Assembly (NCBI RefSeq): GCF_964355755.1
Contig: NC_092675.1
Coordinates: 6,792,312-6,856,311 of the forward strand
Reading direction: 5' to 3'
Source of the DNA: Antedon mediterranea
Lineage: Eukaryota > Echinodermata > Crinoidea > Comatulida > Antedonidae
DNA: 64,000 nucleotides
Positions 1 through 64,000 of this stretch are shown in pieces; position 1 is the stretch's first letter, and each line of letters starts with the position of its first letter. Below the pieces are notes generated by a model that was given only the letters and a program-made list of their open reading frames with translations, was not told the DNA's origin and made no database searches. Position numbers and translations under genes: made by a program.

Positions 1-8
1 CTTCAAAG

Positions 9-81
9 GACGACATTTTGTGGCGAAGGAATGACGATTAAATCAGGACAATCAGCGACATTGGAACCATCTATTTGTTAA
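9..81 (+). CDS. Last exon of a pancreatic-lipase-like paralogue (partial, cut by window edge)
   Basis: After an AG at 7-8, the frame reads T-T-F-C-G-E-G-M-T-I-K-S-G-Q and continues to ...LEPSIC and a TAA at 79-81. It matches in phase (one base completing an AG-G Arg codon), length and Cys placement the last exon of the complete lipase gene at 24047-24116 and the orphan exon at 15041. The closing Cys is also where vertebrate pancreatic lipase ends its PLAT domain. This is probably the C-terminal end of a lipase gene whose other exons lie left of the window. The acceptor has only six bases of visible upstream sequence, so the boundary is inferred from the paralogues. Confidence 0.6.
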
Positions 82-298
82 TAACTTTTTAAAGTTTGCT
101 TGAAAAAATGAATAATACTTTAATTTAATAATATAACATAGATTATGCTATAAATTAAAAAACCTAGAATATATTATTTTGGAATTTACAATACAAATTG
201 GCCTACATGTTTGTTTTTGCAAAGTTGTATTAAAAAAAATAGAATCGGTTAATGTGTTTTGTTAAGGTTTTCATCCAATATCAAACTTTAAAAATAAA

Positions 299-745
299 AG
301 GTTATCGTTTCAATCTCATGGATGAACAGATGCTACTTAGATGCAGTAATAATATATAGATTTTTAAATACTGTATATAAAAAAACAATGGTAGCCATAT
401 CAGCTCTCTTATATACACATTTTATATGTTGTTTTAAAATGCAAGATTAATGTAGGAAAGCTATAGAAATAAGCAGTTCACTGTTATCGTTTCAATCTCA
501 TTAAAAATATCTAGTATATAATTCGAGTGAATAGATGCGACTCGGCTACAGTAATAATATATATACTTTTAAATACTGTACAATGCTTATATGTAGTACA
601 GGTACAAAAAGATCCGAAAAGAACAGCGTCTTTTAAACCACTGAAGAAACAATGGTAGCCCCATCATTTTATAAATGTTTTTTAAAATGCAAGATTAATG
701 TAAAAAAGGTTTTTTTTTATAGAATTAAGAAGTTCACTGTTTATA
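299..745. repeat. Tandem duplication (two arms) around a decayed lipase exon
   Basis: Two imperfect copies (about 299-484 and 485-745) share TTATCGTTTCAATCTCAT, TTTTAAATACTGTA, AACAATGGTAGCC and AAAATGCAAGATTAATGTA in the same order. The second copy carries an extra ~60 bases (584-645) that resemble a lipase last exon; the first lacks them. Confidence 0.7.
584..645 (+). pseudogene. Decayed lipase last-exon relic
   Basis: Bases 595-632 match the end of the intact lipase gene (24058-24100): TGTaGTACAGGT, then CCGaAAAGAACAGCGTCTTTTAA. Relative to the intact gene there is a one-base insertion before CCGAA plus a short deletion, so the frame shifts and stops early. No acceptor with a pyrimidine tract precedes it. 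It looks like a fragment of a lost or dispersed paralogue. Confidence 0.55.
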
Positions 746-890
746 CAGTTTATCTCCAATAAATGCTTTTTGAATTTGAGGGCTTTCAGCAGTATCAATT
801 TACTTGATTATTTTTTTTTAACAGTTTAACGACTCGTGCAAAAAGCGAAGAATGGTTATTAAAATGGTTTGTGAGACACAACTAAACTTA

Positions 891-1052
891 AGCTCTGTCT
901 ACATTACTTTATAAAACCTTATATGACAAAAAAAAAGTGATATGCCTCTAGGACATGATGATGTCATATCACCATCGTTGGGTATAATCACTACCATATT
1001 TGGGCACATCACACTTTTTTTGTCAAAATAGTTTGATAGTGTAGACAGAGCT
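891..1052. mobile_element. Miniature inverted-repeat element, PIF/Harbinger-like (TTA duplication)
   Basis: The ends AGCTCTGTCTAC.. and ..GTAGACAGAGCT are inverted repeats, extended inward by imperfect pairing (GACAAAAAAAAAGTGAT against ATCACACTTTTTTTGTC). TTA flanks both sides (888-890 and 1053-1055), a 3-bp target duplication as in PIF/Harbinger elements. No coding capacity. A 5'-truncated relative lies at 30561-30654. Confidence 0.75.
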
Positions 1053-1184
1053 TTAGAATAAACACACCTCAAATAAATGAAGGGAGTTTATATTTTTCCT
1101 CAAATAGCGCAAGCATTTTTATACAATTGTTACCGTATTTTATAACTTCTTGAAATTAGTTGCGTTGTATTTTTGATTTGATTA

Positions 1185-1355
1185 TAAATGTTACCATATT
1201 ACTCCAAGGAAAAATAAATGCCTCTCTCGAACAAACGTCTCGAGTCCCTCGAATAAAGGCACACCTTCCTAAAAAACCAAGGCTGCAGTCGCGTGCTCAA
1301 ATTTGAGTTAGTGTTTACCGACCAACCGACAGACCGACCGACCAACCGACCGACA
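1185..1355. repeat. Dispersed repeat with (CCGA)-type simple repeat
   Basis: 1185-1270 resembles the reverse complement of 5880-5975 (shared TATAAATGTTACCATATTA and CCCTCGAATAA), so it is a dispersed repeat. A CCGACCAACCGAC simple-sequence run occupies 1318-1352. A minus-strand open frame across this stretch is not supported as a gene. Confidence 0.5.
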
Positions 1356-1692
1356 TAGTGAGGAAGTGAGCTGTAGAGTCGCGTTTGCACGCGGCTAAAA
1401 ACACCGAACAATAAAGGCCCCAGGGCGTTTAATTGAATAAATATGGTACGGCATACAAACAAATAAATGAAATCTAGTCTTTCACTTTAATGATCAACCA
1501 ACCTGTATTATTCAAACTCCTCAAAAATACATTCAGTGATTTGTAAACCAAAAGTTCAATGAATTCAAAGAAGTGACCTATCGGTAACAGTTGTTATGTT
1601 ATCATAGCCTATTTCTTTGATAGAAATGTGTACATTCTGCATACAGGTCTGCATAGTAGAACAGCTAGTCTTGTTTCAGGAAGGTCTTTTGA

Positions 1693-2875
1693 GGGTGTCA
1701 CGAAACCTAAGATCACGAAAGCTAAGACCCCTTAAGACCTAAGGTTACCAATAATTCTCTTTCACACCTGCCTTGTATTTTAACTCTAAATTTGTTAACC
1801 AACTTTATCCTGAATACCACACCTTAGAAATTAGATGAAGAAGAATCAATAATTAACAATAAAATCTTAAAATAAATTGATGATTTTACAGACGTTTTTC
1901 TCATGCGAATTTCGCATACTTTATGTTCAATATTTTGTTTCTATGGAACGCCAAAATAGCAACATTAATAAAGGGCTAAAAACTATGTGGAATCCATCTA
2001 TTTAACTCGTTTTTTGGTGAAAATCATGTTCAATTCAATATATTTTGTCACTGTTAATACAAATAAAATGTTACTGTTGATACTCTACACGGTTTCGTTA
2101 ACTTTAAGAATAAAATCGACAAATTCATCATATCTCTTTAGGTCGCCCTTATGACAAGGCCTAGGGTAAGTAGTGATGCTGATTTTAAGATTGATTAATA
2201 TTCTTTGAAAACAGAAAAGTATCAGCAGTAACTTATTACAGCATTTTTATTGACAAAACGTGCATTTCACCAATAATATGCATTACATTTAGACGCATTC
2301 CATCGAGTTTTTAGCCCTGATCTATTATTGTTGCTCTTTTGGCGCTCCATAGAAACGAATATATTTAAAGTTGAGTATGCGAAGGTGTGCAAGATACACG
2401 TCTATAAAATCACCAATATTTATTTATAAATAATACCAAATATTTATTTGTTACTTTTTATGTGAATCTCTTTCATAAAAGTACTTATGAGGCCTAATTC
2501 TAAGGTGTAATATTCAAAATAAAGTTAGTTGAATTACAGGTGCCGAAGGAAAACACCCCCTGAAACCAACACGATGGAGTAAATATATATCAACAAACAA
2601 ACCGTCCAGTTTGTTTGTTGTGAAACAAAGGTATAATTTACTCAACAGGCCAAATAGAGTTTATTTCTGTTTGTGATAAGTATTTAATTAAATTTATGGT
2701 AAAAAGTATTAATAAATGAAACCTACTATGTTTAAAATTGTGTATAGATAAACAATTAATGTTTTTAAGCTGTCGTATATCTTAGAATGTGTAATCTTAG
2801 GTCTTGGGTCTTAGGTTTCGTGATCTTAGGTCTTAGGGGGTCTTAGCTTTTGTGGTCTTAGGTTTCGTGACACCC
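1693..2875. mobile_element. Foldback element with long inverted arms and 10-bp target duplication (MULE-like)
   Basis: Starts GGGTGTCACGAAACCTAAG and ends CTTAGGTTTCGTGACACCC. Both sides are flanked by GGTCTTTTGA (1683-1692 and 2876-2885), a perfect 10-bp duplication. Inverted similarity continues deep inside: TTTTGTTTCTATGGAACGCC and GGGCTAAAAACT near 1933-1984 pair with AGTTTTTAGCCC and GGCGCTCCATAGAAAC near 2308-2356, so most of the 1183 bp forms two arms. Duplications of 8-11 bp with long arms fit Mutator-like elements; without transposase that class is inference. Non-autonomous. Confidence 0.8.
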
Positions 2876-2885
2876 GGTCTTTTGA

Positions 2886-3984
2886 GTATCACCCCCTATC
2901 CGACAAATAATATTGAATTACCTGATCTTTGATCCTAATTCCATGAAAGCACCGACCCCCATAATTAACAAAAACTGTACTACTGTATGTTATTTGTAGG
3001 AGGAATAGGCCTATCCTTTTATTCATTTGTTTAAAACCTATTTTGACGTTTGACCCAAAGTTAATGGTACCAGACATGTACTGACCGGGTTTGGAGGAAG
3101 TCGGAAAGAAGGAAAGCTGAATCAAATTAATAGACTAAGATAAGTTATTACGCTAACACAAAACTATAAATAGAGCATACATTCACCAAAACTATAGTAA
3201 TACAACAATTAACAAACATATCAGAAGCTCTATAGAATTTAATCAATTTCAACAACAAACGCAAAGAATTGCGAAAAAACTTTTAAAGAATGGCAAATTA
3301 GATTAGTGTAATTGAACCAACAATTACTCTAGTAAACTCATACAATATACGACTTGAACGCTTTAAGTGATGATTAGGCTTATAGAATATTCACCTGAAT
3401 ACTGATATTATGTTAGGACAACAACTGTATAATTTAATTTAAACGTAAATTATAATGTAATTCAATTCAATAAAACTGTATTATCCCAAACTCCGGAGAA
3501 ACTCATGGTTGTGGGTTGTGGTACAAAGATTAAAAAAAACCTATAAAAACCACACAAAAAAGCATGCACAAGCACAACAATCGTAATAAAAATCTAAAAA
3601 ATGTTAAAATACAGAGAGAAACAAATAGCACCAAATAAAAAAGGTTCGTATTGCACAGCATTATCTTCTTAGAGTATCGTTTTAGGCTCGAACTGCGGTA
3701 GTAGGAATAGATTTTTTTTTTTTTTTTTCAATTTCAATTTTATTCAACATTTATTTAGTCATCAATTACATCATAATTGCAACTGAACTGATCCTGCATA
3801 AAAAAGCTGTAGCTTCGTTTTTTTGTAGGACCCTTTTACATAAGAACAATATAAATAAATAGAACTAGGTAAAACAGTCAAATGAAAGAAAATCATAGTT
3901 TCGGTGCTAACAAGGGAAAACTTTGAAAATAGTACTCACTCAATATTGTTTAACAAATTAATAAACAATGTAATTATAGAGGAA
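2886..3984. other. No gene seen; retroposon-tail-like sequence
   Basis: AT-rich sequence without supported exons. 3713-3760 is a poly-T run followed by CAATTTCAATTTTATTCAAC, which read on the minus strand is a polyadenylated 3' end (AATAAAATTGAAATTG then poly-A). This suggests a truncated minus-strand retroposon covering roughly 3713-3900. Nothing else is assignable. Confidence 0.35.
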
Positions 3985-4125
3985 TTGTTTCATTATTTAC
4001 TTTATATAGAAATAAACATTCTATAGACAGTAACAGAGAAACTAGTTGATTGTTTCAAAGATATCACCGATATCAGATAAATACGCCGGTTTATTGTATC
4101 ACATCACATTTAATCCAGTAAAAAT
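3985..4125 (+). pseudogene. Promoter/5'-leader relic of a lipase paralogue
   Basis: 4040-4112 matches the sequence just upstream of the intact lipase start codon (17718-17790): AAACTAGTTGATTGTTT.AAAGATA, then TAAATACGCC, and a TATTGTAT-CACATCACAT against TTTGTATTCCATCACAT. No recognisable signal-peptide exon follows. This is a paralogous upstream region whose coding part has been lost or replaced. Confidence 0.55.
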
Positions 4126-4185
4126 ATGGTTGAACCTAGAACAAATTGCAACAGATTTTTGTTTTGTTTTATATGGTTGATATGG

Positions 4186-4640
4186 TGAACATGAACATCA
4201 TATCTAAAGTTTACCAAAATCGGACATCGGGAAGTGGGTTAATTAGCATAAATTCAAAATGGCCGCCATTTGCTATTTTAAAGCCCCATATCTTTAACGG
4301 TTGGATTTAGACCACCTAAGTGCATTACGAGTAGATATAAATGTGATATTAAACATTCTAATTAGCATATTTAAATTCCATATGACGTACCTATTACGTC
4401 ATATGGTAGTTGTGACGTCATATATTATGTTATAAATGCTTAAATGACATTATACTATGCGAACAATTTAGAAACTGCAGAAAAACAAGTTTCTTAACAT
4501 TCTCCTTGTTGAAATGAACATAATTTCCAAAGTTTACCAAAATCGGACGTCAGGAAGTGTGTTAATTAGCATAAATTCAAAATGGCCGATATTTACTATA
4601 CCATTTTGAAGTCCTGTATCTCCTTAATTTATCATTAAGT
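4186..4640. repeat. ~325-bp spaced direct duplication
   Basis: Two direct copies, about 4186-4310 and 4511-4640, share AAAGTTTACCAAAATCGGAC, GGAAGTG.GTTAATTAGC and ATAAATTCAAAATGGCCG. The spacer between them holds TGACGT motifs but nothing coding. Confidence 0.7.
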
Positions 4641-7000
4641 TTCCATTTACAAAATCTCATGAAACTAGTTATTTTACAGAACAGTATGAAAGGTTGTGAA
4701 CATCAACTGTATTTCAGAAACTGATTTGTACTCACGCGCACATCTTGTTTTGTGTTTCCTACAACTACATCTTTCAGAACTTCATCTCTTTAAATTGGTA
4801 AAGGAAAATAAAAAAAAATATTGTAATGAGGCGATTGTCTGTGGGTCTGGCTATTTAAACTCATCATTCCCACAAGCTCATCTCAATTTCCAATTGGGAA
4901 TTGAGATGACACATAAAATGATAAATGTCATACTGTAGTTTTCGGTATAGTCAGCATCTCCATTCTGCTCTTTTAAAGTTGCTATTTCATTGCTAGAAAT
5001 TGAATCTGTTTGGTGTCGATCATTTATGAACAACTTTTTATGACATATAATGTTTATCTTTTGAATGTTGTTTCCAAGATTCAATGAGCATATAACAAGG
5101 ACATTAAATAATGTGCCAACAAGGATGAAGAACCATCAGTTAAAGATACACATCAACGGAATCCAACAGGGGTCGTTAAGGTAATTTCTTGCCAATACTA
5201 ATTAAGTAATTTCTTGCCACTACTAATTATAGTATTTAATTTTTCGACATCAAGCAGTTTTCAACTTCTTTGACAGAAAATGCCAGAAATATGGAATAGA
5301 AACTTTGAATGCAGATGGGGATCTATTAAATATATTACTGTGCCATCATTAAAAAAAGCAACTGTAAAGACAGAAGAAGCAAAAAATAGTGTAATAATTG
5401 GTACTTAAAGAAACATTCTAAGGAGCAAATTGGCAACATCTTTGTAATGCTCTGCACTTGCAAAGAAACAGAGGGATGAATTATATTCGAAGCAAGAACT
5501 GTTCAGTCAAAAATTTAAAAAGACATCAGAAAAGCAAATGAAGTAGACTTGCTTGCCTACTGTATGGTGGAAGTATTTTGACGGCGCCAAAATTACATTT
5601 TCTATGTATATGTACTTTGGATGGGATCCAATTCCATATTTAGGTTGGGGTCGAATTATTAAATCCCAGACTCATTCGTTTAAGCTTCGCTCGCTCCCCC
5701 TCTAGGAAGTGTAATGACTTGGGTAAAAAGGTTTTAGAAGGACGTTCTCCTTGTACGTTTTCTGTCGGTTACCATTATTGAAATGCTTGACATTCGTAAA
5801 ACTAAAGCTACTCGGTTTCACAGTGTCTTAGATTAATAACATTTTAAAGTATAGTGTTTATTGTTTAGTAGGGCTCTTATAAGGCGGAGGTGGGGAGGCG
5901 AAGTTCAATTGATGGAGGTGCTTATTCGAGGGATATTTTTAATTTTTAGTTTTAATAATATGGTAACATTTATAATACAATAAAATCCTCTAAAATGAAA
6001 AGTGGTAAAAAAGAATAACAAATGCTTGGTAAATTGTAGACAACAGTGCGATGAATTATACTAATAGTACTTATACAAATAGTATAATTGTGTTACAAAT
6101 ATAATACAATATTTTGTTTTTAAATGTGAATGGGCGTTTATTAGATAGTTGGGTTTGGGGTGGGGGAGGTGGGGGCGATTATTATTCAAAGTGATGTTTG
6201 ATTGGGGAGGTGTTGGGCGTTTATTCAAATAAATACCATCCTAATAATTAATACATAATTTAGTTTAAACATCTTTTGAAACTAACTTCCGTGACAGAGT
6301 GGGCCGTTTCGGCCCAAGAAGGAAGACGTTTTAGACGGCTTGCAACATGGGCAGACGTATCCCGGTCCTAAACGGGACCCAGATAGCCCACAGTTATTCC
6401 TGCCAGCTTACTCAATAAAACTAGTCTACCGGGATTTCACTCGATTTAAAAAAAAAAGGTCTTATCATCAGATCTCCCTATGTAATTTTATAATACTATT
6501 CCCCACAAAATACTCCGATGCTTTATGGCGTATATATAATTTGATCGTTATTAATTTGCAGTATAATTTTAATTGTTTAACTATCTGTACCTTCGCAAGC
6601 GATGTTCAGATCCACTAACGGCCAACTTAGTTGAAAACAGGAAGTTGCAAGGTGAACATGTGTGAACCCAGAAATCACTTCGACCCGCGTACAATTGAAA
6701 TTGAATTGAAAATATACCGATGAAATCAGAAATTTTGTTACAAAACCCTTTATAATATCTTCCTAAGCTAGAAATATGGAACAATATCGTAATAGTGAAA
6801 ACTAATTTTATCAAATTTACATTTCACGGTAGGATATATAGATAGATCAGGTAGGTATCCAAGAAAAAGATTTGTACCGAAGTTTTTCTTTTGTGCTCGC
6901 CTATGTCAGAATTATCCATAATTTATATATAGATAAATAAGTACGGTAACATTTAAACAAGAAGGTAATGCATATACAGAAGCATATATAACTGATCATA
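4641..7000. other. No gene seen
   Basis: AT-rich; short open frames lack splice context or recognisable domains. 5880-5975 and 6125-6240 are fragments of the dispersed G-rich repeat also seen near 1185. 7015-7110 resembles the 3' flank of the intact lipase gene (24310-24405: GATTAGTAGCAGCAATAA and AGTGGCRTCACTAA). Confidence 0.4.
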
Positions 7001-7154
7001 GATACCACACTACTTAAATAGAATGTGATTTTGTAATGTTACAAGTTTTTTTAGATGATTAGTAGCAGCAATAAAAAAGTGGCGTCACTAATTGTTCTTC
7101 TCATTAAATAAAGAGAGCAAGTTTTTAAATTTAAAACATGATATTAACGATTAC

Positions 7155-7331
7155 CGCAAATCTGACAGCAGGACAAATCTGATAGCAGGACAAATCTGAC
7201 CGCAGGACAAATCTGACAGCAGGACAAATCTGACAGCAGGACAAATCTGACCGCAGGACAAATCTGACAGCAGGACAAATCTGACCGCAGGACAAATCTG
7301 ACCGCAGGACAAATCTGACCACAGGACAAAG
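7155..7331. repeat. 17-bp minisatellite, about 10 copies
   Basis: Unit CAAATCTGACAGCAGGA with C/A/T variants inside GACMGC. Because 17 is not a multiple of 3 and the unit lacks minus-strand stops, the array is open in all three minus frames with the same 17-residue peptide. That is a repeat artefact, not a gene. Confidence 0.9.
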
Positions 7332-7842
7332 CTGGCGAAAATATTAATTACATTTGCCATCATTTTATTTATTTACAATAATAAAAAATAATAAAGATAG
7401 AGGTAAATCTATAAAATGATGTAATCAATATTTAAAATGAAAAACAGAGATTATTTTTATAAACTGATCATATTTCGTTTTACCATGACTACGTTTTAAA
7501 CTTAAACAATTGATTGCAAGAAAAAGTGAATCAATATACAGCATAGTTAATAAGATGCGTAGGCATTTGTATATCGTCACCATAAAACAATCACGTATTA
7601 TAAGAAAGAATGGATAAAGTTAAATGACATTAACTTCTAATAAACAAGGGGTATGTCTTCATTATTCGCATATTAAATATAATGTTGACAATCAAAACGA
7701 TACATTAATTTTAAGAATTTAAAAATGTGTAAGCGTGCGTTGTATGCGCTCTACGAACATTGACATGATGACATGACCTGAAGTCTATTTGCACTGAATT
7801 TGGCGTAATTATAACTGTTTGTAAATTTATCGCGCGCAACAA

Positions 7843-8500
7843 TAGCAACATACAGTGCCTTTAATTTGTGCGTCAGCTTAACAGTATAACGCGTTTTAGG
7901 TGTATAAAACAACAGGGGCGGATTGCTAAAGCGGTCTATAAACGGTCTTAGCGCTTAGCCGGCTATAATTCGTGACGTAGTAGAGTAGTAAAGTAGTCTT
8001 TATTATAGGCCATTGCTATACCGCGGTCTAACCTGTAAGCGGTCTTTAAAATTAAAGCCTACTCGAAGGAGTCTTAAAACAGTCTGTTGCTTTTTCATAG
8101 CCTATTATTTATCGTCAAAGGCAACCAATTGAACGAGTTTTAAGTGTTAAATCAAATAATAACGGTGATTTTATTCTTATATAGGCCTAGAATAGATTTT
8201 CTCGCGTAGAAATGTACGTACTGTTATGATTGTGAATTGAACAAGCTTGACAAACATTACCTTATTTGGTATTCTACGCGCAAAGTACGCCCTCAATTTG
8301 TTACTTTACGTAGTCTTATCTGTCTGACTGTTTTATAGCAATGGTCAGGGGTGGCTTTAGTAAGACCGCTGATAAAACCAGCTTTAATCGGGGAGTTAAG
8401 ACCATCAGTTTTATAGCAATCCGCCCCAGATGACAAGGTTAATTATTACGCTCTTCAGGATTATGGCGACGCGTCACAATATATCAGCCAGAAAAGAACA
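7843..8500 (+). pseudogene. PAN/apple-like exon fragment, copy 1, split by a miniature element
   Basis: 7843-7914 plus 8428-8500 align with 37556-37690: AGCAACATACAGTGCCTT, GTGCGTCAG, AACGCGTTT.AGGTGTATAAAA, then GATGACAAG, TACGCTCTTCAGGAT, and TATATCAGCCAGAA. In frame it reads V-Y-K-T-T-D-D-K-V-N-Y-Y-A-L-Q. The insertion at 7915-8427 separates the two halves. Upstream codons are not preserved well enough for a functional gene. Confidence 0.6.
7915..8427. mobile_element. 513-bp miniature element with GGGGCGGATTGCTA ends
   Basis: Begins GGGGCGGATTGCTAAAGCGG and ends GTTTTATAGCAATCCGCCCC. The paralogous copy near 37632 lacks these 513 bp, which defines the insertion. Inner repeats (GCGGTCTTA.., CCATTGCTATACCGCGGTC / CAATGGTCAGGGGTGGCTTTAG) also pair. 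The target duplication is at most one or two bases, so the superfamily is not assigned. Confidence 0.75.
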
Positions 8501-8569
8501 TTTTTCACCAAATGAAAGATGGGTTTGTGTCGATAGAGTTCAGGAATGTTCCCAAGGGTTCTGTTATTG

Positions 8570-8716
8570 CCTTTAACTTTGAGAAGGTCGTGTACTTTTG
8601 ACCCAAGGGCGTTCAGGGGGATATTTTGTATACGTGTTTAATGGCTTTTACCTTCGAGAATGTCATGTCTTTGACCCATTGGCGTTCAGGAGATATTTTG
8701 TATATGTGTTTAAGTA
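8570..8716. repeat. Two ~72-bp direct copies
   Basis: The units share TTTGACCCA..GGCGTTCAGG..GATATTTTGTATA.GTGTTTAA. Frames across them are not supported as coding. Confidence 0.6.
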
Positions 8717-9940
8717 ATGTACATTCTTTTTCCTTTTGCCTTCCTTCGGACCAACACGTCAATAAATTGTTGTTCCCTCCATCCACCCCTTCTTTCCACC
8801 GTTTCATGATAGAATTAATTAATTATATCTCAATTTTTGTTATGTGTTCGTGGTGTGTTAGTCTGGGTTCCAGACGGAGTTTTGTCTTAATATTAGTAAA
8901 AAGATAAATATTTTGGCACATATGGCGTTTCATACGTATACTACTTGATTTTGGATACTCCGTCTGGGGAAACACGCACAAGTCACGTGGTTTGACACCA
9001 AGAATTCTTGGTGCATACGATTATCCGGTTGACTAGTTTCAGCTGCATGCGATTGGCTACTCACTCGTACACCGTTTTAATATTCATATTTCAGAATTTC
9101 AAAGACTCAACAACTAAGATGATGCGCATGCGCTATGTTACGTTTAGACAATGTGTACTTGGGTACATTTATGAAAGTTTCTGAAGGCTAGAAATTATTT
9201 TATATACCTAGTAGTCTGGTAAACATTTGATGGCATTTTTTCCCAAGAACATGAAACTCGTCTTGATAATAGGCTATAGCTTCTCCGCAAATCAAACATT
9301 GAATGGATCATTTATTACGCGGAGATAATTTTGATTTAATTCCCACCCAGACACTGTCCTGTTGTGTGCCGGTGGTGGTATGTAGGGCTACTTTATTGGC
9401 GTTTTATTTGCCAGGTCATGCGTGCGAGTTGAGTGGGACCTACGAAAGAGGCCTAGGCCAAGGACTAAACAATTAATAAACAAAACAACTTGGCATTACG
9501 ATTTTATATTTCAACAGTCTCGATCGTACATTCAGCACTGTACGTACGTCTCGATCTTTTTCATTTTGAAACAAAATGATCATTGGTTGATTCGAAATCC
9601 ATATTTACATACCGCCCGCCCAATATAGCCAAATACGGTATGATAACCTACGTCATTCTTATCGGATGTTTGCGGTCTGCAAATCGATTTCTATACGTGT
9701 TTCACAAGTCTGTATTTTCAGACAAAAATCGCGGTCGAAATAAAAACCAATAAATTTAAAAAAAAGATAATACAGACTTGGGGCAAGTCTAGTGGTGTGT
9801 GTGCCCATAAATAATTATATCTCAATTTGTTTATGTATATTAATTCTACGATATGTTAGTTACGATTCTGTATAGACCTATAACTTTTATATTATATTAT
9901 CGGTTATTTTACAAGTATATTAATGGTGCGTTTATCTATA
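8717..9940. other. No gene seen; short inverted repeat
   Basis: CCAGACGGAGT at 8870-8880 pairs with ACTCCGTCTGG at 8957-8967, an 11-bp stem with a 76-base loop, possibly a degraded miniature element. Nothing else assignable. Confidence 0.35.
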
Positions 9941-10635
9941 CAGTGGGACAGCCAGTCGACAAATCGTGTCAAATTTCGACTCGGAGAGGGCGCCCTACTT
10001 TTCTAATTTAGTTCAAAATGGCTAAATTTTAGGGTGTTGGAAAAACACAATATTTGTAAATTTAGTTGATTATCGGAAAAATTTTGTTAGTGAAATAAAT
10101 TCATAAATGGTTTTAATATATTGTCATGTAAAATTAAATGTATTTGAACAAAACGATAATCTGTAATTTAACGGCAAAATCAACCAATGTCTTTTTTCCG
10201 AAATTGTACCCTAGAAAATCATTAAAATAAAATATTTAGAAAAATTGAACAGTCCTGAATTTAAAATCCCTGTTAGAAAAATTAATAATCTACAGAATAC
10301 GATATTAAGATACAAAATTCGGTGGTTGGGATGCAGCTCCGACTATTCAAACTAAAGGTACCACTATTTGTTCCATCGAAAACTAGCGAAACCGCCATTT
10401 TGTAAACACATCGTCATCGTGTTTATGAATTTATTTATAGCGAACGATATACGCGATGTTTATAATTGTCCGCGTATAAGAATTCATATAAATAAATACA
10501 TTCCAATACAACGCATATTATTACTTGTTTATTTATCACAGTAAACATTTTAGTTGAGGAATATTTATCATAACTATTATAATAGCTTTTATACGAGTCC
10601 GAGGCCTAGCCCTATTAGCGAGCGATTATTCCAGG

Positions 10636-12698
10636 CAAAGATCGTATAGCGCCACGTAGTGGCGCAAGATATGGAACTGACGCTCGAAAAATGATAATTC
10701 CATGGGCAGCCATTCCGGCAAGCGGATTACCCAGTAGGCAATGCGGCACGCCACCAAATCAATGTAAACAAATAGGATTTACATCTACGCGATAAACAGT
10801 ACGACTTTATTTTATCTTTCGCGTCAAAATGAAAGAACATCTATATAAAATTCGATTATATAAATTTACTCCATTTGATATTACACTTACATATGCGTAT
10901 ATCACTGTCCAACCTCAAACGGCTACAGAATAAACACTGACTGTATGGAGGACGAATTTTGTAGGCAGTCGGTTGAGGCATAGTTATAAATAGTGTCGCG
11001 GGGCGCAGCGCGATGCTACGCACTTCACGCCCAAGGTCGGCCGCGTTTGGCCTAGGCTGGGATGATGGCTTAGTTTATGTGCGAGAGAAGCATTTTTTTG
11101 GAGATGAATTGTAATAATTGCCAAATATATTGTCCAAAACTGTCTTTTTAATAAAAAAAAAAAAATTAATGGGCAGGGGGATGTTCTTTCCACTGTTCGG
11201 ACCCTCTCTTTCTATTTTGTGTGCTTCAGGCCTACAAAGTTATTTCATTGCAAGGGGAATTTTACTCCGATCTGCCACAACTGTAGTATACTGTACATAC
11301 AATAAAAAAGTAAAAGTATTAAATATTAATTTTAAAAATTCATAATCATAATTTGTTCTTTTCAACCCACTTTTATTAGCTCAACTTTCAATATTACAGA
11401 CAGGATTAAAATGCAATAAAAATACTGAAAAATCTCACTTTATACAATATTAATAAATAATGATGGAATAACTAAATACACTCGATAAATAAATTACGAA
11501 TGTATGGTTTTAGCCTTCTTAAATACAAGGAAAATTCTATTATTTTGATTTCTTGTATTACAAAAGAAGCCAATAGGCCTAAACAACAGTACTGATAATA
11601 ACTGAATTCTGGTTATTTCCTTTCTCTTTAAAGTATGAGGTGTGTGAAAATAGTGATTTTATTTGTAATCCCATAGGATACTGCTCCTTTTCAAGAATCA
11701 AAAATATAAACTATTATTACTATTAAAATATAATTGTCCATCAGTTCTGGCCTTTGTATTTAATTCTTGTGTAAAATACCACTTTGCACTCAATCATCTA
11801 TCTTCTCAATTTTACAGTATGATGACAGACTTATATATCTTTCTGAAATAGGGAAAAATATATCATTAAATTATTTGGTCACTTTTCGAACTGTTACATA
11901 ATCATTTGATTACTTATTATAGTATTTTAAAATACTATAAGTTTTTAAATTCAAAACAAAAGTCAATATACTATTTATTAATATTGTAAGTATTAAAAAA
12001 TGTTTACATTAATTAACTAAATATTTTTCAAATAAAGATGAAGAAAATAAATATGAGGATCAAATTTATAATTTAAATTTATTAAATAAAACAAACAAAC
12101 AACAACATCCTCACGATTTTTTATTTCATTACATTTAATTATTTCTGTTAATGTTATTATTAATAAAACGCTATAGGCCTATTGTCTTGTACATTTTTAT
12201 TAAAAATTCCCGAACAGCTTCAGTTTTTTTCTTAATCTTCCATCCATCCAAGCCTTGTTTGATCAAGACGCCAATCAATATCATTCATCCTCCCAGACTT
12301 TTTTTTATTAATCATACTAACTAAACTAGGCCTAGTATTCGGCATTAAATATGCCTAGGCCTACTACTATCTAGGCCCTAGATCGGATTGCGCAGAAACG
12401 CCTGCTGAACTAAATTTAAACAACAATTTAATAATTTTGTTAATGTTTACTAACAAAAAAATATATATTCAAAAAACTTACCACTACAATTTACCCAATA
12501 CAACACGAGAAAACTTCCCGAACAAACAATAACACGTCACACGTGGATGTGGTTCAATGGTTTATTATACACTTCCGGGGTATGTGATCGCGTAAGTTGC
12601 TTGCCGGAATGGCTGCCCATGGAATTTCACTCATGCGCAGTGTATAAGAGATAGGACTTCCATATCTTGCGCCACTTCGTGGCGCTATAGTATCTTTG
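10636..12698. mobile_element. hAT-like non-autonomous element, 2063 bp, 8-bp target duplication
   Basis: Ends CAAAGATCGTATAGCGCCAC and GTGGCGCTATAGTATCTTTG are inverted repeats. Pairing continues inward (GGCGCAAGATATGGAA; AATTCCATGGGCAGCC; ATTCCGGCAAGC) for about 100 bp. ATTCCAGG flanks both sides exactly (10628-10635 and 12699-12706), an 8-bp duplication typical of the hAT superfamily. The interior is AT-rich and has no transposase-like frame; open frames of 69 and 75 codons near 11.0-11.3 kb are not recognisable. Confidence 0.85.
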
Positions 12699-13205
12699 AT
12701 TCCAGGGGCGGAAAGTCACTTAGTGACGTTGTGATCGGGCGCGTCGGGCCTAGCTAATATTAATAATATGACCTGAAATAAGCGGCTAACAAGAACTGTT
12801 ATATACTTGCTTACAATTGTTTTGTTATTGATGAACAAACAAGCAATTAGATTGAATAACAAATTATTTATTCATTTTTTTTGGGTAAAAACATGTACAA
12901 ACTAGGCTAGGCCTAGGGGCCTAGTACTGTATAATATAAATTAATAGTAATATTAAACTAATACAGTATTAATAAAATATAAGATAGGCCTAACATACAA
13001 TAAATATTCAATTTTTAAGGTCTACCACATGACAATAACATCATTTACAGAGTATAGTGTAGTAGGTTTGCATTCAACATAAATATTTGTATTGTAATTC
13101 ATCTAAATCCTCTGCAACATACATATATATTTGTAATTCAACATTTTGTTTTAAATAATTAAATTATAGTTTGGGTATGACAATGTCGGTAGGTACCGGT
13201 GTCAT

Positions 13206-13737
13206 CTTTTTATCCACTTCACTCTCAGTTTGAAGTCACAAATACAAAGAACTCTGCATCATCAACGATTCCTGAAAGTGTCAGAAAAAATAATAAATAT
13301 TATTTTAAAAAAATGTTAATGTCTGGTTGTATATATAATTATAATATTATATGATGACATAAAAGTAAGGCAAATGGAAGCTGTATTTTATTAATTAAAT
13401 TACAGTATTTACTATTACTATTTATATAATCTAGGCCTACTAGTAGCCTAGCTAGGCATCTATTGAGCCTAATAAATCAAATAATAAATGAAAAACAAAA
13501 TAATATTAATACTGATTGAAAAAAAGTATTTTTTGGGGGGGATCAGATCACCAGGCTAGGCCGGCCAGGACCAATGATACTCGTAATCAGTACAACTTAA
13601 CGACTATCGGATCAGCATCAACACAGTACCAACACACGTCTCGCTATCGCCTATACTGACACACGTATCTCGCGTTGCCGAAACCACGCTCACAGCTAGA
13701 AAATGTACCTACCTTTCGAGGCCTGAGAATACACCAA
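13206..13737 (-). other. Possible two-exon transcript, weak
   Basis: On the minus strand, an ATG in CAAAATGTGTTGG near 13735 leads into CCTCGAAAG followed by a GTAGGT donor near 13714. Near 13272 a good acceptor (pyrimidine-rich, ACACTTTCAG) precedes a short open stretch. Joined in phase this gives only about 21 residues, so it may be a noncoding transcript or chance. No homology recognised. Confidence 0.15.
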
Positions 13738-14183
13738 CACATTTTGAACAGGATAGAAATATATCATACTCGATTAAACTAATATTATTCTTGATAAAAC
13801 AATTGATTACAATTTTTTTAATTTGTTGGGATGCACCTCCGACTATTCAGAAAATGGACAACAAAACAGTAGTCAAATCGTACCACATTTATAAATTTCA
13901 CGAGTCCCGACTTCAGTCGCCGAATGTATTGTATTAGCTTCGGTTTCTTTGAAGAAAACCGATTGGTTATTCAATTATACTTATTAGGAAATGCTTTTAC
14001 CATAATAGGTAATGTTGGGCGGTTCTTAAATATTCTTGAGAGCTTAAAATAAAACAGCACTTATTTGCTAGGCGACGAAAATCGTCAGTTTTCAACGATA
14101 GGTGGCGCTTCAAAATCGTCAATGCGGAAGTAAGTCGATTTTACACGATTTAACGGTCAAAACGCGAAGTGGCTTTCCCACTG

Positions 14184-15040
14184 TATATAACAATGGTGAA
14201 TGCTAATTGTTAATACTATATATTCAACAGGACAACCTTCACGTAATGTAAGGTATTAGATGTAATATCAATACCATAATCTACATAATGTAATGGTGGC
14301 TGCCCCCTTTATTATTATTACAGTAGTTTTACATTATATATTTAGTTATTTCGTCATTTAATAATAAATGACATTTTCCATCCATTTCGGTGTTTGGTTT
14401 CCTTTGTTTTGTCCTGGACTCTGTTGACACAAATCGAATTGTGTACTTTATCGCGCATATCTTTCTCCATAATAATAGGCCTACAATAATACTAAAAGTA
14501 CGATGCCGCAATTAATCAAAGAAACTGAAGGCATATCACGTTAGTATAGGTTTTAGACGGCAGAAGCATTTCGGCTTAATATTCGTAAATAGAAAAACAT
14601 TTTGGCGCAAATGGCATAAAGCAAAATAATTTTTTCGTATTTTTCAGGACTGCTTGATAATATTTTACTATACATAATAATATACAACAGTAATTTTAAG
14701 AAGGTGATACTTCACACTTTCCATCCTATGTTATTTATTGTTCTTTGCATATATTCCACCATCAATCAAGAATTCAAAAGAAGAAAAATGAAATTAACTT
14801 AATATTAACTTGAAATGTGATTTTTTTTTTCTGGAATTAAAAGTTACTGGTTCATTTCATCAATGCATTTTATCTGTTTCTACATATATCAAACAGTTCA
14901 TAAAAATGTTTTGACATATGAATGACAAATTATTAAAGAAAACTTGAAAGGGCGTCCAAGTGCAAACCAAGCTTTATAATCAATTAATTGGCATATCTAC
15001 CACAATCACTCGGTTGAAAATATCATTTCATTTGTTTTAG
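14184..15040. other. Duplicated noncoding block (copy 1)
   Basis: 14437-14480 and 14645-14960 align in order with 37697-37740 and 37858-39400. Shared strings include TATACATAATATACAACT-like sequence, CACACTTTCCATCCTATGTT, TATTGTTCTTTGCA, AAAATGTTTTGACATATG and TTAAAGAAAACTTGA. 14915-14920 (CATATG) is the empty site of the element inserted at 38148. No gene supported. Confidence 0.6.
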
Positions 15041-15113
15041 GACGAAATTATGTGGTTCAGGAAAGGAGATGAAACTAGGAGAACCAGTGACTCTACAACC
15101 ATCTTTTTGTTGA
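15041..15113 (+). pseudogene. Orphan last exon of a lipase paralogue
   Basis: A strong acceptor (TTCATTTGTTTTAG) precedes one base completing an AG-G Arg codon, then T-K-L-C-G-S-G-K-E-M-K-L-G-E-P, ...LQPSFC and TGA at 15111-15113. Phase and length equal those of the exon at 9-81. Human pancreatic lipase likewise ends with R-T-K-F-C and a final Cys. No PLAT or catalytic exons were found upstream in 14.2-15.0 kb, so it is an isolated relic, or the last exon of a gene dispersed by the 9.9-14.2 kb insertions. The exon itself is undamaged. Confidence 0.6.
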
Positions 15114-16180
15114 CTACAGTGATTAATTTAAACAAATGTTGATGATACAGTACTATGCTAATCTTAATGCTGATGATACTATATTGATAACATTAAATAC
15201 AGCAATGTTGTATGCTATAAAATTATAAAAAAACACACAAATGAACGATTTCATAACATTGATTTTCACTACGTATTTTATCCTTTGTGTTTAATCTATA
15301 TATAAATTTAAGTAAGTGCAAAATTCGTTAAATCACGCCTTACTTCTAGAATTTTTACTCGATGGTATATAAAGGTGGTTCATATTTTCGGGACTGATTT
15401 TAACCACCTGATGTAACCCTGTTTACTAATTAAATTGAGTTATATAATTAGTTATTGACGATTAAAACGATTTAGGTTCAACGATTTGCCTCAAATTGGG
15501 GTGTTTTCCTATCTCCTCCTACGATAATTGTTTTTAATAGCTGAAAACCGGTTGAACAGATCGAGTAAAGCATCATAATGTTGAAGACAGGCAGATTTTC
15601 TTTAAAAATACTATTTTGATAGATTTAATATACGCTTATACAAATGTATTGATTTACGATGAATGGACAATTCCAATCTCTCAGTCTGCCAGTTTGGTTT
15701 AACACAAGTAGGTAAATTTATGAGCCCTTGGTTTAACACATATGTAAATTTATGGGCCCTTGGAGAATAAAATTGCAAACATTACTGTAAATAACCATTT
15801 TTGGTCGTCATTTGGAATCGAAAATGTCTTACTGTGAGTGTGCGTACTGTTAGATATAATATAAAAATATATACAAATAAACTGTATTACTGTGGTTGTG
15901 GATAGGCTCTACTGTTATATATATAAACACATAATATACAAACTTTATTACTGACAGTTGCTTCTCAACGTTTTTATTAATTGATACTTACAAAAAATAT
16001 AAACGTCGTCGTAGTGGTGTATACATACTTTACTATTTCAATCGACTTTAACATGGACAGTTTTAACAAATCACAAATGTTTTACTGTATTTAGTGGTAT
16101 GTTATTTATAGGCCTATAAAACATGAAACAATAGGCCTATTTCGTTACTGAGTGGATACAAATTATATTAAAAAATTGTG
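15114..16180. other. No gene seen; 34-bp direct duplication
   Basis: 15695-15765 holds two copies of a TTGGTTTAACACA..GTAAATTTATGRGCCC unit. The remainder is AT-rich and unassigned. Confidence 0.4.
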
Positions 16181-16188
16181 CCTCATCC

Positions 16189-16824
16189 CCGGGGGGGTCA
16201 CTCTTAAATATTTCCATACGGGGAGGTGCCGCATTTACGGGTATATTTTCGAGGGCCTGGTAGCACAAGTGTGGGAAAATATGAAGAGTTGGTAGCACAA
16301 GTGTGGGAAATGACAGGGTGAAATTAGTAGTTTAAGTCCCTAGCCCGCCCACCCGTGTCAAAATGTCACGAATTATCGCCAAATTTTCAGGTATTTTAGC
16401 ATACTGGATGCTATAAGCCCATCGCTAAATACCTTTGAATAGGCCTAGAGTTTTCGCATCAGTAGAAGAACACGAAACATCCAGCCTAGGACAAAATCAT
16501 TCAACTGTGACCACTCTTGATGATCGTCGTCATGCACACCCCGCGATGCGCGATAAACTTTCAAAACACGTTCGTGATTTTTCCATGAACGGTCTCTTTG
16601 GCCATGTGCAGATCAACATGCTGGGAACCAGTACAAATTTTGCGCCCTCTCTGGCGTGGCCTTGTTTCTGCCGTCTTTTTATAGAACACTGGATTTTGGT
16701 AAATGGTAGTTCAAGTCCGTATATTTTTCAGTAAAACAGGTAGCGCAAGTGCCTCATGTCTTGAAGTGGCTGCTGCACCTCCCCGTTTGGTTTATATACA
16801 AGTGACCCCCCCCCCCCCCCGGGG
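16189..16824. mobile_element. 636-bp element with G-rich inverted ends and 8-bp target duplication
   Basis: CCTCATCC flanks both ends (16181-16188 and 16825-16832). Terminal inverted repeats run CCGGGGGGGTCACT..ATACGGGGAGGTGC on the left and GCACCTCCCCGT..AGTGACCCCC(C)n on the right. Internal repeats GGTAGCACAAGTGTGGGAAA (two copies near 16259 and 16295) recur inverted or diverged as GGTAGCGCAAGTG near 16739. No transposase. The 8-bp duplication fits hAT or a related group. Confidence 0.75.
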
Positions 16825-16832
16825 CCTCATCC

Positions 16833-17644
16833 CTCAACCAATACATACAAACACAAATTGGGTTTGTTTAAATTTTTTATTTGGACACATTTTATGACAA
16901 GTTTCTCTTTCGAAAGCAGGGTGCTAATTTTAGTTGACTACATAAATCATCGTGTTTATTTATTCGTTTCTGAAAACGACAATGAAATCGCCAGTTTTGT
17001 TACGCTGAAATCACTGTGTATTCGAGACCTTTATGTGGAAACGCCTTAGATGTTACGCGAGCGAAGCGCGAGCGTAAAAGCTAGTAATAGAAATTAATAA
17101 TTTCGAAAAAGTTAATTTACAAAATACAATTCAAATTTTATTCTGGAAATTGTGTATCATAACTAAAAAGCAATACCGCTCAATCGTTGAATGTGAGTGA
17201 CACAAGGAAATGTTTGTGAAACTACAGAAATTCGAGTTATAAGTAATAATTGAATTAATGAATAAACAAGATTATAGTTTTGCTTACCGATTGTTTACGC
17301 TAATAATAACAAATAATATTAAATTCAATACACAATATAAATTTGACAGATTTGTTTATGCGAGTAGTGTACATTTATAACAAATTAAGATGTATATACA
17401 ACCAATTCACATATTATTTGAAAACTAACGAAATCCAAACAGGATAAAATAAATGTTTTTGTGTAACAAGGGGAAATAAATACTACTCAATGTTTCCGCG
17501 CACACCGTCTTGTTTTGTTTTTATTGTTTATAGGAAACTCTAAATTAGGCCATACAGAGTTGATTTTATGTTACCATACAAAACTACACAATATATGTTT
17601 CCATTTCCTTATTCCCGAACTGTATAATATTTGAAGAGTATACG
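16833..17644. other. No gene seen
   Basis: AT-rich upstream flank of the lipase gene. A short GCGAGCGAAGCGCGAGCG motif lies at 17056-17073. No exon supported. Confidence 0.4.
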
Positions 17645-17652
17645 TATAAATA
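17645..17652 (+). promoter_or_regulatory. TATA box candidate for the lipase gene
   Basis: TATAAATA lies 145 bases upstream of the start codon, implying a leader of about 120 bases. The leader region 17718-17790 is the part duplicated at 4040-4112. Confidence 0.45.
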
Positions 17653-17796
17653 AATCCACTCATTATTTACTTAATCTGAGGAGAGAAAGCAACAAACGCC
17701 AAACAATTGACGAAAGTAAAACTAGTTGATTGTTTGAAAGATAACTGCTGCCAGTTAAATACGCCTGTTTTTTGTATTCCATCACATTCTGCCGTC

Positions 17797-20700
17797 ATGG
17801 CGAAAACATTTGGTTTAGTATGTTGCTTCTTGCTTTTGCTAAGTAAACTGAATGATGTTGAAGGTAAGGGCATTGGTTTATTTCACACGACTCTATAGCT
17901 TGAGGTATACACCTATACATAGGCAATTTTGTTAACTCTTGCAAACTTCACTTCAAGCTATTTTTTATTTCAGTATTTGTTTAATTACTGATAAGCAACT
18001 CTAGTACACAATTTATTATTTCCTTGACTTATTTCTAAATAAAATAAATAGTTAAATAACTGTAGGATGAAAGCGATAAAGATTAGAACATTTGGGAGAA
18101 AGAATAAACACATTCTCACCGAGTAAAATCGTAATGATTTGTTCTTTGAATGGTAAATAGCTGGGGAACTTTTATTTGTTATATTCTATAATTACGTATA
18201 CATTAACAAAATAAACTCTACTGTGACTAAATACAATAAGAGGTGCTTTCATCTCAGGGTGGTATTCAACATGGAGAGAATCTATGTTTTTATAGTTCAT
18301 AGTTCATTTTATTTGTTCAAAAGGAAATTCATGTTAACATACGGTAACAATTGCGCAAATTTAATTTAAGTTTAGTAACATAGAAAAAGACAATAACATT
18401 TAAAATATACAACAGAGAAACAAAATAACTCTGATGAACAATTAATTAACTGACCAAAAAGTCATAGTAAATATGGAATAAAAGAATTAAGGAAGCGTAA
18501 TACATTATCTATTATCGTTGAGACTAAAACATCTTTACTTAATATAAATAATATATTCATAATAATACATAATATATTAATATAATAATTGTAACTTCAT
18601 TCCATATTCCTATATTACTATAATAGGATTTAAGACTAAATTTGTGTTAAATACTCGACGAAATAACAAAGACGAATCTCTATCAGCATACGATACAGCA
18701 TCTATTAGCAACTCGAATTTCAATCCAGCAAACCTCACCAAGTTTATAATTCATGGATTTCAAGAAAGCAGCGAAGAGAGATATGTTTCGGACATGTCCC
18801 GATCGCTGCTCGTTGAAGGTGATTATAACGTTATACTCGTGGATTGGGAAGAAGGAGCAGAAGGAAACGTATTACTCGATTATGATGATGCTGTGGATAA
18901 CGTACGTCTTGTTGGTGCCGAGATTGCTTATTTGATCAAGAAACTAAAGGTAATGCATTGCATGTAGGCTTATGAAAGAAACCAAGAATTTAGTATTTTT
19001 TTACTTAATTAAATGAACCATTGCGAACAAAAAAATGATAAATTTCAGTGACCACGGAGTATATAATAGATTATAGTTAGGCCTATGTCTTCGTCTTGAA
19101 ATCCAACAAATCACAGTTTAATGCACACGAAAAATATTGCACTCTTAATGTTTCAGTTGCCACTGAACTGTTTTTCGTATTATCAGAGTTTCCAATCATT
19201 ACAATATGGCTATACATTAATAGAAAATTAATCACAATTGTATTTACAAGATAAGAAGACTGACACTGGGAGAGTTATACATCGTATGGCTATTTCGTTT
19301 CAAGGAGCTATAAGAGTGGAATGAGCTTCCAATAAATTTAAATTAATTAGACACAGGTTTCACTCCTACCTTGTTCTTGTAATACAGTATCTATTTATTT
19401 ATTTTATTATTAAACAAGATTATTTATGTATTGCATAACTCACGGATAGAGGGTGCCTTTTCTGCAACGGTAATTGTTGGGCATAAGACTTTGTCTAAAT
19501 CTGTTCACAAAGTCAACGAATCCGTCGTATTATTTAATTAACATAAAACAATGTTGGAGTCCCGCCTATTGATCTGTGCAATCTTGATGTAACAGACCTA
19601 TATCCTTCCCTATAAAGTCTTATAACTATATACAACTCACTGATCTTATCAAATATATCATATATCATATATCATAACAGTCTGGGGCACTGATCGTGAT
19701 CGTATCCATGTACTTCAAAAAAGGGCTTTAAGAATTATATGTAAAACAAACTACTACCATCCATCTCTACCACTATTTATTAAAACTAATTCCCTTACCG
19801 TTTATGACCTCTATACAAAATCTATTTCACTTTTTATGTTTAAATACAATAAATTTTCATTCTTTTTTTCAAACATATGACTCTATTCATGTACATGATA
19901 CGAGAAACAAAAATAATTTGTATATCATCAAAAAGAACACAAACATGGGACAAAGGGGAATATCTTATGAAGGGCCAAGAATATGGAACAATATTAGTAA
20001 CAAAATTAGAATGAGTAATAACTTGTATAATTTCAAAAGGAAAATTAAAAGTTTATATATTATTGAATACACCGGAACAATGTAAATAGGTGTTTATGTG
20101 AAAATTGTATTATTTGTAATCAATTAACTGAATTATCAATTCTTGTTTTTATAATAATTAATATCAATATTTTAAAATGTAAAAGTTTAAGTTGTTTTAC
20201 TATTTAGAGGGGCGCCCAACTTAAAGCTTGCTTGCTGTGGCGTCCCTTTTCCACTTCCAACTTCTTTTCTTGCATTATATTATTTATGTTCATTATCAGT
20301 TGTATATTTACAGTATTATGCTACTCTGTATTTTGCTTTATTATTTGTGGAAATAAATATTATTATTATTATTATTATTATTATTATCTCAGCTTAAAAC
20401 TTAAAACTAACTATTTATTATTTATAGAGTGCAAGCGGGTTGTCTTTGAGAGACGTACACCTGATTGGTTTCAGCTTAGGAGCACACTGCGCAGGCTATG
20501 CCGGAAAGATTTTAGACGGTGAAATTGGAAGAATCACTGGTAAAAATAGGTTTAAACTAGAAAAAAAAATGTGTCCATTGAGATAGAATTAGGTCGGCGT
20601 TAGTCTACGAAAAAAAATCAATTTAATTGCTTCACTATTAACTATATTAATTAGTTTCTCATAAATGTGTCATAATTGGAACTAAAAATCATGTAAGTAT

Positions 20701-23700
20701 GGAGTTATATTTACGCCAAGCAAATGATACGAAATCAATCAATAAAATGGCAAATATATACAGGCGTGTTATAATATAGAATACTTAATAATAGGCATCG
20801 ACATATTTTGTAATTGAATACAGTATTTATTTACTATTAACAGGATTGGATCCTGCCGGGAGAAACTACGAGAAACTGCGATCATATGCAAGACTAGGCC
20901 TATATCGTACAGATGCCATGTTTGTGGATATCATTCACACCGAAAAAACACTGTTAGGTAAAAACCTTATTGTAAAACCTGAATCTGGAGGAGTAAAAAT
21001 ATAACTGGAATAAAGTGACCATTCACAATTATTTTCTTTAATTGTTTCAGGTCTTGAGAAATCCGTTGGACATCTGGATTTTTACGTTAACAACGGCGAA
21101 GATCAAACCGGTTGTCCACGTTATAATTTAAAGACTGTATTAGGCGACGGATGGTTTGATGGTAACACGATGTGTTTATTGTTGCATTATAATTATTTAT
21201 GATATCATAGGCCTAAAACAAAATAATTTGTTCATCTTCAGGAGTTTGTTATAGTGTCATATATCAAACTTATTATTATTGCTATTATTATTTGTTCCTC
21301 TTGTTTTTATAATTATAAAGCCTATGTAATGTTGATCATCTTTCATACATTGGTATAGCGTTTAACGTTTTCTTTATTTCGTTTTTTAGGTATTATTCAC
21401 ATCAGAAAGTATCACAAACTTATTTTGACATGACATTGACATCACATATAACTGAAAAAAAAATTGATCATAATATGTTGTTTGGCTTATTAATAATTGT
21501 TATATTATTTAGCCGCCGATGAATCTTACAAATGTGATCACAAACGAGCAGCTGAGTACTTTACCGCATCGATTGACGCTGAACAAAACTTTACCGCGTA
21601 TAGCTGCAGTAGCTACGCGGCATACATGGACGGCAGATGTTCAAGAACCTGTGGAACAAATGGTTGTCCTCGAATGGGGTTTCACGCAGATGAATACAGG
21701 AGAAGTAATCAACCTCAGAAATTTTACTTGCGAACTGCTGCTGAGTATCCCTACGCAGGTAGGTACTGTATGAAATATTGTAATCTGGTAAGAACAAAAA
21801 CAAACAACTAAAAAATAAACAACAAAAGAAGAATAAAAAAAAAAAAAACGATGAATGATTAATAATTTTTCCTGAAATAACATTGTTTCAAAGTGAATTA
21901 ATAAGAGCATGTGTTGAATCTGTTTGGAATAACAACTGATAGACTGTTAGCCTAATATAGACGTTAGACGTTTCTTAAACGAGGATGCTATACATTAAAG
22001 CTAGTGCATGCCCTAGTAACATCCAGATTGGACAATTGTAATGGAGTTCTTTATGGATTGCCTCAAACATCTATTAGAAGACTTCAACTACTAATGAATA
22101 GTGCCACCCGTCTCGTCACTCGGACACCTACATTTCAACATATCACTCCGGTTCTCCGTCGTCTCCATTGGCTCCCTGTTGAAAAGCGTATTGTTTTCAA
22201 AGTTCTTATATTTGTTTTCAAATCCATTCATCATTTGTCCCAGCGTATATTTCAGAGTTAATCAAGTTTCGCTCGGCGACCTGTAGTCGTTCCCTCCGGT
22301 CTACGTCTGGCTTAACCACTCTCGACTATCCACGGTTTAGATTGAAGTCATATGGGGAGCGATCTTTCGTGGTCGCTGCTCCAAAAATTGTGGAAATCTT
22401 TGCCTTTGGTGATTCGTGAGTCTGAGTCTCCCTCCGTTCTTCAAAGCTCACTTGAAGACTCACTTGTTTCGTTCTGTATGAATTCATTATTTTTCTCATA
22501 TCATTTTATTCATTTTATTGTTTGTTAGGCAGGATAGTCAGATGCTCACATCACTATGACACTTGTGAATAGATAGTTGGCTTGTCTTGACAAGTTAGTG
22601 AAACAGTGTGGTGATGTGAGATTCCGGTTTTCGGACTTTTTCTGTTGTCTTGGTCAATTTATTCGGTTTTTAGGCTATTTCGTGGTTTATTTTACATCAA
22701 CATTTTTTCATTTTCACACTTGTGCTAAACAGCGCATAGAGACTATTTGTATTTTGCGCTATATGAATTTAAAACCATAAAAACCATAAAACCATAAAAT
22801 AAAACAACAAAAACTTTCAAAGTAATCAATCAATCAATACCTTCTCCTCCCTTTGAAATAGAAACAAACAGTGAAACAACGAAATATTAAAATAACTGCT
22901 AAACAAAATATGACTTAATTCCGTGCTTTGGTTGCTCCTTGATTTATCTCCCTAGTCCATTTAAAGACCATTAAAGGTATACTTATTTTTACCTGATAAA
23001 AGAGAGAAAAATAGTCAACCGGAAGACATTTTCTATTTCTTTTTTTTTTGACCATTTTTGGGGATTTTAATTACCTTTATTCTTTATGTTTTGGAGATAA
23101 GTTAATTACAATATAATACCGTAATTCTTTCTGTTCTTCGCAACAATAACAAAGTAAGCCTATTATATAAGCATACTATTTCTACTCTTTTAGCTACGGA
23201 GATAACCATTGAAATTACAATGGCGGATAGGTATTCGAATGGTGGCCGGTATAATGATGATGATGACGGTGAATTACACATTGCTGGCTGGTATGGTTCA
23301 CACAAAAACACATTTTACAGGATGTGTTTGGGAAGGGCATGCAATGATAAGTAAGCAATTATGTATTAGACATATTGAAAATTAATTAACGATCATTCCT
23401 TAAACGAATGAACATTTCGGGGTTTTCCATGTTACATAATTATATGACTGATATTTTGTGGTTTCAGAAATCAGGAGTTCGAGAATGGAGAAACGTACAC
23501 TTATTTTACAGTGATTCCTAATGGTATTGGCAAAATTGAAGGAGTTAAGTTGTTTTGGGATGAGGAAAACTTCTGGTCAAACCCAAGACTATACATAGAA
23601 AAGATAGAGATCCTCGACTATCCAACAGTTGGGAAAAGGTATGTACATTTTCACATTGCCAATGTTCATGTTTCATTGACATTGCATTTAAAAACATTGT

Positions 23701-24116
23701 ATTGGTCACATGCATCTAACCAGACAGGCCAGACTTAAGCCGGAATTCCGGATAAAAATCGTTAAACCGTTCATAGTAACGAATTCCGTATAAAACGTAC
23801 GTGTATGATCAAAAAACGTAACATAGCCACGAGGTGTCAGTGTGAACGTATCATAAGAGAACAATTTGTTTATACTGTAGGCCTATTATGATTTACGCAC
23901 AATTTTGGTTAAATACATTGATTGTAATTTTACAATGTAGGCCTACGGCATAGGTCAACCGTACATTTGCAATTTCGGATTCTTCCTAAAATCACTTTTT
24001 TATTTTGTTTAAAATTATAATAAACATAATTTATTGTTATTTTCAGGCTTGCGCTTTGTGGTACAGGTTATGGAATTAGACCGGAAAGAACAGCGTCTTT
24101 TAACAGACTTTGTTAA
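17797..24116 (+). CDS. Pancreatic triacylglycerol lipase-like secreted lipase, complete
   Basis: Nine exons: 17797-17863, 18627-18949, 20428-20539, 20844-20957, 21051-21161, 21513-21758, 23194-23350, 23468-23638, 24047-24116. All have GT..AG junctions with matching phases, giving 456 residues (human PNLIP 465). Residues 1-22 are a signal peptide ([16 protein letters not shown]). The alpha/beta hydrolase core follows: K-F-I-I-H-G-F, V-D-W, V-G-A-E. The triad is Ser146 in G-F-S-L-G, Asp170 in G-L-D-P-A-G and His252 in C-D-H-K-R-A. The Cys-Cys lid loop has 23 residues, as in human. A C-terminal PLAT domain spans about 325-456. The family hydrolyses dietary acylglycerols extracellularly. Two oddities: the elbow has Phe where the family has His (GHSLG), and the N-terminal Cys-containing ~30 residues of vertebrate enzymes are absent. 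An AATAAA lies at 24181. Confidence 0.93.
19650..20391 (+). mobile_element. 5'-truncated non-LTR retrotransposon (3' end of the RT ORF) in lipase intron 2
   Basis: Frames in 19680-20085 encode V-W-G-T-D, then [10 protein letters not shown], and later [12 protein letters not shown], motifs of the region downstream of reverse transcriptase in non-LTR elements. A one-base shift separates the two parts, so it is dead. The copy ends in a (TTA)n microsatellite (20359-20388) after AAATAAATA, the usual 3' tail type. It sits in sense orientation in the intron. Confidence 0.7.
21985..22799 (+). mobile_element. 5'-truncated CR1/L2-like non-LTR retrotransposon in lipase intron 6
   Basis: 22004-22261 encodes the familiar post-RT block: [35 protein letters not shown]. 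It ends at a premature stop. The 3' end carries the widespread TTTTGCGCTATATGAATTT tail and an (AAACCAT)n repeat at about 22769-22798. Non-functional fragment in sense orientation. Confidence 0.8.
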
Positions 24117-24916
24117 CGTCTGAAAACGAGAAACGAACGTTTGTAACAAGCATGATTGTAGAGTAGAGCTTTATTATTGAAATAAAAGAAATGTTATTTT
24201 TGCAAATTACCATTCCTCCAATAAACACTATTTCAATTTAGAATAAATATGCAACAATTAAAAAATCAAGATGACAATATACCGAAGAATAATAACTGTT
24301 AATTATACTAAAAATATTTAAATAGAATGTTAAACATTTTTTTTAGAAGATTAGTAGCAGCAATAATAAAAAAAAAGTGGCATCACTAACTGTTCTTCTT
24401 TCTTTTATTATAGACAGTAACTTATGATATATAAAACATTATATAAGATTTATTATTATACAGAGAAACACTTTGGACTAAAACTGGGAGCCTTTCATTA
24501 CCAATATATTTGAACTATTAAAACACTGTTTCCTAAACTTAAAGAACTAGCACAGCCAAGGCAATACATTGCTAAAACGTTATTGGTGTAAAAGTGTTGT
24601 TTTGGATATAAGCTGTTTTTCAGCAATATGAACAAGTCCTATTGATATTGCAGGGAGTGAATGCTTGTATTAATGTGGAATTCTTATCAATTGGACACTT
24701 TCCTGTAAAAACGAACAAGGTTAAATGTAATGTTTTAATGGGAAACCCTATTCAGGGGACGCCATATTATTAAGAGGAACTTGTTTGGGTTCCAAAGTTG
24801 TTTTCTTACGGGTTCTACAATAGTTTTTCAGTTACAAATACCACTTTATAACTATTTAGAGTATGTGTGCATACATCGGCAGTTTAACCAAACATCTAAC
24901 ATTACCTCGACAATAG
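24117..24916. other. Lipase 3' UTR and flank
   Basis: AATAAA at 24181-24186, 65 bases after the stop, is the likely polyadenylation signal. 24310-24405 resembles 7015-7110. No further gene. Confidence 0.5.
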
Positions 24917-24920
24917 TTAA

Positions 24921-25469
24921 AGATGTATTGTCTCTTGAAACACAAAAAATTGAAAAAAAAATATTCTAAATTTAAATTGGCCATATCAAAGTAATATTAA
25001 AGTTATTCACTTTAAGTCGAAAATTCGAGCCAAAAACAACAAGTTTACGTAATTAACAGGTAAATTAATTTGATTACATTTCATCTGGGAAATCGTCGCA
25101 AGCGAAAGTAAACAAAGATTTCAAACCATGAGTATGCATTATGCATGATGCTAATTAGGATTGTTTAAAACTCGTCACGGTTGAGAAGGTGTTTTCACAC
25201 AGATCGCGAGGAAGTTTTATGATTATGCATACAGAGTAGCCAAACAAGCGCATTGCATTATGAGATATGTTATGATTGAAAACTTGACCGGAAGTCAAAG
25301 TTATTTTTTGAACAAAAAAACATCTGTATTTCGGTTAAATAATTTTTTTTTTCGACTAATTTTTGGTGAAAGTTAATAACTATTATGATACTTCAAAATT
25401 ACCCACTTTTTTTCGAAATGAAAAAAAAAAAATTTTTTTTGGGGAATTAGTCAAAGGGACAATACATCT
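24921..25469. mobile_element. TTAA-flanked miniature element, family A copy 1 (549 bp)
   Basis: Ends AGATGTATTGTCTC and GGGACAATACATCT, flanked by TTAA at 24917-24920 and 25470-25473. The body matches the reverse complement of 36529-37071 almost throughout (GGCCATATCAAAGTAATATT, CGTCGCAAGCGAAAGTAAAC, GAAGGTGTTTTCACACAGAT, GCGCATTGCATTATG). No coding capacity. TTAA targets fit piggyBac- or Kolobok-type mobilisation; because the ends are palindromic there, a TA target is also possible. Confidence 0.85.
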
Positions 25470-26138
25470 TTAATGATCTTTTTGAATATTCGATTTTTCT
25501 GTCCGATTCACATTTTTCAATCCACAAGAGGAAGCATACATGAGAAGAAATAAAAGATTTATTTATTAGGCATATGGCTTAAAAATGTTAATTACATTTT
25601 GCCATCGTTTTTAAAACAAAATGGTGTAATTAAAATTTAAAATGAAAAAGATAGAGATTAATGTTCCACAGGTAATGCACTTTTGTATTAGCATGACCTA
25701 CGTCGTTATACTTACGATCAATAGCAGGAAAAAGTGAATTATTATACGGTAAAATTATTTTTCCAGTCCCAAAATACCATTCCGTAACCTTTACATAAAG
25801 TACACTACTACTATTACTATGCTTCTTAAATAAAAAAAATTGAAAAAAATACAATAATTTCACTCTTCCTTGATTTAAGTGTGTGTTCTGAAAACAATTT
25901 ACGCAAAAAGTACCGCAGCGTATTACGGCAAATATATTTGCGCTTCTCTAAAACCATTCCATGGTCAAAATTGCAGAAAAATATATTGTATTTGAGTAAA
26001 TATAAATACTGAGTGAACATCAAAATAAACTATACGACGACTAGATAATGCATGTTTATATTGAATAGTCATCATTTTGAAATCAGGAAGTTCCCCCACT
26101 TGTTTAGATGTATTCAAAATCATCTTTAGAAGATTTGT
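25470..26138. other. No gene seen
   Basis: 25575-25680 resembles 7340-7440 (TTAATTACATTT.GCCATC.TTTT and AATTTAAAATGAAAAA.AGAGATTA). This is a second shared block between the 7 kb and 25 kb regions. Otherwise this is the 3' flank of the LDLa gene. Confidence 0.45.
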
Positions 26139-29100
26139 TTATTTTTTAATGGTACTCATTGTGTGAACATTTATATTATCACTTGATTTAAGTGAGTGAT
26201 CAATGACAACAACGACGTACTTTCTGCGAATCATCACAAGTGCGATAACTGCAACAGTAGCAATAGTTAATGCAACAACCGTGCCCGCATAAACACTCCT
26301 CATATGATGAGATGTTTTCTTATTATTAGAACGAAAAGTAGTAGGTATGTCGTTGCTGTTACCATGGTTAACATGCCCGCCATTGGCTGGATACCGATTT
26401 TCTATTGTCACTGGCATGGATGTTTCTAGTCCTTTGATGACGTCATAATTATTCAATGTTTTCGTAACGGAGTCTGTCGGACTAGGTGTAGTTAGTTTTG
26501 CAATCAATTTTGTTTTAGCAGTAACTTTATATGTATGCACAACAATCTTTGTTGTTGGAGGCGCTTGATTATTTGGCTTTTCCTTCGGCTTCTCGGTTCT
26601 GTTCGCTGTATTTTCTGGAAATATAAAATACTTTAATAAATTAGAAGAAAACAAACACGTATTACAGTGACGATATTTATAGCCCACAAGTTGTCTCTAA
26701 GTTTATGTACTGGAAAACGTTCAACAAACATACATCATGAGAAATTTGTTGAAACATTGATTTATACAATAAAATACAATTATCTAAACAAAATTTATAA
26801 ATAAAGTTTTAAAGTAATTAAAATTGTGTTCCAAGTTTATGAATCAAAATATTGTTTACATTAATAACATCTTGCCTTGAAGAACAAAAACTAAATTTAG
26901 AGTAAAATATTAAAGTAATGTAGAAAAGCTGTCATATATTATAAAATGAATATTTATACCAGTTATACATCCTTGCTCATCACTTTTGTCTAGACAATCT
27001 GTTGTTCCATCACATCTAAATATAGTGGGTATACAATGGCCGTTCTCACATAGAAATTCACCAATACCAGAACAAGGCAGGCTAGGTGCAATACCTTTGA
27101 ATAAAACAATACGTTGGAGGAGTATTACAGCTATCACAATCGGAGAACTATGTCAAAAGTTTTCGTAACCGGATCAGAAAATGTTAAGAATGTGCCTATA
27201 CTTTGACATAGGGATCATCTTACTTTAAAATTTCAAACGATGTTTCAAACTTGACATTGTAGGTAATTAATTTTGCATTAGATGTCAAAACAGCCATAAA
27301 CATCGGTCAAATAATCATTGTTACAGAGGTACAATAGAAAACCACCCTAAAATAGCTGTTTTTCTGTGATTTCGTGCCGTTCAGCGGAAATCGCCAAAAA
27401 ACAAATTGTAATGTTCTTCACTTTATGAAAACTTAAGTCTTACTTGACAGACACCCTTCCTCGTCACTGTTATCAACGCAATCTGAAGATCCGTCACATC
27501 TGAACATAGCGGGTAGGCAGTGACCGTTCCTGCACAGAAATTCATCAGTGTTGGAACAATCGTTCGAAGGTATAGCTTAACGGAAGAAAATAATTATAAT
27601 TAGTCCAGGACCTGGGTAAGACTTTTATGTAGGCTTATTTAAGTTAGGAGAGAATATCTTAACTGTTTTAGGGTAATTTGACCCCTAGGAACAACATGGA
27701 ATATGTTCCAAAATCGCTAGCAAACAAAAAAATTGGGGTAAAAAGGTTCTAAACTTAAACTTGGCACCGTATTAATGTTTTTAAGTTAAACGGTCATTAA
27801 AATGACAATAGGTACACTGTATGGTATCAAATGTCCACAACATGTATTAGTGAGAAGTTGAATAAATAAAAAAAAAAGAATCATCCTTTTTAAATACTAG
27901 TTGGGTATCAGTGAATGGAACTTGTTGTGGACTTTCTGGCAACAATCCACACAGATTTTGAAAATATGACCTCTAGATGGTCGGAAATGGCCCTCTCACG
28001 TTATTACAAACTAACAATTGATATTTAAATATGAAAATTGAGGTAAGCCTACTCGCTTATTAAAAGGTGACATTTCCCCCATTTTGAGCAGGACTGTGGC
28101 GAGGTGATTTTTTTTTAATGATCGGAAATGGTGCTCTCGCACGTACAATTCATGATAAATGGCAACAATAGCTGGCCGGAAAATGACACTCACATAGCGT
28201 GTTAACAAGGCAATGATCGTATAGTCTACTTTTCACACTGGTAAACACGCGACTAGGGATAACATTGTTTGCATTCAATGCGAACGTCAGGGGGAAGTCC
28301 CTCTGATAAACATTTTAAAAAGTGACTTAAAAATTATTATGTTGGCCTAGTTAATAATATAATAGTGAAAGAGCGCGTGTTTAAAATATTGACGTTGTTT
28401 AAAGACTAAAATTAGCACGGCGCTGAAACAATGTGCTTTAATCAAATTGACAGTACTTTCCTTTTACGCTTTTTCCCAAATTTGTTTCCTTATAGTAGGA
28501 TATATTTTTTTTTTGGTCCAGATTAAAGGGCCTTTCACTCCTGTTCCGGCAAGGTTCTGGAAAATTCCAACCGAACGTCAATTGGTGCATAGCTGAGTGG
28601 AGCGTTGTGAAAACGAAACATTGATGTTTGATTCGCCGGACCGGAATCGTGCTGGAACAGGTGTGAAAGACCCTTTATAGGGACGTGCGGGGGGTTTTTC
28701 CCCTCTGGATCCGCCAATGCTCAATTGTATCTCATTATTTCTTACAACAATGACGTCCACTTTCATCGGTACCGTCTGCACAATGCACATTGCCATCACA
28801 TAGATACGTCAACGAAAGACATCTTTGGCCGTTGTCACATGTAAACTCTTTACAGAATGGTTCCTCTATAATTAAGAAGTTAATTATTACTTAGAAACAT
28901 TTTCAAGTACATTGAATTGAATGCAGCATGGAACTTATATAATTGGATATTGTATCTATCATGATTTGCATTGCTTAGGTCGAGCATTGCCGTTGTTTTA
29001 ATTAGAGAGTTTCATTTATTTGTTCACCTGGACCAGGTGTTATATCTACCTTACAATAAACCTGCTGCTCAAAGTTTAATCAAAACATACATTACTAATA

Positions 29101-31387
29101 AGAGAGAATATCTCGACCCACATGAGCTTACACCTAAAAATGTATATATTTTAAAATGTTTACAAATGAGATTGTGTAAATCCCCATCCCCCGCCCCCAT
29201 TTCTTTAAAAATAATTATATAAATATATAATTATATCACCGGGCAGTTTAGAATAATTGTTATGACACTGTCAGGACTTTACCCAGGATCCCTGGATTGG
29301 TAGCCAAGCATCATAACCACCAAGCCACAATAACTTACCGTAATCTAAGTCGCAATATTTTTCGTCACTACCGTCTATACAATCGCTTGAGCCGTCACAT
29401 CGTAACGTGTTTAGTATACACTGACCATCATCGCAAAGATATTCATGTTTCCCAACACATTCCAATGTTGCTGTACCTATCAAAATATATCACGAACTGA
29501 ATGTTAGTATTCATAGTTTCGTTTAAATATGCTACGATACTGAACTTACAGCCATTTACCCACAGTCAATTGCGGCTGCCTGGGTTCTGTTACCTTACAG
29601 TTCTTTATAATACTAACGGGCCTACTAACGATCAAATCTAATTCAAATGCTTTTTTTAATTTCGATCTAAATTAGTACATAATCTCTCCAAAAATTTAAT
29701 TCCATCACGAAACCAGTCATAACATTCAATCTTCGCGGCGGAAGTACAAAATGCTGTTGTATTTCAAAAGCCATAGCCATGGCTCTGTCAAAAGAAAAAT
29801 ATTTTACGAACGCGAAAAGATTTTGTTTGTACAAGAACATTTTTTTATTCAATTCATTGTACTATTGCAATTGTATCCCGGACAATTGAAAACCAAGAAA
29901 GACACCAAACAACTTAAAGAACTAGCCAATGAAAGATCAGACTGGAAGAAACTGATAAAATAGATTTACGGAGCAGCCCAAGCGGAAATGTCGGCAGACT
30001 TTTCAGCGGAAAGGCAGTAATCATCATCATCATTGCACGCCATGTGACCCACAATTGTCCAATCAAATGACAGGAATTTATTTAGGTGTTATATCATTTT
30101 AATTAATTTTTTTTATATTAGGCTTTATACGTTAGGCCTACTGAAATAAGACATACAATAAACTTCATGTTTTCTGGATAGCGGCAGACAAGATTTAGCT
30201 AAAATACATGAAATATTATAACGTTACCTGTAGCTCGATTTGCCAATATGTGTATACTTACGGCAATGTAAGCCCTCATCAGTTCCGTCAAGGCAGTCGG
30301 GTATACCGTCACACACGGATATAAACAGCAGACATTTATCTGAATCACATTCAAATGTATCACACACTAATAAGAAAAATATAATATTTAAAATCGACCG
30401 CAGATATCGTTAGGCCTACATAGATTCTCATTCTATACCTTCCACTTATTATTGATTGCTGTATATAGGCTTAATTCTTGATAATCCTCAGGCAGGCCGA
30501 GTTTATTTCTTTATTTCGCCTATCTATTATTAAGCTATCAAACATTATGTGAAGAAGAATGATGTCATATCACTACCATATTTGGTCATATCACTACCAT
30601 ATTTGGGCACATCACACTTTTTTGTCAAACATGTTTTATAGTGTGAACAGAGCTTTAGTCAAGGACTCGTACACCGTGTTCTAGCTACAGCATACACTAA
30701 ACATTCATGTATTTGGTTTTTAGAATGTGTCTATAGGATGTTCAAGGATTTCGGATCTTTAGTATATATAAGTAGTAGGCCTATATAGTAAGTATATATA
30801 GTATCTAATAATTTAAAATTAGGACATATTATTTACCCTGGGCTGATTTCAATAAAATAAAACTTGGTCGATAGAAACAATTGTGTTGAAAGTTTAGGGT
30901 TAAAAGTCAATATTCATCTGACTGGGTTCATGTTCGTTGGAAACATGGATATCTAGTTTCTTCTCTCCTTTGTTTATTTCTTGTTTAACCTGAGGTTAAC
31001 AAATGAAATCCAACTATCTTGTGCTTATAACAAGAATCTTATTTGATTTCTGCCCTATTATTACTCAGACTGTATTGATAACGTGTACGTTGCAAGTCAA
31101 ATATGCCTACACTGATTACTTTATCGAAGCTGAGTCAAAGGCTACAAATTATATTAAGGTTAATGTAAGAACGAGCATGTCTGGTAATTTATTTGAAAGT
31201 GTATTATACTTATGTAAAGTGGTAAAATGAAAACCATTAGCATGTAGTTAGCCAAAATGATCAGTCTGTCAATGGAGTATATTTCTCCATTGTATGTCTA
31301 AAAGTACCTACCTGATGGTGATGAGTTGACAGTCATATACGGCAAAATTATCAACTTGATTAAAGTGTAAATAGTAAGCCTATGCAT
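26139..31387 (-). CDS. Type I membrane protein with five LDL-receptor class A modules, complete
   Basis: Seven exons on the minus strand: 31387-31312, 30366-30262, 29476-29339, 28865-28746, 27575-27444, 27094-26960, 26614-26139. All have consensus junctions in phase 1, giving 393 residues. Exon 1 is a signal peptide ([20 protein letters not shown]). Exons 2-6 each encode one six-Cys LDLa module with the calcium-binding C-D-G...D-C.D..D-E pattern (for example [13 protein letters not shown]). Exon 7 encodes a Thr/Pro/Lys-rich stalk, one transmembrane helix (about 343-364, [12 protein letters not shown]) and a short ~29-residue cytoplasmic tail with no NPxY motif. LDLa modules bind lipoproteins, ligands or viruses; this gene's ligand is unknown. 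Phase 1-1 one-module exons make expansion by exon duplication easy. No orthologue recognised. Confidence 0.88.
27600..28220. other. LDLa gene intron, no separate feature
   Basis: AT-rich intron sequence with an imperfect repeat of a GGTCGGAAATGGYSCTCTCRC unit near 27978 and 28118. Open frames here have no support. Confidence 0.4.
28526..28675. mobile_element. 150-bp miniature element, TA-flanked, in an LDLa-gene intron
   Basis: Ends AAGGGCCTTTCACTCCTGTT and AACAGGTGTGAAAGACCCTT are inverted repeats, continuing into CCGGC/GCTGG. TA lies on both sides (28524-28525, 28676-28677). It sits about 70 bp from the exon at 28746. Confidence 0.7.
29262..29330 (-). mobile_element. tRNA-like SINE head next to a splice donor
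   Basis: On the minus strand the sequence reads TGTGGCTTGGTGGTTATG..GGCTACCAATCCAGGGATCC.GGGTAAAGTCCTGACA, resembling pol III A-box (TGGCTTGGTGG) and degenerate B-box (GGTAAAGTCC) spacing. It abuts the donor of the exon ending at 29339. It could be a decayed SINE; a functional tRNA is excluded by the B-box changes. Confidence 0.35.
30561..30654. mobile_element. Truncated copy of the AGCTCTGTCTAC miniature element
   Basis: Matches the right half of 891-1052 (CACTACCATATTTGGGCACATCACACTTTTTTGTCAAA.., ending GAACAGAGCT then TTA). The GTCATATCACTACCATATTT unit is duplicated in tandem. Left end absent. Confidence 0.7.
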
Positions 31388-32784
31388 CGTCGTATACGTG
31401 TCACTACAACGTAGACACAGTCGTACAATCTATGCACTTCCTTTAGCTAATTACTTCACCATCAATTACCAAATTATATAAAAATGATAGGCCTATATCT
31501 GTTTCTATCAATTAAGGAATAATCGCAGTAGGGAATAAAAAACCAATCAATAGCGGAAACACGTAGGCCTACTTTGCTGTTAGATTCTTTAAGGTTAAGA
31601 CGCTTCAAAACAGTGTTTGACAAACTTTAACTTGACACGACCTTTTTTAATTTCCCAAACGACAATGGGAACAAACCATTTAACAGAAAGGGTTTTATCA
31701 TTATTAGTTATTATCAGTATTATCATTTACAACATACATTCAAGAAAAATTAATTTAAATTTAAACATTTTAAAATAGTATGTAAACTATCCTGAATAGA
31801 TATTATTGTCCAATATAAAAGTTAAACAAGAAATATCTGGGGATTTGTTTTTCCCAAATACGCACAAAATAGGAAACAAAGTAAGAAATGGCAAGCTCCA
31901 GAGAACACGAGGGCCATAACGGTGAACTATAGCAAATATGTGACGAACAAGTCAACAGTACAGTATTAGTAAAATAACGTAAAGTTGTTTTTTTAATATA
32001 TAGCCTATATTTTTCTTTGGAAATCAACATAAAACGAAATAGTGGGAACAAAAACTTTCGGTTTCTTTAATCTCACCTTTTCTTTTTTGCGGTATCATGC
32101 GTGTGGTATAATTTAATTGTTCCGCATTTTTAGTATAAAAAAAAAATCGTAAAAAGGGAAATTTTACATGCCATGCATTTCAGTAGATCGAACTCTATCA
32201 ATCTATCCATACTTATACAATGCTTATTATAATATCAGGAACTCTATTCATAAATACCGTATATCTATAAATAAATAAATATAGGCCTAGAATGGCAATA
32301 CTTTTAAGATGATGTTAACACAATATATGTGCATAAAAGGCAATATTATAGCATAATTATTGAATTTTAAAAAGTGGAAAATAAATGGCAATATTAAAGA
32401 ATAATTTATTTAAAAAAGTGTTGCCATTTAAAAAAAAAATTCCTCTGGTCTGGAAATTTTTCGTTACTATGGCTCTATAAGATGATGTTCATAATATTAA
32501 TGAATATCATAATTATTGTTTTTTTTCCTCTTATTTCTATTATATTTAAATATTTGTACAAATAATTTCTCAAAACAATCTCAAACAATGTATTGATAAC
32601 AAAATCTATTTATAAGAAATCTCTCAGTTATTATTTAAGGCCTTATTCTAAAATTTAGTTTCGTAAATAATTTCTTTCTTAAAGATTACTGATAGTTATT
32701 ATAGTTTTATGTAGTATAATTTTGGATAGTAATATATTTCCGGCTGCAAAATGCGTGTTAGGGGCTGGAAATAAATGTATTAAT
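31388..32784. other. Upstream flank of the LDLa gene; no gene seen
   Basis: AT-rich. A minus-strand TATA-like stretch (reverse complement of TTATATAAAAATGA near 31470) may serve the LDLa gene. Short open frames lack support. Confidence 0.35.
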
Positions 32785-33139
32785 AAGAAATATTAATTTA
32801 TTTTTATTTCATTCAATCGAAACCAACAGCGATAATTACCGCCACTAACAGGACTGTACCTAGGTAAAGTACCTTGATTGGTCCTAACATTGATCAAGGG
32901 CTTCTCTCGTCCAGTACCCACCTTGACCATAGGAAAGGCATGACCCAATATGTCTGAGGCAGATACTAGATACAGGGGTTGCCATATGAGTCAGCAATGA
33001 ATGCTGATTTCAAATGTCTGACGGGACCCAGCTCCATATCAGCACCCGATATTCACGGATGGTCTCCCATCTAAGTACTAACAAGGCCCAACGTTGCTTA
33101 ACTTCGGTGGTCTGACGAGAACCGGTGTTTCAAAGCCGT
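32785..33139 (-). mobile_element. 5S-rRNA-derived SINE (SINE3-type)
   Basis: On the minus strand, 33139-33040 is a clear 5S rRNA relative: ACACCGGTTCTCGTC, CACCGAAGTTAAGCAACGTT, TTAGTACTTAGATGGGAGACC, and GAATATCGGGTGCTG. It retains the internal A-box and C-box regions. The 5' ~20 bases and the 3' strand of the terminal stem are not conserved. About 250 bases of unrelated body follow, ending in an A-rich AAATAAAAATAAATTAAT tail. A 5S head plus unrelated body plus tail is the SINE3 architecture; a genuine 5S gene would close the stem after GGTGCTG. Confidence 0.75.
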
Positions 33140-33734
33140 TAAATCAAAAACTTAATTTTATAACATCGACTAAATTAAATTATAAATTAAATTGTAATGA
33201 TGCAAAACATAACACGTTACGCAATACCGCTTCAATCATATGGGGAACAAGTGAGTTTATAGATATTAATAAGAATTTTGCTCATAGGTCAGCCTTTTGG
33301 CGCTTGGCTACGGATTTACCTGGAAAATGCATTCAATATCACGTTCATAGTTTTACACAGAGCGGCTTTTTCTTTGACTTAAACGATTAAAAAACAATAC
33401 TATGGTACAAAATGGCAGGATTATCGTAAACACATTTCCTTGTTTAATATTCAATTGAATAATCTAAAACGACGGGGAAGTTCTTGTATAAAAATTACAC
33501 CTTTAATACCACAACAATACAAATTCAATATGCAGATATCATTTTATGCAAAATAGTGTCTAATTAAAGTGATCGCGTTCAAATACAATCAGCTGACTAA
33601 TTGTCATAATTACTGATACAATGCAGAAAATATTTAGAGAAATTTCCAGCAAAAGAGTAATATTGCCAGTTTTACGTAATGATATTAATAGATACAACAA
33701 TATTGATTACAATATGGGTTGTTATTCCAAAAGG
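33140..33734. other. No gene seen
   Basis: A 98-codon frame begins inside the SINE and runs to 33390 without recognisable domains; not supported. Confidence 0.4.
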
Positions 33735-33742
33735 TATAAATA
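33735..33742 (+). promoter_or_regulatory. TATA box candidate for the IL-17-like gene
   Basis: TATAAATA lies about 147 bases upstream of the start codon, the same spacing as in the lipase gene. Confidence 0.45.
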
Positions 33743-33881
33743 TCACATTTGTTCTACTTGATATCATTCAATGGTTAGGCTCACACAGTAATTTATAATA
33801 ACACAGTTTTGTGGCGTGAACCACCACTTTTATTAATTTGATATAATTTGAAAGTTGCCGTTTATTGATCACAACACAGCA

Positions 33882-35628
33882 ATGAACATTTTGAAGGTAA
33901 GTTTTAACAAATTCTTATATTAATTAAAGTATCATGACATATTCATATAATTAACTTGATACGCACAGCACATTTTAATTTTCGACTTTTGTTGTAAATT
34001 TTTTGTTACTATACACATGGTTTTTAAAGCGGTTTAAAGATGTAATGTCCCCCAAAAACTTGAAAAAGGAAGATTAATAACATCAGACTTTGAATAGATT
34101 ATTTTGTAGTTTTAATAAAGTTGATCAATTTCGTAGAAAAAAAACGGACAAAAAATGTTTTCACTTATAAAATGAAACAATAAATGGTTAAATTCAACCT
34201 AAAACTCATCGGCTGACAGTCAAGTTGACTATTTCTTGCTTTAAATTACAGTTTTTTAGGTAATTACATTTTTTTTGCGATCCAAATTTTGGTCAAAGTG
34301 GAAAACTATTATGTGACATTAAAATGGAATGTTCAACAAAAAATTGTTGAATTAGAGAATTATTTTTTCAGGGGGACAATACATCTTTAAGTTACAGACA
34401 TTCAATTTGGTTTTGATTATATTAATTACCGGTAATAATCTAAAAAAAATATTTCTTTGGTTTTTATTTCAATAATACCCGTATTTTGATTTACTGTAAA
34501 ATTATTTTCTTTTTATCGTAGAAAACATTATATTTATTGGCCCTTATATGCTCTATACCTTACGTGGAATTGGTGTGTCATGATCACGCTACCGCATACT
34601 CGAAAAACAACTGGAGTGCCCACAGTCGTCTGACAATTTCTTCATTTAAGGATGGTAACGGAACACAACAAAAGCACCAAACCTCACCATCATCAAATGT
34701 ATCACAATCTAGTGAAAAACACCTCTGTCCTCACCGTGAATTCGTTGATGTGAATCCACGTCGAATACCGGTTTCTATGACACGAATACAATGTGAATGC
34801 GGATCAGCGTGTATGAAGCCGGTGGATCAATATTCACATGAAGTTTTAGATCATAATCATATTTGCCACCCAGTAAGTATTCATCCTTGATGCGCGTTTT
34901 AAAAAATTATCACTAGGGTAATTTGCATAAGTTTTTAAAGATGTATTTTCCCCAAAAAGATGAAAAATGAAGATAAATTAAATCAGACTTTGAATATGTT
35001 ATTTTGTAGTTTTAATAAAGTTAATCACTTCCGTAGAAAAAAATTTCACTTATAAAAATAATGACAAAATAAATGGTTGCATTTAACCAAAACCTATTGG
35101 CTGGCAGCCAATTTTACCATTTTTTTGCTTTAAATTACAGTTTTTTCAAGTAAATTTTTTTTTTTCGATCCAAATTTTGGTCAAAGTGGATAACTATTAG
35201 GTGAAATTAAAATGGCATATTCAACAAAAAGTTTGTTAAGAATTATTTTTTCAGGGGGACAATACATCTTTGATGACAAACAATCCTGATCAATCCTCTC
35301 TGACGGGTCCCTGGCGCCACTACTGGGAGTAGACACTCCACCATTAAATAGTCAATTGATGCATGTACAAAATAACACATTGTCTATGGTCGGTACGACG
35401 TACAGTAACTTAATTATATGTCACTGGGTAATCATTATCATTATGACAAAAATATTTTTCTTTTCACAGGTTACCTATCCGGTTCCAGTTCTACTTGAAA
35501 GAAACTGTTCAAATGGAATGGTTGAATACGATTGGACGACTCAGGATATTGAAGTTGCGTGTGTCTGTCGATCGATATTAGCTCGAGTACCGCCAAGCAG
35601 ACCCACATGTCCGAATAGCACTCAATAG
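33882..35628 (+). CDS. IL-17-like cytokine, complete
   Basis: Three exons: 33882-33896, 34522-34872, 35470-35628, all phase 0, giving 174 residues (usual for the family). The tiny first exon encodes MNILK; residues 1-24 form a signal peptide (hydrophobic L-Y-L-L-A-L-I-C). The C-terminal half carries the IL-17 cystine-knot pattern: V-N-P-R-R-I-P, then I-Q-C-E-C-G-S-A-C, later Y-P-V-P-V-L-L-E, then I-E-V-A-C-V-C-R. These correspond to the conserved W/R-P, C-x-C, VPV and V-x-C-x-C blocks. Exon 3 begins exactly at the V-T-Y-P-V-P-V strand. Likely a secreted dimeric ligand for IL-17 receptors, a family expanded in marine invertebrates. The Ser/Gln-rich region 50-80 is divergent. AATAAA at 35668. 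Both introns contain the same miniature element. The subfamily cannot be named. Confidence 0.88.
34038..34386. mobile_element. TTAA-flanked miniature element, family B copy 1 (IL-17 intron 1)
   Basis: Starts AGATGTAATGTCCCCC, ends GGGGGACAATACATCT, with TTAA at 34034-34037 and 34387-34390. The body shares AATCAGACTTTGAATA, TATTTTGTAGTTTTAATAAA and GCTTTAAATTACAGTTTTTT with copies at 34939 and 43548. Confidence 0.85.
34939..35269. mobile_element. TTAA-flanked miniature element, family B copy 2 (IL-17 intron 2)
   Basis: Same orientation and body as the copy in intron 1. Left flank TTAA at 34935-34938, right flank mutated to TTGA. Ends AGATGTATTTTCCCC and GGGGGACAATACATCT. Confidence 0.85.
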
Positions 35629-36399
35629 TACTGTACTAATTTTTAAGGCAAACAACCCCTTTTGTTTAATAAAAGCCTCCTATAGATTAGTTAATTAAGA
35701 TCTTTGTTATAGAAATTAGGACAAAGTAAGTAATGTTAGCAAACTATTTTGATTAAAAATAATTGCCTATATTATGGCCATTAACGTTTTATGATTATAT
35801 CATAACATTAAGTAAACACAGTTTTATGTGGTAAATAAACTTTATATACGCGAGTTCTGTTTTAAGTCGGACAATTCTTTAGAAACTTTATACAGTATTG
35901 TCGATAACAAGCTGGTAAAAATGAATGTTAGATAGTGATGGATCCAGAAATTCTCAAATGAGGAATACCTAGATATAGGCCTAAACACGAAATACTATAT
36001 AATACACTTCTCATTTACAAACATTTTACATGAAACAGTAGTTAATTATGGATGTCATTGCTACATTTTGTCCAAAATTAGTTGTTTTTAATTTATAGTT
36101 TTTGTGAAATAAACCTCAGTTGCAAAACATATTTCATGTTTCCATTCAAGTGTAGTTATATTAAATTGAAATGATTATATTTTAATACATAAAGTATTGA
36201 TACTATTTACGAACCTTCTCATTTGCTAAACGCCTTCAGACCAAGAAGTATCTAAAGGGAAATGTCGATAGGCCGTCCGATAGGCCTCTGATTAATAACA
36301 TTTCTACTAATAATATATGAAGAACATTTAAAATTCAAGATTGAAATTGTTGATTGTGAAAATTTGATTGAAATTCAATAGAATTGATTCAAGAACCCC
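35629..36399. other. IL-17-like 3' UTR and flank; no gene seen
   Basis: AATAAA signals at 35668 and near 35834. The rest is AT-rich and unassigned. Confidence 0.45.
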
Positions 36400-37191
36400 A
36401 TGAAAAAAATAATTGTTTAAAAAAATTGTTTTTGTTGACTACAGTATATGCCATGTTTTCAATAGTTATTCACTTAACCAACAATTGGATCAAAAATAAA
36501 ATTATTTACCTGAAAAACTGTAATTTAAAGATGTATTGTCCCTTTGACTAATTCCAACAAAAAATTTTTTTTTTAATTTCGAAAAAAAGTGGGTCATTTT
36601 GAAGTATCATAATATTTATTAACTTTCACCAAAAATTAGTCAAAAAATAATAATTTAACCGAAATACAGATGTTTTTTTGTTCAAAAAATAACTTTGACT
36701 TCCAGTCAAAGTTTTCAATCAAAACATATCCCATAATGCAATGCGCTTGTTTGGCTACTCTGTATGCATAATCATAAAACTTCCTCGCGATCTGTGTGAA
36801 AACACCTTCTCAACCGTGATGAGTTGTAAACAATCCTAATTAGCATCATGCATAATGCATACTCGTAGTTTGAAATCTTTGTTTACTTTCGCTTGCGACG
36901 ATTTCTCAGACAAAATGTAATCTAATTAATTTACCTGTTAATTACGTAAACTGTTGTTTTTGGCTCGAATTTTCGACTTAAAGTGAATAACTTTAATATT
37001 ACTTTGATATGGCCAATTTAAAATTAGAATATTTTTTTTTTCGTTTTTGTGTTTCAAGGGACAATACATCTTTAAAGCAAAACAATTTACCAGCTGGTTT
37101 TTTTTTTTATTGAAGTCTTTTTATAAGTAAAAACATTTTGCTCTATTCAAAATCTGATTTTATTAATCCACATTTTTAGGGACAATACATT
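36400..37191. mobile_element. Family B copy (reverse orientation), split by family A copy 2
   Basis: 36400-36528 matches the reverse complement of the family B right half (CAATAGTTATTCACTT, ACCAACAATTGGATC, CTGAAAAACTGTAATTTAA). 37072-37191 matches the rest (AAAGCAAAACAATTTACCAGCTGG, TATTCAAAATCTGATTTTAT, AGGGACAATACAT). Family A sits between them at the TTTAAA of the family B centre. Confidence 0.75.
36529..37071. mobile_element. TTAA-flanked miniature element, family A copy 2, nested (543 bp)
   Basis: Starts AGATGTATTGTCCC, ends GGGACAATACATCT, with TTAA at 36525-36528 and 37072-37075. It is the inverted counterpart of 24921-25469. The disrupted family B sequence CTGTAATTTAAAGCAA can be read across intact copies, confirming the 4-bp target. 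Confidence 0.88.
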
Positions 37192-37263
37192 TTTTAATCC
37201 TCCAAATTACAATAGTATATTGGTTGTTGATTATCAATCTCAAGATGAGAGTTTCTTTTCTAC

Positions 37264-37432
37264 GAGTTGCGAGTCGGAAAATGCGAGTTGCGAGTCGGAA
37301 AATGCGAGTTGCGAGTCGAAAAATGCAAGTTGCGAGTTGAAAAATGCGAGTTGCGGGTCGAAAAGTGCGAGTTGCAAGTCGAAAATGTGAGTTGTGGGTC
37401 GAAAAGTGCGAGTTGCGAGTTGGAAAATGCGT
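37264..37432. repeat. 21-bp minisatellite, about 8 copies
   Basis: Unit GAGTTGCGAGTCGGAAAATGC with one- and two-base variants. The unit length is a multiple of 3, so the plus frame reads an L-R-V-G/E-K-C-E repeat; not considered a gene. Confidence 0.9.
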
Positions 37433-37460
37433 ACGACCTTAAGCTTATTTTATTTTATCA

Positions 37461-37740
37461 GATGAGTCGAGGGACAGACACCTTCAAGCTCAGGTTGTTA
37501 GTGGAGTGTGCTTGACGCAAAACGCACTGAAAGCCAAAACTCAAGGCCATAGCCTCATCACAAGCAACATACAGTGCCTTCAAATGTGTGCGTCAGTTCA
37601 ATGGTGTAACGCGTTTCAGGTGTATAAAAAAACGGATGACAAGCTGAATTTTGTTACGCTCTTCAGGATCATGTCACAGTATATCAGCCAGAAGTTGGAT
37701 TGTGTTCTTTATCCCGCATATTTTCTCCATAATTGTAGGC
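37461..37740 (+). pseudogene. PAN/apple-like domain exon fragment, copy 2
   Basis: After a good acceptor (TTATTTTATCAG at 37449-37460) a phase-1 frame reads V-V-S-G-V-C-L-T-Q-N, S-N-I-Q-C-L-Q-M-C-A-S-V-Q-W-C-N-A-F-Q-V-Y-K. This is the Cys-rich core typical of PAN/apple modules (C-L-x-x-C, W-C-N-A-F). It then drifts: relative to 8440-8470 a small deletion changes the frame around T-L-F-R-I. No further exons were identified, so it is treated as a gene fragment; a live exon of an unrecognised gene is not excluded. Confidence 0.5.
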
Positions 37741-38147
37741 CCAGATTAAGATTATTCATTACCTTTAATATTGTATACAGTATAATTATATTTAATCTCA
37801 GTCTTGAAATACTTATTGATTGCATAAAGCTAAATTAGACATTTTAAAAGTTACAAGAACAGCTTGATAATTTAACTATACATAATATACAACTTTAAGA
37901 AGGTCAGGTACTTCAAACAATGACTTTAGATTCACACTTTCCATCCTATGTTCTTTTATTGTTCTTTGCAAATGCAGGTGTTCCACTATCAATCAAGCAT
38001 TCCTAAAAAAAAAGATGAAAATTAATCAATTTATCTTTTAAAAAAAGTATTTGAATTTTTTCTGGAATCAAAAACCGCAAAAAATACTGGTTCATCAATG
38101 CAATCTGTATCAAAAAGTTTTGTAAAGTAAAAATGTTTTGACATATG
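37741..38147. other. Duplicated noncoding block (copy 2)
   Basis: Aligns with 14645-14920; continues after the inserted element at 39355-39400. Confidence 0.6.
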
Positions 38148-39354
38148 CAGGGATGTCACCAGCTTTTTGGAGTGCCGGTCGGCAAATCCCCCCCCCCCCA
38201 CCCCCCGGGGTATCCCCCCCCCCCGCCCCGGGGGTTTGTCGTTATTTTAATGAAACATAAAGAATTATGAAAATAAATAACAACAAATTGCGTCAGGTCT
38301 AGGCCTAACCTTGTACCACTGGGGAGTCGCCGTTATTATTCGCGAAAACAAAAAAACGCTTACGAAATGAATAGCAATAGATCGCGTCGCCTAGCCTTGT
38401 AGACACTACGACCACTAGGCCTAGCCAAGGCTTAGATAGATGCCCCAAAATCTGAATTCCACAAAAACAGGCGCTGCCTTATTTAGTAGGCCTAATCCCT
38501 AATCAAATACTGTAGATAAATTATTAGCCTAGACCTTACTACTTGTTGCTCGATATAATGTTCGTGTTCTTTTGCGCGAGAGTTTTTTAGCGTATTCGCG
38601 AATTCCGGATTTTTTGTTTCACAACTGTGCGGCAAGCATGTAGTGCATGGCCGGCAAGAACAGACACGTGTTTATGGGTTAACTGAAGTTCAGCAACCTG
38701 AAGTTATCCCAGGGACATGTAATTATTGTACCATGCTCGGCGATCATAAACGAACAAACTTGCCCGGTCTCACTGAACCATGCGCATGTTTTTTTTATTT
38801 TTTTTAATAGTTCGTAGAGTTAACTACAAAAATGTAAAACTAGTAACATAATATAATTAAAGCAGGGTGACAAAACATTCAGCAATTAAAAATGATTTTG
38901 TTTGGGTCTATGTAGTTGTACATTTTTAATTACTGCGTACTTGTTTGTATTTTTATTCTGTGCAAAATAAAACGCTTGAATGGTCGCTATGTGAACTTTA
39001 AACTTGTAGTTGTACACTGTGCTGTGTAGCACGTTGTTCGCCATGACTCACAAGCTGTAACAATGAATACCAGGGCAGGGTAGACCTGGTATTGTGTTAC
39101 AAATAAAGTAACGTACGTAACCACGGAAACATTTGCTGTAGTCTTTTGTCTTATCTATATTAGGCTAGCTTGTCTGTTATTAACGATGTGCTAGGTAAAA
39201 TGTTTTAGTACGAATTTTAGTTAGGCCTAGGCCTAATATAAATATCGTAATGATTAATAAATAATAGTGGTGGTCGGCAGCCTGTAAATCCTGGTCGGAA
39301 ATGTTGAGTGCTGGTCGGGGCCGACCAGCGCCGACCAGCGTGGTGACATCCCTG
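38148..39354. mobile_element. 1207-bp hAT-like element with 6-bp target duplication and a known empty site
   Basis: Starts CAGGGATGTCACCAGC and ends GCGTGGTGACATCCCTG. CATATG flanks both sides (38142-38147, 39355-39360). The paralogous sequence at 14911-14930 has a single CATATG and no insert. Secondary inverted motifs (GTGCCGGTCGG against CCGACCAGCG) lie inside the ends. The interior has a C-run/GGGG-rich tract near 38185-38235 and no transposase. Confidence 0.88.
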
Positions 39355-39567
39355 CATATGAATGAAAAAATATTAAAGAAAACTTGAGAGGGTGCTAAGC
39401 TTTAAAAAAAAAGTGTAGAAAGAAAACCTAAAAAATCTATCTTTTTCTATAAAAAAAATCTGTTCTGTGCTATTTGCCATGTTCACATCACTGTATTTCC
39501 TTCAATGAGCCATAATTAAGGATGTCAAATGATTCATCAAGTGCTTTCTACACTTAATTACTATTGT

Positions 39568-39920
39568 TAACAGACCTGACCAGGTTAACAGACCTGACCA
39601 GGTTAAAAGACTTGACTAGGTTAACAGACCTGACCAGGTTAAAAGACCTGACCGGATTAAAAGACTTGATCAGGTTAACATACTTGACCAGGTTAACCGA
39701 CCTGACCAGGTTAAAAGACCTGATCAGGTTAAAAGACTTGACCGGGTTAAACAACTTGACCAGGTAAACAGACCTGACCAGGCTAAAAGACCTGATCGGG
39801 TTAAAAGATTTAACCGGGTTAAAAGACTTGACCAGGTTAACAGACCTGACCAGGTTAACCGACCTGAACAGGTTCACAGACCTGACCAGGTTAACAGACC
39901 TAACCGGGTTAACAGACCTT
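39568..39920. repeat. 18-bp minisatellite, about 19 copies, open on both strands
   Basis: Unit AGACCTGACCAGGTTAAC, which contains the imperfect palindrome ACCTGACCAGGT. With an 18-bp period both strands stay open for >60 codons, encoding T-D-L-T-R-L on the plus and N-L-V-R-S-V on the minus strand. It lies just 3' of the POLE4 exons. A gene is not supported. Confidence 0.9.
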
Positions 39921-39991
39921 TTGCCAACGTTATTGTCTTATATAAAAATATCTTTTAAAGTGTTTGTTGTTGTTAAAGGCTATTGTCATAC

Positions 39992-41201
39992 CTTCAAGAA
40001 ATGCATATTCATCAGTTAAGTCGACAGAGATATCTATAAGAGAAATACAAAACAAATCCGTATTATTGGGACTAAACTCTTCTAAACTACAGAATAAAAA
40101 TTGTATTGTTAGACATAATTGACTAGTAAACCATTTCAACCATGCCGATAGCCTCAACACTAAATTGACTATCAGCACGGTTGACTGTGTCAATAGAAAA
40201 TACTCAGTTTATAACGTAAAACTGTAAAATGTATAGTTAACAGTATTATCAAAACTTTAATTTGCAATTCAACATGGAATTATACTTATGTACTACTTAT
40301 GTAGTTTGTCATGCTTTGTAAATACAGTATGATCATTGATGTAGGCTTACCTATATCTTTTTTCTGCATTGTTTTGCGTTTGCCCTTGGCTGTTTGTACA
40401 TATGCAGATCGTGTAAAGTGGTGAAGGAACATCTCCTAAAAAAAAAGTCATGCTATGCAATAATTTATGACTTTAATCTTTAATATGCATGACAATGCAA
40501 AATTTCATTGTGTTTATAATTTATATATTAGCAATGTCATGTTTGGTATTAATCTGTTTTGAAGGGCAACACGCCAAAACCAAAAAGTTAAAACCAGCTT
40601 GTTCAATGATGAACATAGGTAAACTAGCCTAGACAGTCAGTCTAGTAGTAGGCCTACTACTTAACTACTACAGTACTATTTTACTAATAGCCTTGAGGGT
40701 TGAGGCCTATTTATTTATTAAATAATAAATATTATTTATAATTCGTTTTTATTACGCCTTCTTTGATATATTTAACATAAATATTATCAATATATTAATT
40801 GATTAATAATATCAATGCAGTCAAAAAACATTATTATGTAGCCCAGGTCCCTATGAATTAATGTAGTGTAAGCCTAGGCCTACAGTACTTCTACACACTA
40901 GCCTATCCTTCAAATCCTAGAAAGGACGGTCGTAAGCCTATATATGCGCCCACCAAGTGACAAGGCGCGGTATAAATTAAGAGCGGCCTACCGTAGCTTT
41001 TGCTATGAGCACAACTGAGTCTTGGCTTGCTAAAGTTACATCGGGATCCGTCTTAATTATATGCTTAATTCTTGTAAGTGGAAGTTTAGATATTCTGTTT
41101 GGTTTTTCATTTTTGTCACATTCAACTGTTTCGTTTGTTTCTACTTCTTCAGGTTCTTCTTCAACTTCCATTTCGCGGGTTTCTTCCGTGGCCGCCGCCA
41201 T
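39992..41201 (-). CDS. POLE4: DNA polymerase epsilon subunit 4 (histone-fold), near complete
   Basis: Minus-strand exons: 41201-40992 (70 codons, phase 0), 40435-40351, 40033-39992. The acidic N-terminus (MAAATEETREMEVEEE) is followed by S-K-L-P-L-T-R-I-K, T-D-P-D-V-T-L-A-S-Q, then G-K-R-K-T-M-Q-K-K-D-I and D-E-Y-A-F-L-E. This aligns along its length with human POLE4 (LPLARVK, ADPDVTLAGQ, GKRKTLQRRDL, DEFAFLEG). POLE4 pairs with POLE3 as an H2A/H2B-like dimer in the replicative polymerase epsilon holoenzyme. The human protein ends three or four residues after FLEG. Here the frame either splices at GAAG|GTATGA to a tiny final exon (a weak candidate is 39499-39483) or reads on to a TAA at 39930. 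Confidence 0.9.
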
Positions 41202-42844
41202 TTTTGTATGAACTTTGACATGCCCATAAATTGTTATATTAGCTATAACTATAAGAATTGAATTTAATCAAAATAAACAATTAATTGTCGATCATAAAGT
41301 AAAATTTATCATATTTGATTAAACAGAATTCCGGAATTAACTTAGTAAATTTAGAGTAGGCATATTTTGGTCGGCAGAAACGAAATGTTATATCTTTATC
41401 GCCGCAACGTACACATGAGTACAGACCGTACAAACGGTAGGCTCGTACCAATAGGCCGAGGGATTTATTTTTTTTTATTCAATTATGAACAAATTACAGG
41501 TCATTTAAAGAGTAAACTGTTATAATTCATATAGTTGCAATAAAAAACGATTGAAACTATATTTAAACTATAAAATTTACAAACATAAAGATACAAACAT
41601 TTACAATATTAATATATTACATGAAAAACACAAAATCATTATATTTAAATGACAGCTTTAAAAAGGTTTTTAAATGCTTTGGTTGTTTCCATTGATTAAA
41701 GGTCTACAGTTTCCCATTTTATATTTAAAAAAATAAACTGCACTTTATTTTCCAGTAAAAATCATATTCTTGACGTGTATGCCTAGTACACACCAAAAGT
41801 GATAAGGCATGACCCTATGAAACAATAATGGTGCACCATACTTTTATCAGATTGCTATTAAATTTACCGTTGTTTTTTTGTATTTTAATTCGAAAGAGAT
41901 TAGAGATTACTAAAGTAGGCCTACGAGTACGTACGATTCTTTTTTCATGAACAGATTTGTTTATACAAACAATTCCTACTCATGCAACACATTATTTTGA
42001 GGAGGCCTCATGCAGTTGGCCTATTTTATTTATATTAAAAGAAAAATGTTTTTAGGATCCGATCGGAGGCCCTTGTAATTTCATCAAGATTATTATGATA
42101 ACGAATTGTTGTTAATTAGCAGCCACTCGCAAATCATTTCCGTCGAGTGCATGCAGCCTCTAGTCTGTCCAAACCACCAGTGATGTATCCAAAGGCTGGA
42201 TGTGAATCTGCAATGTCATCGCAGTTAAAAAAGTGATTCTCCATGGAGAGGGAGCCAACAAGATGGCGGCTGCAATCGACCAATCAGATGCCCTACGTAG
42301 TACGCACTGCTATCATATGTGTTGAGCATATCTGCGTAAGAACGATAAGCAACGCAGCGTATTAATAACGCGAACGCATTCTATGGATCCTCGTATACAA
42401 AAAATGCTAGATTACAAAGAAATTATTTCATTCCATTGTGATTAACAATAACATTATAACAATAAAAACTTCACTGTGCTTTGACAAAAATATGTGTTGT
42501 AATTTATGTGATATTAATGTATTATATTTGATTATTATTTTTTATATGTTGGAATCATTTTTCAGTCTGGAGTACGCCCTCTAGCCTTCAGCTTATTACA
42601 TCTCGCTGGTCTAAAATCGTACTCGCAATAGTGGGAGTAGTACTTACTTTCCGCTTGACTAAACTTCACGGTCCAGCAGTCAATCTCCCGGATCATCAAG
42701 ACCGCAACACACCAATTATCCAACACACACGTCACACCGTCGTATTTTTCGCGCAAAAAGTGTCTACATACTCTACAACCCACCACCACAGCTGGTTTTC
42801 AGTTTTGCCATTAATATTCACAGAATTAGAAGAAGTATATTACG
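41202..42844. promoter_or_regulatory. Divergent intergenic region between POLE4 and thioredoxin
   Basis: 1.6 kb between two divergent start codons. 42230-42370 is relatively GC-rich, with an ACCAATCAG (CCAAT-type) motif near 42279 and several CpGs. 41461-41500 is a poly-T/ATTCAATTATG tail-like sequence. This is probably the shared promoter region; no further gene seen. Confidence 0.4.
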
Positions 42845-45800
42845 ATGTCTGTAAAAAAAGTAGCAAATAAGGTAAATTGTGATGTTTTTACTCCAAATAG
42901 AAAGAGTGTATCTGTGTAGGCTATCCCTCAACTCAAAAGAAGGGCCAGGCCTAGCTAGGTATATGTTTGTGGTATAGCTAGACTAGGCTAGGCCTAGCCT
43001 AGTTTAGTAGTACTAAGCTAGTTAGGCCGGCCAGGCCAGGCCAGGCCAGGCTAGGCCTACTTTGTAGCCTACGCATATTAGGCTAGGTAAGCCTCTAGAC
43101 CCCTCCATATAGAACTACTAATTAGCCCATCCCATGAATGCCTGCCCAACCAAGCTGGGTTGAACTACTTAGTAGTAAGTAATAATGAATGAATAGGCCT
43201 AGCCTAGGATTTACAGTAATCAATAATAATGTATATAATTATAGATACACAGTGTTTACTAGGCCTAGATTTGTTGATTTCAATTTCTAGTACTGCTGTA
43301 TGCCTAGGCCTACTGTTGCTAGGCCTATAGGGATCTCCGCCTACTGTATAGTAGTATAGTAGTAGGAGATAATATTTTTAGCTGAGTCATACAGAATACT
43401 TTTATTGGGTCGATTTATTGTCCCACAAATCCAATTTTTGGACAAAGTAATGAGGTAAATTTATTACTATTACTGTATGTGTTGTTTACAATTATTTTTT
43501 AAAGAGAAAATATCTTTTATTGCAGCATACATTGCTATTAAGTTTAAAGATGTACAGTATTGTCCACCAAAAACATGAAAAATGAAGATTAATTAAATCA
43601 AACTTTGAATATGTTATTTTGTAGTTTTAATAAAGTGAATCACTTCCGTAGAAAAAAATAACATGATAAATGGTTAAATTCAACCAAAAATCCATTGACT
43701 GGCAGCCAATTTGACCATTTTTTTGCTTTAAATTACAGTTTTTTCAGGTTACTAATTTTTTTTTCAATCCAATTTTTGGTCGAAGTCAATAACTATTAGG
43801 TGACATTCAAATGGCATATTCAAAACAAAAAAATTGAAAAAAATTATTTTTCTGGGGGACAATACATCTTTAGGTATTATATTGTTAAAATTAAATTAAT
43901 TATATTAAAATTATCAAATATTAACAATTCAATAGGTGGAATCATTGCATTTTGATTTTCTTTTGTTTGTCTTTGAACACTGCATAAAGAAAACCAATAA
44001 AAATGATAAGGGAATAGGAGTTTGTGATCGTTGTATTCACCAATCACTAAGTGATAATACTAAGTCAATAATAATAATTTCCTTTAAGTTTAAGTGGTAT
44101 TCATTTATACAGGATAATTATTAAATTTATATTGGGTGTTTCCCTTTATCAGGGCATCACGTATGCAAAACCCAGGAGAGCAACAAATCGCTCTCCTCAA
44201 ATCACCGAGGAGAGCAATTCGCTCTCCTTGAAAAAATTTTAAATCGCTCTCCTCAAATGTTTATGTAAATATGTAAAAAAATTACAATTATTAATTTTTT
44301 GTACACATTTTTTTTCCCAACAGGGGTGGGGATAACCCCCCCCCCCCCCCGCCGGGCACAACAAATGTATACTGTACCTCTCCCCTAAAATCCCCCACAC
44401 CCACCTTCACACAATATTTTCCGTGGGGATCGTAATATTCTACAGTAAAAAAACTCAAGCCAATTTTTTTTTTATGGCCTGGGTAGATTGGGTTTCAGGA
44501 GCCTGGAGAATCCTGTCCTGGCCAACTATGCCTTTAGCCTAGCTTTTCTAGCCTAGCTTGTTGGCCTAGAAATCAGACAGAACACCTGAAAAGTATTTAC
44601 CTGCAATTCATAAATTATACAATTCTAATATGCAACAGCCATTAAAATATTGATAATAAGTTACAAAAGTGTCATTTTAAAATAATTAAGAAAGATATTT
44701 GATCGTGTTTACATGTGTCACACATGGGCGCACGCACAATAGGGGAGGGCTGAGAGAGCTTCTAGAAGATGCTGACGTCACACGTCAGCACATGTTTTTA
44801 GGAGGATTTGAGTGACCAAAATTGGTTAGAACTTTCGAAGAAATAATCCATCTTCAAAATGATATAATTAAAGCAACCAGCAGCTAAGCTTTTTTAAATA
44901 ATAAACATTATATTTAGGCCTCCTATATTAATGTTTCCTTTTAAAATTAGATATATTTTATTAACTCGTTCCATAAAAACATAAAGGGAAAAATTATTGG
45001 TTGGGACATGATCTTCCTGTAAAGGAGGTGTTTCTATGACACCGTACTGGTTGCACTATGAGGCGATGAAGTAAACTCGCCCTTGAATGCGCGCAGGCAG
45101 GGGAATCCCCTTTGTTGGTGGTACCTCGCACTGGAGCGCGATGAATTGCTCTCCTTTTCGAAGGTTGTTGATTGCGATCGCGCTCGCGATCCTTAAAAAC
45201 GAGGGACTGCCATTAGGCTTGTAGCTTTATAACTTAGCTTATATATTATTAGCCTAGGCCTAGATTGGTTTTAACTTTAAAAAATCCAGGTGTTTTTAGG
45301 CCTCTTGACAGAAAAATCAACACTGTCAAAAGCTAGGCTCTATTTTGAAAATTAAGGAGCGCGATAAATTGCTCTCCTCGAAGCCTGTTGAGGAGCGCGG
45401 AGGAGCGCGGTCGCGCAGGCGCTCCTTATAAATGATGCCCTGCTTTATCTAAAAGTGTGAATGGTGAATAAAGCACGGTCTTCACAATCTGTTTTGACTA
45501 GTTGTCAAGAGGCAATTGATTGGGCCAGTGGTTGTCATGTATGAATTGATTCACACTAAGGTCTATTCTTTTCCGTTCAATAGGAACAACTTCTATTCTT
45601 TCTATCTTACTACATAGTACATACACTACAAAACTAGTATACTAGTATACTAGTATACAGCACTATTTATAGTATATCTGATTGATGTGTTGTAAAATTT
45701 AAACTAAATCATATATAAATATAAATATATTTAGATGTATGGCAGACATTTTAATGACTGTCAACTTCGCATGTATGCGAATAGGCTAGTTGTACTGGCT

Positions 45801-48800
45801 GTATAACATCTTCAACGAGTCTAATTGTATTGACATTCTATAATAAAACGAAAGCCAATGAACCATTCTATATTTTGATGCAAACATTTGTAGGGCTTAC
45901 TATATTGAAAATTTGAGGATAAAAATGTCAGTTTGAAATGAAAATAAAGCACTACTGTATTTGATTATTTAGAACAAGACAGGCAAGGTGGTAGTAGGGA
46001 TGTGGACACCTCAAATTATCTATGTCTTGTAGGTCAGCGCTAGGCTACTACTACTATATATTGGCTAGCTTGGCCTAGCTAGCTGTACAAATTGCTAAAA
46101 AACATTATAATAAAAATACATTTGCTTGTAGAAATGTCTGATGAACATTTTGTTTTATTATTTATTTTATCAAATTATTAATAGTTTAATTGCTAAATAA
46201 TACTACCCTGTCAAAATATGTGTTTATTCTTGCCATGGAGGTATTCTTGCGTTAATAAAAAAATGAGCTCGCAAGCAGGAAATACCCTCACTGAAATGTA
46301 CTGGTGGCAGTACAGAACAATGGGTCAATAAACATCCGGCAGTCAATGGGTTTTAAAGAACCCCGATCTGTTTGCATCACTTCACTGTCAGATAGGTAGC
46401 TTTCTAGCCAATCTGTAATACCTCAATGAGTCTAGGAAAGCAAATTAATCATGAACTGAGCTGTAGGGACAAATATGTTTTACACAATATGAATGATTGG
46501 ATGCCACTTTGTATCAAGGACTATTTAATTGGAAGCCTTTCTACTGCCAATAATGCAGTAGAAAACAAGCCTTGAATGTAAATAAGGAAACCACTCTACT
46601 GTACTACCCAGACTACCTAATAACTTAATTACACTTTACTATCAGTACTGTGTAGAAGAATTAATCAGTAAGATTGACTTGCTGTACTGTGTGTTCTTGT
46701 CATTAAATTAATTAATTTTACTCATAATGTAAAAATTATGTTTTGATTAATTGCATGCAATTAGTGAATTTTCATTGCAATACAAGCTCTTTGTATTCAT
46801 TCAACAGGATGTGCTGTAGTGCATTATTGCTAATAAGTCCTTTTATGATTCCTTTTATCTCCATGAGATAAAGAGCATTCAATTACAATTGCCTATTTTA
46901 ATTTCAAAAGATAAATTAAAAGTTTATATTGTAATGGATTCAGATTTATACTTGCCTCAATATACAATAACCATATCAATACGCAGTGGACTAAATGTAA
47001 TCTTTAATCTCCTTTTATGAGTGCTGCCACCAAACAGTACTCATTCCTTCCACAACAGAGGCTGGGAGATGGACCTCCTACTTTTCCCTATGATACACTG
47101 GGTGGGTGGCGCATGCACACAAGTTATGTGTACAGTACACTGCACTTCCAATTTAAAATTATCTGAGAAGAGTGTTCTACCATCCAATTAACTAACTTTA
47201 TAATGTAGCCAACGTCATACATTTGATACAATTCTTCCTTTTTGTATTGTATTTTTAATAGTTTTAATAATTTTATGATACAAGAAGCTTTTAATCTGTA
47301 TGTATTATACTTAACCTAGCTTTTAATGTATATTTGTGTATTTAGTTGTAATCTTCTGAATTTGTATAGTATATCTTTTTTTTGTATATTTCATGCCAAT
47401 TTCAAATGAATTTCCATTTTTATTACTATGGACAATAAAATAGTATCGGTATCAGTATGATCGAGGAGAATCTGTGCCCATTTGCAGATATAATTTGCGA
47501 CTCAACTTGGCCAATCGGATCTGTTCTGTACTTTGCATACTTTAAATTATAAACAAAATTTAAAAAGATTATATAACAATTTAGGTACTACATTATATAA
47601 CGCAACCAAGGAACTAAGTTTTTACACTGTACCCAGATCAATATGTACAAATTAAAAAGATTTTGCAAGCAATTTTTCATTTCAGTGTGGTTGTTGCACT
47701 GTATGCCAAAACGCATTATCTGTAATTTTTCTTGAGGTGTGCCCGAGTTTTAAAGTTTCATCTTTATTGTATTTTTCCAGAAAGAATTTGATGCAGAGAT
47801 TGCGGGCGCCAGCGGACTTGTTGTCGTGGATTTTTTTGCGACTTGGTGTGGCCCCTGTAGAGCGATTTCTCCAAAAGTAGAGGTAATAACATTTTACAAC
47901 CATGGACATTTCCTGCGTTCAGGATGAAATAAAGTTTATCTGCATCCATGAAAATGAAAACCTATTTCAATAACCAATATCAATAACCAGTGTTTTCTTC
48001 TCAAATATTTTCCATAAAATGTGTATTTATACCTTATGACTTCTTACAAGCTGAATTTCAACACATGAAGATTTGGCATCGTGTATGTTCTATTACGAGT
48101 TGCATTTTGTAATTTCCTGCTTCAGTTTTTAAAATCAATTTTGTGACATTTCTGTGTGTGAACTCACCAAAAAGCCAGTCCAATGATATGTACATTGTAT
48201 AATAATCATGGACATAATGAATATCCTTAAAATAAAAAAAATAATAATAAAATTGAATCGTTGTTTGTTCTATTTAATGGGGCACATCGACAGAAATATA
48301 GTATAAAAAAACAATATAACAAAAAACATTCATTATTAAATCATATACATTTGATAAAACTACAATTTACCAAATTAAGACTGTGATTTCTGTATTTTGT
48401 CAACAGTCCATGGCTGCAGAATTTACCACCGTTCTCTTCTTGAAAGTTGATGTTGATGAGAATTCTGTAAGTTTCAAATTTATTTTATTATTTGTTGCAA
48501 TTAATTCTCAATAGAACTATAGAAATGGAAGCTGTGGATGTCAATTGTCATTCCGCTGTGGATGCCATTCCGTTGTGGATGTCAATTGTCATTCCGCTGT
48601 GGATGCCATTCCGTTTTAGATGTCATTCCGCTGTGGATGCCATTCCACTGCAGATGCCATTCCGCTGTGGATGTCAATTGTCATTCCGCTGTGGATGCCA
48701 TTCCGCTGTGGATGTCATTCCACTGTGGATGCCGTTCTGCTGTGTATGTCATTCTGCTGTAGATACCATTGCACTGCAGATGTGCTGCCATTCCGCTGTG

Positions 48801-50757
48801 GATGCCATTGCACTACGGATGCCACTCCACTGTAGATACCATTCCGCTGCAGATGTGCTGCCATTCCGCTGCGTATACTGCTAGCTGAACATCTCCCATT
48901 TACTACACATACAACAACTGACTGCTGGTGGAAACCATCCATCAACAACATTTCTTGGCAAATCAATGCTTTCTGGAAAACAGGCTTACTAATAAAGAAT
49001 ACTGTATTTAAAAATAACAATACATATTACAGTTTTAACTCTAATTTTAAATAGGACACCGCTGAGGCAGAAGAAATTAGTGCGATGCCTACTTTTAAAT
49101 TCTATAAGAATGGAGCAAAGGTATGGGCTTACATATTTTTATACTTCTTTTTTATTATTAATTTGGTGAGAGTCGCAAAACGTCTGATTGAATTACTTAA
49201 TAATAATAATAAATGAAAACTTGTCTAGCGCCAGTGTCCCCCATCCATGTGGCACCCATGGCACTTTATGCATTAGCAAAGTGCGAGTACATCAGCGAAT
49301 AGCGACGTCTTCAGGTTGGTCTTGAAACTGTTCAGACTAGTTTGAGAATTTAACTGTTGCTAGTAAACTGTTCCATATAGTTCACTGCAACGTAAAAAGA
49401 TCACTGATTTTTTGCTCTATGCTCTTGAACAAGGTTTTCTGAAATTGATCGTAGGCCTCTGCAGGATGATTCATAACGATCCACAAGGTCAGATAAGTAA
49501 GCTTAGCTCCCTGATGCAAAGCTACAGTACTTTGCTGTAATTAAATTATAATCTTGGTGCTGTACCAGCTGTTGCTTCATTGGGCTAGAACCTAACCCCA
49601 GCCATCAGCTCAAACAAACTGATTGCCTGCCTGGAATTAATAATAATAATAATAATAATAGTTCATTCTTATATAGCGCATATAAGCAAGCTCTCAATGC
49701 GCTGAACATTATTACCCCAGTCATTTTTTTTTGGGGATCAAACACGATGGAAACATACTCCCATAATGCAGCTAGTAATCAGCGCAAAGTTGTGTCTTGA
49801 TCTAACCGGGTACCCATTTATACACCTGGGTGGAGAGAGGCAAACGTAAGTAAAGTATCTTGCCTAAGGATACAAGCAATGCGGCGAGATCAGTAATCCA
49901 ACGTCCAACAGGGTTTTGAATGAGAATTTTTTTTCTCAAATATGTACTTGATATACAATTCACTTTACAGTAGAGCAAAATATCTCATCAATTAACATAG
50001 CCACCTGAGCCTGGTTATTTCGCAGTAGTTATTAAATTATTTTTCAATCACCAAATTGGTAACTGAAAAATAATTTCAAAATCAATGGATATACTTTGTA
50101 CAGAAATTCAGTTTGTGTTTTGGTAATCGTTCCCTGATCTTTGGTTGTGTTTTCAAAAACTTTGTACGTGTAAAAAAGATGAAGTACAATATATGAAATA
50201 AAATTGGTAACCACTAATAAAACTGGTGAAATGATATACAAATACAGTAATATTATTGAACATCTCTTTCTCTCTCTCTGATATTATTTCTTATTTATCC
50301 TTCTTACATAGTAGGCCTACTGTATATTTATATATATTTATTTTTTATATCTTTAATTTTGTATTTTTATATTGTAATTTATTTTTTGTATTAACTGTTT
50401 GTATAGTTTGAGGGTCCCTCATGATCAGCTTATGCTGTATGTATCACCCTCATTAAATATTTCCTTTTAGGAGGCTAGGCCAAGGGCTAAACCATTACCC
50501 ACAAGCGTAATTTGGGACGCGTGGTTGAATGTGCGGTTGCTCACTGTACTGTGTAAATGAATGTGCAAAACAAAAATCCTGTACGATGATAAATTGTGCA
50601 AGTGACAATCCTCAATTGACAAGATGTGTGTGATATTACAATATGAATTGATATATGTTGATTAATGTTTTATCCTATTTTTGTCTCGGTGCAGGTTGAC
50701 GAATTAACTGGGGCCAATGAAGCTAAACTGAGAGGACTCATCGAAAAACACAAATAA
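42845..50757 (+). CDS. TXN: Cytosolic thioredoxin, complete
   Basis: Five exons: 42845-42871, 47781-47882, 48407-48466, 49055-49120, 50695-50757, all phase 0, giving 105 residues, the same length as human TXN. Exon 1 encodes MSVKKVANK. The redox centre W-C-G-P-C falls at Cys32/Cys35, the buried Asp26 is in V-V-V-D-F-F, and the cis-Pro motif M-P-T-F is present. The end G-A-N-E-A-K-L-R matches the human G-A-N-K-E-K-L-E segment. It reduces protein disulfides using thioredoxin reductase. The extra regulatory cysteines of human TXN (62, 69, 73) are absent, leaving only the active-site pair. Intron 1 is 4.9 kb and holds two mobile elements. AATAAA at 51043 and 51058. Confidence 0.93.
42945..43080. 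repeat. GGCCAGG/TAGGCCTA-rich cluster in thioredoxin intron 1
   Basis: Dense run of AGGCCTAG, AGGCCGG and four CCAGG units in tandem (about 43027-43052). It is the strongest local concentration of the genome-wide TAGGCCTA-type motif. Confidence 0.6.
43548..43869. mobile_element. TTAA-flanked miniature element, family B copy 3 (thioredoxin intron 1)
   Basis: Left flank TTAA (43544-43547), right flank TTAG. Ends AGATGTACAGTATTGTCC (small insertion) and GGGGGACAATACATCT. Body as in the IL-17 introns. Confidence 0.82.
44150..45442. mobile_element. 1293-bp hAT-like element with 6-bp target duplication (thioredoxin intron 1)
   Basis: Starts CAGGGCATCACGT and ends AATGATGCCCTG. CTTTAT flanks both sides (44144-44149, 45443-45448). 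Subterminal repeats of the palindromic type GGAGAGCAATTCGCTCTCC occur three times on the left (44172-44258) and twice or more on the right (about 45140, 45355-45425). These are probable transposase-binding arrays. No transposase frame. Contains a poly-C/G-rich tract near 44335. Confidence 0.85.
45443..47780. other. Remainder of thioredoxin intron 1; no gene seen
   Basis: A (CTAGTATA)n microsatellite lies at 45632-45659. 47220-47460 ends in GGACAATAAAATAGTATCGGT, resembling a plus-strand retroposon 3' end. Otherwise unassigned. Confidence 0.4.
48534..48877. repeat. 17-bp minisatellite in thioredoxin intron 3, about 20 units
   Basis: Unit ATTCCGCTGTGGATGCC with variants; some units carry a GTCAATTGTC insertion giving a higher-order pattern. 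Open in all three plus frames because the unit lacks stops and 17 is not divisible by 3; not a gene. Confidence 0.9.
49190..49910 (-). mobile_element. Two retroposon 3' tails in thioredoxin intron 4
   Basis: About 49194-49510 begins with (TAA)n and CTTGTCTAGCGCC. About 49640-49910 begins with (TAA)n, then TTCTTATATAGCGC, AATGCGCTGAACA, and later TACCCATTTATACACCTGGG. The second is a repeat type widespread in marine invertebrate genomes. Orientation (tail at the left) implies minus-strand copies. No coding part. Confidence 0.55.
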
Positions 50758-53700
50758 TAATAATACAAGAATCATTAAACCAATTTTGGTATTTTTCTAT
50801 CGTAATATACAGAGAAGTAAAAGTAAAATGACTTAAATTTAGAGATAGTCTTATTGTTAATTAGGTACAATAAGTTCGAAATTATACCCACCAGTAACCA
50901 AAGCCTTCATCGCGCTATAGATTAGTCTCTTTGATACAATTAACCACAATAACTAGTTTGACTAAAACCAAACAGATGATTAACAGACCAGAGCAGGTTA
51001 ACTTGGAGAGTCATGTAATATTAAATCGTTTTCATTGCTTTTAATAAATTTCAGAGCAATAAAATATTTTTGCTTGATTGTGTTTTGAACTGAATGTAAT
51101 TGTAATAGTTTAGTTACTTCTAAGCACATTCTTTTTTAAATATATATTTGTCATTTTGTTATATTTAGTATTCGCCATGTTGAGTTGTTGTATTCCTTAT
51201 TCCATTCAATTGTTAAAAGAAAATCAAACAGGATATCTATTCAGAAATAACACCAAATGTATAACCTTGATTTTTTTTATACTAACAAACAAAATTGTGT
51301 AGGATTACAGAGCTTACCGAGTTTTCATTTGTTACTAGCCACGTTTGTACACACTGTTAGTTATTATGTTAAGATCTTTAAGCCCATGTATCTTTCTGTG
51401 TGTGACAATAATAAGTAATTAAATACAAAAAAATAGTGTTACAGCATTTAAAATCAGGTGGTTTAATGAATGAATTTCATTCTATTAAATAAAATGTATG
51501 TCAAAAATGTCTGTTAGTGGTGTGCTTTTAATTGTATAATAGAGTAGAAACCTGTATTAAGGTGACACCTTCGAGGACTAACAAAGTGCCCTTGGGGGTT
51601 GGTCATATTTCCCCTTGTTTGTTTTAGTGTCCGCTTACTATTACTGTATAAACTATAGGCCAAATATGTAGGCAATGCACCAGTAGCCGATGCAGAAATC
51701 TGAAGTAAGGAGAGGTGGGGTACTAGTAGTGTAAATGAAGTGCTGAAGAGGGGAAAGTCCGTACTTTGTTAGTCACATCTTGAACCCGCCTATGTGTACC
51801 TTGAATTAGTGTGTTGTAAAGTGTGTTTAAAATAATCCTTCACTTTTGATTGGTCAATTCGCTTGTGTTGTGGCTTGCATTCCTGCGCTGCGTCCTAGTG
51901 GGAACCGAACATATTGAGTACTTTGATTAATTTAAATTCTTGATGACGTGTAAAAAAAAAGGGAAAACCCCAAACCAGACTCTACGGCAGAACACTTTGT
52001 AACACCTCAATTTCATGTGAAACGAACGAGAGAAATTCTGAAAACATCTCACAAAATACATAGTCAGGGGACATCGATATGAACATGCCTCGAAGAATTG
52101 TGTGTGGCACTGAAGGCACCCAGTATCTGATATTTGGTTGCCCTCTAAATTTCTTAAAAAAACCTTAGTGGCGTCTGAAATGAGCAAGATCAAGAATAGA
52201 CTGTGTTCTTGTATTCCACAACCGATAAAACATTGTCATCTGGCTTGGTTGTTTATTTTAGTGCCCCAAGTACATTTGTGGGCTTCCCCGAAACTCAGCT
52301 GATTCTGAGAGATCTCGACATTTTATTTGGGTCCCAACAAAGGTGTACTCCTAATAGATGTTCTATTGTAACACGTATATATACAGGGCAATGTCGTAAC
52401 AAACCCTACACCATCTGAATCAAGATGAAGTATTGCTGGCAAGGTACCTCTAAATTGATATTTTGTGATGTAATATTGAATACAAAATATTTAAACACAC
52501 ACATAATGTTCGCATATTATGTAAATTATTTTTATTCATGACTGGAGGCAGACTTAAGCGTTTATGAAGTTGACATTTTTAAAATTCATACAAAAATAGA
52601 TTTAAATGTCTGCATTTAAGAAGTTGCAGATACGACACACATACAGACAGTTAATAGTGAATGAGAATATGAAATCTACAAACTTAATCGAATTCTACTT
52701 CATAAAATGATACTATTGAAAGACAACAATTATTTTACACGTCATTGTATGCGATTGTTTTATTAGAGGTCATAAATACTGTATCCAAATGTTATACGTC
52801 ATAATGTATGCATAATTTTTAATACAGTACAATCTCAAAAATGGCATTAATCGTGTACAGGTTTCTTCTTCTATAAAGCTTCTAAGATTATTGGGATAAT
52901 ATTGTTTACATTTTGTTAAAATTGAACCATACATAAAAAGACGAACACAATTGTAAGGATTGTTGACCCGATAATACACGTTTGGTAGAATCAGGAGGAA
53001 TCATGTTGAGGTGTGCAAGAGGGTATTTAAAATCCTCGTGTACAATCGAACAAACTACATGCTATTCTTAATCAGTGCTTATATTAATCTACGTATTTTC
53101 ATGTGCATAGAGTAGTTAGAAATATTAAATCTGCATAATACTATTTTACAGGCAGGTAGTATATTCTGTACATGTATTTACACGTGTACAAACAGTGGAA
53201 TAGGATAGGAGCTTTACTATTAATACTCCTGCTCATAGATTGTATATACTATGTATAATATCAATTTATACACACACATGGTCTAGTAAATAATTAAATT
53301 AGCGGTAAAGATAACCTGTAGACAATATACAACTCAGTCAATTCTGTGGGTGTCGATATAAATGATGTACTTGCTATGCAAAACAGTCACCAATTATAAG
53401 CAACGATAATCGATCACATTGAGCCGAAATGTTGGTGGTCAGAATTTCGGTCTCCAAAATGTGACCTTAAGGAAACATTTAGAAATTATGTTTGTCTTCA
53501 ATTTAAAGTAACAATCGCATCATTATTATTGATAATATCCTATGTATTATCATCAAAAAGGAAAGTATACGGTACATCTAGAGTAGATTGTTTGTTTGCA
53601 AAGTTAAAAAAAAGAGCGTTGTATAAACTTTTTGAGAGTTAATGGGATTCTCAATCTCGATGAGGGCAGTGTTTAAGTACGTGTTAGGTTTAATAGTAAA

Positions 53701-55144
53701 AGAATTGAAAAAGAATAATTGTAAAGGCTTTTTACTACTACTAGGCCTATTAACTGAATACGTAATTCGTCCTTAAAATGTAGGCCTAATATCTGTACTT
53801 TATGCCCGGTACTACACAACCGTCTGATAGGTTATTAGGCCTAATTATTATCATAACTAATTTAATGCAAAATACGAGAATAGTCCGTTTTTGTAACAAG
53901 TATATTACGGTATTAATTATTAATCAAAAAATCATTTACTGGCTATACCTCTTGTAATATTCGTGCGGTAGGTTAACGTACTTTTATATTACATTTTAGG
54001 CAGCCAATACTTTGAGTTCTTTGAATGTTACATGCTAAAAATACAAACGATTTCCGTGTGAAGGATTCTAAACAGCATGGCACTGAAAGTTATATTTTCG
54101 AAAGCCCTACATTATGACAATTAATTTGCAACATAAAGTCTGCGCTGCATAGCTTAAACGAGCATAATAATTATATTCGTGCTTATGAAAACCTGTATTT
54201 GGCAGATGAGTCCAGCTCATTGACTGATACAAAGTATGAAACCTCATTAGTAGGCCTATACAATGATCAACACATTAAAACGTATAATATTTACATATTA
54301 CATTCATTTTGTACAACTTTATATAAGAATTGTTCAGTATACAAACCAACACAATTAACTAGATATGTAAATTATTTTAAGAAACATGGACGAAATCTTA
54401 AATATTAAATTTATGCGCCGTGTGTACCCAGTACACAGATATCGTAATCATTGCCTGCCTGTTGACCACAACGACTGAATGGAAATAATTATGTCGACAA
54501 TAACACTACGACGAAATTATCCAAGTAAAGTAAAAGATTTTTACAAAATAAGTATTAGTTGGGTAAAAGAAGTGAGTTTCCTATTAATTTATAGGCGACT
54601 TCGTCCAGGTTTCGCTGCATGCACTAGCTCTACTATTATTATAGCGTCATTAGTAACGTACGTAGTATCTCGCACCAAATATCAACACTCATGTTTGCAC
54701 TAAATTATTACTCATTGCATTTGTTTTCCCAATGTTATCTAATTAATATATTATAATAGTGACATTTCATAATGACTGTTGAATTTTATATTGTAATATT
54801 ACATAGGATAACGTGTTTGGTCAAAATGGTATATCACGTGACTAGCCATCCAAGAGGATCCGAAACGTTATTTTACACTAGGACATTATATCTGTTATAG
54901 TGAACAGTCCCTGACGTCACACCGGATTGTCATCAGTGGAGTCAATCTCGAAAGTGAAGTAAGTCTCTTTTACAAAATCATCGATGAAAAAAAATAATTA
55001 TCAGTGTACAGAATTCGTTGTGAATTCCTCTGCAGATAATAAATACGATCATCACACCTATTAATGCATGTTGTTCCTGCTGTATGTAATCCACCAACTC
55101 TACTAAAAGTGTAACTTTTTTTTTGATGATTATAATAAAAAAGC
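50758..55144. other. Thioredoxin 3' UTR then a gene-poor stretch
   Basis: The UTR probably ends shortly after the AATAAA pair at 51043-51063. 51848-51905 is a fragment of the element at 55311 (TTGATTGGTCAATTCGCTTG, TGCGTCCTAGTGGGAAC). Open frames at 52203, 54199 and 54479 have neither splice context nor recognisable domains. Confidence 0.45.
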
Positions 55145-55147
55145 TTA

Positions 55148-55680
55148 AGGCCCGTTTACACTAGGACGATAACGATCTACGATAACTATAAGATAAACAT
55201 GCATTTTACATAAAACAAAGAATTAGAAAGAACTTTTAGAACAATTAATGAAAATAATAATATTTCCACATGTCCAATCAAATTACGTTATGATTAGTAA
55301 AGCTTGGTTCCCACTAGAACGTAACGCAAGGACGTAAACGCAAAGCAAGCGTTCTAACAAATGACAAGCGAAGATATAGAAAGTTAGCAATCACAAGCGA
55401 ATAAGCCATCGCTTGTGATTGGTCAATTCACTTGCGTTGCGTTACGTCCTTGTGTTGCGTCGCTAGTGGGAACTACGCTTAAGAGCAACATTGTGACGAT
55501 ACAACGATTATTATTCTTGTTATTGATCATGTCGTCATTTGAATTTAGAAAACATTTATTTTTCTATCAAAGGACAGCATAAATGGTTATGCTATAGTTC
55601 TAGAATGAAAACTTCTTATATTTCTTTTGTTTTATGTAAAAAAAAAAAAGAATGATTATCGTCCTAGTATGTTTCAGCCT
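55148..55680. mobile_element. 533-bp miniature element, TTA duplication, PIF/Harbinger-like (outer)
   Basis: Ends AGGCCCGTTTACACTAGGAC (left) and GTCCTAGTATGTTTCAGCCT (right) are inverted repeats extending through GGACGATAA/TTATCGTCC. TTA flanks both sides (55145-55147, 55681-55683). Interrupted by the element at 55311. Confidence 0.75.
55311..55479. mobile_element. 169-bp miniature element, TAA duplication (nested)
   Basis: Ends AGCTTGGTTCCCACTAG and CTAGTGGGAACTACGCT, with TAA on each side (55308-55310, 55480-55482). Inner arms CAAGCGAATAAGCCATCGCTTG and GTAACGCAAGGACGTAA/TTACGTCC.. also pair. It lies wholly within the 55148-55680 element. Confidence 0.8.
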
Positions 55681-56069
55681 TTAAATAGAAAAATAATGAA
55701 TTTAAAAGTATATATGTTGTATTGTATTTTATAACGTACAAAATAGGAAAATTTACAATAGCATAAATAACAATATTACGAAGGCATACATACTTTTGAG
55801 TTACACATGTAATTTATGTTTAGTGGGTCAACCACTTATTTCCATACGGAAGATGATTACAAATAAAAATTATAGAAAATATTTTAGACATATCATATTT
55901 ACAAAGGTATATTCTATTATAAAAGGATTAGGACGCACATTATTCTTAATTTAATCTACTTAAGCGTTTATGACTCATAGCAAGAAAACATCATTCCCTA
56001 TTATGATTATTGGTTATTTGAAAACAAAATGGTATATGTTATTAAATATTTTATTAATAAAAAATGAGA

Positions 56070-59000
56070 TTAGTCGAAACTGTGGTAAGAGTCTGATGTG
56101 GAGCGATCTCGGCCAGCCTCGCGCCCTCTATCATCAGACCGTCGTGATGTAGAACCTAAAGATGACTGCTTGCTATAGCGTGCTTCTCTATTTGCAGAAA
56201 ATCGTAATGGTGATCTATCACGCCTGTCATCATAAGGCTTCTGGGCAGCAAATACATCCAAGGCACTTTGTGTTCGATTTGAAACTCTCTTTCCGGAACT
56301 CCGAGTTGACATTGAAATGCTATTTTCAGACGAAATCCTTTTACTATGAAATTGATGTCTCTGTTCATTTGTTCGGTAATTATAATCTGTTCGAGTATGA
56401 CCATTTTGATCGTCGTCCATAGTACATTCGGTACTATGTCTTCGTTCTAACAAAGGGGATTGGCTTTCGTCTTTAAGGCGTGTCAACGATGAGGCACTGT
56501 GTGGTCGTTCTCTTTGACTAGGAACATCCAAGAACGACATACCTCTGGATGGTTCTCTCACCAATTCGTACTCTTTACTTCCACCACCACCCCTACTTTC
56601 CCTGTATGTTAGTCTGTGCTCTTCGAATGATCTACTCCGCTTTTTATCAGATGGATAAATTGCTGGAGGTGCGTCGTCTTCAGCAAGTTCTATTGTTAGC
56701 GTTGGTGAGCAGGAAAACTTACGAAAATGTGTTGTGGAGGCGGGAGAATCTACGGTAAGAGAGCGTGACTGAGACGAAAGTCTTGGTGAGTGACGCGGTG
56801 AATGCCGGGATACTAATGGTTTTTGCTTCTTTGGCTCGTCATCATCCGGTGCAAGGAGGACAGGTATAGATAATATTCTTGATTTTTCACCATATAAGTT
56901 TCGCTTTATCTCCCCTCTTCCTCTTCCAATGCCACTGTAAAACACGTCATCTGCTTGAGGAGAAGGAATAATAGTTTTCTCAAACGGGTTAATGTGTGAT
57001 GGTTCAGTAACTAATTGTTTGTTTCTATTAGTATCACAAATATCAGTTCTGGGAAGTTGAGGAGATCGTTTACAAACAGGTGTAAACGCGCTACTTCGGT
57101 TGCCCTCAACGGCATCATCAATATTCAAACGTTTATCTCTCTTGACTTCCCCTTCCAACCTAATGTGTTCGCTTGACCTCCATTCTGGAATTGTATCCCA
57201 TGCCACTGGATCTTGTGGAACTTTGGAAGTAGCCTCTTCGGGTGGTGGAGGAGGATCATCCTCTCCTAATATTCGTTTCCGTTCCTCACGTAAGAATTCT
57301 TCCTCAATACTATCTTGTTGTAGTACAAATTTACGTGATGACATACGACTTCTACTGGAGGACATGCTAGATCCTGATTTTCTCGTCCAGAAATCTACAT
57401 TATAATCTTCGCTAGCTGTCCTTGTGTCTGTGGAATCTGGGACTTCGAGAATTTTTCTCGGTGTATCGAGCAGAGAGTCACTATGTTGTTTTCTGCTTAT
57501 TCTAAGTCGTCTGTTTCGTCGCGATTTGTATGTTGATGGCGTATCAAACATTGAATCCTGGCGGAGGAACTCTTTAAATATCTTGTCAGTCTTTTCGTCA
57601 ATACTATAGTCGCGCTTGAAGTAGTACTGAAAACGGTCGTCTCTATGACTCCTAAATAATCTACCAAGTCTTCCAAATTTTCTTCGAACTGATGACGTTT
57701 CACTTTGTGAATCCGAACCTAGGTTGACAGATGCGTCACTAGCCGAATCAAAGTATGTAGATGCAGACTGCGAATCAATCTCGCTCTCATCTTCCGGAAA
57801 GCTGAAACTATCGTCAATGGCTTCACCTTTTCCGGAAGTAAATTGTCGACGTTTTTTTGAAGCAGTACGAGAATCACCGCGTTTACGCGCAAAAGACTCA
57901 GCATCGTCTTCAATTTCTGTCGATGTGTCTTTTACTAAGGAAGGATATTCTCGAATGGGACTTGACTCACTAGACAGACTTGGTACATAACTTTCGATAC
58001 TTGTACTCTCCTTATCACTCATTGCATAAAGATAGCGTTTTTGTTCTGACATACATTTTTGTTGCTGTTCAATCGAAACATATCCGCTATCTCCTTGCAT
58101 TTGGCGAAGGTTTCGACCTCCTTCTTTTCCGGAACTATCACCGGACTGTCCTTTGCTGCGATCAGAAGTATCCGACTCCTCGGTACTAATACTACTGAAC
58201 GCCAAATCAAAACTGTCGTCTTTCGTACGGGCATGTAATTTGTGTTTCTGTTGCACCAATAGTCTGTCCTTACTGTCATCCATGGAATGATATCGTCGTT
58301 TAATTGTATTAACATCCTGTTTTTGAGTCATATTGTCTGGCTGAATAGCTGTAATCACTGTATCTGGTTCGGAACTGTTTGAGGTAGATTCCTCAAGCTC
58401 GAACGTGGCACGAAGTTTCCAGAGTTCCCGATAATCATGCTGCTTATCTGCACGAGAAGTTTGATCCTCAACCTCTATTTCAGGAAGTTGAACATCTCGA
58501 GCGAATCCTTTGTATTTGGAATCAATATAGTACTCGGCGGATAAAGGACGAACGTTCTGTAACATTGGTTTTGCTTTAGGAGAGGGCGGAGGTCGTGAAT
58601 TAGAAACCCATGGAGCCTGAAATAAAGGCGAAATTTCATCATCGTCGTCATAAACGTCTCTATTATTGTAAGGTTGAGAACTCTCAATTTCATCAATGTA
58701 TGTTTTTGAGTGTCCTTCTATATCTTTATGAAATTGAACAGATACTTCACTCAAGTGTGGACTTTCACACGGAGAAGGAGTTCTAGTAATTGCTTGCTGA
58801 ACCTTTAGTGATGGCCTTGGTTTACTCTCCGGGCTCATGCGTTTTTCATTCCATTCTTTTAAGTCTTTTAATCTAGAAAGTTGTTCAATATCTAAGGATC
58901 TTGTTTGGTTGACATGTTGATCGTTAAAGTTTGGACTTCCATTGTGATTATCATTATCATCGTCAGTATATCTAAAGAAATTACAACAGTTTTGTGATTG

Positions 59001-61569
59001 TAAATTAATGTAAATTATTAAGAAACGTTTAACTTTTATATATTTATGTTTTTTTTAAATATCAGATTGTTCAAACAAGGCCTATATTATGATAATCAAT
59101 AAGTAACTTACGGCTTCCTATATGTTATTTGCTAGACATGAAACTGCTCATGTATCGAATAAAAACGTAGCTTATAATTTGTGTAAAATTACATGCTTTT
59201 ACCTTCTTGAATAGTTTGGTGTTTTCCTTAATTTTCCTTGAGGTCTATGAGAGTTGTTTTTCTTTTGGGTACTTGGAGAGTCTTCTACGCATATAATGTT
59301 CCCATTGCTTGTTTGAGCTCTTTCTGGTATTTCTGTCATCTGACATTCGTCTGAAGATAAAATAAAAATGAAATTGTAAGCCTTATTTTTGTTTTTTATT
59401 TTTGTTATCTTTATCATTAGACCATTGAAATGGCATGGCTTCACATCTCGCCGGGCCCTTTATTCATTCAAGTTGATTGGTTAAAAGTTTACTTTGAAAA
59501 AATAGGTGTGTTGTTAAATAATTGATGTTTAATTTGAACATTAGTTGAACCTTGATAGAATTAGAACAGCCTTTGGTACCGTAATACTTGTAAATGTCTT
59601 TACTTGATTCTCCGACGCAAACATGATAATAATACTGTATAAAGTAATTTTGCACTTACCCAATAATGGTTCCATTTTTATTCCATTTGAACGATGCGAT
59701 GGTGGATGTTCATCTTCACCACTTTTAAACAAAGTCAAAACTTAAATGTTATTCAATGTGTTAAATCACAGAGTTTTGTCCATGTTAAATGTACTATATA
59801 AATGATCAGTGGCGTAAAGCATAGGCCTAGTGGCTCTCCAACGCTGAAGGCCTCGGGTATTTAGCCTTTTCGACATATTTTAATGCATGGATACTCAAGG
59901 GCCCCCATAAGATCCGGGCCCCTAGGTTTAGGCAGTGAGCGGTCATAACCGTTACGCCACTGTAAACGATTATGTCAATGAAGTTTTATTTTAAAACCAA
60001 CCAAAACATACTGCATAAAAGCCTACCTATCATAATTCTCAGATTCGGCTTTTAGTGGAACCTGACTTTCTTCTCGTATAGGGGTAAAATGATGTTTATC
60101 ACCAGCTGCTAGTTCTACGTTTATCCCATCTGGAAGATTATAAGGAGAACGTTGACGCCTGTAATGAAAAAAAGCAATAACTTAGTTTAAACGTTATTGT
60201 CGTTGCCATGAAAATGTATCTACCGTATTTAACGAATTGGTTGACAATAGTGCATTTTAAGGCGACATTGCACAAAATAACAGTAAATACAAAAGTTGAA
60301 CTTCCTCACAATCTTTACCTTAACTGATGGAGCGCCATCATCAAGCAATTCAAATCGAGAGGTTCCATGGTAATAACAAAACACAGTATTGTAAGGCAAT
60401 TAATTTGAATTTTGTACGAACAGAGTCCATTAAAAGCACGGATTAATCCAAATTCTAGTCGTAGCCTACGAACAACACATCACTTAACTTGACGAATTAT
60501 AACGTATACGAAAGGTACACACCAATGGCGATCGTTAAAGGAACATGGTAAATTACATAGTCATTGATTGCCTCAAAATATGAATTCAGACAATCAATTA
60601 ATTATAGATCTTTGCTTCGTAGACCGCCTCGAGACGATGTCAAAGACAAACATACAATCTCCAATGAGCTATGCTAACATGTTTTAGTAGTTATACCCGT
60701 GTCTCGGTCGACGCATCGATCATCTACTAATCGCGTTTTCATTGATTCTGAATATGAAACGCGTTACCCGTATCACTAACGCCTACGCCATTATACTTAT
60801 GGTAAATGTCAGATATTGGGTTCATTTTAACCACGCTTCCTGAGTTGTACAGTTGCTTTATTCGTACGTTCGCAGATGCACATTCCTAGATGCACGTTCG
60901 CAGATGCACATTCCTAGATGCACGTTCGCAGATGCACATGCAGATGCACGTTCATTTGAGATTCAAAGAATCTCAAAATAGCTTAGTTCGTCAAATACCT
61001 AATTAATGTCCTATTATGAATGTCATAATATTGAAGTTATTAAAGTTTCTATATTTTAAAATTTTAACATTTTTTGCAAGTTAGCATTTGTGAACACAAC
61101 AACGTCGCATATACAACCGGCCATAGTATTTAATATTCATGTTATAGTTTGCACAATTCATATGTCTATTCAACTTCTCCTCTATCCAAATATATGTTTT
61201 ATGTATTATTTTCAAATTATATCATGAATTTTAATAGCTATATATATGGAGAATTATGTACTCTGTATTCTTTTTCCGAAAATAAAAGATGAAATGAAAT
61301 GAAATGAAATATATAAATCGATATATTGGTGAATCTACAAAACTCCGAGTTACAACATGGGCTAAAATATTAAATAGCACGCTCTTTATCACTCTGTGCA
61401 TTTCGCTCAGTGTTTCTGACTGAACTTACCGCCATAGACAGAATTTTCTATTTTTTCCAACACAGTATTTGCAGCAAAATATAAGTATGATGACCAGTAC
61501 GAGTCCTACAATGACACCGCAGACTAGAATAACTAGTGGAAGGAGTGGCCGCTCTTTTTTCTCATCTAC
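56070..61569 (-). CDS. Single-pass membrane protein with a very long Ser/Arg-rich cytoplasmic tail; 5' end missing, one frameshift
   Basis: Minus-strand exons: 61569-61430, 60159-60027, 59721-59660, 59350-59203, 58971-56070 (967 codons, stop at 56070). The first visible exon has a transmembrane helix (P-L-V-I-L-V-C-G-V-I-V-G-L-V-L-V-I-I) then C-C-K-Y-C and a basic stretch, so the rest (~1100 residues) is cytoplasmic. The tail is low-complexity, rich in Ser, Arg, Asp and Glu, with D-P-P-P-P-P-E-E and a few hydrophobic/charged islands (F-Q-Y-Y-F-K-R-D-Y; I-F-K-E-F-L-R-Q-D-S; E-E-E-F-L-R-E-E-R-K-R). It ends D-S-Y-H-S-F-D. Family not recognised; a cell-adhesion or signalling receptor is conceivable. 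Exon 60159-60027 carries one extra base (A4 run, 60120-60123). All other junction phases agree. Confidence 0.75.
59807..59962. mobile_element. 156-bp hAT-like miniature element in an intron of the membrane-protein gene
   Basis: Starts CAGTGGCGTAA and ends GTTACGCCACTG. Flanks TAAATGAT (59799-59806) and TAAACGAT (59963-59970) match 7/8, an 8-bp duplication. Contains GAAGGCCTCGGG and GGGCCCC motifs shared with 61690-61900. Confidence 0.8.
60878..60957. repeat. Short tandem repeat (GCAGATGCACGTTC / CTAGATGCAC units)
   Basis: Alternating TTCGCAGATGCACATTCC and TAGATGCACG units, about 5-6 copies, in an intron of the membrane-protein gene. Confidence 0.8.
61266..61312 (+). repeat. (GAAAT)n retroposon-like tail
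   Basis: AATAAAAGATGAAATGAAATG.. follows an AT-rich stretch; polyadenylation signal plus a pentamer tail suggests the 3' end of a plus-strand retroposon. Confidence 0.4.
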
Positions 61570-61689
61570 CTACAAATATGAATAAATACACATACAATTA
61601 ACGTTATGTATTTCAAGAATAAAATCAGCGGCAACAAATGAATACAATTACGAATAATCTAGACGGTTCTGGAGGCTAGATTCATCGGA

Positions 61690-61902
61690 TGCACTCCATT
61701 CGCGTAACGCCGAGATGTCTGAGGCCCCTGGGTTAGGAACTCCAAGTGGCCCTTCAACATTGGAGGCCTCGGGCGTTTTTAGCCATTTTCGACATTATTT
61801 TAACGCCTGTTTTTCCCTCTTACACTGCTCACGGGCCCCATAAGCTCCGGGCCCCTGTGTTTAGCCGGTGTGAGCGTTCATACATAATCGTTACGCCACT
61901 GC
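61690..61902. mobile_element. Diverged relative of the CAGTGGCGTA miniature element
   Basis: Shares GGAGGCCTCGGGCGTTTTTAGCC, TTTTCGACAT and CCGGGCCCCT with 59840-59935, and ends CGTTACGCCACTG. The left end is degraded. It lies just upstream (minus strand) of the transmembrane exon. Confidence 0.65.
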
Positions 61903-64000
61903 ACTCATGCCATTCTGCACGCATGTGCAATTACTTCTCAGAATACTTTTCAAAATAAATTAAGTGTGCATTCGAAAAAAAATGGGTTGATCAACCGTAC
62001 GTCCTTCCACTTAAGTATTAAAGTTAATGCCTTCTACCCACTTAAATTTCAACCTCACACCCACATTCTAAAGGAACTTTCTTAAACCAAACAGCACCCA
62101 CTCACACTTTGAAGCCTAGGCATTTTCTGCATATTCTAAAACAAATTTATGAATTAAATTATTTCCATTTGTTTCTATAATGCTTACTCAATGATTTAAA
62201 CTATTACATAAGCATTCAAAACAGCAGTGCATTGATATGATGCTTTGATCATTTACCAATCGCTATTCATCCCTTAATCTATTCGTGCGTATAATGTCAA
62301 TGAAATTATGTATTACGTTCAAACTGAAGAGTATTTGTTTTTATCTCTGCAACTTCTTCTGGTTACCATGTATGTTATGTTTTAATGTTAATTGTTGTTA
62401 TATTTACTACTGGTATAAATTTCCGTAATGACCAATGCAGCAATCTGAATTTAATTTACACTCGTTGGTGATAGGGTGATGATATTTGACCGTAGACGGA
62501 TGGTTGTGAATAAAAAGAGCACCCAATACAATTAACGTATTGAGATAGAGTAGCAGAGGCAGAGCCATTACATATCCGACCATGGGGGTTGTGTTTATTA
62601 TTTACACGTACGGTCATCATCAAATAAGCTAATGTATTCATTAGAATAAAGGCCTATAGATACATTAAGTTATTATAATATGACCTAATTCACACACATT
62701 TCTAGTTTATATAAGACATACGCCATTATCTTTCTCCATGCATCGTGCCGCATGAATACATTATTACATAAGCCTACGGTATGCAATACATTTTATTAGT
62801 GAATATGTAGTCTATAATTCATGTATTTCTTATTTTACAGAAATGTTTATATATATTATTATTATAATATGACTTATTGTATATTTATATATATTTATAC
62901 TGTATAACGGCTCGGTCTCCCTCAATTTGCGTAGGAGGAATGTGTAGGCGTACACGTGGTTAGTTAAACGAATTTCTTGGTATTTATCATTTCTAACACA
63001 AAATGTTTATTAGGCGGTGGCAATAATGAACTAAATACTATAATATCTATGATTCTCAATGTTATGTTGTAACGGGTAAAATAGAACCTTACTTACATAT
63101 TACTAGTGTGAACACTAAGATTATTAGGCCTATATTAGTATTGAGGATTGGAAGATGTTGAAGAATATAGCCTAATTAGTATTATTGGTAATGATTTATG
63201 ATGATGATGCTTATTAAATGTGGTACTAAAACAACGATGATGATTTAATCAAAATTGTCTCTACTTTATTAAGATGATAAAGAATTATGATATTATGATA
63301 CTGTGATGTATACAGTAAATATTTTACCTTATATGGTATCATGACGTACGACATTACTAGTGATGACGATACAGTTATCATTCTGAAGAAAGTGATCATT
63401 TACAATGATGATAATGCTAATGTATTTTCAACAATTATAATAATACTACAAAATTATCTTTGAAACGAGCACTCTTTCTTTGTTCTAAAGCTAACCCTGC
63501 CTCTGATTATCGTTGTAATTACCTGCATGTTGTAATTAGGAAGGATTAAAAAACTATATATGATAATAATACGGTATCAACATTACCATGTTTTACACAG
63601 TGAATCCGCATCTAATGGATAAACCAGGGACGGTGGCTTTACGGATCTGCAAGAAAAAAATACAGTTTCAATAAACATCTAGTACAATACAGATTAAAAA
63701 CTCAAAATCGAAAACCAAGACTCCAGCAAAAGTGTTTCGAGGATTCGAGTGAGGATGCACGTCCCGATGACTCCACATGCATCATACAATGCATTATTCG
63801 TGACGTCACTTGTTTCTGGGTTCTAGATCGTCGCAAATGGAAATCTCCGTAATAACTTCAGTAAGTCATTATGCATGTGTAAAGACTAAATGTCACGCCA
63901 AACAATAACGTTATTAGTACAATAATTACTCTTTAAAACAGTTATCAATAATTTAGATTTTAAAAACTGTAATTATTAGCATTAGTGATAACGCACTCGA
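61903..64000. other. No firm gene; one candidate upstream exon
   Basis: 63646-63587 (-) is a 60-base interval with a good acceptor (TTTTTCTTGCAG) and a donor (ATG|GTAATG). In one frame it reads S-V-K-P-P-S-L-V-Y-P-L-D-A-D-S-L-C-K-T. It could be an extracellular exon of the membrane-protein gene, but its phase does not join directly to the exon at 61569. The rest is AT-rich with ATGATGATG-type simple sequence near 63190-63420. Confidence 0.25.

Follow-up and report, generated by a model that had tools for sequence, protein, structure and literature searches.

A short retroposon with a head derived from 5S rRNA lies at 33141-32793 on the minus strand of the window (the whole 64-kb stretch of DNA analysed here). 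It is a single old SINE copy, and it very probably belongs to a SINE3 family mobilised by a resident LINE. The evidence comprises the anatomy of this copy, its relatives across the assembly, the preserved 5S-type promoter in the head and a 3' tail held in common with a young LINE family.

Anatomy of the element

The window contains one match to 5S rRNA (Rfam RF00001), at 33152-33034 on the minus strand, scoring 61.7 bits (gathering score, 38) with an E-value of 1.6e-10. A body unrelated to 5S follows directly after the junction, which reads GGTGCTG followed by ATATGGAGCTGGG and falls at 33040/33039 (minus strand). Thus, the fusion of a 5S head to a non-5S body, proposed in a preliminary description of this DNA, is borne out, and the span given there (32785-33139) is correct to about 10 nt. 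The same description saw a body of approximately 250 bp with an A-rich tail. The stretch in fact comprises a body of approximately 186 nt, a 65-nt LINE-derived tail and an end resembling (ATAAA)n. The parts of the window copy are as follows.

33040..33141, minus strand: 5S rRNA-derived head, approximately 5S nt 3-115, this copy lacking 7 nt close to the 5' end (Rfam RF00001 and alignment to resident 5S genes)
33089..33103, minus strand: box A of the putative internal Pol III promoter, AGTTAAGCAACGTTG, which agrees with the canonical 5S copy on contig C3 at 14/15 positions (function presumed from 5S gene biology)
33056..33073, minus strand: box C region of the putative internal Pol III promoter, with the family consensus matching the C3 5S copy at 15/18 positions and the array copies at 16/18
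32853..33039, minus strand: SINE body, conserved across copies (40-copy consensus; a 27-nt piece with 473 matches in the genome)
32802..32852, minus strand: LINE-derived 3' tail, equivalent to consensus 308-357, with 293-307 deleted in this copy (match to resident LINE 3' end)
32793 to about 32801-32809, minus strand: A-rich 3' end, the remnant of an (ATAAA)n-type repeat end common to SINE and LINE copies (sequence reading and copy alignments)

Aligned to the consensus of 40 copies, the window element is 87.4% identical over 349 columns, or 89% without gaps. At 89% it is the most diverged copy of this set; it groups with the long form of the family and alone lacks 15 nt where the tail begins. 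Elsewhere in the window, 39554-39958 and 48471-48884 hold open frames of short internal repeats and are probably tandem-repeat DNA, not genes.

The family in the assembly

The assembly (354 Mb, 18 contigs) was searched with the 355-nt stretch as query. From 1,490 first-look candidates across the whole assembly, 40 matches were scored, each spanning nearly the whole query. The preliminary description had proposed a genome-wide search for the junction. A 22-nt junction pattern with up to three mismatches was found at 363 sites in the whole assembly (186 forward and 177 reverse) and the reversed-pattern control at none, which makes the element multicopy and no lone pseudogene. The 27-nt body piece occurs at 473 genomic sites. 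Both counts are lower bounds, given that decayed copies are missed, and the family comprises at least several hundred elements.

Alignment of the 40 copies together with their flanks gave a consensus of 357 nt, in which the head occupies positions 1-106, the body 107-292 and the tail 293-357, followed by an A repeat with interspersed T that resembles (ATAAA)n. The element ends are sharp: the flanks of the aligned copies are unrelated to each other and start exactly at the ends. These copies are spread over all main chromosomes, and every full copy has the same head/body fusion. The 3' end is fixed across copies, while some are 5'-truncated at variable points and preceded by unrelated DNA. Other heads on the same body were also considered, and in 13 5'-truncated copies the upstream DNA proved unrelated, with no tRNA.

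Two forms were distinguished, a long form of 357 nt, whose copies are 93-98% identical to their own consensus, and a short form of 338 nt, which lacks 19 nt of body and in which most copies are 98-99.4% identical to theirs; the two differ at few other sites. At 338-357 nt the element is too short for a reverse transcriptase, and is thus short and non-coding. The 338-nt form is the youngest subfamily, and amplification is judged to be recent because its copies reach 99.4% identity to the consensus; these ages describe the set of 40, which was picked for likeness to the window copy, rather than the spread of the whole family. In three of the 40 copies, approximately the first 20 nt of the head are tandemly duplicated at the 5' end, as if transcription or reverse transcription had restarted. 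Patterns from the body and tail had no match in viral contigs.

Flanking duplications, a further check proposed in the preliminary description, did not materialise, either short or long, and no copy has a clear one. In 38 copies the mean length of target-site duplications was 3.34 nt, compared with 3.36 nt in shuffled pairings, so that there is no excess, and no longer repeats were found between 240-nt flanks. Among the usual signs of retroposition, only this one is missing. Such duplications are usual in SINEs and not defining for SINE3, and CR1-type insertions often have no clear target-site duplications.

The 5S-derived head and its promoter elements

The consensus head aligns to the 5S genes on contig C3 and in the 5S array over approximately 5S nt 3-115, and only the first nucleotides of 5S are missing. 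Read off the alignment to the C3 copy, box A is retained at 14/15 positions, the IE at 5/6 and box C at 15/18, in agreement with the earlier view that the internal promoter regions are preserved. The head has also kept a strong predicted folding energy (z -3.4). Among genomic 5S copies, the top scores are 104-117 bits, and a large 5S array lies on contig C6 at 8.63-8.80 Mb. As seen at C6:8632600-8633500, the array 5S differs from the canonical-looking single copy on C3 at several normally conserved positions.

TTTT, which serves Pol III as a stop signal, does not occur in the consensus. There are two in the LINE tail, and a 3-nt gap has removed one of them from the SINE. However, 17% of simulated sequences lack TTTT too, and its absence is therefore only suggestive.

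The LINE-derived tail and its likely partner

Other owners of the tail were sought with a pattern in which the tail core follows bases other than those of the SINE. Several matches without the SINE body were obtained, one of which (C1:8458773) lies where a reverse transcriptase frame ends. A protein search with this frame returned 107 matches; of these, nearly 30 cover almost the full length and are 96-99% identical. The family is young, with 98-99% identity among many copies. The open frame is approximately 1,070 codons long, with several copies keeping frames of more than 1,000 codons, and the protein contains RVT_1 (E 3e-35) and Exo_endo_phos_2, an AP-type endonuclease domain. Its motifs presumably place it close to CR1 elements, which they resemble.

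In 29 of 30 copies the LINE ends in ...CAAACCTGTTAGTGGCGGTATTTATCGCTGTTGGTTTTGATTGAATAAAATAAAA, with small variations, and an A/T repeat. The SINE tail (consensus 293-357) matches this 3' end at 62 of 65 aligned nt, with three mismatches and one 3-nt gap; the alignment scores 106, whereas the highest score among 300 shuffles was 28. Folding predictions give the SINE and LINE tails a common central stem-loop. The comparison with resident LINE 3' ends suggested in the preliminary description was therefore positive, and these alignments indicate that the tail is LINE-derived, with a young resident LINE family encoding AP endonuclease and reverse transcriptase as the likely partner.

Several other LINE features were noted. 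The LINE fragment inside the window at 19732-20085 was considered as a partner and rejected, since it has an (ATT)n 3' end that fails to match the tail; the stretch 19732-20380 is the C-terminal portion of another LINE, the one with this (ATT)n end. Two loci on contig C7, approximately 7 Mb apart, have 3.1 kb in common at 86% identity with the same LINE-type 3' end, and include a stretch that by eye resembles formyltransferase. In the partner copy from C7:20114850 onward, the N-terminal LLSGDVESNPGP is a perfect match to the 2A ribosome-skipping motif D(V/I)ExNPGP and sits just before the endonuclease domain. This motif is known from sea urchin LINEs (PMC4981915).

Proposed mechanism and alternative explanations

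The mobilisation of the family may be pictured in three steps. The head would supply a 5S-type internal promoter, from which RNA polymerase III would transcribe the element. The LINE-like stem-loop and repeat end of the SINE tail would then be recognised by the reverse transcriptase of the resident AP-endonuclease LINE, and target-primed reverse transcription would insert copies of the SINE RNA at new sites in the chromosomes. The fixed 3' end, variable 5' truncation, LINE tail and repeat end are the marks expected of this process when carried out by a LINE protein. The family may still be active.

Taken alone, the window copy could pass for a single 5S pseudogene beside unrelated DNA, as it looks degraded at 61.7 bits next to the 104-117 bits of the top genomic 5S copies. 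The preliminary description had named a junction unique in the genome as the sign of such a pseudogene; 363 junction sites against none in the control, together with a fusion common to all full copies, rule this reading out and leave it practically no probability. Duplication of a 5S gene together with its spacer, segmentally or in tandem and with no retroposon involved, is extremely improbable as an account of the family. Some copies did multiply in this way: at C7:22976500-22985500 a tandem array has three junction sites at intervals of exactly 4,263 bp. However, only this three-site array fits, whereas the 40 aligned copies lie on all main chromosomes with unrelated flanks from the exact element ends, the SINE body has no counterpart in the spacers of the 5S array, and the tail matches a LINE rather than a 5S spacer. 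The 4,263-bp unit of the C7 array also holds an EGF-like coding stretch, and the SINE copy enclosed in it is cut after approximately 150 nt.

The copies might instead be solo LTRs of a non-autonomous LTR element of the Cassandra or Ajax type, in which 5S-derived promoters also occur (PMC10886601). The lack of target duplications, the variable 5' truncation, the A/T repeat end of variable length and the LINE-like tail all point to a SINE, and among the loci read no two copies were seen flanking an internal segment, which makes solo LTRs extremely unlikely. Service to the host is a further reading, in which some copies act, for example, as enhancers and their conservation reflects host function, as AmnSINE1 copies are known to act as enhancers in mammals (PMC3234267). 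Divergence is nevertheless alike in head (3.4%), body (3.4%) and tail (2.8%), as in young neutral copies, and host function is very unlikely to account for the conservation. A SINE3 family mobilised by a LINE is thus the preferred explanation.

Host and significance

The host was presumed to be an echinoderm, and two of three tektin exons support this, so that it is probably an echinoderm or at least an ambulacrarian. The tektin-4 exon scores 211 bits against an 8SNB chain and at most 135 against other orthologous tektins, and the tektin-1 exon 175 bits and at most 136, respectively; the tektin-3-like exon has no counterpart among the 8SNB chains. We take 8SNB to be a sea urchin sperm doublet structure. 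Mitochondrial COX1, sought in order to place the phylum by its genetic code, had no match in the assembly. The number of large contigs, eleven, would be compatible with a crinoid.

The family very probably extends 5S-headed SINEs to echinoderms, for which the literature found describes tRNA-headed SINEs only. No echinoderm SINE3 was found in the SINE literature consulted, and an example held only in a database (Repbase) may exist. The SINE and its likely partner, a LINE that is still young and has long open frames, form a natural pair in which to test the recruitment of a Pol III head and the recognition, by a LINE, of the 3' end of an RNA that is not its own. The family is also relevant to the question of several origins of SINE3 as opposed to inheritance from early deuterostomes.

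Comparison with known systems

By the features tested, all read from sequence, the element is a SINE3: it has a 5S head with box A, IE and box C kept, is dispersed in many copies with the same junction, shares its tail with a LINE, and is short and non-coding. SINE3 elements had been described at the outset as best known from vertebrates, which is mainly so, but 5S-headed SINEs also occur in insects and Aspergillus (PMC7245038, PMC3272025, PMC5063351): SINE3 is reported from vertebrates and some insects (PMC7245038), and 5S-related SINEs from Aspergillus (PMC5063351). The insect elements (HaSE3 and relatives; SINE3-1_TC) resemble the present family in their 5S head, LINE-dependent tail and invertebrate host. 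However, their partners belong to the RTE or I clades (PMC7245038), whereas the partner here is an AP-endonuclease LINE.

Sea urchin SINEs (SINE2-3_SP, a DeuSINE, and SURF1) have an echinoderm host, as the present family very probably does, and their tails derive from CR1-type LINEs, but their heads are tRNA-derived while the head described here is 5S-derived (PMC3747384). Ajax and Cassandra are likewise mobile elements that have recruited a Pol III promoter derived from 5S (PMC10886601). They are LTR elements with primer-binding sites, in contrast to the present element, which ends in a LINE tail.

The vertebrate SINE3 or 5S-headed DeuSINEs (zebrafish SINE3, AmnSINE1 and OS-SINE1) share with it a 5S head, a central body and a LINE-shared tail (PMC3747384, PMC7245038). 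AmnSINE1 also has a tRNA-derived region (PMC3234267), and none was seen here. The present host is very probably an echinoderm, and the body here is only a candidate for the Deu domain; a text search of the literature with SINE body strings returned nothing relevant. It is conceivable, if rather unlikely, that the body is a Deu-type conserved domain, which would make the element a 5S-headed DeuSINE outside vertebrates. If so, either the combination of 5S and Deu predates vertebrates, or 5S heads were acquired by Deu SINEs on two independent occasions.
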